Assembly: GCF_013401515.1 (NCBI RefSeq)
Contig: NZ_CP058529.1
Coordinates: 744,001 to 808,000, forward strand
Reading direction: 5' to 3'
Length of the DNA stretch: 64,000 bases
DNA from: Halorarum halophilum
GTDB taxonomy: Archaea; Halobacteriota; Halobacteria; Halobacteriales; Haloferacaceae
Notes under the pieces: generated by a model
The model's input: the letters and a program-made list of their open reading frames with translations, nothing else
Databases searched by the model: none
What the model was told of the DNA's origin: nothing
Shown: positions 1-64,000 of the stretch, one piece after another
Layout of the letters: every line of letters begins with the position of its first letter
How positions within the stretch are numbered: position 1 is the first letter of the stretch
Made by a program: the position numbers and the translations under genes

Positions 1-52
1 CAACCAGTCGTAAATACCTGCCGCAGCCGTCGACCCCGCCGCGTCGGGTGGG

Positions 53-514
53 TTAGTCGCGTCGCTCGATCATGAACTTCATGTCGCCCGCGAACACGGT
101 GTCGCCGTCACCGTTCGTCATCTCGGTGTTGATGACGACGAGTCCGGCGTCCTCGCGCGAGGAGAACGGCTTCGTCTCGGTGACCTCCATGTCCAGCGAG
201 ATCGTGTCGCCCTCGTAGACGGGCGCCGGGATGTCCATGTAATTCATCCCGAGGAACGCGATCACGGTGCGCTCGAGGAAGCCGCAGCGGTAGACGAACC
301 CCGTCGCCAGCGAGAACGTCATCGGGCCGTGCGCCACCCGCTCGCCGAACTGGGAGTCGGCGGCGTACTCGGCGTTCGTGTGCAACTCGGTCCAGTCGCC
401 GGTGAACGCCGAGTGCATCACGAAGTCCGACTCGGTGACGGTCCGGCCGACGCTCTCGAAGGTCTGGCCCTCCTCGAAGTCCTCGAAGTGGTGTGGCTCG
501 TAGCTGTATGCCAT
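53..514 (-). CDS. MaoC family hot-dog dehydratase
   Basis: A 153-residue protein of the MaoC/hydratase-2 family, which hydrates or dehydrates enoyl-CoA thioesters in the cytoplasm. It opens with the typical 'FEDFEEGQTF' and 'GRTVTESD' segments, then the hot-dog core with 'GERVAHGPMTFSLATG'. The start at MAYSYEP is chosen because a TATA-like ATTTTTAC lies about 25 bases upstream and the further upstream frame is poor in haloarchaeal character. The gene is divergent from the micro zinc-finger gene at 600. The substrate cannot be told; the nearby enoyl-CoA hydratase and hydroxyacyl-CoA dehydrogenase genes fit a role in acyl-CoA metabolism. Confidence 0.88.
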   Translation of the reverse strand: MAYSYEPHHFEDFEEGQTFESVGRTVTESDFVMHSAFTGDWTELHTNAEYAADSQFGERVAHGPMTFSLATGFVYRCGFLERTVIAFLGMNYMDIPAPVYEGDTISLDMEVTETKPFSSREDAGLVVINTEMTNGDGDTVFAGDMKFMIERRD

Positions 515-599
515 ACCCGACAGACCGCAGGGGGTGGTAAAAATCGCGGCGATAGCGGTGTGATAACATTTAACAGTAAGACGGGCGTACGACGGACCG
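515..599. promoter_or_regulatory. Divergent promoter region between MaoC gene and zinc-finger gene
   Basis: Two TATA-like elements point outward: ATTTTTAC (minus strand, near 537-545) about 25 bases before the MaoC start, and ATTTAAC (568-574, plus strand) about 27 bases before ATG 600. Both spacings fit leaderless haloarchaeal transcripts. Confidence 0.55.
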
Positions 600-719
600 A
601 TGGTCGGCCGCGCATTCGTCTGTAGCAAGTGTCGCCGGTCCGTGAGCGTCCTCTCCTACCGGGCTTCCTGTCCCGACTGCGGGGCTCCGCTCGAACACGA
701 CCGAGCGACGGCCGACTGA
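600..719 (+). CDS. 39-residue zinc-finger micro-protein
   Basis: ATG 600 opens a 39-codon frame encoding a protein with two CxxC knuckles (Cys8/Cys11 and Cys24/Cys27, 'CSKC' and 'CPDC'), the layout of the single zinc ribbon found in many haloarchaeal micro-proteins. The TATA-like ATTTAAC sits 27 bases upstream. Its TGA overlaps the next gene's start (TGATG, 717-721), so the two are probably translationally coupled. Function is unknown. The Cys spacing, the promoter position and the overlap together make it a convincing gene despite its size. Confidence 0.8.
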   Translation: MVGRAFVCSKCRRSVSVLSYRASCPDCGAPLEHDRATAD

Positions 720-1075
720 TGGCAGAGGCCGGGACCGACCCGACGGTCATCGAGTCACTCGCCGTGACGACCGAGGACGTCGTCGCAGCGGTCGAGGCCA
801 GCGACCGCGACCGACGCGACGCGGTCCTTCGTGTGACGCCCCCGTTCTCCCCGCGGATGCGCGCTCGACTCCACGTCGAGGGGGGCGAGGGGACCTACGA
901 GGGACCGGAACCGATCCACGTCGAGCCGCGGGCGTTCGTCTCGGACGACGTCCCCCGGTTCCCCGGGCGCGGGGCCGAGCGCTGGCGCTCGTCGGTGCGT
1001 GACGCGCTGCAAAAACGTGTGATTCTCGACACCTGCTCCGGACGTCTGACGGTCCGGGTCTCGTACCTCGGCTAG
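719..1075 (+). CDS. Hypothetical protein coupled to zinc-finger micro-protein
   Basis: A 118-residue acidic protein I do not recognise. The start at ATG 719 (MAEAGTDPTV) overlaps the stop of the zinc-finger gene by one base. It has no membrane segment or signal peptide. The centre has a beta-rich run ('RARLHVEGGEGTYEGPEPIHV') and the end is a basic, hydrophobic strand ('RLTVRVSYLG'). The stop codon overlaps the stop of the convergent cold-shock gene (shared CTAG at 1072-1075). Conserved coupling to a zinc ribbon would suggest the pair acts together; this is inference. Confidence 0.75.
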   Translation: MAEAGTDPTVIESLAVTTEDVVAAVEASDRDRRDAVLRVTPPFSPRMRARLHVEGGEGTYEGPEPIHVEPRAFVSDDVPRFPGRGAERWRSSVRDALQKRVILDTCSGRLTVRVSYLG

Positions 1076-1266
1076 AGGCGCTGGAGGTTCGTCGCTCGTG
1101 GGCCCTTGTCGGCCTGTTCGATGTCGAACTCCACCTCCTGTCCTTCTTCGAGGTCGGGACCGCCGACGTCCTCCATATGGAAGAAGACGTCCTCGTCCGC
1201 GTCCTCGCTTTCGATAAACCCGTATCCGCCCGTGTCGTTGAAGAATGCGACCGTTCCTTTCGCCAT
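1072..1266 (-). CDS. Cold-shock protein, CspA family (copy 1)
   Basis: A 64-residue single cold-shock (OB-fold) domain that binds single-stranded nucleic acid, probably as an RNA chaperone. It carries RNP1 'GGYGFIESED' and RNP2-like 'VFFHMEDV', with a full five-strand barrel and no extra domain. A TATA-like TATATACG lies on the minus strand at 1303-1310, leaving a short leader. A close paralogue is at 54313. The stop overlaps the convergent gene's stop. Confidence 0.95.
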   Translation of the reverse strand: MAKGTVAFFNDTGGYGFIESEDADEDVFFHMEDVGGPDLEEGQEVEFDIEQADKGPRATNLQRL

Positions 1267-1424
1267 TCGCGATGACCTCGAATCGTGGTAAGGGCTGTCT
1301 GACGTATATAGCTATGGGTCGGATCGGGGCGATCAGGGGACGGGAGCCGGTCGGCGAGGTGTCGTGCCGGTCGCGCCGGCACCGAGCACCCTCCGGCATG
1401 GGCACTGTGAAGGCCCGCCGAGGC

Positions 1425-2072
1425 TCACGCGGGGTGTTCGAGGCTCTCGGTCAGCGCGACGGCGTTCGGCCGTTCGTCGTCCGCCAGCTGCTTCGGGTAC
1501 AGCGCCACCGGGACGACGAAGTCGTCGCCGTGCGCGGTTCGGCCGACGTGGACGAACACGTCGACGTCGTGGCCCTGCACGGTCGCGGTCGCCTCGTACT
1601 TCTCGAACGTCAGCTCCCCGTCGAGCGTCTCGACGGTCCGCTCGCCGACCCGGCTCGGGTCGCTGATCCCCTCGTACTGACTCGCCAGCAGCTCGACGAG
1701 CCGCTTGTTCGAGTAGTCCTCCATCGGGTTGAGGGTCTGACCCGCGATCTCCACCTTCGGGCTGGAGATCACGGCGAACACGCCCAGCCGCGCCTCGCCG
1801 ATGGCTGGGTACTCGACGGTCTTCTCGTAGGTGGTGACCTGGTTCGTCACCTCGACCTGCCGGGTCTGCCCGGCGACCGTGAACTCCCGGGACTCCGTCC
1901 GCTCCTGCGGGCCCTCCGTCTCGTACCCCGTCTCGCCGGCGGTGTCCTCGGACGCGACGGCCGGGTCCGCCGCGAACGAGAGCGGCTCCTCCCCGGTCAC
2001 GAACCCGAGACAGCCCGCCGTCGCCGTCGCGAGCGCGAGTCCCGTTCCGCCGAGCAGCTGACGACGTCTCAT
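1425..2072 (-). CDS. Haloarchaeal lipoprotein, DUF6517-like
   Basis: A 215-residue exported lipoprotein. The N-terminus 'MRRRQLLGGTGLALATATAGC' has a twin-arginine motif, a hydrophobic core and a lipobox Cys, so the mature protein is likely lipid-anchored outside the membrane. The mature part is beta-rich and resembles haloarchaeal DUF6517 proteins, for which no function is known. The start at MRRRQLL is preferred over an in-frame ATG nine codons upstream because it puts the arginines at the very N-terminus. Confidence 0.8.
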   Translation of the reverse strand: MRRRQLLGGTGLALATATAGCLGFVTGEEPLSFAADPAVASEDTAGETGYETEGPQERTESREFTVAGQTRQVEVTNQVTTYEKTVEYPAIGEARLGVFAVISSPKVEIAGQTLNPMEDYSNKRLVELLASQYEGISDPSRVGERTVETLDGELTFEKYEATATVQGHDVDVFVHVGRTAHGDDFVVPVALYPKQLADDERPNAVALTESLEHPA

Positions 2073-2179
2073 GCGCTCGCGTTCCTGGGGTCCCGGCATA
2101 AGTTATGTGGCTCACGTCGCTCGGGGATCTCCCCCACCGACGGACTCCCCCACCACGTCCGCCGAAGGCGCTGGTTCGG

Positions 2180-2998
2180 TTACTCGCCGCGCCACTCGGG
2201 GTCGCGCCCCTCGAGGAACGCGTCGATCCCCTCGTCCTTGTCGTGGCTGTCGAAGAGGCCGACGAACAGGTCCCGCTCGAACTCCAGCCCCTCCCGGAGC
2301 GGCCGTTCGGCCGCGCCCCTGACGGCCTCCTTGGCCCGCCTGAGCGCGAGCGGGCTCTTGTCCGCCATGCTGCCGACGAGGTCGTCGACGCGGTCGTCGA
2401 GTTCCGCCTCCGGGACCGCCTCCTCGACGAGCCCCAGTTCCGCTGCGTCCGTCGCGTCGACGAGTTCGCCCGACAGGACGAGCTTCAGCGCCTGTCCCTC
2501 GCCGACGAGCCGGGGGAGTCGCTGGGTGCCGCCGCCGCCGGGGATGATGCCGAGGCCGATCTCGGGCTGACCGAGCTTCGCTCCCTCCCCGGCGATGCGA
2601 ACGTCGCACGCCTGCGCGAGTTCGCAGCCGCCCCCGAGCGCGTGGCCGTTCACGCGCGCGACGACGGGTTTCGGGCACTCGGCCACCGTCTCGTACACCC
2701 GGGGGAACGCGCTCGCCTCCCGCTGTTCCTCGGGGCCACGCTCGCGGAGTTCGGTGACGTCCGCGCCGGCGACGAACGCGCCCGACCCCTCCCCGCCGGT
2801 CAGGACGACGACGCGGACGGCGTCGTCCGCGGCGATGGCCTCGAACGCGGCCGTCAACTCCTCGCGGACCGTCGCGTTCAGCGCGTTCCGCGCGTCGGGT
2901 CGGTCGATCGTGACCGTCGCGACGAACTCCCCCCGGCTGCCGACCTCGGCGGCGACGAACTCGTTCCCCTCTGCGGCGGCCTCGGTTGGTGTCGTCAT
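2180..2998 (-). CDS. Enoyl-CoA hydratase/isomerase
   Basis: A 272-residue crotonase-fold enzyme that hydrates trans-2-enoyl-CoA in fatty-acid beta-oxidation. The oxyanion-hole segments 'AGADVTEL' and 'GHALGGGCELAQACD' are present, followed by 'GQPEIGLGIIPGGGGTQRL'; the Glu of 'CELA' and of 'QPEIGL' match the two catalytic glutamates of the family. The start overlaps the stop of the upstream 3-hydroxyacyl-CoA dehydrogenase by four bases (ATGA), so the two form a tight operon carrying consecutive beta-oxidation steps. Confidence 0.93.
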   Translation of the reverse strand: MTTPTEAAAEGNEFVAAEVGSRGEFVATVTIDRPDARNALNATVREELTAAFEAIAADDAVRVVVLTGGEGSGAFVAGADVTELRERGPEEQREASAFPRVYETVAECPKPVVARVNGHALGGGCELAQACDVRIAGEGAKLGQPEIGLGIIPGGGGTQRLPRLVGEGQALKLVLSGELVDATDAAELGLVEEAVPEAELDDRVDDLVGSMADKSPLALRRAKEAVRGAAERPLREGLEFERDLFVGLFDSHDKDEGIDAFLEGRDPEWRGE

Positions 2999-3909
2999 CG
3001 TCCCTCCCCCTCCGCCGCGGGATCGTCACTCCCCGAAACGCCCGCGATCTCGCCGTCCTCCCAGACGTAGAACCCCTCGCCCGTCTTCCGTCCCAGTTTC
3101 CCCGCGCGGACCTTCCGCCGGAGCAGCGGAGGTGGCGCGAACCGCTCGCCCAGTTCCTCGCGAAGGTGTTCGAGGATGTCGAGACGGACGTCGAGGCCGA
3201 CGACGTCCGTGAGTTCGATGGGGCCCATCGGGTGCCGGTACCCGAGTTCCATCCCGGCGTCGACGTCGCGCGGGCCGGCGACGCCCTCCTGGAGCATCCG
3301 GATCGCCTCCACGCCCTGAATCGCGCCGAGCCTGGACGTGGCGAATCCCGGCGAGTCGGCGACGGTGACCGCGGTCTTCCCGAGCCCCTCCACCAACGAC
3401 TCGGCGCGTTCGCGCGTCGTGTCCGTCGTCTGTTCCGCGAGGACGACCTCGACGAGGTCCATCGCGTGAACCGGGTTGAAGAAGTGGAGGCCCACGGCGC
3501 GGCCGGGTCGGTCGAGCGCCGCGGCGACGCTCGTCAGGGGGAGCGACGAGGTGTTCGAGCCGACGAGCGCGTCCCGCGAGAGGTGGGACTCCACCTCGGC
3601 GAGCACGTCGCGCTTCAGGTCGATGTCCTCCGGAACGGCCTCGATCGCGACGTCGGCGTCCGCCGCCGCTGTGGCGAGGTCAGTCGTCGTCTCCAGCCGC
3701 TCGAACGCCGCGTCCGCCTCGTCCCTGGACAGTTTCCCGCGTTCAACGCCGCCGTCGAGTGTTCGACGGACGGCCTTGGCCGCCTCGGCCAGCACGTCCC
3801 CGTTGACGTCGCGAAGTCGAACCCGGTGTCCCCCGACCGCGCATGCGTGGGCGATGCCGCGACCCATCGTGCCCGCCCCCAGCACACAGACCGCCTCGGT
3901 GTCGTTCAT
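2995..3909 (-). CDS. 3-hydroxyacyl-CoA dehydrogenase
   Basis: A 304-residue NAD-dependent enzyme oxidising 3-hydroxyacyl-CoA to 3-ketoacyl-CoA. The N-terminal Rossmann motif 'VLGAGTMGRGIAHACA' follows the start directly; the catalytic 'GLHFFNPVHAMDLVEVV' and 'DSPGFATSRL' motifs are present, with the C-terminal helical domain ending 'KTGEGFYVW'. The start is taken at MNDTEAV, just before the dinucleotide-binding strand, rather than at in-frame starts 42 codons further up. It is the first gene of the beta-oxidation pair. Confidence 0.94.
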   Translation of the reverse strand: MNDTEAVCVLGAGTMGRGIAHACAVGGHRVRLRDVNGDVLAEAAKAVRRTLDGGVERGKLSRDEADAAFERLETTTDLATAAADADVAIEAVPEDIDLKRDVLAEVESHLSRDALVGSNTSSLPLTSVAAALDRPGRAVGLHFFNPVHAMDLVEVVLAEQTTDTTRERAESLVEGLGKTAVTVADSPGFATSRLGAIQGVEAIRMLQEGVAGPRDVDAGMELGYRHPMGPIELTDVVGLDVRLDILEHLREELGERFAPPPLLRRKVRAGKLGRKTGEGFYVWEDGEIAGVSGSDDPAAEGEGR

Positions 3910-4233
3910 GCGAGGGAAGGCGACGGCGCATACCAAAAGTTGCCGGGTGTCGCCAGGCTCGCCCGGGGAGTTCGCGTCCGGCGGTCGGCGCCCCCAGCGA
4001 CCGATACAGTTAGGTTGGGACGTGTTGGCGACCACCGAACGATTTATATCGGTTGGTTATCCGAGTCGGGTGGCCGTATTTGCCTTTATTCCGCTGGATT
4101 CGACGTATTTAGGCCGTGTGGACGGTTCGCACGTACCCGATATGTTTAATACTGTGGCCACCTCACTATGGGTAAGGACGACTGCCGTCGGGAACCTTTC
4201 TTCCACCGGTCGTGGTCGCTCCGGGAGTTCACC
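3910..4233. promoter_or_regulatory. 324-base intergenic region with several TATA-like elements upstream of tfb
   Basis: No gene is visible. On the plus strand I see TTTATAT (4043-4049), TTTATT (4085-4090), TATTTAGG (4106-4113) and TTTAATA (4145-4151), each able to act as a TATA box. The last would start transcription near 4172, giving either a leaderless message from ATG 4168 or a roughly 60-base leader to ATG 4234. On the minus strand TTTTGGTAT (about 3935-3943) fits the dehydrogenase promoter. Confidence 0.5.
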
Positions 4234-5202
4234 ATGACAGAAACCAGCACCACCATCAGCAACTACGAGCGCGAGGAGGCAGTCGAGTCGCGGGAGGAGC
4301 GAACGCGGACGGCGTGTCCCGAGTGCGGCGGGACGGTCGTCGCCGACGAGGAGCACGGCGAGAGCGTCTGCCGCGACTGCGGCCTCGTCGTCGAGGAGGA
4401 CGCCATCGACCACGGCCCCGAGTGGCGGTCGTTCGACAACGGCCAGCGAACGAACAAGTCCCGGGTCGGCGCGCCGACGACGAACATGATGCACGACAAG
4501 GGCCTCTCGACCAACATCGGCTGGCAGAACAAGGACGCCTACGGGAAGACCCTCTCGGCGGAACGTCGCCAGCAGATGCAGCGCCTGCGGACGTGGCACG
4601 AGCGGTTCCGGACGCGCGATTCGAAGGAGCGCAACCTCAAGCAGGCGCTCGGCGAGATCGACCGCATGGCCTCCGCGCTCGGCCTCCCCGAGAACGTCCG
4701 CGAGACCGCCTCCGTCATCTACCGCCGCGCGCTCGAGGACGACCTCCTCCCCGGCCGCTCCATCGAGGGCGTCGCCACGGCTAGTCTCTACGCCGCCGCG
4801 CGGCAGGCGAACACGCCCCGGTCGCTGGACGAGGTGACGGCGGTCTCGCGCGTCGAGCGCATGGAGCTGACCCGGACGTACCGCTACGTCGTCCGCGAAC
4901 TGAAGCTCGAGGTGGCGCCCGCCGACCCCTCACAGTACGTGGCCCGGTTCGCCTCGGAACTCGGCCTCTCGGACGAGGGCGAGTGGCGCGCCCGCGAACT
5001 GATCAAGGGCGCCCAGGAGGCGGGCGTGACGAGCGGCAAGTCGCCGGTCGGCCTCGCCGCGGCGGCCGTCTACGCCGCAGCGCTGCTCACCAACGAGTCG
5101 CTCACGCAGAGCCGCGTCAGCGACGTCGCCGGCGTGAGCGAGGTCACCATCCGGAACCGATACAAGGAGCTGCTCGAGGCGGCGGACGACCTCCAGGCGT
5201 AG
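4234..5202 (+). CDS. tfb: Transcription initiation factor TFB
   Basis: A 322-residue archaeal TFIIB. It binds the TBP-promoter complex and recruits RNA polymerase. An N-terminal zinc ribbon has Cys28/Cys31 and Cys46/Cys49, followed by the B-finger/reader segment ('NGQRTNKSRVGAPTTNMMHDKGLSTNIGW', split here by the reader helix) and two cyclin repeats in the C-terminal 200 residues, with the helix-turn-helix 'TQSRVSDVAGVSEVTIRNRYKEL' at the end. ATG 4168 is in frame and would add 22 residues; I prefer 4234. Haloarchaea carry several TFBs; which promoters this one serves is unknown. T6 at 5228 may end the transcript. Confidence 0.96.
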   Translation: MTETSTTISNYEREEAVESREERTRTACPECGGTVVADEEHGESVCRDCGLVVEEDAIDHGPEWRSFDNGQRTNKSRVGAPTTNMMHDKGLSTNIGWQNKDAYGKTLSAERRQQMQRLRTWHERFRTRDSKERNLKQALGEIDRMASALGLPENVRETASVIYRRALEDDLLPGRSIEGVATASLYAAARQANTPRSLDEVTAVSRVERMELTRTYRYVVRELKLEVAPADPSQYVARFASELGLSDEGEWRARELIKGAQEAGVTSGKSPVGLAAAAVYAAALLTNESLTQSRVSDVAGVSEVTIRNRYKELLEAADDLQA

Positions 5203-5227
5203 GCGAACACCCCCGGCGCGTCCCACG

Positions 5228-5233
5228 TTTTTT
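5228..5233 (+). terminator. Oligo-T terminator after tfb
   Basis: A run of six T on the coding strand 26 bases after the tfb stop, the usual sign of archaeal intrinsic termination. It is followed at 5249-5255 by CTTTATT, the TATA element of the next gene. Confidence 0.45.
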
Positions 5234-5280
5234 CCGTTCCGCGAAAACCTTTATTGACCGGCCGTCCGACGGCCTTCCCT

Positions 5281-5460
5281 ATGGTCGAGGCGTTCATCCG
5301 GCTGCTCTGCCCCGAGTGCTCGAAGAACTGGGAGGAGAACCCCACCGAACTGACGGACCACCGGAGGAACTACTCGTGTCCGTCCTGCCACGCGACCCGG
5401 CGCCTCGCCGAGTTCATGCGGACCGAGCGAGACCTCGAGACGCTCAAGCAGTTCCACTGA
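5281..5460 (+). CDS. Small zinc-ribbon protein (DUF7836-like)
   Basis: A 59-residue protein with 'LLCPECSKNWEE' and 'YSCPSCHATRRL', i.e. two CxxC pairs about 27 residues apart forming a zinc ribbon, followed by a charged helix. The start at MVEAFIRLL is set by CTTTATT 26 to 32 bases upstream (leaderless message). It resembles conserved haloarchaeal putative zinc-binding proteins of unknown function; a nucleic-acid or protein contact is plausible but not shown. Confidence 0.85.
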   Translation: MVEAFIRLLCPECSKNWEENPTELTDHRRNYSCPSCHATRRLAEFMRTERDLETLKQFH

Positions 5461-5555
5461 CGGTTCCCCGCCGTCCCAACTTCTCACACACGCCTCCGTC
5501 GGCCAACGCCCGACGGGCAGCGTCGACCACGGCCGCTACCGACAGGCAGGGGTGC

Positions 5556-5960
5556 TCACTCGGGGGTCGGGGAGCGCGCTCCGCAGGCGTCACACTTCAA
5601 CAGTTGCTCGCCGCGTTCGGTGACGAGTTTCGTATCGGGGAGTCCACACTCCGGGCAGATGACGAACGCCTCGGTGTACTCGTCGACGGCGTCGCCCACC
5701 CGCCACTGTCTGAAGTCGCCGGTGAACCGCGCCCGGCCGCGCTCGTCGATACCGGCCGACGTGCCGAGTTCGTTCTGGATGAACTGCAGGAGGTGTTCGG
5801 GTTCCCTACCCAGGGTATCGGCGACGGAGCGGAAGTTCTCGAAAACAGTGACGTTCCCCTCGGGGCGGACCTCGGGATCCGGCACCGCGAACCGCGATTC
5901 GCCCTCGTCGATCTCCGGCGCCTCCTCGACGGCACGATCGAGCATGTCGTCGTACGCCAT
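5556..5960 (-). CDS. Translation initiation factor aIF2 subunit beta
   Basis: A 134-residue aIF2-beta, one of the three subunits that deliver Met-tRNAi to the small ribosomal subunit. The alpha/beta core 'GNVTVFENFRSVADTLGREP' and 'FIQNELGTSAGID' is followed by a C-terminal zinc ribbon with 'CPECGLPDTKL' and 'LKCDACG'. Length matches archaeal family members. The start at MAYDDML is preferred over an upstream in-frame ATG. It stands alone on its strand with its own spacing to the neighbours. Confidence 0.94.
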   Translation of the reverse strand: MAYDDMLDRAVEEAPEIDEGESRFAVPDPEVRPEGNVTVFENFRSVADTLGREPEHLLQFIQNELGTSAGIDERGRARFTGDFRQWRVGDAVDEYTEAFVICPECGLPDTKLVTERGEQLLKCDACGARSPTPE

Positions 5961-6176
5961 GGGTACGCGGACGTGCGCGTCGGGTAAAACTCTCGTGGCG
6001 GGAGCCGAGTTCCCCCGATTTCGACGGGTAAGCGGCATCCTAACTGCCGGCGTCCGCCGAGCAGTATCCGATAGGCCGTGGGTAACGTGACGCCACGACG
6101 GGTTAATCTGGCGCGAACTATGCTAACGCCCCTCAAGATAAGCCTTTAACCCTCCGGTCGCAAGCCAGATTCGTCC

Positions 6177-6410
6177 ATGAAGAAGCAGGAGCTCATCCAC
6201 CTGCACGGCCTTCTCGCCGAGGTACGGAGCGAGTGTGAAGCACGCGATGCGGATCTCGACCTCACCGAGTACGAAACACTCGGCGTGAAGCCGACATCGA
6301 TCCACAAGTCGAAGACAGACCACAAAGCAGCGGTATTCAAACTGGCCGGAGGGATCACGTCGTCCGTCGTCGAGGCCCAGTCCGAAGCGGTCGCCCCCAA
6401 GGCAGACTGA
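6177..6410 (+). CDS. UPF0058 family protein
   Basis: A 77-residue protein beginning 'MKKQELIHLHGLL' and containing 'HKSKTDHKAAVFKLA', the signature of the UPF0058 (metal-binding-like) family conserved across haloarchaea and some methanogens. Several His and acidic residues could bind metal, but the role is unknown. TATA-like TTTAAC at 6145-6150 gives a leaderless start at ATG 6177. Confidence 0.9.
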   Translation: MKKQELIHLHGLLAEVRSECEARDADLDLTEYETLGVKPTSIHKSKTDHKAAVFKLAGGITSSVVEAQSEAVAPKAD

Positions 6411-6554
6411 GCCAGTTCCTTCCTACCCAATCCGTTCTCACCCCGAGTGACTACGTCGTCCGGTAGCCGTACAACCCCCGTCGTCGTCGGCCAAGCGGTG
6501 TCGTTCGACGGGTTATCAACCGGCTAAACGGACCGAGGCGCGTCGAACCGCTCG

Positions 6555-7061
6555 TCAGTTGTCGTCCTCGACCATCTCCTCGAACTCCGGGAGGAGGTCG
6601 TCGGAGTCGCTCTCGGTCTCCCGTTCGTCCCCGCCGTCGACGCTCGTCCCGTCGTCGCTCGTGCTGTCCGTGTCACTGCTACTCCCGCCGCCGTCCCCCT
6701 CGACGTCGTCCGCGTCCTCGTCGGACTCCCCGACGGGTTCGACGTCGAGCACCTTCAGCGGGATGTTCTCGAGGCGCTGCCCGATCTCCTTGCGGGCGAT
6801 CCGCGTGGCGTGTTGCTCCCCCTCCACGTTGAAGACGGTCATCTCCAGTTCGAGCGCGACGAGCGCCTCGTCGGCCGCGACGAACGCCGGCGGGAGTTCC
6901 TCTCCTGAGGGCGACTGCCTGGTGCCCATCGTGATCTCCACGTAGTTGAGGTCGGGGTTCAGCATCTCGCCGGTCTTGGCGATGGCGATGCGAACCGCCT
7001 CGTCGGTCGTCTCGACGTCGTACACGGGTACGGCGGCCTCGACGACGACCCTACAGTCCAT
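6555..7061 (-). CDS. DUF555/UPF0212 family protein with acidic tail
   Basis: A 168-residue protein. The first about 115 residues, from 'MDCRVVVEAAVPVYDVETTDEAV' through 'RKEIGQRLENIPLKVL', form the DUF555 (UPF0212) domain found across euryarchaea. The remaining about 50 residues are a low-complexity Ser/Asp/Glu tail, probably disordered at high salt. The start MDCRVVV matches the family's usual N-terminus. Function is unknown. It is divergent from thi4; the intervening 94 bases hold both promoters. Confidence 0.88.
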   Translation of the reverse strand: MDCRVVVEAAVPVYDVETTDEAVRIAIAKTGEMLNPDLNYVEITMGTRQSPSGEELPPAFVAADEALVALELEMTVFNVEGEQHATRIARKEIGQRLENIPLKVLDVEPVGESDEDADDVEGDGGGSSSDTDSTSDDGTSVDGGDERETESDSDDLLPEFEEMVEDDN

Positions 7062-7124
7062 TACACCCCAATATACCGAATCTGGCGGCATGAAACTTCG
7101 GCCGGCCCACGACAGTGACAACGC

Positions 7125-7132
7125 TTAATTAT
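7125..7132 (+). promoter_or_regulatory. TATA element of thi4
   Basis: TTAATTAT 24 to 31 bases before ATG 7156, giving a leaderless thi4 message. No room is left for a TPP riboswitch and none of its conserved boxes is visible, so control would have to act at the DNA or protein level. Confidence 0.6.
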
Positions 7133-7155
7133 CGAGTGATATTACCTAGTGTTGT

Positions 7156-8085
7156 ATGGAGTTCGATCGATTCAGCGACACGAACGAGGCGGCCGTGACC
7201 CGCGCCATCGCGGACGCGTGGCACGAGGAGTTCATGGACAGCACCGAGGCGGACGTCATCGTCGTCGGGGGCGGGCCCTCGGGCCTTATGGCGGCGAAGG
7301 AACTCGCCGAGCGAGACGTGGACGTGACCGTCGTGGAGAAGAACAACTACCTCGGCGGGGGGTTCTGGCTCGGCGGCTTCCTGATGAACAAGCTGACCGT
7401 GCGCGACCCGGCCCAGGAGATCCTCGAGGACCTCGGCGTCCCCGCCGAGGAGACCGAGGGGGCCGACGGGCTGTACGTCGCCGACGCCCCCCACGCCTCG
7501 TCGGCGCTCATCGAGACTGCCTGCGACGCCGGCGCCCGCATCCAGAACATGACCGAGTTCACCGACGTGGTCGTCCGGGAGAACCACCGCGTCGCGGGCG
7601 TGGTGATGAACTGGACGCCGGTCCACTCGCTCCCCCGGGAGCTGACCTGCGTCGACCCGATCGCCGTCGAGTCCGACCTCGTCATCGACGCGACGGGACA
7701 CGAGGCGGTCGTCGTCTCGAAGCTCCACGAGCGCGGCGTCGTCGACGCGCCGGGCGTCGAACACGCCAGCGAACACAACACCGGGATGGACACGAGCGCG
7801 GACGGCGAGTACGGCGCGCCGGGCCACGACTCGCCGGGACACGACTCGATGTGGGTCGCGGACAGCGAGGACAGGGTCGTCGAAGAGACCGGCTTCGTCC
7901 ACGACGGCCTCATCGCGGCGGGTCTCGCCACGGCGACGACGCACGGCCTCACCAGGATGGGTCCGACGTTCGGCGCGATGCTCGTCTCGGGCAAGCGCGC
8001 GGCCGAACTCGCGCTCGACGAACTGGACGTCGACGGGCCGTCCGTCGAACTCGGCAGTCGACCCCCAGCCTCCGCCGACGACTGA
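7156..8085 (+). CDS. thi4: Thiazole synthase Thi4, suicide-cysteine type
   Basis: A 309-residue ADP-thiazole synthase that builds the thiazole half of thiamine from NAD and glycine. It has the FAD/NAD-binding '[20 protein letters not shown]' motif, '[18 protein letters not shown]', and the C-terminal '[19 protein letters not shown]'. Cys165 lies in 'ELTCVDPI', the position of the yeast sulfur-donor Cys205; sulfide-dependent archaeal enzymes have His there. This predicts a single-turnover enzyme giving up its own sulfur, as reported for Haloferax. A His-rich insert ('[13 protein letters not shown]') precedes the C-terminal region. Confidence 0.95.
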
Positions 8086-8225
8086 GTCGGGTCGGAACGC
8101 GTCGCAGAGCAGTCGGTCGAGCCGGCGTTCGCCGGTATCGGGAGCGCCCCCGGGTCCTCGCTGGCGCGTTGGACCGAGCCGATCTCCCTCCTCCCGGTTC
8201 GATCAGGGGCGCTCAGGACGTCCCG

Positions 8226-9140
8226 TCACTCCCCGCCGGCCCTGAGGTAGTGGAACACGTACGTCTGCGCGTAGCCTGCGTACTCGCCCCCGAACCGCTC
8301 CCGGATGGCACGCGAGGTCCCCGCGTAGTTCCCGCGCTCGCAGTCCGGGTAGTGGTCCTCGACGGCGGTCCTGATCCAGGTGTCGAGCGGGACGGCCTCG
8401 AGGAAGCCGAGCGAGAACAGCAGCACGCAGTCGGCCACCTTGTCGCCGACGCCGACGAACCGCTTCAGGGACTCGCGGGCCTCCTCGTAGGACAGCCCCA
8501 CCGCGTCGGTCGGGTCGGCCTCGCCGTCGGCGACCATCTCCGCGGTCCGCCGCACGTACGGTGCCCGGTAGCCGAGCGACAGGTCTCGGAGTTCGGCCTC
8601 TGTCCGCGCCGCGAGCTGGTCGGGCGTCGGGAACGCGTGGTACGTGCGCCCGTCGAACTCCATCTCGTCGCCGTACGTCCGGGCGAGCGCCCGTTGCATC
8701 CCGTGGATGCGCGAGACGCGCATCTGGGCCGAGCAGATGAACGAGACCAGACAGCCGAACGGCGGGTCGCGCACGAGCCGCATCCCCTCGTAGGCGTCGT
8801 ACGCGCGCCGGAGGAGCGGGAGGTCCGGCGTGGCGTCGAGGATCGCGTCGAGGTCGTCGTCGAGCCTGAGCAGGTGCGTGAGCAGCGGCACGGCATCGAT
8901 AGTCGACTCCCACTCCAGCCGGCCGTCGACCTGCCGGACACGGACCACCGCCCGCTCGTCGGTCACCCCGTCGACGGGCGGGACGACCGTCCCGAACCAG
9001 TGGTCGCCGCCGTGGGCCGACAGCGACTCGTAGGTGTTGTCGTCCGCGCGGTCCCAGAGGTACGACTGGCCGCTCTCGACGGTCGCCTGCAGATCGAACG
9101 GTCCGGCCAGGTCGGCGATCGGGATCGCCCCTCTCTCCAT
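8226..9140 (-). CDS. ogg: 8-oxoguanine DNA glycosylase/lyase, OGG1 family
   Basis: A 304-residue base-excision repair enzyme removing 8-oxoguanine. The helix-hairpin-helix 'RFVGVGDKVADCVLLFSLG' carries the Schiff-base Lys234, and Asp253 follows 19 residues later in 'AVPLDTWI', the same spacing as Lys249/Asp268 of human OGG1. The N-terminal beta domain ('GPFDLQATVESGQSYLW') is also present, so this is the full-length eukaryote-like form rather than AGOG. It is last in a same-strand run with the APC transporter and MscS genes, separated by 33 and 40 bases. Confidence 0.93.
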   Translation of the reverse strand: MERGAIPIADLAGPFDLQATVESGQSYLWDRADDNTYESLSAHGGDHWFGTVVPPVDGVTDERAVVRVRQVDGRLEWESTIDAVPLLTHLLRLDDDLDAILDATPDLPLLRRAYDAYEGMRLVRDPPFGCLVSFICSAQMRVSRIHGMQRALARTYGDEMEFDGRTYHAFPTPDQLAARTEAELRDLSLGYRAPYVRRTAEMVADGEADPTDAVGLSYEEARESLKRFVGVGDKVADCVLLFSLGFLEAVPLDTWIRTAVEDHYPDCERGNYAGTSRAIRERFGGEYAGYAQTYVFHYLRAGGE

Positions 9141-9173
9141 CGTCGGACCCGAGACACCGCAGGGGTGAGGCGG

Positions 9174-10700
9174 TTACGGTTCGCCGCCGGACCCCGACAG
9201 CGGCGGGAGGCGGACGCCGCGGGCCTCGCGGTAGTCCCGAAGGACGAACAGGAGGCCCAGCCCGACCAGTTCCCAGGCGAGCACGGCGGGGACCGCGCTC
9301 TCCAGCGGGTCCCGGACGAGATCGAAGCCGAGCACGGTGAGAGCGACCCTGTGGAGCGTCCAGGAGAGGACGACCGACGGGTCGCGGACGAGCGCGACCC
9401 CGAGGACCGAGACGGCGACCGGGACGCCGCCCCCGGCCAGCGCGACCCGGAGCCGACGGCCCGGCCGAAGGCCGCACTCGGCCCACAGGTCGGGGCGGCG
9501 CCAAGGAAGTGCCCCAGCCGTGAGCACGACGGCGAGATACGAGATCGCGAGACCGGGGACGGCGATGTACAGCGCCGGTGCGACGGCACCGAGCAAGCAG
9601 ATCGCCGCGGCCGCACCGTAGCAGACGACCAGGCCCGCTGTCACCGGCTCGACGGACGTATCGTCGCCCGCGAGCTCCGAGAAGCCCGCGAGCGTCCGGG
9701 AGGCGGGGAACCCGAGCGCGACGAGCGCGGTCCAGCCGAGGAGCAGGCTGCCGGCCGCCGTCAACAGGGCGGGGTCCACCGGGAGGTACGCGGCGAGCGC
9801 GTCGGCGGTCGGCACGTCGGCGAGCGTGAGTCGGATCCAGTTCACCACGCCGAGCGAGACGAACGTCGCCAGCGCCGTCACGAGCCCGACCGCGAGGACG
9901 GCGAGGAGCACGCCCGCGGACGCGTCCGGCCCGCCTGTCGAACGCCCGTCGTTCGAACGGGACCACCCGCCGACGTCCACGCTCGCCGCGGCCTCGACGC
10001 CGAGGAACGCGAACAGCGCCGTGCCGAGACCCCTGGCGAATCGCGTAAACGGCGCCCTGCGGAGGTCGTCGGTCGGGAACGGCGGGTCGTAGTTGCCGGG
10101 AACGAACTCGCCCACGCCGGGAACGAACGCGAGCAGGAGCGCCGCGACGAGCGCGACGAGCAGCGTCCAGACGGGAACGGCGACGGCCGTCACCGCGCGG
10201 CGGGGGCCGAGTAGGTGGACGCCGAGCGCCAGCGCGCAGGCGGCGGCACCGATCGGCCCGGCCGGCAGGTCGGGAAGGGGGCCGACGACGATCTCGACGG
10301 CCGAGACGGGGCCCGTCGGGCCGACGCCCGAGATCCAGGCGGCCGCGTCGGGGGGGAGCGTCCCGAGGTGGCCGAACCAGTTCGCGAGCAGCGCGAGCAG
10401 CGCGACGTACGCGGCGACCGCCGGCCAGGCGGCGACGACGCCCGCCGCGCGCGAGCCCCACGTTCGCGAGACCGCGCGGTAGACGAGCCCCCTCCCCGTC
10501 CCGAACGGTCCGGACCGGAGCACGGCGAACGCGGCCGCGACGCAGGCGAACGCGCCACCGGCGAGGAGGAACGCCGCGGGCGCGACCGGACCTGCGGTCG
10601 GCGCGACTCGCTCCGGGACGAACAACAGCCCGCCACCGAGCGCGCCCGCGACCCCGACGCCGGCGACTCGGAGTGTCCGGACCGCGTCCTCCCGGTTCAT
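9174..10700 (-). CDS. APC-superfamily transporter
   Basis: A 508-residue polytopic membrane protein with about 12 hydrophobic helices. The first helix carries 'GVGVAGALGGGLLFVPERVA', a glycine-rich unwound helix typical of amino acid-polyamine-organocation permeases; 'TALFAFLGVEAAASVDV' fits helix 6 of the fold. The substrate cannot be deduced. The start at MNREDAV begins a short cytoplasmic tail before helix 1. Gene order with MscS (40 bases upstream) and the glycosylase suggests co-transcription. Confidence 0.8.
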   Translation of the reverse strand: MNREDAVRTLRVAGVGVAGALGGGLLFVPERVAPTAGPVAPAAFLLAGGAFACVAAAFAVLRSGPFGTGRGLVYRAVSRTWGSRAAGVVAAWPAVAAYVALLALLANWFGHLGTLPPDAAAWISGVGPTGPVSAVEIVVGPLPDLPAGPIGAAACALALGVHLLGPRRAVTAVAVPVWTLLVALVAALLLAFVPGVGEFVPGNYDPPFPTDDLRRAPFTRFARGLGTALFAFLGVEAAASVDVGGWSRSNDGRSTGGPDASAGVLLAVLAVGLVTALATFVSLGVVNWIRLTLADVPTADALAAYLPVDPALLTAAGSLLLGWTALVALGFPASRTLAGFSELAGDDTSVEPVTAGLVVCYGAAAAICLLGAVAPALYIAVPGLAISYLAVVLTAGALPWRRPDLWAECGLRPGRRLRVALAGGGVPVAVSVLGVALVRDPSVVLSWTLHRVALTVLGFDLVRDPLESAVPAVLAWELVGLGLLFVLRDYREARGVRLPPLSGSGGEP

Positions 10701-10740
10701 ACCCGGCTCTGGACGGCGACGGGGAAAAGTGCGCCTGCGG

Positions 10741-11715
10741 TCAGCGGTTGCGGCCGATCGGGAAGCCGACCCGGTCCGGATGCTCGTTGAACTCATCGAG
10801 GACGCGCTCGTAGAGGGCGTTTCGAACGCGGGTTCCCCGGCGCGGGTGGACGAGGTACCGGAGTTTGAGTTCGACCCACGACTCGCCCAGCACGACGTTG
10901 ACGGCCGGGCGTTCGTTCACCTCCAGTTCGACGGGCGTCTCCGAGAGGCGCTCGCGGTAGCGCCCGATGGCCCGCTCCATGTCGTCGCCGAGGTGGTCGT
11001 CCGCTACCGCGACCATCCGCTCGCGGGCGAACGCGAGGTCCGTCTCGTAGGCGACCTGGACCGTCAGCTCGTTCCAGACGAACGGGAACTCGCCGCCGTA
11101 GTTGCTCACCTCGGCCGACAGCACGGTGCTGTTGGGGACAGTGACCACCCGGCCGGACGGCTGGTTCGAGGAGACGAGCGGCCCGTTGATCTCCCACAGC
11201 GTCGTGACGAGGAAGTCCACCTCGATGACGTCCCCCCTGGCCTCGCCGATCTGGACGCGGTCGCCGACCGTGTACGGCCGGTTCAGCATGATGTAGAACC
11301 ACGCGATCAGCGACAGCAGCGGCTGCTGGAGCGCGAAGGTGACCGCGAAGCCGACGACGCCGAGCGACAGGAGGACCCCGAGCCACTGTTCGGTGAGCGC
11401 GCCCAGCGCGGTCACGACCGCGGCGGCGCCGAACAGGAGCCGAAGGACGTTCCGGAGGTCGTGGGCGCGTCGCTTGTTCTCCGTGCGGAGCACGAGCCGG
11501 AGTGCGAGGAGGTAACTGCCGTACGCAGCGAAGGCGACGCCGCCGACGAGCAGGGCCCGGACGAGCACCGCGTCGGCCGGGAACGAGCCGACGGTCAGCC
11601 CCTCGAACGGGGCGATGGCCCGCACCGTCACTGCACCGAGCCAGCACCCGGCGGCCAGTAGGAGCGAGCCGTACCCCAGTTGTCGCTTCACGGGTCGGCG
11701 TCGGACGGCCCCCAC
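10741..11715 (-). CDS. Small-conductance mechanosensitive channel, MscS family
   Basis: A 324-residue channel. Four hydrophobic helices are followed by the pore helix and hinge ('GVVGFAVTFALQQPLLSLIAWF'), the beta domain ('RPYTVGDRVQIGEARGDVIEVDFLVTTL', conserved 'VPNSTVLSAEVSNY') and a C-terminal alpha/beta domain. Such channels release osmolytes on hypo-osmotic shock, a real need for an extreme halophile. It is the first gene of the transporter/glycosylase run. Confidence 0.92.
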   Translation of the reverse strand: MGAVRRRPVKRQLGYGSLLLAAGCWLGAVTVRAIAPFEGLTVGSFPADAVLVRALLVGGVAFAAYGSYLLALRLVLRTENKRRAHDLRNVLRLLFGAAAVVTALGALTEQWLGVLLSLGVVGFAVTFALQQPLLSLIAWFYIMLNRPYTVGDRVQIGEARGDVIEVDFLVTTLWEINGPLVSSNQPSGRVVTVPNSTVLSAEVSNYGGEFPFVWNELTVQVAYETDLAFARERMVAVADDHLGDDMERAIGRYRERLSETPVELEVNERPAVNVVLGESWVELKLRYLVHPRRGTRVRNALYERVLDEFNEHPDRVGFPIGRNR

Positions 11716-11870
11716 GTAACTGTTCTCACACGTGGCTGTCGGCTGCTAACATGCGTCAATCGCTGGACGTGAGGGGCGCGTTATCAGAATTGGAATCCTG
11801 GGTTCCCCATAAGTTATGGATGGCCAAACCATCCCCAACTCAGCCCCCACAGGGGACGTATGCAAAACAA

Positions 11871-11903
11871 TTATATGGCCGCCGGCCATAGTATGTAATA
11901 CAT
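11871..11903 (+). promoter_or_regulatory. TATA box overlapped by two palindromes
   Basis: TTATATG (11871-11877) lies 28 to 34 bases before ATG 11905. Overlapping and following it is a perfect 8-base inverted repeat TATGGCCG-C-CGGCCATA (11874-11890), then a smaller one ATGTA-A-TACAT (11893-11903) ending two bases before the start codon. A dimeric repressor bound here would cover TATA box and transcription start. Confidence 0.55.
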
Positions 11904-11904
11904 T

Positions 11905-12132
11905 ATGACCGGATACCACGACTACGTTCTCGGCCTCATTCCCGCCGCGCTCCTCGGAATCACCGCGCTCCTCGCGCTGGCAGGGTTGTCCGTGCAGATG
12001 GCCGTTCCCGTCGGTGGTGGTGTCGCCGCGCTCCTCATCGCCCACGCGATGTTCGTGCGCGGCCCCGGTGCCACGACCGGATCGGCCGCGACCGAGACGA
12101 CGACGTCCGTCGCACCGCCGAACGCCGACTAG
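11905..12132 (+). CDS. Small two-helix membrane protein
   Basis: A 75-residue protein with two hydrophobic stretches, 'VLGLIPAALLGITALLALAGLSV' (split by a short loop) and 'VAALLIAHAMFV', followed by a Thr/Ala-rich hydrophilic tail. I do not recognise the function. The leaderless promoter carries palindromes (11874-11903), so expression is probably regulated. The downstream cyclodeaminase gene starts 39 bases later on the same strand and could be co-transcribed. Confidence 0.75.
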   Translation: MTGYHDYVLGLIPAALLGITALLALAGLSVQMAVPVGGGVAALLIAHAMFVRGPGATTGSAATETTTSVAPPNAD

Positions 12133-12171
12133 GCGACAGTCCTTTTCACCCCTCCCGTCGAACCGCGAGTC

Positions 12172-13170
12172 ATGACCGAGGCGCTGTTCCTGTCGAGCGA
12201 TGAGGTCGCGGGCCTCGCATCGCCTGGCGAGTACGTCGACGCCGTCCGCGACGCCTACCGGCAGGTGGGCGACGGTGCGCCGGCCGAACCGCGCACGAAA
12301 CTCGCGAACGACGATCCGCCGGGGATGTTCACGACGTACGCGGCCGTGCTCCCCGAGACCGGCGCGATGGGCGGGTACATGTACTCGGCCGGCTTCGGCG
12401 AGCGGGACGCCTGGTTCATGACGCCGCTGTTCGACGCCGAGTCCGGCGAGCCGCTGGCGCTGCTCGACGGCGCGTCGATGAACCCCTTCAAGACCGGCGC
12501 CGCAGGGGCAGTCGGGGTCGACGCGCTCGCCCGCGAGGACGCGACCTCGCTCGCGCTCATCGGAAGCGGCGCGCAGGCCCGCGGCCAGTTGAAGGCGGCC
12601 GCCGCGGTCCGGGACCTCGAGACGGTGTGGGTGTACTCGCCGACGAAGGAGAGCCGGGAGGAGTTCGCCGGCGAACTGAACAAGGCGCTCGACGCGTCGG
12701 TCGCGGCCGTCGCCTCCTCCGCGGCGGCCATCGAGGACGCCGACATCGTCGTCACGGCGACCAACGCCGACGAGCCGGTGTTCGACGGCGACCAGCTCGA
12801 ACCCGGGAGCCACGTCACCGCGATGGGCCAGTACGACCCCGACAAGCGCGAACTCGACCACGAGACGATCCGGCGGGGCACCTACGTGCCGGACCTCCGG
12901 AAACGGGTCACGCGGGACGCCGGTTCGTTCATCTCGGCGCTGGAGGCGGGCGTCGTCACGGAGGACCACGTCCACGCCGAACTCGGCGAGGTCGTCGCCG
13001 GGGTCGAATCCGGCCGCACCGACGAGGACGAGATCACGATCTTCGACTCGGGCGGAACCGGGATCGAGACGACCGCCGCCGCCTACCTGCTGTACGAGAA
13101 GGCCGTCGAGGACGGGCTCGGCACGCCCATCGACCTCTCGCCCGCTAGCCAGGCGCTCACCGGGGAGTAA
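12172..13170 (+). CDS. Ornithine cyclodeaminase / alanine dehydrogenase family protein
   Basis: A 332-residue NAD-dependent enzyme of the OCD/mu-crystallin family. The N-terminal substrate domain includes 'AEPRTKLANDDPPGMF'; the Rossmann motif 'LALIGSGAQARGQLKAAAAVRDL' is followed by 'ADIVVTATNADEPVFDG' and 'HVTAMGQYDPDKRELD', and a C-terminal 'TIFDSGGTGIETTAAA' motif. Family members include ornithine cyclodeaminase, archaeal alanine dehydrogenase and imine reductases; sequence alone does not decide which. Confidence 0.88.
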   Translation: MTEALFLSSDEVAGLASPGEYVDAVRDAYRQVGDGAPAEPRTKLANDDPPGMFTTYAAVLPETGAMGGYMYSAGFGERDAWFMTPLFDAESGEPLALLDGASMNPFKTGAAGAVGVDALAREDATSLALIGSGAQARGQLKAAAAVRDLETVWVYSPTKESREEFAGELNKALDASVAAVASSAAAIEDADIVVTATNADEPVFDGDQLEPGSHVTAMGQYDPDKRELDHETIRRGTYVPDLRKRVTRDAGSFISALEAGVVTEDHVHAELGEVVAGVESGRTDEDEITIFDSGGTGIETTAAAYLLYEKAVEDGLGTPIDLSPASQALTGE

Positions 13171-13229
13171 TCGACGTCACGCGGGAAGCAGGGAATCCAC
13201 TGTCGAAGTCCGCTTTTTCGTCCGACGGG

Positions 13230-14510
13230 TCAGTCCGCGCCTGCCGCCGCCTCGGCATTCGTCCGCCGCCGTTCCCTGACGTGGAGTGCGAGCGCGCAGC
13301 CCACGGCGACCACGCCGCCGAGCGTGACGACGCCGAACGCGACCCGGTACCCCGCCGGGGTGTACGCGCGCGCCCCGTCGATGACCTCGCCCGTCCAGTA
13401 CGCGTCGAGAACCAGCCCCATGACCGCCGGGAACACGGCCGCGCCCAGATACCCGAGTCCGTTCACCGTGCCCGTCGCGGCGCCGCTGTCGTCGAGGTGG
13501 CGCTCCTTCGCGACCGTGTATGAGACGGCGGTGCCGCCGGTGACGAACATGGCGACGAACAGCACCGCGCCGACGACGACGAGCGGCGGCGCGACCGTGA
13601 GGAACACGACCGCGTACGACGCGAGGAACACGAGACAGGAGGCGAGGATGACCTCCGTGCGCCGGCCGAGCCGGTCCGAGAGCGCGCCGAGCACGGGCGA
13701 GCCGAGCGCGAAGCCGACGTTCGCCGCGAGCACCGTCGTCGCCGCCGTGGCGACCGAGACGTCGTGGACGTGGACCATGTACGGGACGCCCCAGAGGCCG
13801 ACGACGGTGAAGTTCAGCCCGATGACCAGGAACAGCATGATCCCCATGAGCCACGTCTCGAGGTCCGAGAGCACGCGTCGTGCGCCCGCGATCACGTCGC
13901 CGAGCGACTGGGACCCGTCGGCGGCGGCCTCGACCCGGGCGTCGTCGGGTCGGTCCCGGACGGCCGCGTACACGCCGACGGCCACGACCCCCATCGCCGC
14001 GGCCGACCCGAACATGACCGGTCGCCAGCCGGCCGCGTCGGACGCGATGGCGAGCGGCGTCGTCGCGAGGATGCCGCCCATGCCCGCGGCGGCGATGGTG
14101 AAGCCCGTCATCGTCGCGAACTCGTCCGACGCGAACCAGTTCGCGCAGAAGCGCAGCACGGCGACGTAGATGACGCTCCCGCCGAGACCGGCGAGCGCCC
14201 GGCCGAGGAACCCGACCGCGAGCGACCCGCTGGCCGCGAACACCGCGACGCCGACGGCCATCCCGACGAGCCCGCCGGCCACGACCCTGCGCGGTCCGTA
14301 GCGGTCGGCGACGAGGCCGGCGGGGAGCTGGGCGGCCGCGTAGATGTAGAAGAACGACGAGTGGAGGAGGCCGAGTTCGGCCGCCGTGGCGTCGAAGACG
14401 GCCGCGAGGTCGCCTGCGAGCACCGCCGTCGAGTTGCGGAAGAAGTTCACGAAGAGGAACCCGCACGCGAGGACGAGCCACATCGCGTGCCCGCGGTCGA
14501 TTCCTGCCAT
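13230..14510 (-). CDS. MFS transporter
   Basis: A 426-residue major facilitator with 12 predicted helices. The N-terminal half has 'FFRNSTAVLAGDLAAVFDATAAELGLL' split over helix 1 and the loop, and the loop 2-3 motif 'VADRYGPRRVVAGG'; the second half repeats a related motif, 'LSDRLGRRTEVIL'. It resembles nitrate/oxalate/sugar-phosphate-type MFS proteins; substrate unknown. The message has a TATA-like element near 14535 on the minus strand. It is convergent with the cyclodeaminase, with a T5 run (13211-13215) between them. Confidence 0.88.
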   Translation of the reverse strand: MAGIDRGHAMWLVLACGFLFVNFFRNSTAVLAGDLAAVFDATAAELGLLHSSFFYIYAAAQLPAGLVADRYGPRRVVAGGLVGMAVGVAVFAASGSLAVGFLGRALAGLGGSVIYVAVLRFCANWFASDEFATMTGFTIAAAGMGGILATTPLAIASDAAGWRPVMFGSAAAMGVVAVGVYAAVRDRPDDARVEAAADGSQSLGDVIAGARRVLSDLETWLMGIMLFLVIGLNFTVVGLWGVPYMVHVHDVSVATAATTVLAANVGFALGSPVLGALSDRLGRRTEVILASCLVFLASYAVVFLTVAPPLVVVGAVLFVAMFVTGGTAVSYTVAKERHLDDSGAATGTVNGLGYLGAAVFPAVMGLVLDAYWTGEVIDGARAYTPAGYRVAFGVVTLGGVVAVGCALALHVRERRRTNAEAAAGAD

Positions 14511-14692
14511 ACGAGTGATTGATCGATGGCCCCCTTATGGCTGGTGACTCCGGCGACCGGGACCGTCACCGGAGCGAGCCCGCGGTACTACGTCCGGCGA
14601 CGAGGTGCCACGGGTCCGGCCCTCGATGGTACCTCGATACCGAGTCGGCACCCGGAGGGTGCTCCCGTCGAGAGATTACCCTCTGGGCATGC

Positions 14693-16228
14693 TCAGTAGA
14701 CGGCGTCCCGGATCGCCCCGTCGAGCTCCTCGAACTCGGCGAGGTACGCCCGGCGCTCGTCCCTGAGGTCCCGCAGCGTCCGCTCGTAGCCGTCGACGTG
14801 CTCCGCGACGGAGAAGGAGCCGATGTCCATCCCCGGCACGGAACTCGGGACCGTGAGCCCGGTCGCGTCGTCGGTGGTCCACTCCACGGCGCCGCGCGAG
14901 AGTTCGCGAAGGATGGTGACCGTGTCGTCGACGCCGATGTCCTTCCCGTCCCCGAGCGTCCCCGTGTTGAGGACGAAACAGTCAACGTCGAGTTCCGCGA
15001 CGAGGTCCCGGAATCGGTTCCCCTCCTCGCCCTCCGGGCCGACGATGAACGGGTTGGTGCCGACGACGCGGATGGACTCGCCGGCCTTCGACGGGTCGCC
15101 GGCGCTGGTCTCGATCGACTCGCCCAGCATGAACGCCGCGGCCGCCTCGTCAGGGTCGAGCTTCGTGACCGGGGGCATGGCGGGGTTGCGCGTGATGAAG
15201 AACACCTGGTCGACGCGGTCCAGGTTGATGTCCTCGTCGGCGGAGGAGAGGTGTTCGCGAAGGACGATGGCCCGGCCGTTCGCGGTGTACTCGTCGCTGT
15301 CGAAGTCGACGGTCCCGTCCTCGTCGACCGAGACGTTCTCGAGCACGGCCGACTCGTGGGTCACCGCCTCGTACACCGCCGGCTGCTCCTCCGGGTCGAG
15401 GCCGATGGTCTTGACGTACAGCCCGTTCCCCTCGCTGCCGGCAACGCTGCCGTCGGGGAGCAGCGCGCACACGTCGTCCTGGAGCATCGTCGCTCGTTCG
15501 GGCTCGTCGAGCCAGAGTCCGTGGGCTGTCAGCGTCGACTTGCCCGTGGCCGAGAGGCCGAGGAACAACTGTCCGACCTCCTCGAGCTCACCGTCCCCGC
15601 CGGCAGTCCGGGCGACGACGCGCTTGCTCCCCGCGTGGAGCCCGAGGCCGCCGGCGCGCTTCGCGTAGTACATGAACAGCCGGAGGAACGACTTCTTCGC
15701 CTCTCCAGAGTAATCGGTCCCGAGTACGACCGTGACGCCCTCGTCGGGGAGCACGCGGATCGCGACCTCGTCCCAGTCCGGGAGCTGGACGGTGACGAAG
15801 TCGGGGTCGGGCGCGCCGGCACCCGTACCCGCAGACTCGACGGGCTCGAACAGTTTCGCCCACGCGAGTGCGATCCGCGCGTGCTCGACGGGGACGAAGA
15901 GCCGGCACACCGAGGAGTGGTCGGGGTGGCGACCCATCCGCCGGTCGACACAGAGCATCTCGTGCTCCCCGACGTGGGCGGCCGCCGCCTCGAAGCGGGC
16001 GTAGTCCTCGCCGTCGAACTCGTCGTCGACGGCGTTCCGTGTCAGGTCGGCGTTGCGCGAGCGGTGCTCGCTCACGTACGCCGGACAGCCGTACTCCGTC
16101 GTCGTCTCGCCGCCCGCGGCCAGTTCGCGGAGGCGCTCGAAGGACGGATTGTACGTCACGTTGTCGGCGTCGTCGGGGTCCGGGAACGCTTCGTCTCCGA
16201 AAGCGCCTGTGACCCATGCGTTCGACAT
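14693..16228 (-). CDS. pckA: Phosphoenolpyruvate carboxykinase (ATP)
   Basis: A 511-residue ATP-dependent PEP carboxykinase that converts oxaloacetate to PEP, the entry to gluconeogenesis. It has the substrate/metal motif 'GTDYSGEAKKS' (170-180), kinase-1a P-loop 'GLSATGKST' (224-232) and kinase-2 'QDDVCALL' (250-257). The C-terminal adenine-binding region is present and length is normal. The promoter is AT-rich: the minus strand reads ACTATAAT near 16250. It works alongside citrate synthase and fumarase encoded further on. Confidence 0.96.
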   Translation of the reverse strand: MSNAWVTGAFGDEAFPDPDDADNVTYNPSFERLRELAAGGETTTEYGCPAYVSEHRSRNADLTRNAVDDEFDGEDYARFEAAAAHVGEHEMLCVDRRMGRHPDHSSVCRLFVPVEHARIALAWAKLFEPVESAGTGAGAPDPDFVTVQLPDWDEVAIRVLPDEGVTVVLGTDYSGEAKKSFLRLFMYYAKRAGGLGLHAGSKRVVARTAGGDGELEEVGQLFLGLSATGKSTLTAHGLWLDEPERATMLQDDVCALLPDGSVAGSEGNGLYVKTIGLDPEEQPAVYEAVTHESAVLENVSVDEDGTVDFDSDEYTANGRAIVLREHLSSADEDINLDRVDQVFFITRNPAMPPVTKLDPDEAAAAFMLGESIETSAGDPSKAGESIRVVGTNPFIVGPEGEEGNRFRDLVAELDVDCFVLNTGTLGDGKDIGVDDTVTILRELSRGAVEWTTDDATGLTVPSSVPGMDIGSFSVAEHVDGYERTLRDLRDERRAYLAEFEELDGAIRDAVY

Positions 16229-16411
16229 CAGTGGATAACAGAACGGACTCGATTATAGTAATTTGTGAAAATCGTTCAATCAGAGCCGCTTCAGCCTTGG
16301 CATAATTTGCTCGTACTGGGGTACCTCGTTCCGATACCCGGAACTCCTGTCCGGCTCCGTTCGGACGCGGGCGAACAAATCCCCGGGCGGCACGCCACTG
16401 CCGACGTCGCG

Positions 16412-17479
16412 CTACTGGAGCCGGTACCGGAGCAGCGCCGCCACGCCGCCGAGGTTCTTCAACTGCTGGCCCGGCGCGAACTCCTCGGAGAAGACGACGA
16501 CGTCACCGCCCTTCTGTTCGACCTCCTCGATGAGGTCGTTCGCGTCGACGTCCCAGTCGCCCTCGCCCTGGCGCTCGGAGCGGAGGCGCTCGTCGAGGAC
16601 GAGGAGCGTCTCGACGGCGCCGAACTCGGCCGCCTCCATCGTCTCCGCGACGCCGTACGTGGCCTTCGCGCCCTCTGCCATGCGCTCGGTGAGCTGATCG
16701 ATGAGTTCCGCCTCGCGAGCGATCCGCGTCTCCTGCTGGACGTCCGCGACGGCGCCCCGCTTGAGCACCTCGTGGACCCCGCGGTCGCCCGCGGCGGAGG
16801 TGTCGACGACCGTGATGCGGTCGTCGAGGTCGCGGTGCTCCTCGGCGATGTAGTCGCGGGCGTCGTTCTTCGTGAAGCCCGGGCCGGCGAGGATGATCGC
16901 GTCCGAGTCGAGGTGGGAGAGGGCGTCGCCGAGTTCGGCGAACAGCTCCGCGCGGGGACGGGCGTACTCGCCCTTCCCGGTCGGCTTCGTGAAGCTCGCG
17001 TACTCCTCCGTGCCGTACTGCTGGACGGTGTGGATGTAGGCCGCTCCCTCCTCGACCGTGGCGATGGCCACGTCGGGCGCGTCGGTCGCCTCCTCCGCCT
17101 CCTCGACGCGCTCGAGCTGGTCGGGTTTGAAGTGCTTCTCGACGGTCAGCTCCGAGCGCTCCTCGACGTTGATGGTGTGGTGGTGATCGAGCTGGTCCTC
17201 GCGCGAGCAGCCGACGATGACGCCGCCGACCCGGAGGCGGTTGGCGAACCGCGCGAACTCCACGTCCTCGACCTCGAGGGTCACGTGCATGGGCTCGCGC
17301 TCACCCCCGGTGTCCCGGAGGTTGTCGTCGTCGCGCTGGACCCGTCGGGTCGTGTCCGCCTCGACCAGGTCGCCGGGTTCGAGGACGTGCGAGAGGTGCC
17401 AGAGGTCGTCGGTCGTCTCCGGGACGACCGTGAGCCGCTCGCGGCCCTCCGCGCCGCGGCCGCGGCCTTCGATTCGCAT
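16412..17479 (-). CDS. pelA: mRNA surveillance protein pelota
   Basis: A 355-residue archaeal pelota (Dom34), an eRF1-like factor that enters the A site of stalled ribosomes and, with aABCE1, splits them. Domain 1 is the Sm-like fold ('[11 protein letters not shown]' to 'VGGVIVGC'), domain 2 contains '[17 protein letters not shown]' and '[16 protein letters not shown]', and domain 3 the L30e-like '[14 protein letters not shown]'. No GGQ is present, as expected. On the same strand lie two DUF4013 genes and then rqcH, so two ribosome-rescue factors sit within 4.6 kb. Confidence 0.96.
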
Positions 17480-17514
17480 GGCCGGGGATGGGCGACCCGG
17501 CTACTAAGGCCTTC

Positions 17515-18243
17515 TCAGACGCGGCCGGAGCGGTCGGTCGTCCGCGTCGAGGGCGGTGTCGACACGACGGTCGCGGGCGGAAGCCCGGCCGCCGAACGAC
17601 CCTCGGCGTACGCCCGGCCGAACAGGTAGTAGGTGACGACCTGCCCGTAGAAGAGGATCGGGATGCCGACGAGGACGATGGCGAACAGGCTCCCGATCGA
17701 GTTGATGACGCCACCGAGGACCACCGCGAGGAGGACGGCGACGAGGTAGTCGGTGGTGAACGCGATCGACTTCACCGTCGAGAGGTCGAACGCGGCGCCG
17801 AGACGTCCCTCCACCGCGAAGTTCGTGAACATCGCCGGGAGGAAGTACGACACGACGACGGCGAACAGCGTCGCGACGGCGAACAGCAGGATCCCGACGA
17901 GACTCAGTGCCGCGACGCTGGTCTCCCCGCCCGCGTCACCGATCGCGGCGGCGCCCCCGAAGACCACGACGGAGACGACGACGAACGGGATCGCGATGAC
18001 GAGGCCGACGACGAGGTTGACGAGCAGGAACTTGAGCCCGTCGACGAACAGGCCGCCCCAGCCGGTGAACGAGGGCGCCTCCGTCTCGCCGCCCGCCGCG
18101 GATCGCAGCACGCGGACGAGGTAGCCCTGGACGACGAACGCCGGCAGTACGAGGATACTCAGGACGAGCAGCAGTCCGCCGATGAGGTGCGTCGCGACCC
18201 GGTCGTCGCTGTTCAACGGGTACCGCAGTGACTCTTCGATCAC
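17515..18243 (-). CDS. DUF4013 membrane protein (first of a pair)
   Basis: A 242-residue membrane protein with about six hydrophobic helices and the DUF4013 signature: N-terminal 'SLRYPLNSDD', 'PAFVVQGYLVRVLR', 'GGLFVDGLKFLLVNL' and 'PAMFTNFAVEGRLGAAFD'. DUF4013 has no established function. It lies 10 bases from a paralogue and between pelA and rqcH on the same strand. The last about 20 residues are hydrophilic and specific to this copy. Confidence 0.85.
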   Translation of the reverse strand: MIEESLRYPLNSDDRVATHLIGGLLLVLSILVLPAFVVQGYLVRVLRSAAGGETEAPSFTGWGGLFVDGLKFLLVNLVVGLVIAIPFVVVSVVVFGGAAAIGDAGGETSVAALSLVGILLFAVATLFAVVVSYFLPAMFTNFAVEGRLGAAFDLSTVKSIAFTTDYLVAVLLAVVLGGVINSIGSLFAIVLVGIPILFYGQVVTYYLFGRAYAEGRSAAGLPPATVVSTPPSTRTTDRSGRV

Positions 18244-18253
18244 GGGTGGCAGG

Positions 18254-18895
18254 TCACCGACCCGGAGTAAAACGGTTTCCCCGGACGGCGTCGGCCCAGG
18301 CGGCCGCAGCGACCACCTCGGCGTAGAAGAGGACGAAGAAGCCGACCGCGATCGGGTTCAGGGCCGGGGTGAGCGCGAGCGCCGACCCGAACGTGGCCCC
18401 GCCGACGGTCCAGCCGTAGAAGTACCGCCCGTTCGTCACGGCGCCGAGGAGGGCTCGCGGGGCGAACGCGGCCCGAAGTCCCGAGCGCGCGAGCGCGACG
18501 AGCGCCGCGGGCAGAACGTACGCGAAGGCCACGGCGATCAGCAGCGAGAGGGTGCTGAACGCGAGGAACAGGGACGACGGCACGTCGCCCGGTATCCCGT
18601 CCACGGCCGCCCGTCCGACGGTGAGCAGCAGGAACGCCGCCGGGGGGAGCAGGTACGCGAGGCAGACAACCGAGCCGAGGAGTCCGTCCCGGAGGAGCCG
18701 TCGGGGCTCCCTGAACAGCGGCGGCTCGTCCCCTCCGTCGTCACGGAGCACACCGACGAGGTAGCCCACTACCGGTACGAGCGGAAGGACCGGGAGGAAT
18801 GCCGCGAGCAGGTGGAGTCCCCCGCCGACAGCCAGGGTCTCGAGGACGTTCCCGCGGTCGCCCCGGAACGGGAACCGAAGCGCCTCCCGCAGCAT
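18254..18895 (-). CDS. DUF4013 membrane protein (second of a pair)
   Basis: A 213-residue paralogue of the adjacent gene with matching order of motifs: 'ALRFPFRGDRG', 'VPVVGYLVGVLRDD', 'RLLRDGLLGSVVCLAYL', 'PAALVALARSGLRAAF' and a conserved C-terminal helix. About six hydrophobic helices. The start codon is only two bases from the rqcH stop, so this gene is almost certainly transcribed with rqcH. Function unknown; the pair may form a heterodimer. Confidence 0.85.
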   Translation of the reverse strand: MLREALRFPFRGDRGNVLETLAVGGGLHLLAAFLPVLPLVPVVGYLVGVLRDDGGDEPPLFREPRRLLRDGLLGSVVCLAYLLPPAAFLLLTVGRAAVDGIPGDVPSSLFLAFSTLSLLIAVAFAYVLPAALVALARSGLRAAFAPRALLGAVTNGRYFYGWTVGGATFGSALALTPALNPIAVGFFVLFYAEVVAAAAWADAVRGNRFTPGR

Positions 18896-18896
18896 C

Positions 18897-21026
18897 CTAC
18901 ACCCCGAGCAGGTCGCTCCCGCCCGGGGGGAGGAACTCCTGGATCCGGTCGGCGGACGCGACCTTCCGGACGAACGAGTCGTCCGCGAAGCGCCGCTTGA
19001 ACTCGCGGTAGCACTTCACCGCGGCGTCGTTCTGCGCGAACTTCCCCGGCCGGAGTTCGATGATCGACTCCGCCCGCTCCTCGATCGCCGACGTGGGGCC
19101 GCCGACGACCCGCGTCTCCGGTTCGACCTGGACGCCGACCGAGATCTTCGCCGGGACGTCGTCGTAGTAGTCGCGGTCGCCGCGGATGACGAACCCGCCC
19201 TTCTCGATGTACTCGCCCGACTCGGGCGTCTTCGACACCTGGTCGGGCGTGACGAGGTAGGCGTCGCCGGCCCCGCGGCCGTCCTTCCACACCGAGGAGT
19301 AGGAGACCGCGAACTGGGCCGCCTCCTCGCGGGACTGCTCGGGGATGGTCACGTCGCGGGCCGGCTCTGATGGGTCGGTGGCCTTGATGACCGTGACCGG
19401 GCCGCCGTGGGCCTGGGCGTGCATGAACAGGTCGTCGGCGTCCATGTACTTCTTCACCAGTTCCTCGTTCTGGTCGGCGTTGCGCCCGCCGATGACGAGG
19501 AAGCCGTCGCTGGTGGTGAACCACCGGAACCGGTCGTACCAGTGGTCCTGCTGGCGGACGGGCACGGAGGCGCGGGAGAGCCAGTCGACCTGCCGCTCCT
19601 CGTCCCCCTCGCCGTCCTCCGCATCGTCCCCCTCGGACTCCGCCGCGTCCGCATCCGCCGGCTCCTCGTCCGCCTGCTCCCACTGCTCCTTCCGCTCGCG
19701 GACGGCAGCGAGTTCCTCGCGGGTGTTCTCGATCGCCGCCTCCGCACCCTCCTTCTTCTCCTCGACGCGCTTGGCCTCCTTGTACAGCATGTCGGCGTTC
19801 TTCTCCGGGCCGGTCGAGGCGTCCAGGGTCACCGACGTCCCGTCGAGCGAGACGGTGACCGTCCCCTCGGCGCCGTTCACGTCCTCGACCGCCTCGGCCT
19901 CGGGGATGTCGCGCTCGGCCCCCTCCGCGAACGTCGCGTCGATGTCCTCCCACGGGAGCCCATCCTCCCTTGCGCTCTGGACCGTCGAGAGGACGTCGTC
20001 CACGAGGTCGTAGTGGGCGTACACGAGCTCCGCGCGCCGGCGTTCCTCGTTGGCCTGCTCCTCGAAGTCCTCGATGGCGCCCTCCTGCTGCTGGATGATG
20101 CGCTGTTTCTTCTCGATCTCGGCCTCGAAGTCGGGGGACTCGTCGACCTCCTCGTCCTCGGTGAGGTCGAGCCGGTGGAAGTAGGCGTCCAGCGCGGCGT
20201 TGAAGTCGTCGTACGCCTCGCTCTCCAGCCCCTCGCGCTCCTCCAGCGGGAGCGGCGTCACGTCGACGACCTCGCCGTCCTCCAGGTAGACGCGCGGGTC
20301 GAGGTCGCCGGCGTTCAGCCGGTCACGGAACCTGACGATCGCGTCGTAGATCGCCCGGAACTGCTCCTCGGTCGCCTCCTCGATGTCGGTCGCCTTCTCG
20401 ACGCCCGCCCGGGTGCAGAACTCCTCGGCGTAGAGCCCGCCGAAGTTCAACTGGGTCGCCAGCGTCCGGACGACGTCGGTGTCGGACTCGGCCATCCGCG
20501 TCGCGAACGGCTCGAAGTCGACGTCCATCGGATGCAGCCGCGACTGCGGGTACTCGTACTGGCTGCCCGGCGCGATGGTCCGGGACTTCAGCCGGACCGT
20601 CTCGAGGCTGCGCTGGACCTCCCGGTTCTCGTCGAGCACGGCGACGTTGCCCTGCCCGAACAGTTCGGCGACGACGAGCGTGTCCTCGTCGGGGCGCTCG
20701 AACTCGAAGGTGAGGATGCGGTCGAACTCGAACTGCTCGACGCCGGCGAACTCGCCGCCGCCGATGCGGGCGCGCAGGGTCTTCGCGAACTCCGGCGGTC
20801 GGCCGGGGGCGTCGGGGACGTTGGCCGGGTCGGCGACGTGACAGCGCTTCACGTCGCCCGTCTCGACCAGGAGCTCGACCCGGCCATGGTCGTAGTCGCG
20901 GAGTTTGAACCGCACGAGGTCGTCGCCGTAGAGGTAGACCTTGTCGACCTTCGCGCCCTCGTAGCGACCGAGTTCGCCCACGAGGGCCGTGAGGTCGACC
21001 GACGTCATCTCGCGTTTCGGCTCCAT
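18897..21026 (-). CDS. rqcH: Ribosome quality-control protein RqcH (NEMF/Rqc2 family)
   Basis: A 709-residue NFACT protein that binds obstructed large subunits and recruits tRNA for C-terminal tailing of stalled chains. The NFACT-N domain begins at the start ('MTSVDLTALVGELGRYEGAKVDKVYLYG', split after residue 20); the Asp-Arg pair Asp102-Arg103 ('EFDRILTF') matches the D97/R98 needed by Bacillus RqcH. Helix-hairpin-helix and coiled-coil segments are in the middle, and the NFACT-R domain ('WYDRFRWFTTSDGFLVIGGR') near the C-terminus. The start MEPKRE is chosen over in-frame starts 23 codons upstream. Confidence 0.94.
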   Translation of the reverse strand: MEPKREMTSVDLTALVGELGRYEGAKVDKVYLYGDDLVRFKLRDYDHGRVELLVETGDVKRCHVADPANVPDAPGRPPEFAKTLRARIGGGEFAGVEQFEFDRILTFEFERPDEDTLVVAELFGQGNVAVLDENREVQRSLETVRLKSRTIAPGSQYEYPQSRLHPMDVDFEPFATRMAESDTDVVRTLATQLNFGGLYAEEFCTRAGVEKATDIEEATEEQFRAIYDAIVRFRDRLNAGDLDPRVYLEDGEVVDVTPLPLEEREGLESEAYDDFNAALDAYFHRLDLTEDEEVDESPDFEAEIEKKQRIIQQQEGAIEDFEEQANEERRRAELVYAHYDLVDDVLSTVQSAREDGLPWEDIDATFAEGAERDIPEAEAVEDVNGAEGTVTVSLDGTSVTLDASTGPEKNADMLYKEAKRVEEKKEGAEAAIENTREELAAVRERKEQWEQADEEPADADAAESEGDDAEDGEGDEERQVDWLSRASVPVRQQDHWYDRFRWFTTSDGFLVIGGRNADQNEELVKKYMDADDLFMHAQAHGGPVTVIKATDPSEPARDVTIPEQSREEAAQFAVSYSSVWKDGRGAGDAYLVTPDQVSKTPESGEYIEKGGFVIRGDRDYYDDVPAKISVGVQVEPETRVVGGPTSAIEERAESIIELRPGKFAQNDAAVKCYREFKRRFADDSFVRKVASADRIQEFLPPGGSDLLGV

Positions 21027-21201
21027 TCTTGGAGTCTCGTTGATGGGGTGGGCGTTTGGGCGTTGCGGGATGGGTTCGGTGCGTCTGTGCTCCATTCCGA
21101 ACGACCGTGTCCGTCGAGAACTGCGCCCCGAAAGCCCTCGACCCTCTCCTCATCCTCCCCAGCCGACTCGCTCACTTCGTTCGCTCGCCCCTCGAGCGCA
21201 T

Positions 21202-21225
21202 CCGGCGAGCACGGAGGCTCGCCGG
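21202..21225. repeat. Nine-base-pair hairpin upstream of rqcH
   Basis: CCGGCGAGC and GCTCGCCGG form a perfect nine-base-pair stem around a six-base loop (ACGGAG). It lies in the 290-base gene-free stretch between rqcH and tRNA-Ser, next to a low-complexity 'gactcgctcacttcgttcgc' segment of a kind common in haloarchaeal intergenic DNA. It may be a repeat element or an RNA structure; function unknown. Confidence 0.4.
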
Positions 21226-21316
21226 CACGCGCCACAACCAGAACCAAGTGCAAATAGGAGGAGACGCTAAACCCCAGTTTAATTGACGGAGGGGAGGCTC
21301 AGCGTACTGAAACAGT

Positions 21317-21398
21317 CGGTGGGACTGGGATTCGAACCCAGGAGGCTTGCGCCACCTGCTTTCAAGGCAGGCGCAATAGGCCGCTCTGCCATCCCACC
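21317..21398 (-). tRNA. tRNA-Ser (anticodon UGA)
   Basis: An 82-nucleotide type II cloverleaf on the minus strand: acceptor GGTGGGA/TCCCACC with discriminator G, D arm with 'GGCAGAGCGGCC', anticodon stem and loop CTTGAAA with UGA at 21362-21364, a long variable arm typical of serine, and T arm CTGGG-TTCGAAT-CCCAG. No CCA is encoded and no intron is visible. It reads UCA codons (and other UCN by wobble). A TATA-like element (CTTTTGTC) lies about 27 bases upstream on the minus strand. Confidence 0.96.
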
Positions 21399-21451
21399 GC
21401 GGTCGTTGCTTCTCGACGCGGGACAAAAGTCGTTCCGTTCGTCCCCATCGG

Positions 21452-22360
21452 TCAGTCCGAAGTCCCGGTCGAGAGCTCGGGGATCCGCGTCTCCGCGCTG
21501 CGGTCGCCGGTAGGCGACCGGAGGTAGTGGCGAATCCGAGTCCCGGGATCGGTCACGTCCCTCCCGAACTCGTTCGTCCACGTCGCCTCCTCACCCGCTT
21601 CGAGCTCCAGTTCGAACGGATACGGCGCGTAGGCCGCCACGCCGCCCGCAACGTTGAGCACGGCCCTGTAGGTCCCCGGTACCTCGCTCGCGTTCCGTGC
21701 GGTGACCGAGGCCTCGAACCGACTCCACGCCTCCACCGTCTCGGGGACCTCGAACGCGACGAGTTCGAACGTCGGCTTCGGCCCCGCGACCCTCTCGACG
21801 TGCTCGTCGTCCAACCGCCACGAGCCGTCGCCGAGCGTAATCCGAGCCCCCTCGACCGACGATTCAGCCGGGACGGGAAACGCGATCCAGCCCTCGGCGG
21901 TGGACCCCGCGTCGTATGCTCCCTCCCAGCCGCGGACGTGCTGTCCACCTCCCTGAACCCCGGTCGGCGTAGCGAGTTCGCCTCCGTCGGTGACCAGCGT
22001 GAAATCGGTCGTCCTCGGGGGGTCACCGGAACTCCCCACCGAGGCTTCGACCCCGGCGAACACGTACCAGACGCCGCTCTCGGAGATCACGTCCATCGAA
22101 TCGTCCGAGTCGTGATACTGGAACGACGACTGGACCCGGACGTCGGTGATCGACACCGTCGCGCCCTCGACGGTCAGTGCCTCGCCGACGGCCGCGGTTT
22201 CCTCCGGTGCGGACGAAGCGGCTGGCGTCGGGAATTCGGTCGGTTCCTCGGTCGGCGAGTTCGATCTTGCGCCGTCTCCGACGAGCCTCCCGGCACATCC
22301 AGCCAGCCCGAAGAGCGTGGCGCCTGCGACTTCGAGGGCGGTGCGTCGTGTGGAGGACAT
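21452..22360 (-). CDS. Exported lipoprotein with DUF4352-like domain
   Basis: A 302-residue lipoprotein. The N-terminus has RR at residues 5-6, a hydrophobic stretch and the lipobox 'LAGC' near residue 22, then a Pro/Ser/Thr/Glu linker. The mature part starts with a beta domain resembling DUF4352 ('VGEALTVEGATVSITDVRVQ', 'VWYVFAGVEASV'), a fold common in archaeal and Gram-positive surface lipoproteins, and a second Ig-like beta domain. Function unknown; it is probably anchored outside the cell. Confidence 0.8.
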   Translation of the reverse strand: MSSTRRTALEVAGATLFGLAGCAGRLVGDGARSNSPTEEPTEFPTPAASSAPEETAAVGEALTVEGATVSITDVRVQSSFQYHDSDDSMDVISESGVWYVFAGVEASVGSSGDPPRTTDFTLVTDGGELATPTGVQGGGQHVRGWEGAYDAGSTAEGWIAFPVPAESSVEGARITLGDGSWRLDDEHVERVAGPKPTFELVAFEVPETVEAWSRFEASVTARNASEVPGTYRAVLNVAGGVAAYAPYPFELELEAGEEATWTNEFGRDVTDPGTRIRHYLRSPTGDRSAETRIPELSTGTSD

Positions 22361-22404
22361 CGAGACCGGATTCCAACGGACTCGATAAGTGTCTTCCGTA
22401 CGAC

Positions 22405-23151
22405 TTATCCGTCGATGACGATCTCGCCGTCGCGCACCCGGAGCCCCCGGTCGTGGACGAACGACGCGGTGTGCTCGGGCACGATGCGCTCGGCAGCGAT
22501 GCGCGACCAGAGCACCGGCAGGAGGTCGCGCAGGTCCGCGCCCGTCTCGACCGCGACCTGCATCGGCAGGTACTCGACGTCGTGGCCGACGTCGCGGGCG
22601 CGGTCCGTCAGCGTCTCCAGCTCCGCGTCGCCGAAGGAGTCCGCGAAGTCCACCGGCTCCGTATAGCCGGCGAAGAACGTCCGGCCGCGCGTCGACGGGC
22701 CGAGCACCGTCTGGTTCGTCCGGAGCTTCATCGCCGCCGAGTCGACGACCGTCCGGGTGAACAGCGGCGCGGTTCCGCGGACCACCGCGACCGACTGGGC
22801 GCCCTCCTCGCGGAGCAGGTGCGCCACCGTGTTGCCGGCGCGGGCGGAGACATCCGAGCCGACCTGCGGTTCGAACCGCGCCTCGGTCACGTCCGCCAGC
22901 GCCCCGGCGGCCAGCGAGCGGAGTTCCGCCTCGCTGGACGTGTCCGTCACGTGCTCGTCGGGGAGGAGGTCGTCGGGCCGGAAGTTCACGAGGAGTTCGC
23001 CCCCCGAGCGCTCGACCGCCAGCACGGTGTCCCGCACCAGCGCGGCGTACAGTTCCGCCGCGTCCTCGGCCGTGAGGGGCGACGTCTCCGCGAGCTCGGG
23101 GAGAACGAGTCCGGGGCGAGGCGGGTCGGCGAGGACGACGACGACGGTCAT
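22405..23151 (-). CDS. Putative nucleotidyl/glycosyltransferase-like protein (DUF2064-like)
   Basis: A 248-residue protein starting 'MTVVVVLADPPRPGLVLPEL' and continuing 'SPLTAEDAAELYAALVRDTV', the arrangement of the GT-A-like DUF2064 (TIGR04282) family where 'AKAPVPGRVKTRL' and 'AAALYRAFLLDT' occupy these places. The strongly conserved basic residues of true DUF2064 proteins are missing here, so it may be a divergent or non-catalytic member. The start at ATG 23151 is set by the first beta strand; the frame upstream continues open but looks non-coding. Confidence 0.6.
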   Translation of the reverse strand: MTVVVVLADPPRPGLVLPELAETSPLTAEDAAELYAALVRDTVLAVERSGGELLVNFRPDDLLPDEHVTDTSSEAELRSLAAGALADVTEARFEPQVGSDVSARAGNTVAHLLREEGAQSVAVVRGTAPLFTRTVVDSAAMKLRTNQTVLGPSTRGRTFFAGYTEPVDFADSFGDAELETLTDRARDVGHDVEYLPMQVAVETGADLRDLLPVLWSRIAAERIVPEHTASFVHDRGLRVRDGEIVIDG

Positions 23152-23210
23152 GTGTGGATGTCGGGAGGCGCGTCCTTCAAGCTTATACACTCGGCCGCCG
23201 GAGCGAACCC

Positions 23211-23411
23211 ATGCGACTGGCTCGATTCGGCGTCGTCGGAACGCTGCTCGTCGCGCTGGTGGTCCTCGGCTCGCTGGCCTCGCTCGCAGCGACGGGGCTC
23301 TCGCAGACCGGCGTCCTCGCGACGCTCGGCCTCCTGTGTGTCGCCGTGGCCGCAGGGGTGTACTGGGGGCGGAAGACGGCGCCGCGACGTTGGCGGACCC
23401 CGTACTGGTAG
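23211..23411 (+). CDS. Small two-helix membrane protein
   Basis: A 66-residue protein with two hydrophobic helices ('FGVVGTLLVALVVLGSLASL' and 'ATLGLLCVAVAAGVYWG') and a basic C-terminal tail. The start MRLARFG fits a TATA-like CTTATACA at 23182-23189, 22 to 29 bases upstream. No family recognised. It is divergent from the DUF2064-like gene. Confidence 0.7.
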   Translation: MRLARFGVVGTLLVALVVLGSLASLAATGLSQTGVLATLGLLCVAVAAGVYWGRKTAPRRWRTPYW

Positions 23412-23474
23412 CCCGATCCGATTTCAGCGGCAGGAAACGTTCGCCGCCTCCTTTCTCGGCTCCGGGACCGTCCG

Positions 23475-24134
23475 CTACCGACTCCGCCGACCCTTCGTCT
23501 GCCGGTAGTCCCGTGAGAAGACGTTCTCGAGCACGTGCTCGACGAACGCGTCCGCGTCCTCGTCGGTCAACTCCTCGAGGTCCTTCATCGGCAACAGCTC
23601 GAACCCGCGCCCGCGAACGGTCGTCGCGTGCTCGGCCTCCGCGTCGAAGCTCCCCGGCGCGCGGGTGGTGTACTCGACCGCTAGTTCCTTCAGCGCGCGC
23701 TGGCCCACCGGGACGATGAGCTCGGGGTTGATCATCCGGAGCTCCGCGTTCCGGAACGGCTCGCAGTTCGCGACCTCCCCGTCGGTCGCCGGTCGGTCCG
23801 GGTGGCGACACCGCGCGAGGTAGGTGAGATAGACGTTCTGGAGCTCCGGTTCGTCGGCGTTCGGGTCCGAGCGCGAGAGCCCGAGTTCGCCGAGGACCCG
23901 CTGGATCCGGCGCCCCGCCTCGTCGCCCGTGAACGGCACGCCGTTCTCCTCCGCGGCCGCGGTCGGCGACTCGCCGATGAGGATGATCTCAGCACCGGCG
24001 TCGCCGTAACCGTGGACGACGCGCTCGCGACACGCGACGAGCTCCGGGCAGTTCGGGCAGTCCTCGTCCATGCCGTACGGGTTGGCGAGGTCGTCCTGAA
24101 CGGGCACGCCTGAATCGAGGGGTGGCGCGCTCAA
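23475..24134 (-). CDS. Uracil-DNA glycosylase superfamily protein (family 4-like)
   Basis: A 219-residue protein with the family 4 layout: Cys26/Cys29 and Cys109/Cys124 as likely 4Fe-4S ligands, 'GAEIILIGESPTAAAEENGVPFTGDEAGRRI' (motif A region, given here in part as GESPTAAAEENG and PFTGDEAG), and 'NPELIVPVGQRALKEL'. The usual C-terminal HPS motif of family 4 is not visible; the matching region reads 'FELLPMKDL'. It may therefore have altered specificity or activity. The cluster fold and repair role are inferred from the family. Confidence 0.82.
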   Translation of the reverse strand: MSAPPLDSGVPVQDDLANPYGMDEDCPNCPELVACRERVVHGYGDAGAEIILIGESPTAAAEENGVPFTGDEAGRRIQRVLGELGLSRSDPNADEPELQNVYLTYLARCRHPDRPATDGEVANCEPFRNAELRMINPELIVPVGQRALKELAVEYTTRAPGSFDAEAEHATTVRGRGFELLPMKDLEELTDEDADAFVEHVLENVFSRDYRQTKGRRSR

Positions 24135-24240
24135 AACGGTGCGGGTTCGCGGGGCGCCAGGAGGAATCCCGGGAGAATCCGACCGCCGTCCAATTCGCCG
24201 TTCGAGGGTTCGACGTTCCGCGGGCCGGCCGGCCCGCCGC

Positions 24241-26109
24241 TCACGCCCGCTTCTGGATCTCCTCGCGCAGGACGTCGCTCACGACCTCGCCGTCCGCCTT
24301 GCCGCGGAGCGCGCCCATCGCTTCGCCCATCAGGCCGGAGAAGGCGCCCATCCCCTCCGACTCGACCTGCTCGGCGTTGCGTTCCACGACCTCGGCGATC
24401 GCCTCCCTGACCTCCTCGTCGTCGACCCCCGACAGCCCGGCCTCCTCGACGGCCTCCTCGGCGCTCAGGTCGGGGTTCCGGGCGAGCGTCGAGAGCACGT
24501 CGACCACGCCCTCCTTCGCCAGGTCGCCGTCCTCGACGAGCGCGAGCACGGCGAGGAACTGGTCGTCGGAGACGTTCTCGACGGGCACGTCGTCGCGTCG
24601 CAGCTCAGTCACGGTCGATTCGAGCGTCGTGGCGGCGAAGGTGGGGTCGACGCCCGCGTCGACGGCCTCCTCGAACAGCGGCATCCGCCTGCCGTACGCC
24701 ACCTGCTCTGCGAGACCGGCGTCGAGGCCGTACTCGTCGGCGTACCGCTCTGACTTCTCGGTGAGGAGCTCCGGCGTCTCCACGTCGGCCGGGTCGAGTT
24801 CGACCGGCGGGACGTCCGTCTCGGGGTAGAGCCGCGCCGCGCCGGGGAGCGGCCGCATGTACCGCGTTGTCCCGTCGTCGTTGGCGCCTCGCGTCTCCTC
24901 AGGGACCCCCTCGATGGCCGCCCGCGCGCGGTCGGCAGCCGCCTCGATGGCGAGTTCCGCCGTATCGGGGTCGTCGGCGACGAGCGCGACGGCGTCGTTC
25001 GGGCCGGCGTCGACCGCCTCGCGGAGCGCCTCGACTTCGGCCTCGGTGACGCCGTAGGCGGGGAGTTCGTCGGTGTGGAAGATGCCGCCCGCGCCGTGGC
25101 GCTTCGCGTGGTCCGACAGTTCGGTGCCGAGCCTGCGGTCCGGCTGGAGTTCGCGTCCGACGAGGTCCTCGAACCCTTCGAGCCGGACCGCGTGGACCTC
25201 GCCGCCGGCGTCGAGCGCGCCCGCGATGACGCCGGAGTCGGTGTCGGCGAACACCCCGGTCACGTCGACCGGCTCGCCGACCGCCGCGTCGCGCCCCTGG
25301 AGCGCCCCGGCGATGGCGACGAGTTCCGCCTGCCGGTCGGCCTCCAGCGCGACGATCTCGTCGATCTGGTCCAGCGCCTGCACCCCCTTGATCTCCACGC
25401 GTGCCCCCTTGGCGATGGAGACGTTCACGTCCTGCCGGATGGTGCCGAGTCCGCGCTTGACGGCGCCCGTCGAGCGGAGCAGCATGCCGATGCGCTCGGC
25501 GGCGTCGCGGGCCTGGGCCGGCGTCGAGATGTCCGGCTTCGTGCCGATCTCCACCAGCGGGATGCCCAGCCTGTCGAGCGAGTAGCGGACGCCCTCGTCC
25601 GTCTCCTCGACGCGTTTTGCGGACTCCTCCTCCAGCATCAGATCCTCGATCCCGACGGGTCCGTCGGGCGTCTCGATCTCGCCCTCCTGGCCCAGCAGTA
25701 TCGAGCGCTGGAAGCCGGAGGTGTTCGACCCGTCGATGACGATCTTCCGCATCACGTGCGCCTGGTCGACGACGGTCGCGTCGAGCAGGTTCGCGATCTG
25801 CATGGCGACCGAGAGCGCCTCGGCGTCGACCTCGGCGGGCGGTTCGTCGTCCTCCTCGACGAGGCAAGTCGTGTCGTACGCGAGGTACTCGAACTCCCGC
25901 TCCACCTGTGACTCCTCGAGGGCAGCCTCGTCGATCTCGCCGAGTTCCGACTTCGTCGGGTGGAGGAACCGGCTGATGGTCCGCTCCGCCTCCGCCGGTT
26001 CACGCAGCGTCGTCGGCGACCCGCAGAACAGTTTCGTCGCCGTGTCGAGTTGCTGGTGGATCTCCAGCCCGGCGACGAGTCCGAGGTCGTCGTAGTCGCG
26101 GTCGGTCAT
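24241..26109 (-). CDS. gatE: Glutamyl-tRNA(Gln) amidotransferase subunit E
   Basis: A 622-residue archaeal GatE that, with GatD, converts Glu-tRNA(Gln) to Gln-tRNA(Gln). The GatB-like kinase core opens with 'LGLVAGLEIHQQLDTATKLFC', includes 'GSNTSGFQRSILLG' and 'TIRQDVNVSIAKGARVEIKG', then the AspRS-like insertion ('AVRLEGFEDLVGREL') that sets GatE apart from GatB, and the helical YqeY-type tail ending 'GALRGKADGEVVSDVLREEI'. Length matches the family. GatD is not in the window. Confidence 0.96.
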   Translation of the reverse strand: MTDRDYDDLGLVAGLEIHQQLDTATKLFCGSPTTLREPAEAERTISRFLHPTKSELGEIDEAALEESQVEREFEYLAYDTTCLVEEDDEPPAEVDAEALSVAMQIANLLDATVVDQAHVMRKIVIDGSNTSGFQRSILLGQEGEIETPDGPVGIEDLMLEEESAKRVEETDEGVRYSLDRLGIPLVEIGTKPDISTPAQARDAAERIGMLLRSTGAVKRGLGTIRQDVNVSIAKGARVEIKGVQALDQIDEIVALEADRQAELVAIAGALQGRDAAVGEPVDVTGVFADTDSGVIAGALDAGGEVHAVRLEGFEDLVGRELQPDRRLGTELSDHAKRHGAGGIFHTDELPAYGVTEAEVEALREAVDAGPNDAVALVADDPDTAELAIEAAADRARAAIEGVPEETRGANDDGTTRYMRPLPGAARLYPETDVPPVELDPADVETPELLTEKSERYADEYGLDAGLAEQVAYGRRMPLFEEAVDAGVDPTFAATTLESTVTELRRDDVPVENVSDDQFLAVLALVEDGDLAKEGVVDVLSTLARNPDLSAEEAVEEAGLSGVDDEEVREAIAEVVERNAEQVESEGMGAFSGLMGEAMGALRGKADGEVVSDVLREEIQKRA

Positions 26110-26257
26110 TACGCGGACGTGCGGCGTCCGGGGGCAAAAAGGGTATGAGTCGCGGCGGCCGCCGCGGCTGGCCGGGCTCCGTCTCCGCAGGGCGGGAGCC
26201 CTACTCCGGACGGGATCGGGTGGGCGTGGTCCGTAAAGTCGAGTCCGTCGAGTTGCG

Positions 26258-26425
26258 TCAGTCGAGTCGCTTCAGGCCGTCGCCGATCCCGGTGGCTTCA
26301 CAGCCGTCCTTGGGGCACGAGTAGTGCCACCCGTCCGTCGTCGCGCGCCCCTCGGGGAACTCGGTGCCGCACCGGCGGCACCGCAGGAGATCCCGGCCGG
26401 TACTCCGGGAGATGAGTTGCTGCAT
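26258..26425 (-). CDS. 55-residue zinc-ribbon micro-protein
   Basis: ATG 26425 opens a 55-codon frame ending at TGA 26258. It has 'LLRCRRCGTEFPEG' (Cys16/Cys19) and 'YSCPKDGCEA' (Cys37/Cys42), a treble or ribbon zinc finger, and 'TTDGWHYSCPKDGCEATGIGD' resembles small haloarchaeal zinc-finger micro-proteins. The gene is divergent from the Lrp/TRASH regulator. Base composition and codon use match neighbours. Function unknown. Confidence 0.78.
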   Translation of the reverse strand: MQQLISRSTGRDLLRCRRCGTEFPEGRATTDGWHYSCPKDGCEATGIGDGLKRLD

Positions 26426-26470
26426 GTCGAGACTCTCGCGGGGATACGTGTTGAACGTACCGATGCGTAC

Positions 26471-26510
26471 GCCCCCGAGCGCCCCCGAGCGCCCCCGAGC
26501 GTCCCCGAGC
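26471..26510. repeat. Four tandem copies of a 10-base unit
   Basis: GCCCCCGAGC repeated three times exactly and a fourth time as GTCCCCGAGC. It lies between the divergent zinc-finger gene (start 26425) and the Lrp/TRASH gene (start 26566). The period of one helical turn would present identical faces to a regulator; it could also be a slippage-prone tract. Confidence 0.8.
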
Positions 26511-26565
26511 GCGTCCGAATGGCGGTTTGGACAGGAACTTTGCCGCGGGGCTCGTGGACCGACGC

Positions 26566-27156
26566 ATGTCCGACCTGGACGACACCGACCTGGACATCCT
26601 CCGGATGCTGGCCGAGGACGGCCGCCGGTCCTACAGCGACATCGGCGAGGCCGTCGACCTCTCCCCGCCGGCCGTCTCCGACCGGGTCTCCCGACTCCGC
26701 GAGGCCGGGGTCATCCGGCGGTTCACCATCGACGTCGACCGATCCACCCTCCGCGCCGGGACGCCGGTCCTCCTCCGAGTCACCCCGGCGACGGGGGAGC
26801 GCGAGGCGGTGCGGGGGGCGCTCTCCGACGACGCGGCCGTCGAGCACGTGTTCCTCACCGCCGACGGCGACGTCCTCGCCCACGCTCGCGTCCCCCACGG
26901 CCCGACCTACGAGTGGGTCGAGTCGACGCTCGGCCCCGAACGGATCGCCGACCTCGCGGTCGAGTCGCTCGCCGACGCGGAGTGGACGCCGAGCGTCGGC
27001 GCGACCGAGTTCGCCTTCGAGTGCGTCGAGTGCGGGAACTCCGTGACGAGCGAGGGCGCGACCGCCCGTCTCGACGGGTCGCTGTACCACTTCTGCTGTC
27101 CCTCCTGCGAGTCGCGGTTCCGCGAGCGATACGACCGGATCGAGGAAGGAGTCTAG
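26566..27156 (+). CDS. Lrp/AsnC-type regulator with C-terminal TRASH metal-binding domain
   Basis: A 196-residue regulator. Residues 1-55 are an Lrp/AsnC winged helix ('LDDTDLDILRMLAEDGRRSY', 'VDLSPPAVSDRVSRLREAGV'), the middle is a divergent RAM-like domain, and residues 150-190 are a TRASH domain with Cys153-x2-Cys156-x20-Cys177-x3-Cys181, the heavy-metal-binding module. Related haloarchaeal Lrp-TRASH proteins control copper export. No copper ATPase is nearby, so its targets are elsewhere or include the adjacent zinc-finger gene. The start MSDLDDTD is the usual Lrp N-terminus. Confidence 0.9.
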   Translation: MSDLDDTDLDILRMLAEDGRRSYSDIGEAVDLSPPAVSDRVSRLREAGVIRRFTIDVDRSTLRAGTPVLLRVTPATGEREAVRGALSDDAAVEHVFLTADGDVLAHARVPHGPTYEWVESTLGPERIADLAVESLADAEWTPSVGATEFAFECVECGNSVTSEGATARLDGSLYHFCCPSCESRFRERYDRIEEGV

Positions 27157-27241
27157 GCGGGGACTGTCTCGGGAGGTCCCGGCGAGTCCGACGGGATTCG
27201 CCCTCCGCCGACCCCGACTACCGCCCGTTCCGGGACCCCGA

Positions 27242-28414
<1,173 letters not shown>

Positions 28415-28472
28415 GGGCGCACGGTCGCGGCGCTGTGAGAAAAACTGTTGGGACGGGAACGTCCGAATTCGG

Positions 28473-29885
28473 TCAGTCCTCGCCGAGGATACCCGTGTGC
28501 GTCATCGCCTCGGGGTCGAGCACCTCGTCGGCCTCCTCCTCGGAGAGGTAGCCCTTCTCCAGGACTACCTCGCGGACGGTCTTGTCCTCCTTCAGCGCGG
28601 TCTTGGCGACCTCGCTGGCCCTGTCGTAGCCGATCGCGGGGTTGAGCGCGGTCGCGAGCGCCATCGACTGCTCGACGCGCTCGGCGCAGTACTCCTCGTT
28701 CGCCTCCAGTTTCGCGACGAAGCGCTCGCCGAAGACCGACGAGGCGTTCGCGAGGAGCTCCGTCGACTGGAGGAAGTTGTGCGCCAGCACCGGCTTGTAC
28801 AGGTTCAGGTCGATCTGTCCCTCCGCCGCGCCCGCGGCGACGGCGGCGTCGTTGCCGACGACCTGCTTGTGGACCTGGTTCACCGCCTCGGCGACGACGG
28901 GGTTGACCTTGCCCGGCATGATGCTGCTCCCGGGCTGGTTCTCGGGCTGTTCGATCTCGCCCAGGCCGTTGCGTGGGCCGGAGGCGAGCAGCCGGAGGTC
29001 GTTCGCGATCTTGTTCAGGCTCCCCGCGACCGTGCGGAGCGCGCCGTGCGCCTCGGCCATCGCGTCGTGGGCCGCCTGCGCCTCGAAGTGGTTGTCCGCC
29101 TCGCGGAACTGCGTGTTCGTCTCCTCGGAGATGTACTCCGCCGCGAGCTCGGGGAACTCGGGGTCGGTATTGAGCCCGGTCCCGACGGCGGTGCCGCCGA
29201 GGGCGAGTTCGCGCAGGTGGAAGCGCGTGTCGGCGACGCGCTTGATCCCCTTCTGTACCTGCGCGCGGTAGCCGCCGAACTCCTGGCCGAGTCGGACCGG
29301 CGTCGCGTCCTGGAGGTGCGTCCGGCCGGTCTTGACGACGCCGTCGAACTCCGCCTCCTTCTCCTCGAGCGCGGCGTGGAGCTCCTCCAGCGCCGGCATC
29401 AGGTCCTTCTCCACGGCCTCGAGCGCGGCGACGTGCATCGCCGTCGGGATCACGTCGTTGCTCGACTGCCCGAAGTTCACGTGGTCGTTCGGGTGGACGA
29501 CGCGGTCGCCGATCCCCTCGCCCATGAGTTCGGCCGCGCGGTTGGCGATGACCTCGTTCGCGTTCATGTTCGAGGAGGTGCCCGACCCCGTCTGGAACAC
29601 GTCGACGGGGAACTGGTCGTCGTGTTCGCCGGCGATGACCTCGTCGGCCGCCTCCGTGATGGCCCCAGCCACGTCCTCGTCGACGTGACCGAGGTCACGG
29701 TTCGCCCGCGCCGCGGCCTTCTTGACTACGCCCAGCGCCCGGACGAACCGTCGGCCGAAGCTGATTCCGGAGATGGGGAAGTTCTCGACCGCGCGCTGGG
29801 TCTGTGCGCCCCAGTACGCGTCGGCCGGGACCTCCATCTCGCCGAGGCTGTCGCGTTCGATGCGGTAGTCTCCGTCGTCGCTCAT
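28473..29885 (-). CDS. fumC: Fumarate hydratase, class II
   Basis: A 470-residue class II fumarase interconverting fumarate and malate. Active-site segments are 'GSGTSSNMNANEV' (100-112), 'GQSSNDVIPTA' (139-149), 'TGRTHLQDATPV' with His190, and the mobile loop signature 'GSSIMPGKVNPV' (319-330). Length is normal. The start at MSDDGDYRI precedes the family's 'GEMEVPADAYWGAQTQRA'. An N-terminal extension in the open frame upstream is not supported. Confidence 0.96.
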   Translation of the reverse strand: MSDDGDYRIERDSLGEMEVPADAYWGAQTQRAVENFPISGISFGRRFVRALGVVKKAAARANRDLGHVDEDVAGAITEAADEVIAGEHDDQFPVDVFQTGSGTSSNMNANEVIANRAAELMGEGIGDRVVHPNDHVNFGQSSNDVIPTAMHVAALEAVEKDLMPALEELHAALEEKEAEFDGVVKTGRTHLQDATPVRLGQEFGGYRAQVQKGIKRVADTRFHLRELALGGTAVGTGLNTDPEFPELAAEYISEETNTQFREADNHFEAQAAHDAMAEAHGALRTVAGSLNKIANDLRLLASGPRNGLGEIEQPENQPGSSIMPGKVNPVVAEAVNQVHKQVVGNDAAVAAGAAEGQIDLNLYKPVLAHNFLQSTELLANASSVFGERFVAKLEANEEYCAERVEQSMALATALNPAIGYDRASEVAKTALKEDKTVREVVLEKGYLSEEEADEVLDPEAMTHTGILGED

Positions 29886-30008
29886 ACGCGAGGACTCGGG
29901 GTGAGTCGTCGTAAAAACCACCGATACGGTCGCCACTTGCGGTCGGTGTCCCCGCCGGCCTCCTCGCCCGCCGGTGACGGTTTCTATCGCGAACCCGTAC
30001 GCCTCTGC

Positions 30009-30488
30009 ATGAGCACCTACCGGCGTCGAATGCGCGTCGATGCACCGTTCGACGAGGTCTGGTCGTTCCACTCGCGGGTCTCCGGCCTGGAGGCGGTGAC
30101 GCCGTCGTTCATGAACCTGCGCGTCGAGCGCGTCGTCGGCCCCGACGGGGAGGTTGATCCGGACGTCCTGGAGGCCGGAACCCGCCTCCGGATGAGCGTC
30201 CGGCCATTCGGCGTCGGACCGCGTCGGCCCTGGACCTCGTACATCCGGGAGCGCGAGGCCGGGGAGACCGACGGCTACTTCGTCGACACGATGGAGGAGG
30301 GACCGTTCCCGGCGTGGCGTCACACCCACCGGTTCCGTGCGGACGGCGACGGGACCGTCGTGCAGGACGACGTTCGGTACCGGCTCCCCGGCGGCCCGTT
30401 CGGCAGGGCGCTCGGCCCGTTCGCTGTCGTCGGCTTCGAGCCGATGTTCCGCCATCGACACCGGCGGACGAGGGAACTGCTGGAGTGA
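30009..30488 (+). CDS. SRPBCC (START-like) family protein
   Basis: A 159-residue helix-grip protein of the SRPBCC superfamily, which binds hydrophobic ligands. It starts 'MSTYRRRMRVDAPFDEVWSF', the usual first strand and helix, and ends with the long C-terminal helix after 'GPFAVVGFEPMFRHRHRRTRELL'. The '(F)AGPF..WRHTHRFRADGDGTVVQDDVRY' strand order resembles polyketide cyclase/dehydrase-type and ligand-binding members. Ligand unknown. It is divergent from fumC. Confidence 0.85.
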   Translation: MSTYRRRMRVDAPFDEVWSFHSRVSGLEAVTPSFMNLRVERVVGPDGEVDPDVLEAGTRLRMSVRPFGVGPRRPWTSYIREREAGETDGYFVDTMEEGPFPAWRHTHRFRADGDGTVVQDDVRYRLPGGPFGRALGPFAVVGFEPMFRHRHRRTRELLE

Positions 30489-30503
30489 GGGGGAGAGCCC
30501 GGA

Positions 30504-31421
30504 CTACGAGCCGCTTCGTCGCGCCGCCGCGGTGAGGTAGACGCCGGCGAGGACGACGGCGCCGCCGACGAGCGTCATCGGCGTCGGGTACTCCGCGAGG
30601 AGGAACACCGCGAGGAGCGTGCTCCCCACGGGCTCGCCGAGCAACGACACCGAAACGACGCTGGACTCGACGTGCGCGAGCGCCCAGTTGATGACGGTGT
30701 GTCCGAACACCCCCGGTCCGACGGCCATGGCGAGAAAGAGCAGCCACTCGCGGGTCCGGTAGCCGACGAGCGGGTACCCCTGCGCGATCGTCGCCACCAG
30801 CAACGCGAGCGCACAGCTCGCGTACACGACGAGCACGTACGGGAGCAGCGGGAGTCGCTGGCGGAGCGACCGGCCGGCGAGCACGTAGCTCGCGGCGGTG
30901 ACGGCGCCGAGCACCGCCAGAGCGTTGCCGAACAGCGGGCGCTCGCCGGCGAGCGCCGCCGTCCCGAGCACCACGTCGGCGCCGCTCATCACCAGCATCC
31001 CCGCAAGCGCGACGCCGATGCCGAGGACCGTCTTCCGGGTGACGCGCTCGTCGAGCAGCGCCCAGGCGCCCGCCGCGACGAACAGGGGCTGGGCCTGGAC
31101 GAGCGTGACGCTCGCGGCGACGGAGGTCCACCGGAGGCTCTCGAACCAGGCGGCGAAGTGGACCGCGAGCGCGAGGCCGGCGGCGACGGCGACGAGCGTA
31201 TCCCGCGGGCGGAGTCGGCGAAAGGCGGCGCGGTCGTCCGGCCGGCCGAGCACGATCGGGAGGAGGAGTGCGATTGTGAAGACGACGCGGTAGAGCGCCT
31301 TCACGATGCTCGGGGCGTGGCTCCACTCGACGAGGATGGCACTCGTCGACACCGCGAGGACGGCCACGACGAGCGCGGCGAGCGGCGGGACGCGCTCCTC
31401 GGCGACGGCCAGTCGTGACAC
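30504..31421 (-). CDS. EamA-family (DMT) transporter
   Basis: A 305-residue drug/metabolite transporter with ten hydrophobic helices in two EamA repeats: the first ends near 'VLGIGVALAGMLVMSG', the second contains 'NWALAHVESSVVSVSLLGEPV', a conserved end-of-helix motif, and 'LVGGAVVLAGVYLT'. Such proteins usually export amino acids or other metabolites. It is convergent with the SRPBCC gene, stops 15 bases apart. Confidence 0.87.
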   Translation of the reverse strand: MSRLAVAEERVPPLAALVVAVLAVSTSAILVEWSHAPSIVKALYRVVFTIALLLPIVLGRPDDRAAFRRLRPRDTLVAVAAGLALAVHFAAWFESLRWTSVAASVTLVQAQPLFVAAGAWALLDERVTRKTVLGIGVALAGMLVMSGADVVLGTAALAGERPLFGNALAVLGAVTAASYVLAGRSLRQRLPLLPYVLVVYASCALALLVATIAQGYPLVGYRTREWLLFLAMAVGPGVFGHTVINWALAHVESSVVSVSLLGEPVGSTLLAVFLLAEYPTPMTLVGGAVVLAGVYLTAAARRSGS

Positions 31422-31623
31422 AGCGTCGGCTACGCGGGAGCTCCGTTAGTGCTTGCGTTTGCGGACGGCGGATGCGACGCTACGCGGATTCTACGGCCCG
31501 GAAGACGAGCGATCGTGGGCGAACAGGCGGCGCGGCATGGTCGACGAGGGGCGCACCGCACACTCGCTTCACCCTCGTCGGCGGCGGATCAGCGCACGGC
31601 GAGCGTGGTCGCCCCTTTCGACT

Positions 31624-32208
31624 TCAACCTTCGTCGACGAGGGTGGCGAACGCCTCACGGATGTCCGCGGGAGTGTCGAAGTCGTGGAAGTGTTCCCCCC
31701 GCTCCCGGGAAAGGATGTTGAGCGCCGCGGCGGCGCCGTCGCCGGCCGAGATGATCGCCTGCCACTCCTCGGTCCGAACCATCGCGCCCGTGGCGTAGAC
31801 GCCGTCGACGCTGGTCTCCATCGTCACGTCCGCGGCGATCGCGCCCTCCTCGGTGGTGTCACAGCCGAGGTCCTCCGCGAGGTCTCGGTTCGCTCCGGTC
31901 GCGAGCACGACGTAGTTCGCATCGTACTCGTCCTCGCCGGTCGTGACCGCGAGTCCGCCGTCGTCGCTCACGGCGGTGACCTCCTCGCCCAAGTGGAGTT
32001 CCGCGCCGAAGCGCGTCGCCTGCTCACGGGCTACTTCGATGTAGGCGTCCCCGTCGAGCGAGTCGATGCCGGGATAGTTGAACAGGTGAGCCTTGTGCAT
32101 CCAGGTCTCGTCGGTGTCGTAGACGGTGACGTCGAGGCCGTTCTTCGCGAGGAACAGCGCGGCCGAGAGTCCTGCCGGCCCCCCACCGACCACAGCGACG
32201 TGAGCCAT
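31624..32208 (-). CDS. Reduced thioredoxin-reductase-like flavoprotein
   Basis: A 194-residue protein with the FAD-binding half of a thioredoxin reductase: N-terminal 'HVAVVGGGPAGLSAALFLAKNG', 'VVLATGANRDLAEDL' and C-terminal 'VDGVYATGAMVRTEEWQAIISAGDGAAAAL'. The central NADPH-binding domain with its CxxC of ordinary TrxB (about 310 residues) is absent, the two FAD segments being joined directly. It may take electrons from a partner or use a different donor. The start MAHVAVVGG is at the first Rossmann strand. Confidence 0.82.
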   Translation of the reverse strand: MAHVAVVGGGPAGLSAALFLAKNGLDVTVYDTDETWMHKAHLFNYPGIDSLDGDAYIEVAREQATRFGAELHLGEEVTAVSDDGGLAVTTGEDEYDANYVVLATGANRDLAEDLGCDTTEEGAIAADVTMETSVDGVYATGAMVRTEEWQAIISAGDGAAAALNILSRERGEHFHDFDTPADIREAFATLVDEG

Positions 32209-32235
32209 GGACGGCCATTGGACCACCGAACACAT

Positions 32236-32267
32236 AAACCTCGGATCGATCAAACCTCGGATCAATC
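32236..32267. repeat. Two 16-base tandem repeats in a divergent promoter region
   Basis: AAACCTCGGATCGATC (32236-32251) followed directly by AAACCTCGGATCAATC (32252-32267), 15 of 16 bases identical. It lies upstream of the flavoprotein gene (start 32208) and about 100 bases before the gamma-carbonic anhydrase gene. Likely tandem binding sites for a regulator of one or both. Confidence 0.75.
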
Positions 32268-32365
32268 TCGTCGTCGGACCGACCTCCAGCCCGACTCCAT
32301 CGACAGGTTCGTGTCTCCCCTCCGGGAGGGGCAGGTTCAAGCGGGCGCTCGGGCTGGTGGATCAC

Positions 32366-32866
32366 GTGATCCGATCAGTCGACGGCACCACGCCGCGAAT
32401 CGCGGACTCGGCGTACGTGGACGACGCGGCGGTCGTCATCGGCGACGTCGTGCTCGAAGCCGGGGCCAGCGTCTGGCCGAACGCGACCCTCCGGGGCGAC
32501 AGCGGGACGATCGTCGTGGGCGAGGGCTCGAACGTACAGGACAACGCCGTGTTGCACGAGGACGCCGAACTCGAAGCGGACGTCACGGTCGGACACGGCG
32601 CCATCGTCCACGCCGCGACGGTCGGGGAGGGGGCGCTCGTCGGGATGAACGCCGTGGTTCTCGACGGCTCGACCGTCGGCGAGGGCGCCGTCGTCGGCGC
32701 CGGGTCGGTGGTGACGGAGGGAACCGAGGTGCCTCCCGAGACGCTCGTCGTCGGCTCCCCGGCGGAACCGAAGGCCGAGGTCGACGAGGCGGCCGCGCGG
32801 GCGCCCGCAACGCACTACGTGGAACTGGCGAACCGGTACGAGGAAACCTCCGAGCGCGTCGATTGA
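32366..32866 (+). CDS. Gamma-carbonic anhydrase family protein
   Basis: A 166-residue left-handed beta-helix protein built of hexapeptide repeats ('DDAAVVIGDVVLEAGASVW' onward). Likely metal ligands are His64, His77 and His82 ('AVLHEDAE', 'VGHGAIVHAA'), the three histidines of gamma-class enzymes; it is the short YrdA/CaiE-like form and may be inactive as anhydrase. The GTG start at 32366 gives the family N-terminus 'IRSVDGTTPRI'; another GTG nine bases earlier is possible. The ends of the protein are highly acidic. Confidence 0.85.
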   Translation: MIRSVDGTTPRIADSAYVDDAAVVIGDVVLEAGASVWPNATLRGDSGTIVVGEGSNVQDNAVLHEDAELEADVTVGHGAIVHAATVGEGALVGMNAVVLDGSTVGEGAVVGAGSVVTEGTEVPPETLVVGSPAEPKAEVDEAAARAPATHYVELANRYEETSERVD

Positions 32867-33141
32867 GGACGTAGCTAGAGCCTTCCCGCTCGGTTTGGTC
32901 CACGTTCCCCGGGAGACCCCGGAACCGACAGACTCGCGGTAGCCGACGAGTACAGGGTGAACCGCCGACGTACAGATCCGGTCGATCGGATGCACCTCCT
33001 TACCGCCACGACCCCGCCAACCGATCGAGCGGATGAACCGACAATCGAACGTTACCTTCGAAAATGGACCTGCCTACCGAGCGCCGAAACGTCGAACGAT
33101 GTTCCGTTTTTATTCGCCTGAGCGTGGAAGAGTGAGACGCT

Positions 33142-34521
33142 ATGTCCGACAGTTCTGACCGACCGGGAGAGAGACGTATGTCGACGGACAGGGAGACGAT
33201 CCGCGAGTGGGCCGACGAACACGGCACGATTCCCGTCCGTCACCAGGAGGGCGACGCCGAGGGGTACCGCTTCGTCCGGGAGTCCGAGATGGGCGAAACC
33301 CACGAGCGCGTCGACTGGGACGAGTTCTTCACCCAGATCGACGAGGGCGACTACGTCGTCATCCACCACGGCGAAGGCGCCGACGAGACGTTCGAGGTGA
33401 CCGGGAGGCGGGACGCCTTGACCCGGATGGACCTCGAGCGCGAGGAGATGGAGGAACGCCTGCTCGAGGGCGAGACGGTGCGGAGCGAGATCACCGAGAC
33501 CACCGTGGTCGAGCGCGTCATCGTCGAGCACGCGACCGTCGAGAGCGAACTGATCGACACGGAGATCGTCGATCAACAGGTGGTCGACGTCGACCTCCTT
33601 CGGCGCGAGTGCACCGACTGCGAACTCGTCGATGACCGCGGAGTCGACGAGCAGGACCTGTTCGACACGAACCGATACTTCGAGAGCATCGGGGCGACGG
33701 ACTACGCTACCGGCGAGCCGATGGGCGCCCTCGGCCCGGGGGACGAACTCCCGTACCACGCGGAACTGGACGTGAAGGAGGCGTGGGCGGTCACGCGCGA
33801 GATCGACGAGCGACTCACGGTCGAGAGCCGCATCGTCGAGGAGGACGTCACGGAGACCGACACGGTCGAGGACCGGGACATCGACATCGAGGGGCTCCAG
33901 CAGACCATCGTCGAGAGCGACATCCTCGACGTCGACATGTCGGCAGACGAGGTCATGACGGAGTACGACGTCGAGACGGACATGAACGAGGACGAGACGA
34001 TCCTCACGTACTTCGACCGCCAGCGTCTGGTCGAAGACGAGGTCGTCGACCGGCGGCGCCTCCGTGCGGACGTCGTGGAGGGCGAGTTGCTCGGAATGGA
34101 GACGATCCACAGCGAGGACGTCGCCGAGACGACCCCCCAGGAGGAGGGGGTCGAGACGACCACGGCGGGCGCCACCGAGGCCGACACGAGCGAGACCGGG
34201 ACGGTCGCGACGAGCGACGCCGAAGTCGAGGCCGACGTCGCCGAGACGGGCGCGATCACGCTCACGGACGACGAGATCGGCAAGACGGTCGTGGATTCGA
34301 CCGGCGACGAGGTCGGGATGGTCACGGACGTCGACGACAGCGGGAGGATGATGTACATCGACCCCGAGCCCGGGATCGCGGAGCGGATCAGGGCCGCGCT
34401 CGACTGGGGCAGCAGCGACGACGACGACCTCCCCATCGAGTCCCAGCAGATCGAGCGGATCACCGACGAGGCGGTAGAGCTGAAGGGGGCCGACGAGATG
34501 GAGGGGAGTGTAGGACGCTGA
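33142..34521 (+). CDS. Acidic five-residue-repeat protein with C-terminal PRC-barrel
   Basis: A 459-residue, strongly acidic protein. Residues about 15-90 form an unknown alpha/beta domain ('REWADEHGTIPVRHQEGDAE'). Residues 111-170, 223-283 and about 295-330 show a clear five-residue period such as VVERV-IVEHA-TVESE-LIDTE and LTVES-RIVEE-DVTET-DTVED, suggesting a beta-helix. Residues 340-372 are a Thr/Glu-rich linker, and 373-447 a PRC-barrel ('LTDDEIGKTVVDSTGDEVGM'). No membrane segment or signal. TTTTTATT about 27 bases upstream indicates a leaderless start at 33142. Function unknown; PRC-barrels often mediate RNA or protein contacts. Confidence 0.85.
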   Translation: MSDSSDRPGERRMSTDRETIREWADEHGTIPVRHQEGDAEGYRFVRESEMGETHERVDWDEFFTQIDEGDYVVIHHGEGADETFEVTGRRDALTRMDLEREEMEERLLEGETVRSEITETTVVERVIVEHATVESELIDTEIVDQQVVDVDLLRRECTDCELVDDRGVDEQDLFDTNRYFESIGATDYATGEPMGALGPGDELPYHAELDVKEAWAVTREIDERLTVESRIVEEDVTETDTVEDRDIDIEGLQQTIVESDILDVDMSADEVMTEYDVETDMNEDETILTYFDRQRLVEDEVVDRRRLRADVVEGELLGMETIHSEDVAETTPQEEGVETTTAGATEADTSETGTVATSDAEVEADVAETGAITLTDDEIGKTVVDSTGDEVGMVTDVDDSGRMMYIDPEPGIAERIRAALDWGSSDDDDLPIESQQIERITDEAVELKGADEMEGSVGR

Positions 34522-34613
34522 GCGGCCGCGTCCGTTCCCTGTTTCCAGTCGGGGAGTCCTTCAGCCGACTGCACTTCTTCGCTGACCCTCGTCCCTCGTT
34601 CGAGGTGCGTCGA

Positions 34614-36167
34614 TCACCGCTCCGCGTCGGGCGTCCGCTCGTCGCCGCCGAACCACTCTCGCCAGAAGGGCTGGAAGGCGTCCGACGATTCGGTCAGCGA
34701 CTCCCACCGCGTGAGCCCGCGCTCCTCGTCCGTCCCCGGTATCGTGTTGTCGAGGACGAGCGCGGCCAGCCCGCCGACGGCCATCCCCGTCGTGCCGACG
34801 ACGTACATCGTGCCCGCGAAGACGGACGTGCCGAGAGCCGGGCCGAGCAGCGGGACCGTCGCCATCCCCGCCTGGAACGCCTCGGCGCTGCCGACGGCGC
34901 CCATGTACTCGGGGATCGCCAGCCCGACGAACAGCGCGAACCCGACGATGAAGACGTTTCGCGAGGAGTTGAGGTCGACGTACGTCAGGTTCGAGAGGCC
35001 GACCGCGACGATCTGGCCGAACATGACGACGAAGAGGCCCCCGACGATGGGGTCGGGGATGGTCGCGACGAGCTGTCCGACGTAGCCGACATAGCCGACG
35101 ACGAGCATCATCACCGCGCCGATCTGGACGACGAACCGGGAGGCGACGCCCGTCAGCCCGATGGCGCCGATGTTCTCGGAGTAGGAGGTCGAGCCGCCGG
35201 TCCCCATGATCCCGGAGAAGACGTTCATGATCCCCTCCATGCCGATGCCGTGGTTGATGCGCTCCTCGCTCGGCGCGCCGCTACCGACGAGCCTGGCGAC
35301 GGCGTGGTAGTCGCCGAAGCTCTCGACGATGGAGGCGAGGACGCCGGCGAACATCCCGATGGCGAAGGAGAGCTGGAACGTCGGCATCCCCCACTGCAAC
35401 GGGTAGATCGGTACCACCGCCGGCGCGTCCGCCACGGTGCCGAGGGCGACGTAGCCCGGCGCTCCAGAACCGTAGACCCCGGCGACCGACAGGGCCGCGG
35501 CGACGACCCAGGCGATGGAGACCCCGAGGATGACTGGGAACAGCCGGAACGCCCAGTGTCGTCGGTCGAGGTACTGGGAGAACGCGAGGACGAGCAGCAG
35601 CGTCAGCCCGAGCAGCCACCAGTCGTTCGTCGCGGCGGTGACCTGCGGGACGTCAAACAGCGCGAGGCCGATGAGGACGATGGTCGGCGCGATAGTCACC
35701 GGGGAGAGGTACTGCCGGAGTTTCCCGACGATGCCGAAGTAGCCGATGGCGATCTCCACCAGCGCCGCCACGATGATGGCGCCCTGTAGCGCCTGGAGGC
35801 GAGTCTGCCAGAGTGGCTCGCCGGCGGTCGCCCCGACCACGGTGACGATCGCGATCGCGGGCGCGAGCATCGAGAACGGCGCCCCCTGCACGATGGGGTA
35901 GCGGTTCCCGAACGTCGTCTGCGCCAGCGTCGCGACCCCCGAGACGACGAAGAACGTCCCGACGAACCGGGCGGTCTCGCCGGTGGGCATCCCCAGCGCC
36001 CCCGCCAAAATGAGCGGCACTGCGACGTTCGCGCCGACCATCGTCAGGTAGTGCTGGAGGCCGAGGACGACCGAGGCCGACAACGACGGGCGGTCCTCGA
36101 TGCCGTACTCGACGAACGACGTCCGATCCGACTCCCTCCCGGACCCTCCGCTCTCGTCTCCGTTCAC
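34614..36167 (-). CDS. NCS2-family uracil/xanthine permease
   Basis: A 517-residue nucleobase-cation symporter. Family motifs include 'LGLQHYLTMVGANVAVPLILAGAL' (helix 1), 'QGAPFSMLAPAIAIV' and 'ESFGDYHAVARL' in helix 8, and 'NVFSGIMGTGGSTSYSENIGAIGLTGV' (split motif of helices 9-10 with the substrate region). About 14 helices. Specificity (uracil, xanthine or urate) cannot be set from sequence alone. The start is a GTG at 36167, placed just before the acidic N-terminal tail. Confidence 0.92.
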   Translation of the reverse strand: MNGDESGGSGRESDRTSFVEYGIEDRPSLSASVVLGLQHYLTMVGANVAVPLILAGALGMPTGETARFVGTFFVVSGVATLAQTTFGNRYPIVQGAPFSMLAPAIAIVTVVGATAGEPLWQTRLQALQGAIIVAALVEIAIGYFGIVGKLRQYLSPVTIAPTIVLIGLALFDVPQVTAATNDWWLLGLTLLLVLAFSQYLDRRHWAFRLFPVILGVSIAWVVAAALSVAGVYGSGAPGYVALGTVADAPAVVPIYPLQWGMPTFQLSFAIGMFAGVLASIVESFGDYHAVARLVGSGAPSEERINHGIGMEGIMNVFSGIMGTGGSTSYSENIGAIGLTGVASRFVVQIGAVMMLVVGYVGYVGQLVATIPDPIVGGLFVVMFGQIVAVGLSNLTYVDLNSSRNVFIVGFALFVGLAIPEYMGAVGSAEAFQAGMATVPLLGPALGTSVFAGTMYVVGTTGMAVGGLAALVLDNTIPGTDEERGLTRWESLTESSDAFQPFWREWFGGDERTPDAER

Positions 36168-36362
36168 GCTCGGACCCCGAAGCGACGTCTAATAAGTTGA
36201 CCTTCTCCGGAACGGGTTGCGTCCCCGAGGTCGTTTCCGGGAACCCCAATCGTTCGCGTCGTCGCCGCCGGAGCTAGTCGAGCAGATGGAGGCAGAAGGC
36301 GTCCGACGGGACGAAGGGGATTTTCCCTGGAGTTATTAGGCAGAGTCTGAAGTCTCTGGTAC

Positions 36363-36773
36363 ATGAAGCGCCGGTCAGTTCTCGCCGTCCTCGGCGTCGG
36401 TGCCGGCGGGTGGATCGGATACGATCGATTCCGATCCGGTCGAGAGGGACGGATCTTCTGGCGGGAGATGGCAGTCGACGCCGGCGGAGAACCGGGGTCG
36501 TTGATCATCATGACCGTGTCGCGTGAATCCGATGGGACAGTGAGTCATACGATTCACGACGAGTACACGGACGCGTTCGACGACGGAACGTACGTTTCGA
36601 GGGATCTCCACCGCGCGCTCGAACGCGAGTTCGGCCCCGACGAACCCTACTACCTCGTTCGATACGGGGCCCACGACTGCAACGGTGTCCCCGGCGACGA
36701 GGGTGGCGACGCCGTCGAAGTATCGCGGAAGGAGTTCAACGATCTCCGGATCGGCGACTGCGTGAAGAAATAG
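36363..36773 (+). CDS. Hypothetical exported protein of atypical composition
   Basis: A 136-residue protein beginning 'MKRRSVLAVLGVGAGGWIGY', a short twin-arginine-like or Sec-like signal without a lipobox. The rest is a small alpha/beta domain ('PYYLVRYGAHDCNGVPGDEGG', 'EFNDLRIGDCVKK') with two Cys that could form a disulfide. TTATTA at 36333-36338 gives a leaderless start. Base use is lower in GC than that of neighbouring genes, and it lies just left of a tRNA-Tyr duplication scar, so it may be acquired. No family recognised. Confidence 0.7.
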   Translation: MKRRSVLAVLGVGAGGWIGYDRFRSGREGRIFWREMAVDAGGEPGSLIIMTVSRESDGTVSHTIHDEYTDAFDDGTYVSRDLHRALEREFGPDEPYYLVRYGAHDCNGVPGDEGGDAVEVSRKEFNDLRIGDCVKK

Positions 36774-36907
36774 ACCGGGGTCGGCGACCCGATTGCGAAA
36801 CACGCGAGGTCGGTGGCTGTACTCGGCAAAATTGGACCCCCGTAGATTCGATGCGAACGAGCGTCGAACTGCGCGCTATCCCGTGAATCCGGATGACATG
36901 GCTTCGA

Positions 36908-36929
36908 AGTCCGCCCTCCCCGAATTGAA
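36908..36929. repeat. Copy of tRNA-Tyr 3' end, possible attachment-site scar
   Basis: These 22 bases are identical to 37070-37091, which are the last 20 bases of tRNA-Tyr plus two flanking bases. The copy lies 162 bases beyond the tRNA on its 3' side, the arrangement left when an element integrates into a tRNA gene and regenerates its end. Only about 140 bases lie between the two copies, and no integrase is seen, so this would be a deleted remnant. Confidence 0.65.
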
Positions 36930-37071
36930 TACGCGGAGACGTTCCAGGCATGCGGCGCTTCGCGCCGTTCCGGGCGTGCGACTCCTCTCTTCAATTGGGC
37001 TCGGGGTGTACACGACGGCCGCCGCCGGCTCACTCGCTTCGCTCGTTCGCGGTGGCGGCGGCAGAATCGAG

Positions 37072-37145
37072 TCCGCCCTCCCCGAATTGAACGGGGGACA
37101 AGCCGATCTACAGTCGGCTGCTCTACCAGGCTGAGCTAAGGGCGG
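37072..37145 (-). tRNA. tRNA-Tyr (anticodon GUA)
   Basis: A 74-nucleotide cloverleaf: acceptor CCGCCCT/AGGGCGG with discriminator A, the archaeal C1-G72 identity pair, D arm GCTC-AGCCTGGTA-GAGC, anticodon arm GCCGA-CTGTAGA-TCGGC with GUA, variable loop TTGTC and T arm CCCCG-TTCAATT-CGGGG. No CCA encoded, no intron seen. TATA-like CTTAAG lies about 27 bases upstream on the minus strand. Confidence 0.96.
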
Positions 37146-37204
37146 CCCATCGTCTACTCGCCCGGTGGCGGACTTAAGGATTCTCATTCGTCGGGAGTTC
37201 GTCA

Positions 37205-37270
37205 CGCCGAACCATGCTCCCGTCGGGGGGTTTATCGCACCCGAACGAACCCGGCGGACACGGACGACGA
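37205..37270 (+). repeat. Duplicated promoter and start segment, copy A
   Basis: The first 34 bases (37205-37238) match 42291-42324 except for two, including the TATA-like GTTTATCGC. After a one-base length difference the likeness resumes over the start-codon region: ACG GAC GAC GA here against ATG GAC GAC GA at 42347. Copy A thus looks like the promoter and start of the 42347 gene with the start codon lost. No reading frame continues from it. Confidence 0.7.
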
Positions 37271-37308
37271 GCACGAACGGTACCCTCCGGTGCCGTCGGA
37301 ACCGAACG

Positions 37309-37367
37309 GCCGACCAGCACCGTCACTACGGGACGTAACCTGGTCGGCAACTGGAACGCTCTTTTTT
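37309..37367 (+). other. Hairpin followed by T6, possible small RNA end
   Basis: GCCGACCAG (37309-37317) and CTGGTCGGC (37340-37348) form a nine-base-pair stem with a 22-base loop, followed by T6 at 37362-37367. With the TATA box of copy A at 37231 a transcript of about 105 bases could be made. The T6 could instead be the TATA element of the gene at 37393 (26 to 31 bases upstream). Both readings remain open. Confidence 0.35.
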
Positions 37368-37392
37368 CCGAGATACCGTCGAATATCGGCGT

Positions 37393-38229
37393 ATGGCAAA
37401 CACGCCCCGCCGCTGGGTACTGGCACTGGCGCTCGTGATGGTGACGGCACCGGCGGCGGGTCCACTGGTCGCCGCCCAGGAGGGGGAGGACCGGTCGGAG
37501 CCGCCGGGGGTGACCGACGGGGAGCTGGACTCCTCGACGTCGTTGCTCCGGGCCCACACGTCGGCGCTCCTCGCGGACGGGTTCTCGGCGAACGGGTCGG
37601 CCAACGTGACGGTCTACCGGCGGGGCGTCCTCGTCGACGTCCACCGAACCGCGAACCGGTCCGTGGTGGTCGACGGTGCCGAGTACCGCCAGTCCCAGCA
37701 GACCGACGCGAAGGCTACCGTCGGGTCGGCCACCCGGGGGACGGAGTTCTGGGGGAACGACAGCGTCGAAGCCAGACAGCGGGTCGAGAACGGTCGGACG
37801 AGCTACGAGACAGGGGAGGGGAAGTCCAACGGTAGCCTCTCGGCGGCGTTCCTCATGCGGCCGTACCTCCGCTCGGCCACCTACACGGTGACCGACACCG
37901 GAACCGCGAACGGGAGCAGTTCGTCCGGCGAACCCATCGGCGGCGAGATGCGCTACACCCTCACCGCGACCGAACTGGAGAACGCGACCCACATCGAGAC
38001 CCAGCTTCCCAACGGCGCGTCCGACCCCCGCAACTTCAGCGCGACCGTCGTCGTTGACGAGGACGGGCGCATCCACGAGTTCGACGCCACCCTCGACTAC
38101 ACGATCAAGGGCAGCGACCGGACCCACACGATTTCGTTCGACCTCCAGGAACTCGGCGTCTCGTCGGTCTCCCGACCATCGTGGGTCGGCGAGGCCCTGG
38201 GGGAGACCGGCACTACAACCGGAACGTGA
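37393..38229 (+). CDS. Exported beta-rich protein rich in N-glycosylation sequons
   Basis: A 278-residue protein with a Sec signal peptide ('RRWVLALALVMVTAPAAGPLVAA', cleavage near residue 28) and no lipobox. The mature part begins 'TSLLRAHTSALLADGFSANGSANVTVYRRG', a layout seen in haloarchaeal DUF7537-like surface proteins, and holds at least eight N-x-S/T sequons ('NGS', 'NVT', 'NRS', 'NDS', 'NAT', 'NFS'), consistent with a glycosylated cell-surface protein. Function unknown. The neighbouring convergent gene encodes a membrane glycosyltransferase-like protein. Confidence 0.75.
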   Translation: MANTPRRWVLALALVMVTAPAAGPLVAAQEGEDRSEPPGVTDGELDSSTSLLRAHTSALLADGFSANGSANVTVYRRGVLVDVHRTANRSVVVDGAEYRQSQQTDAKATVGSATRGTEFWGNDSVEARQRVENGRTSYETGEGKSNGSLSAAFLMRPYLRSATYTVTDTGTANGSSSSGEPIGGEMRYTLTATELENATHIETQLPNGASDPRNFSATVVVDEDGRIHEFDATLDYTIKGSDRTHTISFDLQELGVSSVSRPSWVGEALGETGTTTGT

Positions 38230-38274
38230 CGGGGACGTGACGTGGACGACATCGCTGCTCCGTGCGTGCGGTAA

Positions 38275-39978
38275 CTACGCCGGAGACGGCCATAGCCGGG
38301 GCATGGAAGAGTCGGGGGCGGACGATGCTGACGCGTTGCCACGGCGACCGACCGCGAGGACGACGACCCCGTCGTTCACGTAGACGGGGCGGTAGCGGTC
38401 GTCGGCCACGAGGCCCCCGATCCGGCCGGGTGGCGGGCGGTACACGACGCCGTTGACCGTGTACGGCTCAGTGGGGACGTACAGGTAGTCGGGCTCGATC
38501 CCGTTCGCCCGGAGCTGTTTGGTGATACACGCGGCGGTGGGACAGTGGGAGATCCGTCGCTGGAGGCTGAACTGACGGGTGAACTCGTCGGCGCCGCGCC
38601 ACTCGACGCCCCAGTGGCTCGTCAGGATGGTCCGGTTCGCGAGGTAGGGGAACCACTCGGCGGCGTCGCCGAGGACGACGAACTCGGCGTCCGGGCCGGT
38701 GGTCCGCTCGAGGGCCTCCATCGCCTCGACGTCCGACTCGTCGACGTACTGCGGCTGGCTCGGGTTCCCGGGGTGCGTCTGGATCGCCCCTGCGGCGTAG
38801 AGGCCGCCGATTGCGGTGCTGGTGACCGCGAGGAGGACGGCCACGGCGACCCCGATCTGCTCCGGGCGCACGCGGTCCGGCCTCTGCACGTTGCCCAGCC
38901 TGTCGAGGAGTCGCGGGAGGCCGTGGGTGGTCGCGAACGCCGTCACCACCGCGCCGAGGAGGAACGCGAACCGTCCCTTCCACAGCGTCGCGCCGATCAC
39001 GAGGAACCAGCCCGGCAGGAGTACTCCTCGTGCGAGGAGCGTGTACGCGAAGGCCGCGATAACGAGCGCCAGCCAGACCCAGAGGACGAACTGGCCTGCC
39101 GGCGAGCCGGTCCCCGAACCGAGGGTGCTGAAGAGGACGGAGGCGACTCCACGCCCGGAGAGCAGGTCGACGAGCCGGCCGCCGATCCCGCCGTGCGTGC
39201 CCGCGGCCGCAGTGAACGGCCCAAGGCCGTGGGTGGTCGCGACCGTGACCAGCCAGGGGGACGCGAGCCCGACCCCGCCCCCGGCGACGATCGCCCCGTC
39301 CCGGAGCCCTCCCACCGTCCGGTCGAGGGCGACGTACAGCCAGAGGTAGCTGAGACCGAACGCGGCCGCGTACAGGGGGTGCGTGAGCATCGTGAGCCCG
39401 AACAGCCCCGCGGCGGGCCACAGCCACGACCGGGTTCGCTCCCCGAACAGCAGAACACCCGCGTAGAGACCGGTCAGCAGGAACAGGTAGGCCGGCGCCC
39501 GAACCACGCCGCCCGCGGACAGGTGCCACTGGAGTACCGGCGGCGACGTGGCTGCCAGCACCGTCGCCAGCGCCGCCTGCATGCGGGTGTCGAGCAGCGC
39601 CCGCGAGAGGAAGTAGGTCGGGACGACGGCGAGCGTCGAGACGAGCCCGGGGAGCACGCGCGCCAGCGTCAGCCCGTCGACCCCCGTCGCGTCCTGGACG
39701 ACTGCGAGCGCGTAGATCGCCAGCGGCGGATAGGCGAACGGGACGCCGTCCGCCGTGTAGCCCGGAACCGTCTCGGGCGGCAGGTAGCCGTGGCTGCTGA
39801 CGGCCGCCGCCATCGCGTGGAAGAGACCGGCGCCGTAGGACGGCAACGGGTGCGTCGAGAGGTAGGCCGCGTACACCAGCGCGCTCGCGGCTACTCCCGG
39901 GAGGAGGAAGACGGCGTCGGCGGTGGTGACGGCGACGTCGCGCTCGGTCGATGCCCGGAGATCTCCTATCGTGGCCAT
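38275..39978 (-). CDS. Polytopic membrane glycosyltransferase-like (GT-C) protein
   Basis: A 567-residue protein with about ten to twelve hydrophobic helices followed by a soluble C-terminal domain of about 150 residues. The first outward loop contains 'TADGVPFAYPPLAIYALAVV' after helix 1 and 'RVLPGLVSTLAVVPTYFLSRAL', the pattern of GT-C enzymes (family 39/oligosaccharyltransferase-like) that use lipid-linked sugars. The C-terminal domain carries 'EFVVLGDAAEWFPYLANRTILTSHWGVEW', typical of haloarchaeal homologues. Acceptor unknown; surface glycoproteins such as the neighbour are candidates. Confidence 0.7.
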   Translation of the reverse strand: MATIGDLRASTERDVAVTTADAVFLLPGVAASALVYAAYLSTHPLPSYGAGLFHAMAAAVSSHGYLPPETVPGYTADGVPFAYPPLAIYALAVVQDATGVDGLTLARVLPGLVSTLAVVPTYFLSRALLDTRMQAALATVLAATSPPVLQWHLSAGGVVRAPAYLFLLTGLYAGVLLFGERTRSWLWPAAGLFGLTMLTHPLYAAAFGLSYLWLYVALDRTVGGLRDGAIVAGGGVGLASPWLVTVATTHGLGPFTAAAGTHGGIGGRLVDLLSGRGVASVLFSTLGSGTGSPAGQFVLWVWLALVIAAFAYTLLARGVLLPGWFLVIGATLWKGRFAFLLGAVVTAFATTHGLPRLLDRLGNVQRPDRVRPEQIGVAVAVLLAVTSTAIGGLYAAGAIQTHPGNPSQPQYVDESDVEAMEALERTTGPDAEFVVLGDAAEWFPYLANRTILTSHWGVEWRGADEFTRQFSLQRRISHCPTAACITKQLRANGIEPDYLYVPTEPYTVNGVVYRPPPGRIGGLVADDRYRPVYVNDGVVVLAVGRRGNASASSAPDSSMPRLWPSPA

Positions 39979-40078
39979 CGAACCTCGGTCCTGGAAACAC
40001 CCTCGGGACGTGCGGGACCCGAACTGGGGGTTCGGGCGTACTGGGAGCGACTCGTCGATCGGGCGAGGCTGTGTCGGA

Positions 40079-41344
40079 TCATTCGTACCGAAGCGCGTCG
40101 ATCGGGTCAGTGCTGGCGGCGCTCCACGCGGGGTAGAGGCCGGCGAGGATGCCGACGACGATTCCGACGACGATGGAGAGGACGAACCACTCCGGGCGGA
40201 AGGCGAGCGGGAGGTTGATGAGTCGGGTGCCGACGTACCCGCCCAGCGCACCCGCGATCGCGCCGGTGACGGCCCCGATGAGTCCGAGCAGGACGGCCTC
40301 CAGGAGGAACAGCTGGAGGATGTCCCGCTTCTGGGCGCCGAGCGCCTTCATGATCCCGATCTCGCGGGTCCGTTCCGTGACGCTCACGAGCATGATGTTG
40401 GCGATGCCGATGGCGCCGACGACGAGCGAGATGACCGCGATGCCGGTGATGTAGGCGGTGAACGTGCTGCTGATGTCCTGGATCTGGTTGACGAGCTGGT
40501 CGTACGTGGTGACCCCGAACTGGGCGTCGGCCGGTTTCAGGATGCTGGCGTCGGACTGTTCACCGAGGTACTGGTGGATCCGTCCCTGGACGGCCTCCAC
40601 CTGCCCCGGGCTCTCCGCCTCGACGACGATCTGGTTGTAGACGCGCTGGCGGATGTCCTGTGTCGGGCTGACCCTCGTGTTGGCGTAGTAGGGGTCCGGC
40701 GGCGCGTAGATGGCCGGCTGGGGTTCCCGACCGATGAACGACTCGGTGGCGCCGCCCTCGTTCGACTGTTCCCGGACGATGCCGACGACTGTCGCGTTCA
40801 ACGGCTCGTTGTTCACGGCCCGGACGAACGTGATCCGGTCGCCGACGGAGACGTTCTCCTGGAACATCTGCGCGGCGCGCTCGTTGAGGACGACCTCCTC
40901 CTGACCAGTTCGGTAGGGACGGCCCTCGATGAACCTGAACCCCTTCATGGCGAAGTAGTTCGGCGTCGTGACCGAGACCCACTGGCGGGAGACGGAGGAG
41001 TTCTCGTGGGTTACAGACGACGAGACGATGCCCCCCTGCGGGGCGACACCGGCGACGCCATCGATTTCGCGTATCCGCTCGACGTCGTGGGTGGTGAAGA
41101 CGGTCTCCCCGCCGCTGACGCTGGGGAGACCACTGTCGGATCCGGATTCCGCCGAGACGTAGAGGATGTCCGCGTTGTCGCCGGCGATCGTCTGGACGAT
41201 GTCCGCCTGCAGGCCCGCGCCAAGCGTCACGAACGTGATGACCGCGGCGACGCCGATGACGACGCCGAGGGTGGTCAGAACGGACCGGAGCTTGTGGCTC
41301 CGGATGTTGAGCCAGCTGATACGGAACGTCTCTACGAAGTCCAT
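40079..41344 (-). CDS. ABC transporter permease, MacB/FtsX type
   Basis: A 421-residue MacB-like permease with one N-terminal helix ('RSVLTTLGVVIGVAAVITFV'), a large extracytoplasmic periplasmic-core domain (about residues 45-270), and three C-terminal helices with 'GAIGIANIMLVSVTERTREIGIMKALGA' and 'LYPAWSAASTDPIDALRYE', the FtsX signature ending. The start overlaps the end of the ATP-binding gene by 13 bases, confirming one operon. The pair probably exports a lipid or lipoprotein, or transmits force; no dedicated third component is present. Confidence 0.93.
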   Translation of the reverse strand: MDFVETFRISWLNIRSHKLRSVLTTLGVVIGVAAVITFVTLGAGLQADIVQTIAGDNADILYVSAESGSDSGLPSVSGGETVFTTHDVERIREIDGVAGVAPQGGIVSSSVTHENSSVSRQWVSVTTPNYFAMKGFRFIEGRPYRTGQEEVVLNERAAQMFQENVSVGDRITFVRAVNNEPLNATVVGIVREQSNEGGATESFIGREPQPAIYAPPDPYYANTRVSPTQDIRQRVYNQIVVEAESPGQVEAVQGRIHQYLGEQSDASILKPADAQFGVTTYDQLVNQIQDISSTFTAYITGIAVISLVVGAIGIANIMLVSVTERTREIGIMKALGAQKRDILQLFLLEAVLLGLIGAVTGAIAGALGGYVGTRLINLPLAFRPEWFVLSIVVGIVVGILAGLYPAWSAASTDPIDALRYE

Positions 41345-42090
41345 CGGTAATCGGCCTCCGTCCCCCCTCCGTCCTCGTCGGGCGAGGCGTCGGCGAGTTC
41401 CTCGATGCGCTCCAGTTCGCCGTCGAGGAGGTGGACGATGCGCTCCGCGTGTTCCGCGATGGGTCGCTCGTGGGTCACGAGGACGATGGTGTTGCCCGCC
41501 TCGTGGAGCTCCTCGAACACGCCCATGATGCGGGCGCCCGTCTCGGAGTCGAGGCTCCCCGTCGGCTCGTCGGCCAGTAACAGCGCGGGATCGTTGGCGA
41601 GCGAGCGGGCGATGGCGACCCGCTGGCGTTGACCGCCGGAGAGTTCGTTCGGGTGGTGGTCGCCGCGGTCGGACATGTCCATCCGTTCCAGCAGTTCTCT
41701 CGCCCGCTCCCGCCGCTGGGCGCGCGGGACGCCCTTGAACACCAGCGGCAGCGCGACGTTCTGGATCGCCGTGAGCTTCGGCATCAGGTTGAACTGCTGG
41801 AAGACGAAGCCCACCTTGTCGCGCCGGACCGTCGTGCGCTTGGCGTCGTCGAGGGTGGTGACGTCGACGCCGTCGACGTGGACGGTTCCCGTGGTCGGCC
41901 GGTCGAGGCAGCCGACGAGGTTCAGCAGGGTGCTCTTGCCCGAGCCGCTGGGCCCCATGATCGCGGTGTACGAGCCCCGCTGGAGGTCGAGGGAGACGCC
42001 GTTGAGCACCGGCACCGGTTCGCCGAGCTCGTAGACCTTGTGGACGTCCCTGACGGAGACGATGGCGTCTCCCTCCTCGCCGTTTCTCAT
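41332..42090 (-). CDS. ABC transporter ATP-binding protein, MacB/LolD type
   Basis: A 252-residue ATPase with Walker A 'GPSGSGKSTLLN', Q-loop 'GFVFQQFNLMP', signature 'LSGGQRQRVAIARSL', Walker B 'LLLADEPTGSLD' and H-loop 'VLVTHE', all of the LolD/MacB class. An acidic C-terminal tail follows. The start MRNGEEGDAIV is preferred; in-frame starts further up lack coding character. It is the first gene of the two-gene transporter operon. Confidence 0.94.
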   Translation of the reverse strand: MRNGEEGDAIVSVRDVHKVYELGEPVPVLNGVSLDLQRGSYTAIMGPSGSGKSTLLNLVGCLDRPTTGTVHVDGVDVTTLDDAKRTTVRRDKVGFVFQQFNLMPKLTAIQNVALPLVFKGVPRAQRRERARELLERMDMSDRGDHHPNELSGGQRQRVAIARSLANDPALLLADEPTGSLDSETGARIMGVFEELHEAGNTIVLVTHERPIAEHAERIVHLLDGELERIEELADASPDEDGGGTEADYRWTS

Positions 42091-42290
42091 CGTCGTAAGC
42101 ACCACAACTTGTAAACGTCCTTCGATAACCGGCGTGCCTGCACACGCCAGCAGCGTAATCGGCAAGCCAAAAACCGCCACCAGTAAGCGTATCTTACCGG
42201 GCGTGACGGGTGGCGTCACGGGGCATCGAATTCCTGAAAGCCGACCCGAGCGGACGGACGAACGAACTCCCGGTTACCTCCCGTTCGCCC

Positions 42291-42356
42291 CGCCGAACCA
42301 CGCTCCCGTCGGGGGATTTATCGCGTCCCGCCCACACCCGACCGACATGGACGACG
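42291..42356 (+). promoter_or_regulatory. Promoter of the 42347 gene, copy B of a duplicated segment
   Basis: ATTTATCGC (TATA at 42317-42322) lies 25 to 30 bases before ATG 42347, giving a leaderless transcript. The 34 bases 42291-42324 recur at 37205-37238 with two changes, and likeness continues around the start codon. Confidence 0.6.
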
Positions 42357-43132
42357 ACGGCAGACAGGCCACGTTCGGGGCCGACGGCGACCTCTCCGAC
42401 CGCGACCCCGACGCCGACGCCACGAACGACTTCGGCGACCCGAAGGGCTCCGACGAGACCGACGGCGGCTACAACCGCTACGCGGTCTCGAGCCTGCTCC
42501 AGAAGGCCGTCCGTCGCTCGGACGAGGAGGTCGCCGCCTGGGCAGCCTGGGAGCTCGCGCGGTCGGGGTTCGCGTGGAACCTCTGGGACCGGCTGACGCT
42601 CTACACCGTCGAGGACCTCCGCGCGGGCGAGGACGTCGCGCTGCTCGTCGAACGATACGAGGAACTCGCGACCGAGCGCTGGGAGCCGGCCGAGTGGCGC
42701 GGACGACTCTGCGCGATCCACGCCGCGCTCGCGTGCGCCCGTGCCACGTCGACGCGCGAAGGCCCCAACGCCGACGAGTACTTCCGGACCGTCGCGGAGG
42801 AGCGTGCTGAGGCACGGGACGCCGGTGAGGACCCGACTCACGACTTCCCGGTCGGCGAGTTCGAGCCTGGCGGCGAGTACGACGTCGCCTTCGACAAGCA
42901 CACCGGCGAGGGGTCGCGGCTCGGCCGCGGGACGCGCTTCTTCAAGGACCACGGCGCCCGTGTGGGGCCGGAAGGGGAGGGTGAACTGAGCGCCGAGTGG
43001 CAGCGTGAACTCATGCGGTCGCACGACGTGGAGTTCTCCGAAGAGGAGATCGAGTACGCAGTCGCGCCCGTCGAGGCGGACGACCGGTGGACGGAACCCG
43101 ACTTCGGGTCGGACACCGGGACCGAGGAGTAG
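42347..43132 (+). CDS. Helical protein resembling the C-terminal domain of RarA/MgsA
   Basis: A 261-residue acidic protein without an ATPase domain. 'NRYAVSSLLQKAVRRSDEEV' and 'AAWAAWELARSGFAWNLWDRL' parallel the tetramerisation region of RarA/MgsA clamp-loader-like ATPases ('[23 protein letters not shown]'), and 'HDFPVGEFEPGGEYDVAFDKHTGEGSRLGR' (split) parallels its C-terminal end. If so, this is a stand-alone version; the likeness is weak and by eye. It is convergent with the XPB-type helicase gene, stops nine bases apart. Confidence 0.6.
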   Translation: MDDDGRQATFGADGDLSDRDPDADATNDFGDPKGSDETDGGYNRYAVSSLLQKAVRRSDEEVAAWAAWELARSGFAWNLWDRLTLYTVEDLRAGEDVALLVERYEELATERWEPAEWRGRLCAIHAALACARATSTREGPNADEYFRTVAEERAEARDAGEDPTHDFPVGEFEPGGEYDVAFDKHTGEGSRLGRGTRFFKDHGARVGPEGEGELSAEWQRELMRSHDVEFSEEEIEYAVAPVEADDRWTEPDFGSDTGTEE

Positions 43133-43141
43133 CCCGTCCGG

Positions 43142-45007
43142 TCACTCGACCGTCCGCTCGCGCACCCGGACACCCTTCTCCGCGAGGTGGTTCATCTGTC
43201 GCTGGGCGAAGTCCTCCTCGCTCGTTCCCCGCGTCGCGAGGACGTACACGAGCGCCGAGCCGGCGGGCCGCATCGTCCGCCCGGCGCGCTGGGCGCCCTG
43301 CCGACGGCTCCCGCCCAGCCCGGAGGCGACGATCGCGAGTTCGGCGTTCGGCAGGTCGATGCCCTCGTCGGCGATGCGCGAGACGACGAGCGTCCGGCGC
43401 TCTCCCTGGCGGAACTCCTCGAACAGCGTCCGCCGGTCCATGTGGCGCGTCTCGCCGGAGACGAACGTGACCCCGAGCGCCTCGGCGATCGCCTCGCCCT
43501 GCGCGAGGTAGTCGGCGAAGACGAGCGCCTTCGCGTCGGCGTGTTGCTCCCGCAGGCGTCGGATCTCCCCGATCTTCGCGGGGTTCCGCGCGGCGACCCG
43601 GTGTTTCTCCCGTCGGTCCGCGCTCGCCCACTCGTTCTGCGCCTCTTCGTCGCGCCACGGGACGTAGCGGATCTCGACCTCCGGCTCCTGGACGTAGCCC
43701 GCGTCGAACAGCGCGCTCCAGTCGGTGCCGATGGGCGGGCCGATGAGCGTGAATATCTCCTCCTCCCGGTCGTCCTCGCGCACGGGCGTCGCGGAGAGGC
43801 CGAGCCGGTGTTTGGTCTGGAGGTCCGTGGTCCGGCGGAACACGTCCGACGGGATGTGCTGGACCTCGTCGTAGACGACGAGTCCCCACTCGCGCGAGTC
43901 GAACAGCGAGCGGTGGCGGTCCATCCCAGCGGTCTGGTAGGTGGCGATCGTGACCGGTCGGACCTCCTTCGCGCCGCCGTGGTACTCGCCGATCTGCTCC
44001 GCCGTCAGGTCGGTGTGCCGGAGGAGCTCCGCCTTCCACTGTCCCGCGAGTTCGCGGGAGGGCACCAGAATCAGGCTCTCGCCGCCGACCGCAGCGAGGA
44101 CCGAGATGGCAGCCACCGTCTTCCCACTCCCCGGCGGCCCGACGAACACGCCGGCCCGCTTCTCCAGGAACCGGTCCCGCCAGTCGGCCTGGTACGCCCG
44201 GGGCTCCACTGTGAGCGCCACGTCGAGCGGGTCGCCGGAGTCGAGGTCACGCTCGTCGCGGACCGGGTAGCCGGCCTCGTAGAGGATCCGCTTGATGGCG
44301 CCGAGTTCGTTCGTGTTCACCCACGACTCCGTGTCGGAGAGGTCCGCCTGGAGGTGCGTCTCGTCGAGTTTCTGGCGGGCCACGTTCCCCATCAGCTCCT
44401 CGCGCTCGGCCGCGAGCACGACGTACCCGTCCTCGTGCGTCCGGAGGGTGAACTGGCGCGCGCGCTTCCACTGATCCTCGACCCAGGCCTCGAGGTGGGG
44501 CGACCGGCGGGGGAACACCGACCGCATCCGTGCGAGCAACTCCGAGAGGTCGTCGAACGGGGCGGCCCACACGTCCTCCTGGCGGATCTCGTAGAGGTAT
44601 CCCCGGGTTCCGGGGTCGGTCCCCGTGGAGTCGACGAGGTGGGCGAACTGCGAGAGCTGCGCCTGGGTGTACTGGGTCGGCCGGTCCACCACGACCTGCC
44701 GCCGGTCAGGGAACAGCACGACGCGCTCGCGCTCGGCCAGTTCGCCCCAGGTGGCGGGGTAGTAGACGATCGGGTCCGTCTCGACGTCGACCCGTTCGAG
44801 GACCCCAGACTCCGCGAGCGCGTCGAGCGCGTCCCCGGTCGCGGCCTGGGTCAGTCCGAGCCGGCGGGCGACCTGCGAGGCCGTGAGGACGGGTCGCTCC
44901 TCGGCCTCGACCGCGTCGTAGAACTCGTCGACGGTGACGCCCTCGGCCCCCCTCTCGACGGCGTCGCCCGTCGGTGGAGGCTCGTCGCCGCCGGCATCGT
45001 CGGTCAT
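43142..45007 (-). CDS. XPB/Rad25-type superfamily 2 DNA helicase
   Basis: A 621-residue helicase. An N-terminal winged helix ('LTASQVARRLGLTQAATGDAL') and a damage-recognition-like domain (about 130-280) precede the motor: Walker A 'VGPPGSGKTVAAISVLA', motif Ia 'LILVPSRELAGQW', box II 'VVYDEVQHIPSDVFR', motif III 'RLGLSATPVRED', and motifs V/VI 'LVVSRIADEGIDLP' and 'QRAGRTMRP'. The 'DEVQHIPS' box and order are those of archaeal XPB. Role in nucleotide excision repair or transcription-linked opening is known for the family. The start MTDDAGGDE follows its likely promoter. Confidence 0.92.
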   Translation of the reverse strand: MTDDAGGDEPPPTGDAVERGAEGVTVDEFYDAVEAEERPVLTASQVARRLGLTQAATGDALDALAESGVLERVDVETDPIVYYPATWGELAERERVVLFPDRRQVVVDRPTQYTQAQLSQFAHLVDSTGTDPGTRGYLYEIRQEDVWAAPFDDLSELLARMRSVFPRRSPHLEAWVEDQWKRARQFTLRTHEDGYVVLAAEREELMGNVARQKLDETHLQADLSDTESWVNTNELGAIKRILYEAGYPVRDERDLDSGDPLDVALTVEPRAYQADWRDRFLEKRAGVFVGPPGSGKTVAAISVLAAVGGESLILVPSRELAGQWKAELLRHTDLTAEQIGEYHGGAKEVRPVTIATYQTAGMDRHRSLFDSREWGLVVYDEVQHIPSDVFRRTTDLQTKHRLGLSATPVREDDREEEIFTLIGPPIGTDWSALFDAGYVQEPEVEIRYVPWRDEEAQNEWASADRREKHRVAARNPAKIGEIRRLREQHADAKALVFADYLAQGEAIAEALGVTFVSGETRHMDRRTLFEEFRQGERRTLVVSRIADEGIDLPNAELAIVASGLGGSRRQGAQRAGRTMRPAGSALVYVLATRGTSEEDFAQRQMNHLAEKGVRVRERTVE

Positions 45008-45088
45008 CGGCGAGCGTAGCACCCGCCGCTGTAAAGGAGTCGCGTTCTCCGGGCGCGTCCCGGAGTCACCCGAACGAGTTGCGCCCGG

Positions 45089-45715
45089 TTACCGACAGCG
45101 ACACTCGCACAGTGCGCGTTTCGACCGGAAGCGGCCGCCGCAGTCGACACACTCGACGAAGCCGTCGCCGGCGGCGGTTCGGACGCGGTGGCCGCCGATC
45201 TCGAAGGGGCGGGTGACGACCCGGGGACGGATGCGACCAGGGATCTGTCGCTCCTTGTGCGAGGAGAGGTCCGCCCGGAGCCGGATGGTGTGCGCGTCGA
45301 GTTCGGACCACCGATCGGACTCGGCCACCGTCTCCCAGTCTGCGATCTCCGTCCATCCGGTGACGAGCACCGGCGAGGGCGTCTCCGTGTCGCCGACGAC
45401 GATGACGTACCTGACGCCCTCGTCCACGAGTGCGAAGCGCCAGCCGTCGCTGCTGTTCCAGCGGAGCTGGCCGCTCCGGATCGCTTCCGCGGCCAGGGGG
45501 AGCGTCACGTACCGCCCCTGCTGGCGGAGTCGCTGGCGGAAGTGGTCCGTCTGCGCGTAGGCTGTCGGGTCGCGTGAGGGGGGCGCAGAAACGTCACGGC
45601 CCCCTGCGTCCGGTCGCGAGCCACCGGGCACGCGGGGGGCGGTCGGGAGCGACACGCCGTCCGAGTTGGGGTCCGCCGCCCGGCCGGCGCCGGAGCCCCC
45701 TTGTCGGGATGCCAC
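45089..45715 (-). CDS. Unknown protein with DUF4258-like core and C-terminal zinc finger
   Basis: A 208-residue protein. The first about 50 residues are Gly/Pro/Ser-rich and disordered. 'QTDHFRQRLRQQGRYVTLPLAAEAIRSGQLRW' (split) and 'WRFALVDEGVRYVIVVGD' resemble DUF4258-type folds; the C-terminus 'FVECVDCGGRFRSKRALCECRC' is a zinc finger with CxxC and CxC pairs. A leaderless GTG start at 45715 follows the TATA-like GTTTATAC about 27 bases upstream. It may bind nucleic acid; this is inference. It lies between TBP and the XPB helicase. Confidence 0.7.
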   Translation of the reverse strand: MASRQGGSGAGRAADPNSDGVSLPTAPRVPGGSRPDAGGRDVSAPPSRDPTAYAQTDHFRQRLRQQGRYVTLPLAAEAIRSGQLRWNSSDGWRFALVDEGVRYVIVVGDTETPSPVLVTGWTEIADWETVAESDRWSELDAHTIRLRADLSSHKERQIPGRIRPRVVTRPFEIGGHRVRTAAGDGFVECVDCGGRFRSKRALCECRCR

Positions 45716-45769
45716 TGAGTCGCAATAGGCGGTCTTCGTATAAACGCTTTGTCCCGTTGTGCGCCGTCC

Positions 45770-46330
45770 TCAGCCCAGCAGGCCGAGGGCTTCGATGCGC
45801 TCGACGATCTCCTCGACCGCGCCCTCGGCGTCGTCGGTCCGCTTCCCGCCCGTGATGACGATCTTCCCCGAGCCGAACAGGAGGATGACCACGTCCGGTT
45901 CGTCCATCCGGTAGACCAGACCGGGGAACTGCTCGGGTTCGTACTCGACGTCCTCGAGCCCGAGCCCGATGGCGAGGGCGTTGAGGTTCAGCTGGTGACC
46001 GAGGTCGGCCGAGGAGACGATGTTCTGGACGGTGATATCGGGGTCCTCCTCGACCGGGATGGAGAGATCACGGAGCTTCTGGAAGATGATTCCCAGCGCG
46101 TCGTGCACGTCGGCGATGCTCTTTGCACCCGTACAGACGATCTTCCCCGAGCGGAAGATGAGCGCGGCCGCCTTCGGTTCCTGGGTCCGGTACACGAGAC
46201 CGGGAAAGTTGTCGGGGTTAAAGTCGGCCCCGGGGAGGTCCTCCGCCAGCGCTTCGAGGTCGAGTTCCTGCCCGATACCCGTCGATGCGACCACGTTCTG
46301 GATTTCGATTGAGTCTGCCGGGTCCGTCAT
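45770..46330 (-). CDS. tbp: TATA-box-binding protein
   Basis: A 186-residue TBP made of two 90-residue direct repeats, each with 'IQNVVASTGIGQELDLEALA'/'VQNIVSSADLGHQLNLNALA', 'FPGLVYR', and 'GKIV.TGAK/GGK' segments; the DNA-intercalating phenylalanine positions (FPGL and related) are kept. It recruits TFB (one is encoded at 4234) to promoters. Haloarchaea often have several TBPs. Its own promoter has a remarkable paired TATA palindrome (46354-46374). Confidence 0.97.
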   Translation of the reverse strand: MTDPADSIEIQNVVASTGIGQELDLEALAEDLPGADFNPDNFPGLVYRTQEPKAAALIFRSGKIVCTGAKSIADVHDALGIIFQKLRDLSIPVEEDPDITVQNIVSSADLGHQLNLNALAIGLGLEDVEYEPEQFPGLVYRMDEPDVVILLFGSGKIVITGGKRTDDAEGAVEEIVERIEALGLLG

Positions 46331-46353
46331 GCGTCGTCGTTCCTCGTCTCTGC

Positions 46354-46374
46354 TTATAAACCATGGGTTTATAA
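46354..46374. promoter_or_regulatory. Palindromic double TATA element upstream of tbp
   Basis: TTATAAACC-ATG-GGTTTATAA, a perfect nine-base inverted repeat, with a TATA-like TTTATAA on each strand. The half nearest tbp is centred about 28 bases before ATG 46330 (leaderless start); the far half would start transcription about 16 bases earlier. It may let TBP regulate its own gene. Confidence 0.65.
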
Positions 46375-46546
46375 AGACGGGTGTCTGCCTCCCGTGCTCG
46401 CGCGTTCAATCACCTCCGAGACCGGTTCTCGAGGCAAAGCGAGGGCTACCTCCGCCGTGTAGGGTGAACAGGCCGACGAGGCGGAAATCCGTTCGAACCG
46501 ACGAATATCCATAATTTTAAGCCAACGGTCGGCTATTGAAGGTCGA

Positions 46547-47377
46547 ATGGGTTCAAGCGAACACGCCGCCTGCGCCCCGCGTGTACACGCCGAGGACCGC
46601 GGACTGCGGGAGGCAGCCGTCGCCGCGGGCGGGACGCACGTCGCGCTTCTCGAGGCCACGACGGTGGACGAGTGGCACCGATCCCTCTCGGGAACGCCCC
46701 AGGGGCGGTGCCACTACGTCAGCGTCGACGACACGGTCCGCGGTGCGACCGCGTCGTCCGGTGGGGGCGGTCGAGCCGTCGGCGGCGGCGTGTTCGTCTC
46801 GGTGCTCGAACGGCCAGTGACCGACCCGACGGCGCCGATCGAGGACGCGTTCGCGGACGCGTCCGGGGGCACGGTCGTCGTCGACGACCCGACGTTCGTC
46901 CTCGCCGACTCGGACGACCCCGAGGCCGCGATCGAGGACCTCGCGTCGGCCGCCGCTGCTGCCGGCGCGGAGCTCCACGTCGGCCTCCCGACGGACGTCG
47001 AGGCGGCTGCACTCGTCTCACGCCGGTTCGAGCCGGCGGACGACGAGACGGCCAGGGCGGCCGCGGAGGTCGGCCTCTCCTACCTGCGCGCGACCGACCC
47101 GACGAACTTCGGCTACCTCCGACAGCACTGGCGAGAGGCCAGGCGCGGGCTCGAGGCGGTAGAGATGTCCTACCCGCAGGCGAAGCAGGTCCACGCGACC
47201 CTCTCTGACCCCCGGACGACGCCGAGGACCCTCGGCGCGGCGCTCCGCGCGCTCGTGGAACTCGGCGCACTGGGCGTGTGGGGCGACACCGTCGCCGCGA
47301 ACCGATACGACCTCACGGCCTACGATCCGGAACGCGTCGCGACGATCGGCGAGGCCATCGAGTCGCTGGCGGACTGA
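46547..47377 (+). CDS. Unknown protein with C-terminal winged-helix-like domain
   Basis: A 276-residue protein. The N-terminal part is alpha/beta ('GGTHVALLEATTVDEW', 'GGTVVVDDPTFVLADSDDPE', 'AAAAAGAELHVGLPTDVEA'), like a nucleotide-binding fold without a recognisable P-loop. The last 80 residues ('VEMSYPQAKQVHATLSDPRT' to 'LVELGALGVWGDTVAANRYDL') look like a winged helix. It may be a haloarchaeal regulator. TATA-like ATTTTAA lies about 30 bases upstream. No family named with confidence. Confidence 0.7.
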   Translation: MGSSEHAACAPRVHAEDRGLREAAVAAGGTHVALLEATTVDEWHRSLSGTPQGRCHYVSVDDTVRGATASSGGGGRAVGGGVFVSVLERPVTDPTAPIEDAFADASGGTVVVDDPTFVLADSDDPEAAIEDLASAAAAAGAELHVGLPTDVEAAALVSRRFEPADDETARAAAEVGLSYLRATDPTNFGYLRQHWREARRGLEAVEMSYPQAKQVHATLSDPRTTPRTLGAALRALVELGALGVWGDTVAANRYDLTAYDPERVATIGEAIESLAD

Positions 47378-47383
47378 GTCGAA

Positions 47384-47752
47384 CTACGGGTTCTCGGTCG
47401 ACCGTACTTCGGGAGCGGACAGCGTGTGCGAGACGACGGTTCCGGGGGGGCGCATCGACACCGTTCCGATCGTCACCGTCTCGCCCGCCGACGCCGTCTC
47501 CGACAGACTTCGGAGCGTCTCCTCCTTGTCGAGTACGTCCCAGGTCACCTCCTCGATCCGCCGCTGGAACGCCTCGGGATCGGACCAGCCGGAGTCGATG
47601 TCGGCGGGGACGTGGACGACGAACCGGAACTCCTCCGCGGTAACGTGGATGCCGACGCCGAAGGTGTCCCCCCCGTCCGCGTCGTCCCGGTCACCGGGTT
47701 CCGCCCCACCCTGCTCACCTGCGCCGGCGTCGGGTGTCGGCTCCTCGTTCAT
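47384..47752 (-). CDS. Conserved-looking haloarchaeal protein, function unknown
   Basis: A 122-residue acidic protein. A Gly/Asp/Glu-rich, probably disordered start (about 30 residues) is followed by a compact core 'TFGVGIHVTAEEFRFVVHVP' and 'VTWDVLDKEETLRSLSETA', ending with 'GETVTIGTVSMRPPGTVVSHTL'. No membrane segment or signal. It is convergent with the upstream unknown gene, only six bases apart. Function unknown. Confidence 0.65.
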   Translation of the reverse strand: MNEEPTPDAGAGEQGGAEPGDRDDADGGDTFGVGIHVTAEEFRFVVHVPADIDSGWSDPEAFQRRIEEVTWDVLDKEETLRSLSETASAGETVTIGTVSMRPPGTVVSHTLSAPEVRSTENP

Positions 47753-47813
47753 GTGGAAGGGTTCGCGAGCGGCGGATAAAGCGACACCGGACCTGTCGGA
47801 ACCGGCAAAAGAG

Positions 47814-47833
47814 TTATCATGTTCGGATGATAA
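47814..47833. promoter_or_regulatory. Inverted repeat in the 47753-48021 intergenic stretch
   Basis: TTATCAT-GTTCGG-ATGATAA, seven-base arms. It is the most AT-rich spot between the unknown gene (start 47752) and the SAMP-like gene (GTG 48022). Further on, GCCCATCG (47842-47849) pairs with CGATGGGC (47882-47889). No gene is visible in this stretch; an operator or a short structured RNA is possible. Confidence 0.4.
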
Positions 47834-48021
47834 TTCCTCGTGCCCATCGTGCGCCGATGTCTGTGGGTTCGAACGGGTGCTCGATGGGCCACGGGTTCTC
47901 GGGAGTGGGGCAGCGACGACCCCGACCGTAGCCGGCGACCGTCGTGAGTGGGCACCACGAACGGTCGCCGTTCGTCGTCAGGAACCGCCGGGTACAAGGC
48001 TCAGCGCCGCAACTCCCGACC

Positions 48022-48297
48022 GTGCAGATCGAGTGTCGTTTCTTCGGACCGTTTCGGGAGGCCACTGGAACGGAGCGGACGCTACGCGAGACGGACGTCG
48101 GAACCGTCGGCGCGCTGCTCTCCGACCTCGAGGGCGAGTACCCCGAACTGGCCGGACGACTCGTCGGCGACGGGGAGCCTGCGGGTTCGACAGTCGTGAC
48201 GAAGGAGAAGCGGGACGTCCGCCACCTCGACGGACTCGACACCGAACTGGAGGACGGCGACGTGATCCGACTCGTCCCCTCGGTGTACGGCGGGTAG
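48022..48297 (+). CDS. MoaD-like small archaeal modifier protein (SAMP3-type)
   Basis: A 91-residue ubiquitin-fold protein ending in Gly-Gly ('VPSVYGG'), the mark of MoaD/SAMP sulfur carriers and modifiers. 'CRFFGPFREATGTERTLRET', 'LEGEYPELAGRLVGDGE' and 'VRHLDGLDTELEDGDVIRL' match the SAMP3/MoaD-type length and layout. The GTG start at 48022 fits the first beta strand (TATA-like GTACAAGG about 26 bases upstream). It is convergent with the aldehyde oxidoreductase (stops two bases apart), consistent with a role in pterin-cofactor assembly. Confidence 0.9.
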   Translation: MQIECRFFGPFREATGTERTLRETDVGTVGALLSDLEGEYPELAGRLVGDGEPAGSTVVTKEKRDVRHLDGLDTELEDGDVIRLVPSVYGG

Positions 48298-48298
48298 C

Positions 48299-49996
48299 TC
48301 AGTCGTCCGCGATCGCCCGCGCGCCGACCGCCGTCTCGTCGATGGAGTCGAGCGCGTCGGCCGGCACGGTTCCGTCGTCGTTCCAGCCGCGCGCCTCGTA
48401 GTACTCCCCGATGGAGGCGTCGAGGTCCGGCACCTCGTCCTCGTACGGGAGCCGATCGGCCTCGACGTCCATCCCGCGCCGGTTGTTGAAGTGGCGCTCG
48501 CGGGCGACGATCCGGGCGCCGATCTCCAGCAGGTGTTCGTAGTCCGTCTCCAGCAGCGCGGCGAGTCGGTCGTTCGTGACGTAGTCGCCGGCGAACGCGC
48601 AGACGATCCCCGAGTCGCGGATGACGTTCCGGTTCTCCTCGTGGACGAGCCGTTCCGCCTTACCCAGGGTCCCCTCCGGGTCGAGTTCGCCCGAGTACTC
48701 GAGCCCCAGCATCCCGGCGTACATGTGGTCCCCGCCGCGGTTCGCCACCGCGTACGAGAGCCCCTGCCCGTGGAGCACGCGCCCGTCGTGGGCCGCGAAC
48801 TCCATCCCCTTCACCGAGTAGTTGTTCACGCCGAGTTCCTCGTGCGCACGCGCGACGCCCTCCGCGAGCAGGTCGCCGACGCCCTCGCGGTAGGCGATCT
48901 TCTCTGTGACTTCCTGTGCCAGCTCCGCGTCGCCGAATGCGTCCTCGCTCTTGAGGTACGCCGCGACCGTGACGCCCGCGGAGATGGTGTCCATGCCGAG
49001 GTCGTCGCACAACTTGTTCGCCTTCATCACGTCGACGATGTCGCCGACGCCCTGGCAGGAGCCGAACGAGTAGACGGTCTCGAACTCCGGCCCCTCCGTC
49101 TCGACGCCCTCCGCCTCGTCGCGGGTGGGGAGCTTGCAGGCGTACGCGCACTGGGAACAGGCGCCCTTCTTGTACTTCTTCTCCTCAACGGCGTCGCCGC
49201 CGATGGCGGCGGCCGACTCGAACTCGTACTCGTCGAAGTAGCGCGTCGGCAGCGCGAAGTTGTCGTTGATGAACTCCGTCCCGCCGGTCGTCCCCTGCCG
49301 CTTCATCCGGTCGTCGCTGGTGGCCGCCTCCCGGTGGACGTCCATCGCCGGCGGGTTCGATATCTCGATCTCGGGGCTGGAGTCGCCCTCGAAGGTGACG
49401 CACTTGATGCCCTTCGAGCCGAGGACGGCGCCGAGGCCGCCACGGCCGAACGCGCGCGAGTCGAACGTCATCACCGACGCGAACCGGACGAGGTTCTCGC
49501 CCGCGGGGCCGATGGCGATGCAGTTCTCCGGGCCGAGGTCGCGGCGTTCCTCGACGTAGTCGGACGTCTCGGGGACGGTGGCGCCCTCCAGTTCGGGCAC
49601 CGCCTCGAACTCGACCCCCTCGTCGGTGACGTGGACTGCGAGCAGGTCGTCCGACTGCCCGGTGAACTCGACGACCGAGTACCCCGTGTCGACGAAGTTG
49701 CGCGAGAGGTATCCCCCCGCGTTCGTCGACGCGAGGCCGTTGGTGAGCGGCGAGAGGCCGGTCATGCTCATCCGCCCGGTGAAGCTCATCCGACTCATCT
49801 GGAGCGGGCCGGTGGCGAGGTAGGCGCGGTTCTCCGGCCCGAACGGGTCGGCGTCGAACGGGATCCGCTCGTGGGCCAGCGCTGTCGCGGCCGCGCGCCC
49901 GCCGATGAATTCCTCGAGGGTGTCGGAGACGTCGGTCTCCTCGACGGTGCGCTCGGAGACGTCGACCGTCAGGAGCGGCCCTGTCGCGTGAAGCAT
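48299..49996 (-). CDS. aor: Aldehyde ferredoxin oxidoreductase (tungsten/pterin enzyme)
   Basis: A 565-residue AOR-family enzyme oxidising aldehydes with ferredoxin, using a tungstopterin and a 4Fe-4S cluster. Cluster Cys280, Cys283 and Cys287 ('CSQCAYAC') match the family CxxCxxxC; the distal Cys lies in 'DSGIVCAFAG'. Pterin-binding segments include 'GRAFGRGGLGAVLGSKGIK' (near 181-198) and 'GPEFETVYSFGS'. Start MLHATGPLL begins the first beta strand. The adjacent MoaD/SAMP gene suggests linked cofactor supply. Substrate unknown. Confidence 0.94.
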   Translation of the reverse strand: MLHATGPLLTVDVSERTVEETDVSDTLEEFIGGRAAATALAHERIPFDADPFGPENRAYLATGPLQMSRMSFTGRMSMTGLSPLTNGLASTNAGGYLSRNFVDTGYSVVEFTGQSDDLLAVHVTDEGVEFEAVPELEGATVPETSDYVEERRDLGPENCIAIGPAGENLVRFASVMTFDSRAFGRGGLGAVLGSKGIKCVTFEGDSSPEIEISNPPAMDVHREAATSDDRMKRQGTTGGTEFINDNFALPTRYFDEYEFESAAAIGGDAVEEKKYKKGACSQCAYACKLPTRDEAEGVETEGPEFETVYSFGSCQGVGDIVDVMKANKLCDDLGMDTISAGVTVAAYLKSEDAFGDAELAQEVTEKIAYREGVGDLLAEGVARAHEELGVNNYSVKGMEFAAHDGRVLHGQGLSYAVANRGGDHMYAGMLGLEYSGELDPEGTLGKAERLVHEENRNVIRDSGIVCAFAGDYVTNDRLAALLETDYEHLLEIGARIVARERHFNNRRGMDVEADRLPYEDEVPDLDASIGEYYEARGWNDDGTVPADALDSIDETAVGARAIADD

Positions 49997-50111
49997 AGGT
50001 GTCTGTTCAGCTACCGAGTAAAAACCGTGTTCCCTCCCTCGTCCGTTGCCGACTCCTTCGCGACGGGAAGCCCCGACCCCCCGATGCACCGACCCCCCGC
50101 CGCCTCGACGC

Positions 50112-50405
50112 TCAGATCGTGTCGTCCGGGTCGTGCTCGGCCGCCATCCGCGACGCCTCCTCCGCGTACCGTTCGCGGTCGTCCTCGTCGGTCACCGTGC
50201 CCAGTTCGTCGGTCGGCACCGTCAGCGACGCCCGCGTCGGGCGGTCGTCGGCGAAGCTCGTCAGGGCGCGCTCCTTTCGGACGTATCGGTCGCCGTCGGG
50301 CGTCGCGTACACGAGGATGATCAGGTTCAGTTCGTCGTCGCCGTAGGTGCGCTCGACGAGCCATACCCGACTCTCGTCGGCGATGGAGTCCGGTTCCGCG
50401 TCCAT
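50112..50405 (-). CDS. Small conserved-looking haloarchaeal protein
   Basis: A 97-residue acidic protein starting 'MDAEPDSIADESRVWLVERTYGDDELNLIILVYATPDGDRYVRKERAL' (a beta-rich core), ending with an acidic helix 'DRERYAEEASRMAAEHDPDDTI'. It reads like a small haloarchaeal housekeeping protein of unknown role. No membrane segment. It stands apart from the aor gene (start 49996) and MATE gene (end 50455), which flank it on the same strand. Confidence 0.65.
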   Translation of the reverse strand: MDAEPDSIADESRVWLVERTYGDDELNLIILVYATPDGDRYVRKERALTSFADDRPTRASLTVPTDELGTVTDEDDRERYAEEASRMAAEHDPDDTI

Positions 50406-50454
50406 GGTGGGGGAAACGGCGCGCGCGAGGATAATGCTTCGGTGGAGGTTCGGC

Positions 50455-51981
50455 TCAGTCGTCGACCGCCGGCGTCGTGACCTCCCCGTCCTCGCCGACT
50501 CGACCCTCCTCCTCGGTGAGGTCGCCCCCGCGCCACGTCCCGCGCTGGTACCAGGCGTAGGCGATGAGGGCGCCGAGCGCGTTCGACACGGCGAACGACA
50601 TCCAGATGCCGGTCTCGTCGAACGCCGCGAACGGGAGGAACGACGGCGGCCGCACCGCGAAGTAGGCGATCGGGAGGCGGATGAGCCCGAGCATCGTGAC
50701 GGAGATGGCCGCCGCGGTGAGCGTTTTGCTCGCGCCGCGGAAGCTCCCCGTGTACGCCCGCATCACGCCGATGAACCCGAAGCTGGGCGCGACCCAGCGC
50801 AGGAAATCCTCCGTGACCGCGACGACGACCGGGTCGTCGGTGAACACGGACGCGATCGGCGCGGCGGCGATCCAGGTGACCACGCCGACGCCCGTGAGCA
50901 CGATCAGCATCACCTTCGCCGCGAGCCGCGCGGCCTCGGCCGCGCGGTCCGGCTTGCCGGCGCCGATGTTCTGGCCGGTCATCGTCTCGACCCCGCGTGC
51001 CACCGCGATCGCCGGGAGGAAGATGACGGAGAACACCCGGACGCCGATCCCATAGCCCGCGACGACGGTCGTCGGGAAGAACGCGACGATGACGAGCATC
51101 AGGTTCACGGAGAGCGAGCGGCCGGTCCCCTCGATCGACGCGGGCACGCCGAGCCTGGCGATCCGCCGGGCGTATGTGAAGTCCGGCGCCATGTCGCGGA
51201 GGTTGATCTCGACACCGCGAACGCCCTGGAACATGATGGCGAGGCCGACCACGAGCGCGATCGACCGGGAGAAGATGGTCGCGTACGCCGCACCGGCGAC
51301 GCCGGATCCGGTGTAGCCGGTGGCGGCGAGCAGGCTCGCCTCCAGCCCCCGCGCACCGAGCATGCCGAACAGGGGGTTGTTCTCGAAGCCGAAGATGAGG
51401 AACGGGTCGATGACGATGTTGAGCACGACCGTCCCCAGCATCACCAGCATCGGCGTGATCGTGTCGCCGTACCCGCGCATGAGCGCGACGAACACGAAGA
51501 AGCCGAACATGAACACGAGCCCCTGCGCGATGATCTCCATGTAGTCGGTCGCCAGCGGGAGCACCTCCTCCGAGGCGCCAAGCAGCGCGAGGAAGTCGCC
51601 GACGAAGAGGTAGCCGATCCCGCCGAGAACGAGCGACGCGATGATGGCGAACGTGACCGTCTGAGAGGCGGCGTACTCGGCCTCGCGCTCCTCGTTGGCG
51701 CCCGTGTGCTGGGCGACGAGGACGCTCCCGGCGACCGAGATGCCCATCCCGAGCGAGATGAGCAGGAACACCATCGGGAAGGCGAACGAGATGGCCGCCA
51801 GCGCCTCGGTGCTGTACTGGCCCAGCCAGAACGTGTCCGCCAGGTTGTAGGCGGTCTGGAGGAGGTTCGTGATGACGATGGGCAGCGAGAGGTACAACAG
51901 CGGCTTCCCGATGTCGCCCGACGTCAGGTCGAACTCATCGCGGCCCTTGAACACCGTCGAGAGGCGGTCGCGCAGGCTCAC
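50455..51981 (-). CDS. MATE-family efflux transporter
   Basis: A 508-residue multidrug/metabolite exporter with 12 helices in two six-helix bundles. 'YLSLPIVITNLLQTAYNLADTFWLGQY' (helix 1) and the paired 'ARLGVPASIEGTGRSLSVNLML' (start of the second half) mark it as MATE. The GTG start overlaps the TetR stop by two bases (GTGA), so repressor and exporter are one operon, read repressor first. Substrate unknown. Confidence 0.92.
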   Translation of the reverse strand: MSLRDRLSTVFKGRDEFDLTSGDIGKPLLYLSLPIVITNLLQTAYNLADTFWLGQYSTEALAAISFAFPMVFLLISLGMGISVAGSVLVAQHTGANEEREAEYAASQTVTFAIIASLVLGGIGYLFVGDFLALLGASEEVLPLATDYMEIIAQGLVFMFGFFVFVALMRGYGDTITPMLVMLGTVVLNIVIDPFLIFGFENNPLFGMLGARGLEASLLAATGYTGSGVAGAAYATIFSRSIALVVGLAIMFQGVRGVEINLRDMAPDFTYARRIARLGVPASIEGTGRSLSVNLMLVIVAFFPTTVVAGYGIGVRVFSVIFLPAIAVARGVETMTGQNIGAGKPDRAAEAARLAAKVMLIVLTGVGVVTWIAAAPIASVFTDDPVVVAVTEDFLRWVAPSFGFIGVMRAYTGSFRGASKTLTAAAISVTMLGLIRLPIAYFAVRPPSFLPFAAFDETGIWMSFAVSNALGALIAYAWYQRGTWRGGDLTEEEGRVGEDGEVTTPAVDD

Positions 51982-52610
51982 TCGGGCACCTCCGGGTCGG
52001 CGTCGAAGGTGGCGTCCGCCCCGTCGACAAGCAGATCCGTGATGTAGTTGACGAGGCGCTCGCGCATCGCGGGCACGTCCTCGCCGACCGCGGCCGAGCG
52101 CGTCCACGTCCCGTGGATGTACGTGACGACGAGCCCCGCCACCTCGTCCGGGTCGGTGTCGGCGCGGAACTCTCCCGCCTCGACGCCGGCAGCCACGAGG
52201 TCGTGGACCTCGCAGCGGAGCCCCTCGTCCATCTCGCGAAGGACCTCGCGGTAGCCGTCGCGGAACGGCGCCTGTGCCTTGATCTCCATGTACGCCGTGT
52301 TGAACTGCTGGTCCGGGCCGTCCTCCGAGGTGCCGAGCACCGTCCGGACGAGCGCGACGAGGCGCTCGGCGGACGTGTCGCCGGCCGGGTCGGCGGTGCG
52401 CTCGGCGAAGTCGTCGCGGAGGTACTCCAGGAACCGCAGGAGGAGGTCCTCCTTGCCCTCGAAGTGGTAGTGGAGGGCGGCCTTGCTCTTGTCCGTCTCG
52501 TCGGCGATGTCCTGCATGGTGAGGTCGGCGTACCCGTGCTCGCAGAGCGCCCGGTACGTCGCCTCCATGAACGCCGTCTCGGTGTCGTGTTCCTGATTCT
52601 CCTGATTCAT
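51978..52610 (-). CDS. TetR-family transcriptional regulator
   Basis: A 210-residue repressor. The helix-turn-helix is 'LTMQDIADETDKSKAALHYHFEGKEDLLLRFL', a canonical TetR domain; the C-terminal ligand domain carries 'GLVVTYIHGTWTRSA'. It is translationally linked to the MATE exporter that follows, and a perfect 16-base palindrome lies 45 to 60 bases upstream of its start, so self-repression relieved by the exported compound is likely. Confidence 0.93.
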   Translation of the reverse strand: MNQENQEHDTETAFMEATYRALCEHGYADLTMQDIADETDKSKAALHYHFEGKEDLLLRFLEYLRDDFAERTADPAGDTSAERLVALVRTVLGTSEDGPDQQFNTAYMEIKAQAPFRDGYREVLREMDEGLRCEVHDLVAAGVEAGEFRADTDPDEVAGLVVTYIHGTWTRSAAVGEDVPAMRERLVNYITDLLVDGADATFDADPEVPE

Positions 52611-52654
52611 CGTGGTGGAGGGAAATCCGACCGTGAAGCCGGCTCTACCGTAAC

Positions 52655-52670
52655 CTGACTGGCCAGTCAG
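52655..52670. promoter_or_regulatory. TetR operator palindrome
   Basis: CTGACTGG-CCAGTCAG, a perfect 16-base palindrome 45 to 60 bases before the TetR start and 159 bases before the PurD-like gene. It is of the 'TGACTGGCCAGTCA' kind common for TetR operators. The adjoining TCAGTCAAG extends half of it. The minus-strand TATA-like element lies close by, so binding should block the TetR-MATE promoter. Confidence 0.75.
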
Positions 52671-52828
52671 TCAAGCCTTTCGATTGCAGCGAACCGGGGG
52701 GTCGAAATGCACCGATTCGGGCAGGGCTCGTGGCCGGGCGCCCGAGTAGGTTCGGGGTACCCTCACCCCCTGCGGCCGTCGCGTCGGGTCGCCACCGGCT
52801 ATATAAGCCCGCCCTGTGGCTCCCCACC

Positions 52829-54199
52829 ATGGAGCCGAAACGGTTCCTCTTCTGCTCGCTGGACGCCGCCCTCATCGGCGACGTCGCCCGGCGGGTGTAC
52901 GAGGAGGGCCACGACGTGCGGTACTACATCGAGGCGGAGAGCGACCGCGAGATCGCAGACGGCTTTGTCCACAAGACGGACGACTGGCGCGCCGAGTCGG
53001 ACTGGGCCGACGTGATCGTCTTCGACGACATCTGGGTCGGCTCCGATATCGGGACGGGTCGACTGGCACAGGATCTCCGCGCGGATGGGCACGCCGTCGT
53101 CGGCGGGACGCCGAACACCGACCTGCTGGAGGAGGACCGGGGGTACGCGATGGACGTCCTCGAGGAGCACGGGGTGACCACGCTCGAACACCGCGAGTTC
53201 TCCGACTTCGGCGCCGCCATCGAACACGTCAGGGAGCACCCGGCACCCTACGTCATCAAACCGCTGGGCGAGGTGCAGAACGTCAAGCGCCTGGTGTACG
53301 TCGGGCGCGAGGCCGACGGGAGCGACGTGGTCGACGTGCTGGAGGCGTACGAGAAGGCGTGGGGCCACCGGATGAAGGGGTTCCAGCTCCAGCGCCGCGC
53401 CGAGGGCGTCGAGGTGGCGGTCTGCGGCTTCTTCGACGGCGAGTCGTTCGTCGACCGGATCAACTTCAACTTCGAGCACAAGCGGCTCTTCCCGGGGAAC
53501 ATCGGCCCCTCGACCGGCGAGATGGGAACCTCGATGTTCTGGGCGGGGCGGAACGAACTGTTCTCCCGAACGCTCGGGAAGCTGGAGGGCTGGCTGGCCG
53601 ACGAGGGGTACGTCGGCAGCATCGACCTCAACTGCATCGTCGACGAGACGGGCATCTACCCGCTGGAGTTCACCCCGCGGTTCGGCTACCCGACCATCAC
53701 GCTCCAGGAGGAGTCGTTCGAGTCGCCGACGGGCGAGTTCCTCTACGACCTCGCGCACGGGAACGATCCGGACCTTCGGGTCCACCAGGGGTACCAGGTC
53801 GGCGTCCGGGTGGTCCTCCCGCCGTTCCCGTTCGACGACGGGAAGACGTACGACGAGAACTCGCGCAACGCCGCCGTGGTCTTCGAGACCGACTCGCGCG
53901 AGGGGATCCACATCGAGGACGCGAAGTGCGTGTCGGTGGGCGAGGGCGGACCGGGGAGCGAGGAGCCGTGCGACCCGAGCGCGAACGACGACGGCCAGTG
54001 GCGCGCCGCCGGCGAGTCCGGGATGCCGCTGGTGGTCACCGGCAAGGGGACCACGATGCGGGAGGCGAGGGAGCAGGCGTACGGCCGGATCGACGACATC
54101 GTCATCCCGAACCTCTACTACCGCGACGACATCGGCGAGCGGTGGATCGAGGGTGAGGGCGACAAACTCCTCGCGTGGGGCTACCTCGGACCCGCCTGA
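52829..54199 (+). CDS. ATP-grasp enzyme resembling PurD (phosphoribosylamine-glycine ligase)
   Basis: A 456-residue ATP-grasp ligase. The N-terminal Rossmann-like part ('MEPKRFLFCSLDAALIGDVA') and 'PYVIKPLGEVQNVKRLVYVG', 'GVEVAVCGFFDG' and 'IYPLEFTPRFGYPTITLQ' follow the PurD layout, with the C-terminal GARS-like domain. The canonical N-terminal 'GSGGREHA' loop is absent, so a true PurD role is uncertain; it may be a paralogue with a different amine substrate. Leaderless start from TATATAAG at 52800-52807. Confidence 0.82.
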   Translation: MEPKRFLFCSLDAALIGDVARRVYEEGHDVRYYIEAESDREIADGFVHKTDDWRAESDWADVIVFDDIWVGSDIGTGRLAQDLRADGHAVVGGTPNTDLLEEDRGYAMDVLEEHGVTTLEHREFSDFGAAIEHVREHPAPYVIKPLGEVQNVKRLVYVGREADGSDVVDVLEAYEKAWGHRMKGFQLQRRAEGVEVAVCGFFDGESFVDRINFNFEHKRLFPGNIGPSTGEMGTSMFWAGRNELFSRTLGKLEGWLADEGYVGSIDLNCIVDETGIYPLEFTPRFGYPTITLQEESFESPTGEFLYDLAHGNDPDLRVHQGYQVGVRVVLPPFPFDDGKTYDENSRNAAVVFETDSREGIHIEDAKCVSVGEGGPGSEEPCDPSANDDGQWRAAGESGMPLVVTGKGTTMREAREQAYGRIDDIVIPNLYYRDDIGERWIEGEGDKLLAWGYLGPA

Positions 54200-54274
54200 A
54201 CGCGGAACGGCGGACGGTCACACGGGGTTCGGTCAGCCCCGAGGGGGGCGAGGGCCGTGGTACCGCGACTCGCG

Positions 54275-54290
54275 GAAGGGTTATCCCTTC
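54275..54290. promoter_or_regulatory. Inverted repeat at the TATA box of the second cold-shock gene
   Basis: GAAGGG-TTAT-CCCTTC, six-base arms around the TATA-like TTATCC that sits 27 to 32 bases before ATG 54313. A regulator or DNA-structure effect at this site could control the gene. The other cold-shock gene's promoter (near 1303) lacks such a repeat. Confidence 0.55.
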
Positions 54291-54312
54291 GGCCCCTCTC
54301 AGTTCGGTTGCA

Positions 54313-54507
54313 ATGGCGAAAGGCAAGGTTGATTTCTTCAACGACACGGGCGGTTACGGTTTCATTTCCACCGAGGACGCGGACGACGACGTTTTCTTCC
54401 ACATGGAAGATGTCGGCGGCGAGGACCTCACGGAAGGACAGGAGATCGAGTTCGACATCGAGCAGGCCCCCAAGGGCCCGCGCGCGACGAACGTCGAGCG
54501 CCTGTAA
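54313..54507 (+). CDS. Cold-shock protein, CspA family (copy 2)
   Basis: A 64-residue single OB-fold protein, very similar to the one at 1072 ('GGYGFISTEDADDDVFFHMED', differing in a few residues). Likely an RNA chaperone. Leaderless from TTATCC. The two copies sit at opposite ends of the window with different promoter structures, so they may be regulated separately. Confidence 0.95.
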   Translation: MAKGKVDFFNDTGGYGFISTEDADDDVFFHMEDVGGEDLTEGQEIEFDIEQAPKGPRATNVERL

Positions 54508-54624
54508 GGACACTCGCAGTCGCCGACAGGCGACGACCGAGCACCACACGACTTCACGATTTTAGGGACGCCGACCGAACAGCGGCGACTCCGACGCTGT
54601 AGGCAGGGTCGATACCCGACTGCT

Positions 54625-54879
54625 TCAGATCCTGAGCAGCGCGAACGGCCCGCCGAGCGCCATCGCCAGGCCGACGAGGCCGAAGACGACCGCGACGACG
54701 CGGAGGAGCGTCACCTGCGCGTCGGTCGGCTCGATCGTCGCCAGGCTCCCGTCGGGGGACCGGATCCGCCGCGCGGAGAGTTCGCGCGGCTTCCACGCCA
54801 TCGCGAACGCGACGACTGCGAACAGGAGGCCGAAGAGGCGGAACAGCCCGAACCCGGGACCGAACTGGAGGGGGATCAC
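54625..54879 (-). CDS. Small membrane protein (DUF6199-like)
   Basis: An 84-residue protein with two hydrophobic helices ('LFRLFGLLFAVVAFAMAW' and 'LLRVVAVVFGLVGLAMALGG') around a short charged loop with 'KPRELSARRIRSPDGSLATIEPTDAQ'. The layout (helix, W-K/P loop, 'EPTD', helix) resembles DUF6199 small membrane proteins. The GTG at 54879 is the likely start; the frame upstream shows no coding character. It is divergent from the aldo/keto reductase. Confidence 0.65.
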   Translation of the reverse strand: MIPLQFGPGFGLFRLFGLLFAVVAFAMAWKPRELSARRIRSPDGSLATIEPTDAQVTLLRVVAVVFGLVGLAMALGGPFALLRI

Positions 54880-54964
54880 GGGCGGGGGTTGGTTCGGACG
54901 TAGATGAACGCCACGGTATCGCCGCCGAATCCCCTTTCCAACTGGCGACCCGACGTCCGCGTGT

Positions 54965-55822
54965 ATGAGCAAGACACCCGACGCCGGCGCTGCCGGCACG
55001 TTCGACCTCGACGGGGAGACGACCGTGAACCGAATGGGATTCGGCGCGATGCGGCTCTGCGGCGAGGGCATCATCGGCCGCCCCGACGACGAGGACGAAG
55101 CACGCGAGGTCGTCGGGCACGCGCTCGACCTGGGCGTCGACTTCGTCGACACCGCGGACTCCTACGGCCCCGGCGTCTCCGAGCGCCTCCTCCGGGAGGC
55201 CGGCGCGCCCGAGGACGCCGTCGTCGCGACGAAGGCGGGGCTGCTCCGCGACGATAGCGGGGAGTGGAAACCCCACGCCGACCCCGACTACGTCAGGAAC
55301 CAGGTGCTCGTCAGCAAGGACCGCCTCGGCGTGGACACCATCGACCTCTACCAGCTCCACCGGCCCGACCCGGACACCCCGTTCGCCGACAGCGTCGCGG
55401 CGTTCGCGGAGCTGAAGGACGAGGGACACGTCTCGCACGTCGGCCTCTCGAACGTCTCCGTCGAACAACTGGACGAGGCGAGAGAGCAGGTCGACGTCGC
55501 GACCGTCCAGAACGACTACAACGTGGCGAACCGCGAGCACGAGGACGTGCTCGAGGCCTGCGAGGACGCGGGCGTCGGGTTCATCCCCTACTTCCCGCTC
55601 GCCGCGGGCGACCTCGGCGACGCCGCCGCCCCCCTCGCCGAGATCGCCGACGAACACGACGCCACCGAGCGCCAGGTCGCGCTCGCCTGGCTGCTCGGCC
55701 GGTCGGACGTGACGCTCCCGATCCCGGGCACGTCGAGCGTCGACCACCTCAAGGAGAACGTCGGCGCGGCCGAACTCGAACTGTCCGACGACGAACTCGC
55801 GCGCCTCACGGACGCGGCCTGA
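54965..55822 (+). CDS. Aldo/keto reductase
   Basis: A 285-residue (beta/alpha)8 NAD(P)H-dependent oxidoreductase. It has 'GFGAMRLCGEGI', the catalytic 'VDFVDTADSYGPGVSERLL' (Asp/Tyr), 'ATKAGL' (Lys), 'LYQLHRPDPDTP' (His), and the C-terminal phosphate-binding 'IPGTSSVDHLKENVGAA'. Substrate unknown. The stop is directly followed by the stop of the convergent small membrane protein at 55823. Confidence 0.93.
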   Translation: MSKTPDAGAAGTFDLDGETTVNRMGFGAMRLCGEGIIGRPDDEDEAREVVGHALDLGVDFVDTADSYGPGVSERLLREAGAPEDAVVATKAGLLRDDSGEWKPHADPDYVRNQVLVSKDRLGVDTIDLYQLHRPDPDTPFADSVAAFAELKDEGHVSHVGLSNVSVEQLDEAREQVDVATVQNDYNVANREHEDVLEACEDAGVGFIPYFPLAAGDLGDAAAPLAEIADEHDATERQVALAWLLGRSDVTLPIPGTSSVDHLKENVGAAELELSDDELARLTDAA

Positions 55823-56017
55823 TCAGGCCGCGCGCCAGCTCCGGAGGTCCCGCGCGACCAGGACCGACACCAGCACGAGCGCGACGACGGACCCGAGGAC
55901 CGTCACGGGGGACCACTCGAGCACGAGACCGTACAGCAGCGCCAGCATGGCGACGACGCCCACGACGAGCACGACCAGATAGCGAATCAACCAGTCCTCC
56001 GCCGCTCTCTCGCCCAT
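55823..56017 (-). CDS. Small two-helix membrane protein
   Basis: A 64-residue protein: 'MGERAAEDWLIRY' cytoplasmic start, then two hydrophobic helices ('LVVLVVGVVAMLALLYGLVL' and 'TVLGSVVALVLVSVLVA') and a short basic tail. The start at ATG 56017 is preferred over an in-frame ATG further up. No family recognised. It stops one base after the convergent reductase gene. Confidence 0.68.
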   Translation of the reverse strand: MGERAAEDWLIRYLVVLVVGVVAMLALLYGLVLEWSPVTVLGSVVALVLVSVLVARDLRSWRAA

Positions 56018-56069
56018 TGTCGTCCGGAACTCCAACGGGGTCCGTAAAAAGACCGTCGTCATCCCGTCG

Positions 56070-56804
56070 CTATGGGGCGGAGAGGAGTCCCACGAGTCCC
56101 GGGGCGAACGCCCAGCCCACCAGCGCCGCCGCGAGCGCGCCACCGACTAGGTCGGCGCGACCCGGCCGGAGGTCCGGGCGCGTCGGGTCCCAGGAGAGGC
56201 ATCGGGCGCGCATCGCGACGGCGAGCCTGTCGGCACGGCCGAGCGCGCGACCGAGTCCGGCCGCCGCGACGAGCCGAACTCGATCCCGGAGGGGTCGTTC
56301 GGTGCCGAGGCGTGCGCTACTGGCCTCTCGTGCGCGGGCGACGTCCGCCTGCAGGAGGGGCAGGAACCGGAAGACGAGCCCGACCCCCAGGGCGGCCAGC
56401 CGTCCGACCCGCCCTGGAATCGCCCAGGCGACGGCGGCCTCGGAGTGGCGCACCGGCGTCGTTCTCACGTAGGTGAGCGCGAGCGCCAGCAGGAGCAGGG
56501 TCCGATAGCTCGCCAGCGCGGGTGCGACGGCGTCCCCAAGGTCGAGCCACGGCGACCCGAACCGAGCCGCCTCGATGATCGGTCCGGCGGCCAGGAACGG
56601 CACGACCACGCGGACCTCGCGGAACGCCGTTCGCGGTCGGAGCCCGGCGGCCCCGAGTACGCCGAGCACGAGGACCGTGAGCACGAGCAGTCCGAGAGGC
56701 GTCGTATGCACGAACGCCGCGGCGACGAACGCGACCTGGACCCCGAGCTTCGTCCGGGGGTCGAGCCGGTGGACGAGCGTCTCGCCGGAGGCGTAGGCGA
56801 GCAT
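56070..56804 (-). CDS. bioN: ECF transporter transmembrane protein EcfT (BioN-type)
   Basis: A 244-residue membrane component of an energy-coupling-factor importer. Helices 1-4 are followed by the cytoplasmic coupling region with 'PVRHSEAAVAWAIPGR' and the 'ARLGTERPLRDRVRL' and 'MRARCLSWDPTRP' segments (Ala-Arg-Gly-like motifs) that contact the ATPase. It is third in a bioY-ecfA-ecfT operon, sharing the TGATG junction with ecfA, so it most likely serves biotin uptake. Confidence 0.9.
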   Translation of the reverse strand: MLAYASGETLVHRLDPRTKLGVQVAFVAAAFVHTTPLGLLVLTVLVLGVLGAAGLRPRTAFREVRVVVPFLAAGPIIEAARFGSPWLDLGDAVAPALASYRTLLLLALALTYVRTTPVRHSEAAVAWAIPGRVGRLAALGVGLVFRFLPLLQADVARAREASSARLGTERPLRDRVRLVAAAGLGRALGRADRLAVAMRARCLSWDPTRPDLRPGRADLVGGALAAALVGWAFAPGLVGLLSAP

Positions 56805-57505
56805 CAATCCGGGACGCGGACCGGGAGGTCCGCGAGCGCGTCGCGCACCTCGGCGGGCGGGCCGTCGACGGTGACCCGGCCGTTCGAGAGCACGACGAGT
56901 CTGTCCGCGCGGTCGAACACGTCGCGGAGGTCGTGGGTGACGACGACGACGCCCGTTCCTCCGGCCCGGAGGTCGTCGAGGCGCGAGAGGACGGAACGAC
57001 GGGCCGGTTCGTCCAGCCCCGTGAACGGCTCGTCGAGCACGAGGTGGTTGGGGTGCATCGCGAGCGCACCGGCGATGGCGACTCGCTCGCGCTCGCCGCC
57101 GGAGAGCCGGTCGACGCGCTCGTCCTCGCGGCCCGACAGCCCGACCGCCTCCAGCGCGTCCGCGACGCGGGCGTCGATCTCGGCACGCGGGAGCCCCAGG
57201 TTCTCCGGGCCGAACGCCACGTCCGCGCCGACGGTCGCCGCGACGAACGAGTCGCGAGGGTCCTGGAACACCATCCCCACGGCGGTTCGGGCGGCGACGA
57301 GGTCCGAGCCCACGGCCGTCCCGTCCACGACGACCTCGCCCTCGTCGGGCGCGAGGAGGCCGTTGAAGTGCCGGACGAGCGTCGTCTTCCCCGAGCCGTT
57401 GGCGCCGGCGAGGACGAGGAACTCGCCGTCCGGGATCGACAGGGAGACGTCGTCGAGCGCGACCGCGCCGCCGTAGCGGTGGGTCACACCGCGGACCGAG
57501 ATCAT
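56804..57505 (-). CDS. bioM: ECF transporter ATP-binding protein EcfA (BioM-type)
   Basis: A 233-residue ATPase with Walker A 'AGANGSGKTTLVRHF', Q-loop 'GMVFQDPRDSFVAATV', signature 'LSGGERERVAIAGALAM' and Walker B 'HLVLDEPFTGLD'; 'FQDPRDSF' and 'VAFGPENLGL' match ECF/CbiO-type ATPases. Second in the biotin operon, its start codon is adjacent to the bioY stop and its stop overlaps the ecfT start. Confidence 0.92.
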   Translation of the reverse strand: MISVRGVTHRYGGAVALDDVSLSIPDGEFLVLAGANGSGKTTLVRHFNGLLAPDEGEVVVDGTAVGSDLVAARTAVGMVFQDPRDSFVAATVGADVAFGPENLGLPRAEIDARVADALEAVGLSGREDERVDRLSGGERERVAIAGALAMHPNHLVLDEPFTGLDEPARRSVLSRLDDLRAGGTGVVVVTHDLRDVFDRADRLVVLSNGRVTVDGPPAEVRDALADLPVRVPD

Positions 57506-58087
57506 CTACCGGGCGACCACGGCGTCGCTCCGGACGACGCCGATCGTCGCGGCCATCTTGACGAGTTCGGCCGGGACGAACGGGACGGCGGCCGCGAGGA
57601 GCGCCGTGACGAGCCCCACGTCGCCGACGACGGCGTACCCTACTGTGCCGAACGTGTAGACGACGAGCGTGGCCGCAACCATCCCGCCGACGAGGCGGGG
57701 GAGTCCGACCTCGGCGGGATCGACGAGGTCGCCGACGCCGTGGGCCGCGAGGCCGACGACGCCCGCAGCGAACGGGTACGACCAGAGGTAGCCACCCCAC
57801 TGGCCGAACAGTACCCCGACGCCGGCGGCGCCGTAGGCGAACACCGGCGCACCGACGACGCCGGCGAGGATGTACAGCACCATCGAGGACGCCCCCCAGA
57901 CGGGGCCGAGAAACGCGCCGGCGAGGAAGACGCCGAGCACCTGCAGCGTGAACGGGACCGACGTCACCGGAAGCTGGAACGACACGTACGCGAACACGCC
58001 CGTGAGCGCCGCGAACAGCGCCGCGCGGGCGAGGTTGCCAACGACCGCGTCGCCGACGAGGTCGACCTGCCGAGTGTCCGTGCTCAT
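57506..58087 (-). CDS. bioY: Biotin transporter BioY (S component)
   Basis: A 193-residue, six-helix substrate-binding membrane protein. 'FAYVSFQLPVTSVPFTLQVLGVFLAGAFLGP' (split) and 'LAGVVGAPVFAYGAAGVGVLFGQWGGYLWSYP' carry the family's helix 1-3 signature, including the 'P.T.Q' and 'G.P.F' biotin-pocket motifs. It is the first gene of the operon, with a BirA-type box immediately upstream. With EcfA and EcfT it imports biotin. Confidence 0.94.
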   Translation of the reverse strand: MSTDTRQVDLVGDAVVGNLARAALFAALTGVFAYVSFQLPVTSVPFTLQVLGVFLAGAFLGPVWGASSMVLYILAGVVGAPVFAYGAAGVGVLFGQWGGYLWSYPFAAGVVGLAAHGVGDLVDPAEVGLPRLVGGMVAATLVVYTFGTVGYAVVGDVGLVTALLAAAVPFVPAELVKMAATIGVVRSDAVVAR

Positions 58088-58096
58088 CGTCCGCTC

Positions 58097-58124
58097 GTAA
58101 ACCGAGCGGTGAGTAAGGGTTTAC
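58097..58124. promoter_or_regulatory. BirA-like biotin operator upstream of bioY
   Basis: GTAAACC (58097-58103), 14 bases, then GGTTTAC (58118-58124), 10 to 37 bases before the bioY start. This fits the known BirA box (TTGTAAACC, 14-16 bases, GGTTTACAA) in all seven inner bases of both arms and in the spacing. A separate hairpin CCGCTCG-TAAAC-CGAGCGG (58091-58109) overlaps the start-proximal arm. A biotin-protein ligase with a DNA-binding domain would be expected elsewhere in the genome. Confidence 0.75.
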
Positions 58125-58186
58125 GGAGTTCCGGTGACCCACGCGCTGGGGAGCGGACCCCGCCCGTGGAAGCCCGTCGAACCGTC

Positions 58187-59848
58187 TCAGCGGTCGACGT
58201 CGCCCATGATCGGGTCGAGGCTGCCGAGCGTGGCGATCAGGTCGGGCACGTACTCGCCCCGGGACATCTCGGGCAGGGCCTGCAAGTTCGAGAACGACGG
58301 ACCCCGGATCTTGAACCGCGCCGGCTCGTCCGTCCCGTCCGCGCGGATGTAGATGCCGAGTTCGCCCTTCGCGGCCTCGACTGCACGGTACACCTCCGTG
58401 TCGTCCTCCGGTTTCAGCGTCCGAGGGACGTTCGCCTGGATCTCGCGGTCGTCCTCGGGCCAGTCCTCGAGCAGGTCGACGCACTGCTCGACGATCCGGG
58501 CGGACTCCTCCAGTTCCCGAAGCCGGACGAGCAGGCGGGCGAAGTTGTCGCAGCCGTCCTCGGTAACGACGTTCCAGTCGAGCTGGTCGTAGTAGCCGTA
58601 CGGGTCGTCCCGGCGCAGGTCGTAGTCGACGCCCGACGCACGGGCGACCGGGCCGGTACAGCCGTACGACCTCGCCGTTTCGGGGCCCAGCCGACCGGTG
58701 TCGAGCGTTCGGATCTGGACGGCCTCGTTGGCCGTCAGGAGTTCATGGAACTCGGCGAGACGCTCAGGCAGGTCGTCCGTGAACGACAGGACCTTCCCGT
58801 TGTACTCCTCGCGAGGCTCGGGGAGGTCCCAGACGACGCCCCCGAGCCGGAAGTAGTTGAACATCAGCCGCTGGCCAGTCAGGTCCTCCAGCAGGTCCTG
58901 TACCCGCTCGCGCTCGGTAATCGCGTACATGAACGTCGCCGAGAACTCCCCCGTGACGTCCAGGGCGTAGGTGCCGACCGCGAGCAGGTGCGCGAGGATA
59001 CGCGACAGTTCGGCGCTCATCGTGCGGACGACCTGCGCGTACTCGGGGACGTCGATGTCGGCGAGGTCCTCGGCGACGCGCGCGTACGCCCACTCGTTCA
59101 GCAGGCCGGCCCCGCTCCAGTCCCATCGGTCGGGGTACGGCATGATCTGGTGGCGGTACGTGCCGTTCTGGCACATCTGCTCCTCGCAGCGGTGGATGTA
59201 CCCGATGTCGGGGTCGACGTCGACCACCTGCTCGCCGTCGAGCGTCACCTCCAGATGGAGCACGCCGTGGGTCGCGGGATGGTGCGGCCCGATGTTCAGG
59301 AACATCGTGTCCGAGTCACCCTCACCCCGAGCGTCGTCCGCGAGCGGGTTCGCGTGCTCCGTGTGAGTGACTACCTGAGGACAGTTCTGGTCGTAGTCGC
59401 GAGAGAGCGGGTGGCCCTGCCACGTCTCGGGAAGCAGGATGCGCCGGAGGTCGGGATGGTCGTCGTACTCGATGCCGACGAGGTCGTACGCCTCCCGCTC
59501 GTGCCAGTCGGCCGTCCGGAACACAGGCTCGGCCGACTGCGAAATCGGATCCTCCCGATCGGTCGGGACGACGACGCTGACCTCACGGGTCGGGTCGTCG
59601 TACTTCTTCAGGTGGTAGATGGACTCGTAGCGGTCCTCGTACTCCTGGGCGGTGACACACGACAGATGGTCGAAGCCGGCTTCGGCCTTGAGGATGGAGA
59701 GGACATCCTGAACGGCGTCGGGGCGGACGACGAAGCCCGGCGCGTTGCGGTGCTCCTCGCGGGCGAGCACGTGCTCGCCGAGCAGGTCGGCCAGTTCGTC
59801 GGCGGCTCGGGCGGACCTGGGGTCCGGTCTGGAGGACTGGGCGCTCAT
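58187..59848 (-). CDS. Fused NADH-quinone oxidoreductase-like subunit C/D
   Basis: A 553-residue NuoCD-type fusion. The C part includes 'HLSCVTAQEYEDRYESIYHLK' (residues about 50-70) and 'DWHEREAYDLVGIEYDDHPDLRRIL'; the D part 'NIGPHHPATHGVLHLEVTLDGE' (with the quinone-site His), 'GYIHRCEEQMCQNGTYRHQI', and the conserved C-terminal 'GDVDR'. It is not part of a nuo cluster here. The start at MSAQSSRPD is chosen because the TATA element lies at 59901-59908, too near the earlier ATG (59902). It may be a stray copy or part of a different membrane complex. Confidence 0.88.
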   Translation of the reverse strand: MSAQSSRPDPRSARAADELADLLGEHVLAREEHRNAPGFVVRPDAVQDVLSILKAEAGFDHLSCVTAQEYEDRYESIYHLKKYDDPTREVSVVVPTDREDPISQSAEPVFRTADWHEREAYDLVGIEYDDHPDLRRILLPETWQGHPLSRDYDQNCPQVVTHTEHANPLADDARGEGDSDTMFLNIGPHHPATHGVLHLEVTLDGEQVVDVDPDIGYIHRCEEQMCQNGTYRHQIMPYPDRWDWSGAGLLNEWAYARVAEDLADIDVPEYAQVVRTMSAELSRILAHLLAVGTYALDVTGEFSATFMYAITERERVQDLLEDLTGQRLMFNYFRLGGVVWDLPEPREEYNGKVLSFTDDLPERLAEFHELLTANEAVQIRTLDTGRLGPETARSYGCTGPVARASGVDYDLRRDDPYGYYDQLDWNVVTEDGCDNFARLLVRLRELEESARIVEQCVDLLEDWPEDDREIQANVPRTLKPEDDTEVYRAVEAAKGELGIYIRADGTDEPARFKIRGPSFSNLQALPEMSRGEYVPDLIATLGSLDPIMGDVDR

Positions 59849-59900
59849 ACCCGACCATTCGTCGATGCCGACCAGTCGGTTGCGCCGCACCGACGAGGTC

Positions 59901-59909
59901 ATTTATAAC
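59901..59909. promoter_or_regulatory. Shared TATA element between nuoCD-like gene and HTH regulator
   Basis: ATTTATAAC: read on the minus strand it gives TTATAAAT, about 55 bases before ATG 59848 (a roughly 30-base leader); read on the plus strand it gives TTTATAAC, 28 to 35 bases before ATG 59937. One element could serve both directions, tying regulator and target expression together. Confidence 0.5.
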
Positions 59910-59936
59910 AACGGAGCGGCACGTTCGCGGTGAGCG

Positions 59937-60605
59937 ATGAAGTACGTCCGGTTGACCCTCCGGTTCCACGACGACGTCGTCCACCCGGTCCACGAACTCA
60001 TCGACCGGGACGAGGGCGTGGAGCGCGATCTGCTCCTCCACGGCAACACCGCCACCGAGGGCTGGGATACGCTCCTGTTCTACGTGGACGGGGACCCGGA
60101 CACGTACGCCGCGGCGCTGGAGGCGGCGGACGGCATCGTCGACTACGAGCTCACCCACCTCGGCGAGAACTCGTTCTACGCGTACATCGAGCAGGAGGCG
60201 GACGCCTTCGACGCAGCCCTCTTCGAGCGGTTCTCGCGGACCGGTGTCATCGTCGTGCCGCCGGTCGAGTTCGTCGACGGCGGGGAGGCTCACGTGACCG
60301 TCCTGGGCGATCCGGCGGCGCTCCAGTCGACGGTGGACGACCTCCCGGACGGCTTGGACGTGTCGATCGACCGCGTCGGCGAGTACGACGACAGGCAGGC
60401 GGCGTTCGACCCGGGGTTGACGGGCCGACAGCGCGAGGCCGTCGCCGTCGCCGTCGACCTCGGCTACTACGCCGTTCCGAGCGAGGCGAACGCCACCGAC
60501 GTCGCCGCGGAACTGGGCTGCTCGGCGGGGACCGCCGCGGAACACCTTCGGAAGGCGGAGCGGAACGTCATGAGCGCGCTGGTCGACCTCCGCTCGTTCG
60601 AGTGA
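59937..60605 (+). CDS. Bat-like HTH-10 transcriptional regulator
   Basis: A 222-residue haloarchaeal regulator with an N-terminal ligand- or partner-sensing domain and a C-terminal HTH-10 (bacterio-opsin activator-type) helix-turn-helix: 'LTGRQREAVAVAVDLGYYAVPSEANATDVAAELGCSAGTAAEHLRKAERNVMSALV' (seen as LTGRQREAV, then VAAELGCSAGTAAEHLRKAE). Start set by the shared TATA element. Divergent from the nuoCD-like gene, its likeliest target; regulation by redox or light is known for Bat relatives, not shown here. Confidence 0.9.
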   Translation: MKYVRLTLRFHDDVVHPVHELIDRDEGVERDLLLHGNTATEGWDTLLFYVDGDPDTYAAALEAADGIVDYELTHLGENSFYAYIEQEADAFDAALFERFSRTGVIVVPPVEFVDGGEAHVTVLGDPAALQSTVDDLPDGLDVSIDRVGEYDDRQAAFDPGLTGRQREAVAVAVDLGYYAVPSEANATDVAAELGCSAGTAAEHLRKAERNVMSALVDLRSFE

Positions 60606-60671
60606 CGACCGGACGCCGTCACCGGACATCCGGCCGTTATTTGTAGGACGATACACCAGTCGACTCGAAGG

Positions 60672-61340
60672 ATGGTCCCCATCACGAGACGAGACGCCCT
60701 CCGCGGAGTCGCGGCACTCCTCCCGGTCGTGGCCGGCTGTAACGACGTCGATACCCCACGTTCGATCCCGACCGAAGGCCGACGCGGCCCGGAAAACGTC
60801 GTGGTCGACCCCGAACATCTCACCCTCCGAGCCCCAGACGAGTCCCCCGTCGTCTGGACGGCAACGGAGGAGACGGGCACGACCGACGAACGGAGCCGCC
60901 GGCACGTCCACCGGCTCGTCGCCGACACCGAGACCGCTAGGCGCCTCCGCTTCGACGACCGCGTCGACGCCGACGACGCCCGAGAGTTCCTCGACGCGAC
61001 GGACTACGACGCGGAGACGGTGTACGTGGAGCAGTCGCGCGTTGGCGAGTGCTTCCGGACCGAGCTCTGCTACGTCGGCTGGTCGGCCGACGAGGTGCGG
61101 ACGGACTACGGTCGCCAACTCCGCGACGTGAGCGTCAGCTGCGAGGCCGACGCCCGCGACACCGTCGCGACGCTAGTCCGAATTCCGGATACGCTCGATC
61201 CAGACGAGGTTCGCAGCCACGGCTCGGGGATGAGCTCCAGCGGCTGCCACCTCCCACCCTGGATACACGAGCGCTCCGACGTGGCGACCGGAACGTCGGA
61301 AACGACCGGGTCGACCGGGTCGACGGAGGCGAACCGATGA
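60672..61340 (+). CDS. Twin-arginine lipoprotein, function unknown (first of a pair)
   Basis: A 222-residue exported lipoprotein: 'TRRDALRGVAALLPVVAGC' has the twin-arginine motif and a lipobox Cys. The mature part has three Cys in 'GECFRTELC' and 'SSSGCHLPP', perhaps a disulfide or metal site, and a Thr/Gly-rich tail. Its stop overlaps the next lipoprotein's start (ATGA at 61337-61340), so both act together. No family recognised. Confidence 0.8.
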   Translation: MVPITRRDALRGVAALLPVVAGCNDVDTPRSIPTEGRRGPENVVVDPEHLTLRAPDESPVVWTATEETGTTDERSRRHVHRLVADTETARRLRFDDRVDADDAREFLDATDYDAETVYVEQSRVGECFRTELCYVGWSADEVRTDYGRQLRDVSVSCEADARDTVATLVRIPDTLDPDEVRSHGSGMSSSGCHLPPWIHERSDVATGTSETTGSTGSTEANR

Positions 61341-62647
61341 CCGGTCCGCGAACGACGCGCCGCGGGGCGCTCGCGCTCGCCGGCGCCGTCGCCCTCGCCG
61401 GCTGTAGTGACCTGGAACTCCTCGGAACCGGAGGTCCGACGCTCGACGGTTCCGCGGTGAGTACGGCCGTGGACGGGCCGGACCCTCGTGTCCCGGAGAC
61501 GTTCCCGGTCCGCCTGGAGGAGACCCAACTGTCGGGGAGCAGCGATCGCGCGCGCGACCTGCTCGAGGACGTTCCGACGCCGCTCGGCCCGGACGAGGTC
61601 CCCAACGGCGTCGTTCGCGAGCACATGAGCCGGGAGGCCGAGCGGGCGGCGGAGCAACTGCGTCGGGCGGACGACGCTGCGTCGGCACGAGAGCGCCTCA
61701 CCGCGGCGCGATACGCTCGCAAGTCCGCAATGACCGTCTCCGCGGCGTGGCGCGCCACCGACGGGACCCTCACGCGAGGGGACGTCGAAGCGGAGGCTGG
61801 CGGGCTTCGCGGGGACCTCTCCGACCTCCGGGACCGCGTCCGATACGTCGGGGACGACCCCGTCAGGGCGACAGTGGTCCACGCGGCGCTGGAGGGGTTT
61901 CTCCGGAGGGCAGCATCCCATCTCGAACGGCCGGACCACCGGCACCGGGAGTCCGACGGGGTGCTCGGGGTAGGCGAACTGGCCGGGAGACACGAGCAGG
62001 TTCGCGCGCTCGTCGGGGACGCGGAGCATCTCTACGGACGGTTCCTCGACTCGCTCGACGAACGGCGAGAACTCGGTGACAGGCTGGAACGGGCCGCGAC
62101 CGAGTCGACCGAGGAACTTCGGTCGGCCGCCGCCGACCGGTCTATCGCCCGCGACCGCGAGGTATCCGACTACGTCGACCGTGACGTGGAGGACACCCCC
62201 GCGAGGTGGGCGCTGGACGACCTCGCCGATGACCTCTCGTTCCACCTCTGGGAGCAGGAGGCCGTCGCCGATCGCCCTGCCCGTGCGCTCGTGGCCGCCG
62301 TGGACGGGTTCGCCGCGCTGGGAGCGTTCGACGCGGTTCGGAACGACGTCTCCGAGGGGGAACTGTACGAGGTCGAGGACGCGGGGGACGTCCGGATACG
62401 ACGACGGGACGCCGTCACCGCGCTTCGCTCCGCGGTCGACTCGCCGACCGAACCGGCGCTGGCGGCCGAGGTGCTCCCCGCCCTGGGGAACCTGGTCGCA
62501 CACGGCGACGAGCAGTTGTCGAGGCTAGACGGGGAGGTCTCCGCCGAGTACGTCTCGCGTCCGGTCGCGCAGTACGTTATCGCGGCCGAGAAGGCGTGGG
62601 GCCTGCAGGACGGGACGGTTCGCGTCGCGGATCGGCTCCGGCGGTAA
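61337..62647 (+). CDS. Twin-arginine lipoprotein, helical, function unknown (second of a pair)
   Basis: A 436-residue lipoprotein: 'TTRRGALALAGAVALAGC' is a twin-arginine signal with lipobox. The mature part is almost wholly alpha-helical and heavily charged, with many Ala/Arg/Asp/Glu heptad-like runs ('EAERAAEQLRRADDAASARERL', 'DRARDLLEDV'), like a long helical bundle. ATG 61337 overlaps the previous stop. No family recognised; a surface scaffold or binding partner of the first lipoprotein is possible. Confidence 0.78.
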   Translation: MTGPRTTRRGALALAGAVALAGCSDLELLGTGGPTLDGSAVSTAVDGPDPRVPETFPVRLEETQLSGSSDRARDLLEDVPTPLGPDEVPNGVVREHMSREAERAAEQLRRADDAASARERLTAARYARKSAMTVSAAWRATDGTLTRGDVEAEAGGLRGDLSDLRDRVRYVGDDPVRATVVHAALEGFLRRAASHLERPDHRHRESDGVLGVGELAGRHEQVRALVGDAEHLYGRFLDSLDERRELGDRLERAATESTEELRSAAADRSIARDREVSDYVDRDVEDTPARWALDDLADDLSFHLWEQEAVADRPARALVAAVDGFAALGAFDAVRNDVSEGELYEVEDAGDVRIRRRDAVTALRSAVDSPTEPALAAEVLPALGNLVAHGDEQLSRLDGEVSAEYVSRPVAQYVIAAEKAWGLQDGTVRVADRLRR

Positions 62648-62760
62648 CCCGGAACGGGGGATTTCTCGACCGGCGCGCCAAAGGTTATATTAACTCCTCT
62701 CGCCACTCTCCCCCGTGTCGCGAGGAGCGTTGACAACCCCGGAATCAGTCCCCGGCGCCG

Positions 62761-64000
62761 ATGACGGATGACGGACAGGCGCTGGACGTGACGGCCGCCG
62801 CGGACGCGAGCAGCCCCTTCGACGAAGGAACGCTCGCCGTGAGCGGCGGCACCATCGTCGATGCGGACGACGTCGCCGCGTCGCTGCTCGAGGTCCCCCG
62901 GTCCGAACTCGTCGGTCGACCGCTGTCGCGCATCTGCCCTCGGAGCCCGACCGTGTACGATGCGGACCGGCTGCTGGACGCGATCGACCGGAGCGTCGAG
63001 ACGGGCGACAGTTTCGTGTGGGTGTTCGATCGCGGGCCGACCGGCGAGGTGACGACGGAGGTCGCCGCCCGACGGGCCGAGGGGGAGGACTGCGACGTGG
63101 TGCTGTTCGTGCGCGGGACGCCGTCGTGGTCCCACCGGGACTGGTCCGTCCGCCCCGTCGAGCGCCTCCACGACGTCGCCACGCAGCTCGAATCATGTGT
63201 GGAGGCCGAGGCGGTGTACGATCTGACCGTGTCCGCCGCGACCGACATCCTCGATTTCGACACCAGCACCGTCTCGGTCGTCGAGGGGGCGAACCTCGTC
63301 ACGAAGGCGAGCACCTCCGACGTCGCCGCGGACCTTCCGGAGGCCGTTCCGAACGACTACGGCCTGGCGGGGAGGACCTACCAGACGGGGCGGAGTTTCC
63401 GGGTGGACGACGTCCACACGTTCGACGAGGACGAGCACGGACACCGCCGCCACCGGTCGGTCATCAGCGTCCCCATCGACGAGGTCGGCGTGTTCCAGGC
63501 GAGCGCCACGGCGGTCGGGGCGTTCTCCGAGCGCGACCTCGAACTCGCCGAGCTACTCGCGGGACACGCCGCGGACGCGCTCGAACGCATCCGGAGCGTC
63601 GACGCGCTCCGGGAGAACCGCAAGCGGATCGCGAGACTCCACGACGTCGCCGACGAGATGGTAACCGCCGAGACGGGAGAGGACGTCTTCGAACTCGCCG
63701 TCGACGCTGCCGAGGAGCTCCTCGACTTCGACCAGTGCACGTTCCTCCGGGCGGTCGACGGGCAGTTCGTCGTCGCGGCGTCGTCCTCCGAACTCGACCT
63801 GCCCGAGCGGTTGCTCGACACGGATCAGGGCGTCGCGGGGCGGGTGTACCGGACCGGCCAGAGCGAACTCGTGGCCGACGTCGCCGTCGAGGAGGAGGCA
63901 CAGCCGATGGTCGGGGGGATCGTCTCGGGGATCACCGTCCCGGTCGGCAGCATCGGCGTGTTCCAGGCGTTCTCCCGGAAGCCCGACGCCTTCTCGCACG
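62761..64000 (+). CDS. PAS/GAF sensor protein, truncated by the window end
   Basis: An open frame of at least 413 codons from ATG 62761 runs off the right edge without a stop. Residues about 25-65 look like a degenerate PAS core ('VSGGTIVDADDVAASLLEVP'); residues about 140-290 and about 295-413 are two GAF domains, each starting with 'RLHDVA' ('RLHDVATQLESCVEAEAVYD' and 'RLHDVADEMVTAETGEDVFE'). A TATA-like TTATATTAA at 62685-62693 implies a leader of about 50 bases. The missing C-terminus probably holds a histidine kinase or HTH-10 domain. Confidence 0.85.
   Translation, partial: MTDDGQALDVTAAADASSPFDEGTLAVSGGTIVDADDVAASLLEVPRSELVGRPLSRICPRSPTVYDADRLLDAIDRSVETGDSFVWVFDRGPTGEVTTEVAARRAEGEDCDVVLFVRGTPSWSHRDWSVRPVERLHDVATQLESCVEAEAVYDLTVSAATDILDFDTSTVSVVEGANLVTKASTSDVAADLPEAVPNDYGLAGRTYQTGRSFRVDDVHTFDEDEHGHRRHRSVISVPIDEVGVFQASATAVGAFSERDLELAELLAGHAADALERIRSVDALRENRKRIARLHDVADEMVTAETGEDVFELAVDAAEELLDFDQCTFLRAVDGQFVVAASSSELDLPERLLDTDQGVAGRVYRTGQSELVADVAVEEEAQPMVGGIVSGITVPVGSIGVFQAFSRKPDAFSH

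Follow-up and report, generated by a model that had tools for sequence, protein, structure and literature searches.

A family of acidic haloarchaeal proteins that joins five-residue repeats to a C-terminal PRC-barrel

PRC-barrel domains (PF05239) are found in proteins such as MTH1859, RimM, CdpB, and the reaction-centre H subunit. In YsnF-type proteins, the PRC-barrel is joined to a charged, valine-rich DUF2382 region, in the order opposite to that of the protein described here. Pentapeptide repeat proteins (PF00805; e.g. MfpA and HetL) have a five-residue period with hydrophobic residues at fixed positions. PRC-barrels of the MTH1859 type (1pm3) are thought to be adapters for hetero-oligomeric complexes (PMC3132758), in CdvA a PRC-barrel-like domain goes together with the ability to form filaments (PMC3132758), and CdpB1/2 are PRC-barrel division proteins that serve the haloarchaeal divisome (PMC12186497).

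Here we describe a gene of Halorarum halophilum, a haloarchaeon with a genome of 4.28 Mb, located in a stretch of 64,000 nucleotides (contig NZ_CP058529.1, positions 744,001 to 808,000), hereafter the window. The open reading frame has exact coordinates, with an ATG at 33142 and a stop at 34521 on the + strand, and encodes an acidic protein of 459 aa in which an N-domain is followed by two blocks of five-residue units (pentads), an acidic linker, and a PRC-barrel. Its features, in window positions, are as follows.

33107..33114, + strand: TATA-like element TTTTTATT, 28-35 bases upstream of the ATG, read directly from the sequence
33142..34521, + strand: whole gene, acidic protein of 459 aa with relatives annotated as "hypothetical protein" (from the ORF, the paralogue, the orthologues, and product names in plasmid records)
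33169..33441, + strand: N-terminal domain, aa 10-100, predicted alpha/beta and homologous to small stand-alone rhizobial proteins (profile A4, AlphaFold)
33460..33654, + strand: pentad block 1, aa 107-171, 13 units of [VTIL][VIT][ED]xx (periodicity, conservation, predicted strand at aa 130-164)
33610..33621, + strand: CxxC motif, C157-C160, the sole cysteines of the protein and a subfamily marker
33655..33756, + strand: insert, aa 172-205, missing from some homologues (alignments; pLDDT mostly <50 at aa 167-202)
33757..34146, + strand: second beta region, aa 206-335, predicted, including pentad block 2 at aa ~226-335 (periodicity, AlphaFold)
34138..34260, + strand: acidic low-complexity linker of ~40 residues, aa 333-373, between the repeats and the PRC-barrel
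34261..34488, + strand: C-terminal PRC-barrel, aa 374-449 (PF05239 and fold search)

An initial annotation of this DNA had placed a PRC-barrel at the C-terminus, and the assignment holds on both a Pfam profile above cut-off and fold matches. Specifically, PF05239 scores 22.4 bits against a cut-off of 21.2 in the genome search, and 18.2 bits, below threshold, when the protein is run through hmmscan. The fold matches of this region are mostly PRC-barrels, the best being 1pm3 (Z 7.3, rmsd 2.4, 62 residues), followed by 8onw and 2f1l (both Z 6.8), with RimM, an Archaeoglobus PRC protein, and CdpB among the matches. By contrast, sequence searches found no solved PRC protein to which the remaining ~370 residues are related.

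Filament formation in CdvA and the role of CdpB1/2 in haloarchaeal division (PMC3132758; PMC12186497) raise the prospect of a cytoskeletal or division component, i.e. a long arm that polymerises and bears a PRC head. With CdvA, the protein would share a PRC-barrel-like domain next to an elongated part, and its PRC region has weak fold similarity to CdpB (8qzo, Z 5.4) and CdvA (9s9g, Z 5.2), although these Z values lie within the background range. However, the elongated part is here predicted to be beta, lies N-terminal to the PRC-barrel, and is haloarchaeal, so that a single C-terminal PRC sits behind a beta-repeat region, unlike the N-terminal PRC plus coiled coil of CdvA or the PRC-only CdpB. 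The patchy spread of the family (115 of 392 genomes) is also unlike that of an essential division factor, and a scan of genes around the window copy includes neither ftsZ nor sepF. This role seems quite improbable.

The repeat every five residues that was initially read in the sequence is real: it follows [VTIL][VIT][ED]xx and is significant at lags 5 and 10. Residue classes were compared with 2000 shuffles, for which p = 0.0005 is the floor. The VILTMF class in aa 106-172 gives z = +5.2 at both lag 5 and lag 10 (p = 0.0005), and the acidic class z = +4.5 at lag 5, while hydrophobic residues in aa 223-330 give z = +3.6 at lag 5 and +4.1 at lag 10 (p = 0.001). The same test finds no lag-5 signal in the N-domain, insert, linker, or PRC-barrel. 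Of the three repeat stretches originally counted, the second and third share one register, so the repeats stand but their number becomes two blocks (aa ~107-171 and ~226-335). Similarly, the beta-branched residue said to recur at a fixed position is indeed fixed, but it is not single: two adjacent positions are hydrophobic or beta-branched, and an acid comes next.

Within block 1, all 13 units have V, I, L, or T at position b, and 85% have an acid at position c. The consensus over 30 homologues reads a[V.38, T.21, I.19, L.15] b[V.56, I.23, T.12] c[E.47, D.25] d[T.27, R.25, S.21] e[E.49], and the first ten units are free of indels and in register in nearly all of them, with L048 slipping at the tenth. 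TRF detects four tandem arrays only, of 20-63 bp; the pentad repeat is not a DNA tandem repeat and is kept at the protein level. Compared with a same-genus species, dN/dS is 0.23 for block 1, 0.28 for block 2, and 0.59 for the linker, and by these ratios purifying selection acts on both pentad blocks, with the linker under relaxed constraint. As the initial annotation stated, the consensus departs from the canonical pentapeptide A(D/N)LXX. No family in Pfam or NCBIfam covers the repeats, and PF00805 is unmatched in hmmscan of the family proteins and across the whole genome.

Short perfect pentad or decad repeats (EVINS, DLVDP, ELIDEELVEG) also occur in other archaeal genomes of the phylum (L100, L102, and L103), one of them at the end of an ABC-transporter ATPase ORF. 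We rejected these as family members outside Halobacteriales: the rest of the domains is absent, and the repeats are taken as chance.

AlphaFold models of the window protein (pLDDT 65.7, pTM 0.36) and of an insert-free Haloprofundus homologue (pLDDT 69.1, pTM 0.39) are both shallow, with 13 sequences each. Both have an alpha/beta N-domain and pentad blocks that contain very long strands (31-35 residues, pLDDT ~75-89). In the window protein, strands are predicted at aa 130-164, 205-235, 286-312, and 315-328; the onset of block 1 (aa 114-129) is of low confidence (pLDDT < 50), and predicted helices at aa 249-258 and 268-274 break the second beta region. In the homologue, strands at 131-165 and 170-201 (pLDDT mostly 84-89) are separated by a four-residue turn, which suggests that they pair as a long antiparallel hairpin. 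The predictions are thus beta, with neither coiled coil nor disorder in the predicted strands, and in this they agree with the initial annotation; they show no solenoid, and the beta-helix it had suggested finds no support, with strands that run on continuously for 31-35 residues in two shallow models, in place of short strands broken at corners.

Other sources on the fold include mean-field DCA on 132 sequences (effective 69), which gives no support to the hairpin register with full or reduced alphabets, is too weak to decide, and yields no clear couplings at separations of 10, 15, or 20. Foldseek finds no match to either model in the PDB at E < 0.001 and none in BFVD, and we found no sequence relative of the middle part in the PDB. 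VIA fold matches of the repeat reach Z 6.8 and are mixed (tail terminators, a collagenase helper, ribosomal proteins), in the background range. Matches to MACPF/gasdermin folds were rejected as kinship and attributed to long hairpins; a ColG_sub Pfam match (E 0.011) lends the collagenase match no corroboration, since it sits on the N-domain, outside the repeat. The long-strand reading of the pentad region is tentative, as both models draw on 13 sequences with pTM <0.4 and coevolution is uninformative for hairpin and solenoid alike.

One alternative is a true beta-solenoid, i.e. a pentapeptide-like right-handed quadrilateral helix that AlphaFold would have missed for having few sequences and that, as an acidic helix, could mimic DNA, its unit S/T/R-E/D-V/I-V/I-E/D being a variant form of A(D/N)LXX. 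Written d-e-a-b-c, the unit does resemble a pentapeptide repeat, and most homologues keep the pentads strict and without indels, as coils would be; 1 of 18 members also has a weak HetL match in NCBIfam (E 0.021). Yet PF00805 is unmatched, both models predict continuous strands and not coils, clear couplings at the separations given above are not apparent, and Arg is frequent (25%) at position d, which would hold the inward-facing i-2 residue. On this balance, a solenoid is unlikely. In the unit as found, positions a and b are hydrophobic, c and e acidic, and d is T, S, or R, a pattern that would suit a strand with one bulge per pentad. The pentads could then form an undescribed beta repeat fold, an intracellular rigid rod in the high-salt cytoplasm built either as a regularly bulged antiparallel ribbon or as an intertwined multimeric beta-fibre, an idea we put forward with considerable doubt. 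For the ribbon form, we propose that a and b face inward and the acidic c and e outward.

The N-domain (pLDDT mostly 70-86 in the window protein) is matched by no Pfam or NCBIfam model. Of the two profile searches first proposed, the one with the repeat unit returns nearly nothing outside the order, and the one with the N-domain reaches rhizobia at 58-60 bits. Specifically, profile A4 scores 60 bits on a Bradyrhizobium plasmid protein and 58 bits on Ensifer ORFs. These small rhizobial proteins (e.g. WP_247974110.1, Bradyrhizobium, 60 bits) are homologous to the N-domain but stand alone, without pentads or PRC-barrel; such small stand-alone proteins lie on Bradyrhizobium and Ensifer plasmids, with one homologue at L111:7013-7288(+). 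In other haloarchaea, the domain is fused to a lamin-tail domain (PF00932; L026:853-1719(-), L031:934-1752(-)), or carries a long low-complexity tail (L025) or a short conserved one (L028, L030). A conserved C-terminal tail, NHRD(E/D)EPFQS, is seen on short N-domain proteins at L028:1459-1887(+), L030:1501-1908(+), and L027:1384-2151. Found stand-alone in rhizobia and fused to varied C-terminal parts, the N-domain is, by its distribution, a mobile module. At the other end of the repeats, the linker (aa 333-373) is free of K and R and predicted to be disordered.

A strong match to the family (E < 1e-40) is present in 115 of 392 sampled Halobacteriales genomes (~30%), and a query with the N-domain and repeat matches 24 of 170 genomes of the host's family. 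For searches of genome contigs, a single-protein query found nothing, and an alignment query recovered relatives. Named members come from Natronosalvus, Natrarchaeobius, Haloarcula, Halorussus, Haloprofundus, Halegenticoccus, and Halohasta; the host belongs to the same taxonomic family as Haloprofundus, Halohasta, and Halegenticoccus. Megaplasmid copies occur in Halosolutus, Haladaptatus, Halorussus, and Haloarcula. All three annotated copies that we inspected have the product name "hypothetical protein", a literature search found no description of the family, and, as far as the searched libraries and papers go, it appears to be undescribed. Viral contigs and phages hold no relatives, and on that ground we abandoned a phage or defence reading.

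A paralogue with 44% identity lies in the same genome. In the tree, from which we disregard plasmid row L114 (a very long branch of odd composition, probably in the wrong reading frame), the paralogue groups with Natrarchaeobius and the window copy falls in a clade with support of 100/99. As the two are placed apart, they do not stem from a recent duplication; an old duplication with loss or a lateral transfer would both fit. Beyond the window's genus, members of the window copy's clade belong to other genera, mostly of the Natrialbaceae (placed via the member Natronosalvus), and all ten members of the clade carry CxxC at the end of block 1, in the window protein within RECTDC and in the clade accompanied by an RY-containing insert. 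This subfamily might act as a redox or metal sensor, with the pair C157 and C160, where the first strand ends, gating the rod or its assembly into oligomers; REC[TN]xC or close variants in all ten members, and the fact that these are the protein's sole cysteines, speak for it. The motif is nevertheless missing in most other homologues and therefore cannot be the core function, and we consider a sensor very improbable.

Single genes scattered over many haloarchaea, sometimes on plasmids, would also be in keeping with a stress-protective or osmoadaptive protein of the YsnF type, whose repeat would serve as a chaperone-like or membrane- or protein-coating surface. The pairing of a PRC-barrel with a charged, valine-rich region, as in DUF2382 proteins, is a lead in that direction. 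However, PF09557 (DUF2382) is unmatched in the window protein at E up to 10, 18 members match no DUF2382 family either, 60 related genomes lack it, and the domain order differs; a role of this kind is likewise unlikely.

The TATA-like element suggests a promoter of the gene's own and transcription without a leader, and its distance from the ATG is consistent with a single-gene transcript. Neighbours of the window copy encode an LbH/hexapeptide protein, an FAD-dependent oxidoreductase, an EamA transporter, and a xanthine/uracil permease. Nearby, at 37393-38229, a DUF7537 protein is encoded (31.9 bits, barely above cut-off), and genes for citrate synthase and class II fumarase are adjacent on the - strand (27242-29873). 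The gene neighbours of homologues had been suggested as a check, and comparison of the family loci finds no neighbourhood conserved beyond close relatives; apart from the family itself, clusters recur just in the Halohasta/MAG and Halorussus/MAG loci, with few exceptions. As such, operon context yields no function.

The explanation we prefer, tentatively and at somewhat less than even confidence, is a haloarchaea-specific, elongated adaptor of the cytoplasm. Its rod shape is predicted from the models, and the adaptor role is suggested by analogy with PRC-barrels of the MTH1859 type (PMC3132758). The pentads would build long beta strands in antiparallel order, reaching ~100 Angstrom at full extension, and these in turn a rigid rod whose beta-branched residues stack along its length and whose acidic residues face out, an exterior that would suit a high-salt cytoplasm. 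Such a rod would keep the N-domain and the PRC-barrel apart, the latter binding a partner protein from its flexible acidic tether as PRC-barrels of other assemblies do, and paired valines of neighbouring rods may allow oligomerisation into a scaffold. In favour of the adaptor are the agreement of two models on long strands, the PRC fold, the register conserved in 30 homologues, the purifying selection on both blocks next to a relaxed linker, the lack of any signal or TM segment, the wide spread in Halobacteriales, and the fusion of the N-domain module to other C-terminal parts. Against the rod, a strict five-residue period sits oddly with a plain beta strand and would call for regular bulges or a wrapped arrangement, the models are shallow (pTM 0.36 and 0.39), and DCA lends the hairpin register no support; nor did we find a partner, phenotype, or conserved neighbour for the family. 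The two roles first envisaged for the acidic repeat fare less well: a surface scaffold is unlikely, since no hydrophobic segment of the protein resembles a signal peptide or membrane anchor, and DNA mimicry has no specific support, with -22 to -24 net charges per 100 aa in the repeat and -17 to -27 in the other domains.

The family marks an annotation gap, being present in ~30% of sampled haloarchaeal genomes with most of its length outside any Pfam or NCBIfam model. Its five-residue period fits neither a plain beta strand nor a coiled coil, and the pentad architecture is unusual, new, and testable. One structure would add a repeat fold or show regular bulges building a rod of ~100 Angstrom, and the family may reveal how haloarchaea make cytoplasmic scaffolds.

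What the first reader, a model, noticed from the sequence alone, without database searches (positions are those of the whole stretch)
36774..37145. Duplicated tRNA-Tyr 3' end: a possible integration scar
The last 20 bases of tRNA-Tyr plus two flanking bases recur exactly 162 bases downstream of the tRNA (36908-36929 and 37070-37091). tRNA genes are favoured attachment sites for archaeal viruses and integrating elements, which leave such copies. The intervening 140 bases are non-coding, and the gene next to the outer copy (36363) has lower GC than its surroundings, so most of the element may have been lost.
Basis: partly seen in the sequence, partly recalled or inferred. Interest (0 to 1): 0.5.

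Follow-up and report, generated by a model that had tools for sequence, protein, structure and literature searches.

The report
Mobile hairpin cassettes behind tRNA genes
The repeated tRNA end marks one copy of a small, gene-less, foldable DNA cassette that inserts right behind tRNA genes, carries a stem matched to the tRNA it sits behind, and recurs throughout the salt-loving archaea examined.

Summary
The repeat is real: 22 identical bases at 36908-36929 and 37070-37091, the outer one 3' of tRNA-Tyr (minus strand). It is not a one-off scar. The 140 bases between plus the outer copy are one member of a recurring unit: a variable hairpin (H1), a hairpin (H2) whose left arm is complementary to the T-loop/T-stem of the tRNA it follows, and a copy of that tRNA's end. 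In this genome 8 of 44 predicted tRNA genes scanned on the main contig carry near-exact copies. A covariance model of H2 matches 284 of 292 genomes of the class and none seen outside it. Filled/empty comparisons show precise insertion at the tRNA end. The tRNA-sense strand is rich in C-GNA-G loops and tandem G.A pairs. Type B units form the arm beside a tyrosine-integrase gene in two genomes. Best reading: gene-less integrative cassettes whose hairpin is a folded attachment site moved by a recombinase in trans. Insertion is shown; enzyme and single-strand recombination are inferred. Nine literature searches found no description of the unit; tRNA remnants beside tRNAs had been noted in Haloferax.

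The parts
37071..37145 (-). tRNA-Tyr(gta), host gene and presumed target
   Evidence: ARAGORN
37070..37091 (-). tRNA-proximal copy of the 22-base repeat (T-loop to 3' end of the tRNA plus flank)
37020..37062 (-). H1, variable first hairpin (about CCGCCGCC...GGCGGCGG with a GAGCGAAGCGAG tip); boundaries by eye
   Evidence: sequence; similar sequence follows tRNA-Tyr in congener G002 (L041)
36920..36999 (-). H2, second hairpin; left arm CCCAATTGAA (36990-36999) against right arm TTCAATTCGG (36920-36929), which is the start of the outer copy
   Evidence: model R1, 60.3 bits; arm 9/10 complementary; DNA fold z -1.77, so this copy is probably partly decayed
36908..36929 (-). outer copy of the tRNA-Tyr 3' end
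36908..37069 (-). the whole repeating unit (H1, H2, outer copy), type A
   Evidence: by comparison with units at other loci and filled/empty sites

Best explanation
The unit (36908-37069) is a gene-less integrative cassette that consists, on this reading, of an attachment site only: a copy of the tRNA's T-loop-to-3'-end sequence plus hairpins. On the tRNA-sense strand H2 folds so that its base (left arm against right arm) is a duplex with the sequence of the tRNA's T-loop and 3' T-stem strand. A tyrosine recombinase, supplied in trans by integrative elements that use the same tRNAs, would recombine this folded site with the tRNA gene at the start of the T-loop (about G53/T54), restore the tRNA with the cassette's copy and displace the old 3' end. 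Repeats of the event give tandem arrays, newest unit next to the tRNA. SHOWN: precise insertion at the tRNA end in related loci; tandem and mixed arrays; arms matched to the host tRNA; a strand-biased loop and G.A signature; type B architecture at the integrase-side end of integrase elements in two genomes. INFERRED: that type A units such as this one use the same kind of enzyme, the cleavage point, recombination of a folded single strand, action in trans, and that this very copy was inserted (no empty site was found in its own genus).
For: Filled/empty pairs starting at the first bases after tRNA or copy: L038/L035 377 bp 82%, L286/L089 250 bp 86%; arrays differing by one unit next to the tRNA: L098/L286 98%, L075/L038 96%, L331/L307 86%. 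Arm complementary to its own tRNA (8/10 or better) in 49 of 71 distinct units against 2.5% for shuffles and 3.6% for other tRNAs' arms. 9 of 17 pairs with changes on both sides in 25 aligned hairpins. C-GNA-G loops in 40 of 66 clusters with an apical hairpin (shuffles mean 1.1, max 4), 47 tandem G.A steps (mean 2.8, max 7) on the tRNA-sense strand. Class-wide match, 0 of 6 non-haloarchaea, phylum draw positive only inside the order. Tyrosine integrase genes (PF00589) bordering type B architecture in L326 and L377. In L092 foreign-looking DNA starts right after ...CTCGGCGAG, where the copy would begin.
Against: No integrase was found next to a type A unit as its own end. Excision or current mobility is not shown. 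DNA folding energies do not favour one strand for a composed type A hairpin or for the window's hairpin (z -3.36/-3.42 and -1.77/-1.45); only the Lys hairpin does (-6.65/-3.07). The G.A and GNA signature could also serve an RNA. Where the copy has diverged from the tRNA the left arm follows the copy 19 times, the tRNA 11, neither 4, with some poor rows among them, which does not decide. Some model hits lie away from tRNAs (L246 E 0.0015, L247, L248 weaker; L090:16745). A unit of 100-165 bp is short for a DNA circle.
Confidence: 0.5

Rival explanations
1. Each unit is what remains of an ordinary integrase element: integration at the tRNA, then deletion of everything but the two attachment arms.
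For: Type B architecture forms the integrase-side arm of elements in L326 and L377; partial tRNA duplications of prophages are known in haloarchaea (PMC3119063, passages).
Against: Narrow size range (126 of 138 first copies at 77-146 nt), conserved H2 across the class at many tRNAs, tandem mixed arrays, and no gene remnants in the units looked at. Deletion would have to stop at the same points again and again.
Confidence: 0.22
2. The unit works as RNA: a structured 3' trailer or small RNA made by read-through of the tRNA, its arm able to pair with the tRNA's T-arm or with the copy.
For: Covariation of the stem; tRNA-sense strand bias of the loops; class-wide presence; conserved G.T pair at T54 in 75 of 120 hairpins.
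Against: Presence at a given tRNA is patchy (45 of 100 tRNA-Tyr loci); filled and empty sites; no wobble preference elsewhere in the arms (14 G.T-type, 11 C.A-type mismatches); no Rfam match.
Confidence: 0.13
3. A transposase or Cas1-like integrase inserts the hairpin with a 20-25 bp target-site duplication, as spacers enter a CRISPR array.
For: Direct copies flank the insert, arrays grow next to the tRNA; casposon integrases target tRNA ends (recalled; search listing only).
Against: Does not explain why the insert's left arm matches the tRNA. No terminal inverted repeats: 12-base identity of unit ends mostly 1-5 of 12. No Cas1 gene was looked for.
Confidence: 0.08
4. No dedicated recombinase: the units arise by replication slippage, template switching or recombination at short repeats.
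For: Short homologies and strong hairpins; identical tandem units (L181); variants at tRNA-Arg with arms in the acceptor part (L224, L276).
Against: Conserved inner H2 sequence at unrelated tRNAs across the class and absence in the rest of the phylum draw point to a specific system.
Confidence: 0.07

Closest known systems
tRNA-integrated elements of haloarchaea (IGEs of Haloferax gibbonsii LR2-5, PMC7921747; prophages of Haloquadratum, PMC3119063; HF1-group viruses, PMC7230728; passages seen)
   Same: Insertion at a tRNA gene with a duplicated tRNA 3' part; PMC7921747 also notes 11 partial tRNAs, several directly beside a full copy.
   Different: Those are kilobase elements with integrase genes; these units hold no gene, are about 100-165 bp, folded, and form arrays.
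Integron attC sites and cassettes (PMC8946536, passages)
   Same: Imperfect palindrome that folds as a single strand, with paired base, unpaired spacer, inner stem and variable end; array growth next to a fixed platform.
   Different: Arms follow each tRNA rather than one consensus; platform is a tRNA gene; no gene cargo seen; no IntI shown; in Halobacteria.
PATEs, SMRs and MITEs of Haloquadratum (PMC3119063, passages)
   Same: Short, transposase-free, palindromic mobile repeats in haloarchaea.
   Different: PATEs are described as causing no target duplication and as related to IS605 ends; these units carry a copy of the tRNA end and sit behind tRNAs.
Casposons (search listing only)
   Same: Integration at tRNA ends with target duplication (recalled).
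   Different: Kilobase transposons with Cas1 and terminal inverted repeats (recalled).

Membership tests
tRNA-targeted integrative element | Direct repeat of the tRNA 3' end flanking the insert | tested here: met
tRNA-targeted integrative element | Integrase gene between the repeats | tested here: not met
   140 bases only between the copies
tRNA-targeted integrative element | Empty site in relatives | tested here: inconclusive
   met at other loci; not found for this locus, flanks of G001 and G002 differ
Integron cassette array (attC) | Folded imperfect palindrome with stem base, unpaired spacer, inner stem, variable end | tested here: met
   consensus structure of 25 hairpins; likeness judged against passages of PMC8946536
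Integron cassette array (attC) | Conserved R boxes RYYYAAC / GTTRRRY (recalled consensus) | tested here: not met
   right arm is GTTC..., left arm varies with the tRNA
Integron cassette array (attC) | IntI gene with attI beside the array | not tested
   IntI was not searched for
Casposon | Terminal inverted repeats | tested here: not met
Casposon | cas1 gene in the element | tested here: not met
   no room for a gene in the unit; a cas1 in trans was not looked for
PATE / IS605-derived element | No target duplication | tested here: not met
   the tRNA end is duplicated
Known Rfam family | Covariance-model match over the unit | tested here: not met
   9 loci, E up to 1: tRNAs; sot0042 and weak HgcC hits in L098 outside its units; one weak mir-3622 hit (27.6 bits, cut-off 78) overlapping the unit of L215 on the other strand

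The most novel reading that the evidence does not exclude
Halobacteria host a class-wide, gene-less recombination system in which a single-stranded hairpin, its base matched to a given tRNA gene, is itself the mobile cassette: an integron-like array builder that uses tRNA T-loops as platforms and whose target can be re-set by changing an arm of about 10 bases.
Probability: 0.35. Interest if true: 0.88.

Novelty: new variant of a known kind. Interest (0 to 1): 0.7.

Why it matters
tRNA genes are well-known landing sites of archaeal mobile DNA, yet a small structured unit behind them, matched in 284 of 292 genomes of one class, has no Rfam family in the loci tested and no description in the papers I could search. 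If the folded-site reading holds, it would be a further case of site-specific recombination on single-stranded hairpins, in archaea and with arms that follow the target. It would account for partial tRNAs noted beside full copies in haloarchaea, warn against reading each as a lost provirus, and offer sites, possibly enzymes, for inserting DNA at chosen tRNA genes.

Tried and rejected
Large lost element at this locus: no gene or second core supports it; the ORF 36363-36773 has no Pfam match and no tblastn match in the other 97 of the 98 loci L040-L137. Viral origin: the 20-base tRNA end is in no viral contig; the H2 motif is in one, a chance match in coding-like DNA without a tRNA. Phage records: no match; plasmid records: one, a 987-kb Natrinema replicon. 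Known RNA family: none. Kink-turn and bulge-helix-bulge motifs: considered by eye only, bulge sizes did not fit. Gene-carrying units: none seen with model R1 in 93 loci, 1.82 Mb; 37 of 38 matches lie within 400 nt 3' of a tRNA gene, L090:16745 does not. Far second copies: 15 genomes searched, 3 had two copies, only G007 far apart, 14 kb.

Biases and limits: the 100 tRNA-Tyr loci were taken from the best matches, not from all 170 genomes, and two (L037, L135) have under 300 nt downstream. The 288-gene set includes loci fetched because they carry units, so its rates are not frequencies. One search scored at most 16 candidates a genome, so its counts per genome are lower bounds; its 8 negatives include G035 and G162, which carry units by direct reading (L081, L097), so the model also misses some. 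In one search, 11 of 79 loci had no tRNA upstream and 2 showed no motif. Model R1 contains the window's own hairpin.

Full report
The repeat. tRNA-Tyr is on the minus strand, so along the tRNA the order is tRNA, its 3' end (copy 1), 140 bases, copy 2, flank. The copy runs from the T-loop (TTCAATTCGGGG...) to just past the tRNA end.

Relatives at tRNA-Tyr. The window lies on G000:C1. The two other genomes of the genus have the tRNA but no second copy. G002 has H1-like sequence after the tRNA, then diverges (L041); it shares four of six neighbouring proteins tested but not the permease (34614-36167) nor the ORF at 36363; G001 shares none of the six in its 20-kb stretch. In the family 169 of 170 genomes match the tRNA region, tRNA-Phe matches included. 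Of 100 tRNA-Tyr loci fetched, 45 have a match of 14 or more bases to the tRNA's 3' half within 300 nt; in 43 it involves the 3' end, in L068 and L109 only the anticodon-arm part. Reading them showed two recurring types. Type A: H1, then H2 (CCGAATTGAGCAGACGAGTCRCAGCCCGG...CCGGACYGTCTCGGCGAG in many), then the copy. Type B: a copy of the anticodon arm and 5' T-stem, two hairpins, then the copy. They occur in mixed order (L075 and L098 B-A, L086 B-B, L125 A-B). The window's unit is type A.

Other tRNAs. The motif GAGCAGACGAGTCRCAGCCCG with one mismatch is in 29 of 167 family genomes and 11 of 28 genera; the reversed control pattern shows no match in the listed rows. Besides Tyr it follows tRNA-Phe, Ser and Arg, closed by that tRNA's own end, sometimes decayed; L148 in G001 is an orphan without a tRNA. 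In the own genome I scanned 44 predicted tRNA genes on contig C1 (not surely all, since the list was capped): 8 have copies with 0-1 mismatch in 19 bases (Tyr, Lys-ttt with two, Lys-ctt, Gly-tcc, Leu-taa, Arg-tct and two with anticodon cat); a ninth hit, Gln-ctg with 4 mismatches 9 nt away, I take as chance (sequences). Decayed units stand behind Arg-ccg, Val-tac and Phe. The tRNA-Ser of the window has no copy.

The arm matches the host tRNA. For 71 distinct units I took the best 10-base complement of the copy's T-loop and T-stem upstream of it: 8/10 or better in 49, against 2.5% of shuffles and 3.6% with other tRNAs' arms. In a larger, biased set (288 tRNA genes, 138 with copies, 171 units) 129 score 8 or more. 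Examples: Asn CAGGGCTCGAGCAG...GAGTTCGAGCCCTGG; Arg GGAGATTTGAGCAG...GTTCAAATCTCC. In 25 aligned hairpins 9 of 17 pairs have changes on both sides with pairing kept. The pair at T54 is G.T in 75 of 120 distinct hairpins and A.T in 43, unexplained.

Distribution. Model R1 has 8 matches in the own genome at E below 0.001, each directly behind a tRNA gene; the next, L246 at 0.0015, and the weaker L247 and L248 have no tRNA in their loci. In the class 284 of 292 genomes and 73 of 77 genera match at E up to 1e-4. In a phylum draw 31 of 196 match, all of the own order; two of the order do not; the other 163, by subtraction (18 listed by row, 145 not listed), do not. Six non-haloarchaea: 0. Of 79 loci from the class search and a named-genome scan, which overlap, 66 have a tRNA within 1000 nt upstream on the same strand, 11 have none (6 are chance matches outside Halobacteria; L268 and L324 are one site behind a 20-kb element; L326 lies behind an integrase gene; L259 and L299 not resolved) and 2 showed no motif in the scan. 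Named hosts include Halorubrum, Natrinema, Halorientalis, Haloplanus, Halobaculum and Halomarina.

Insertion. Aligning the flank after a copy with the flank after the same tRNA elsewhere gives filled/empty pairs that start at the first bases: L038/L035 (377 bp, 82%), L286/L089 (250 bp, 86%). Arrays differ by one unit next to the tRNA: L098/L286 (153 bp, 98%), L075/L038 (139 bp, 96%), L331/L307 (401 bp, 86%) (many of its 115 rows compare units with units rather than native flanks). New units therefore appear next to the tRNA in these cases.

Strand and fold. In 67 clusters of distinct H2, 66 with an apical hairpin, 40 have a C-GNA-G triloop (shuffles mean 1.1, max 4) and 47 tandem G.A steps were counted (mean 2.8, max 7) on the tRNA-sense strand; the complement has none of either, which for G.A steps is nearly so by definition. 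That C-GNA-G loops such as GCGAAGC give unusually stable DNA minihairpins is recalled; one search is a listing of papers that use such a hairpin. Arm mismatches other than T54 show no clear wobble preference (14 G.T-type, 11 C.A-type). DNA folding z-scores, sense/complement: Lys hairpin -6.65/-3.07, a composed type A hairpin -3.36/-3.42, the window's own -1.77/-1.45. So strand choice rests on the loop and G.A counts, not on energies, and this copy is probably partly decayed.

Integrases. In L326 (Halorubrum sp.) a tyrosine integrase gene is bordered on its start side by a type B unit ending in a tRNA-Phe end, then an A unit, then another B unit. In L377 (G007) a relative (62% identical; PF00589 and PF02899) borders two hairpins and a tRNA-Tyr end 14 kb from the tRNA; ARAGORN calls that stretch a tRNA-Phe, which I take as spurious. 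Other integrases of the group (L154/L324, L071, L367) lie beside a shorter core, with units outside. Type B is thus tied to an integrase attachment arm; type A is not.

Literature. Nine searches ran; none of the listings showed a description of the unit. I read passages only: PMC7921747 (11 partial tRNAs in Haloferax gibbonsii, several beside a full copy), PMC3119063, PMC8371274, PMC8946536, PMC7230728, PMC7714728. Most subscription papers are not in the library.

Conclusion. The finding opens onto a class-wide family of small hairpin units at tRNA genes. That they are precise insertions matched to their tRNA is well supported at other loci; the enzyme, and whether a folded single strand is the substrate, remain to be shown.

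Noticed in passing
G000:C4:46225-59030 (own genome, another contig): A cluster of about 20 tRNA-like matches in 13 kb on a small contig, as in tRNA-rich viruses or plasmids; no R1 match on that contig.
   Followed up: no
L247 and L248 (G000:C1:13839 and 2167671): The inner part of H2 recurs without tRNA arms and without a tRNA, in two similar surroundings of the own genome.
   Followed up: partly
L148 (G001:C1:192988): Orphan H2-like hairpin with short arms TGAGCAG...GTTCA and no tRNA nearby.
   Followed up: no
L224, L276, L183 (tRNA-Arg): Variant repeats with a 13-base copy of the T-stem/acceptor part and arms in the acceptor.
   Followed up: no
H2 hairpins, pair at T54: G.T pair in 75 of 120 distinct hairpins where A.T would be expected.
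   Followed up: no
L229 (G085), between two tRNA-Asp genes: An ORF-bearing insert of about 0.65 kb separates two tRNA-Asp genes with the same sequence in the 3' half; the second also has a unit.
   Followed up: no
L098:17781-17968: Rfam match to sot0042, 116.5 bits over its cut-off of 88, just beyond the B-A array.
   Followed up: no
window 34614-36773: Xanthine/uracil-type permease and a lower-G+C ORF without Pfam match sit between the array and genes shared with G002; both are absent from the G002 stretch.
   Followed up: partly
L092 and L305 (L305 is Halorubrum aidingense): After a type A hairpin foreign-looking DNA begins where the tRNA copy would start, perhaps an element inserted at the crossover point.
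   Followed up: no
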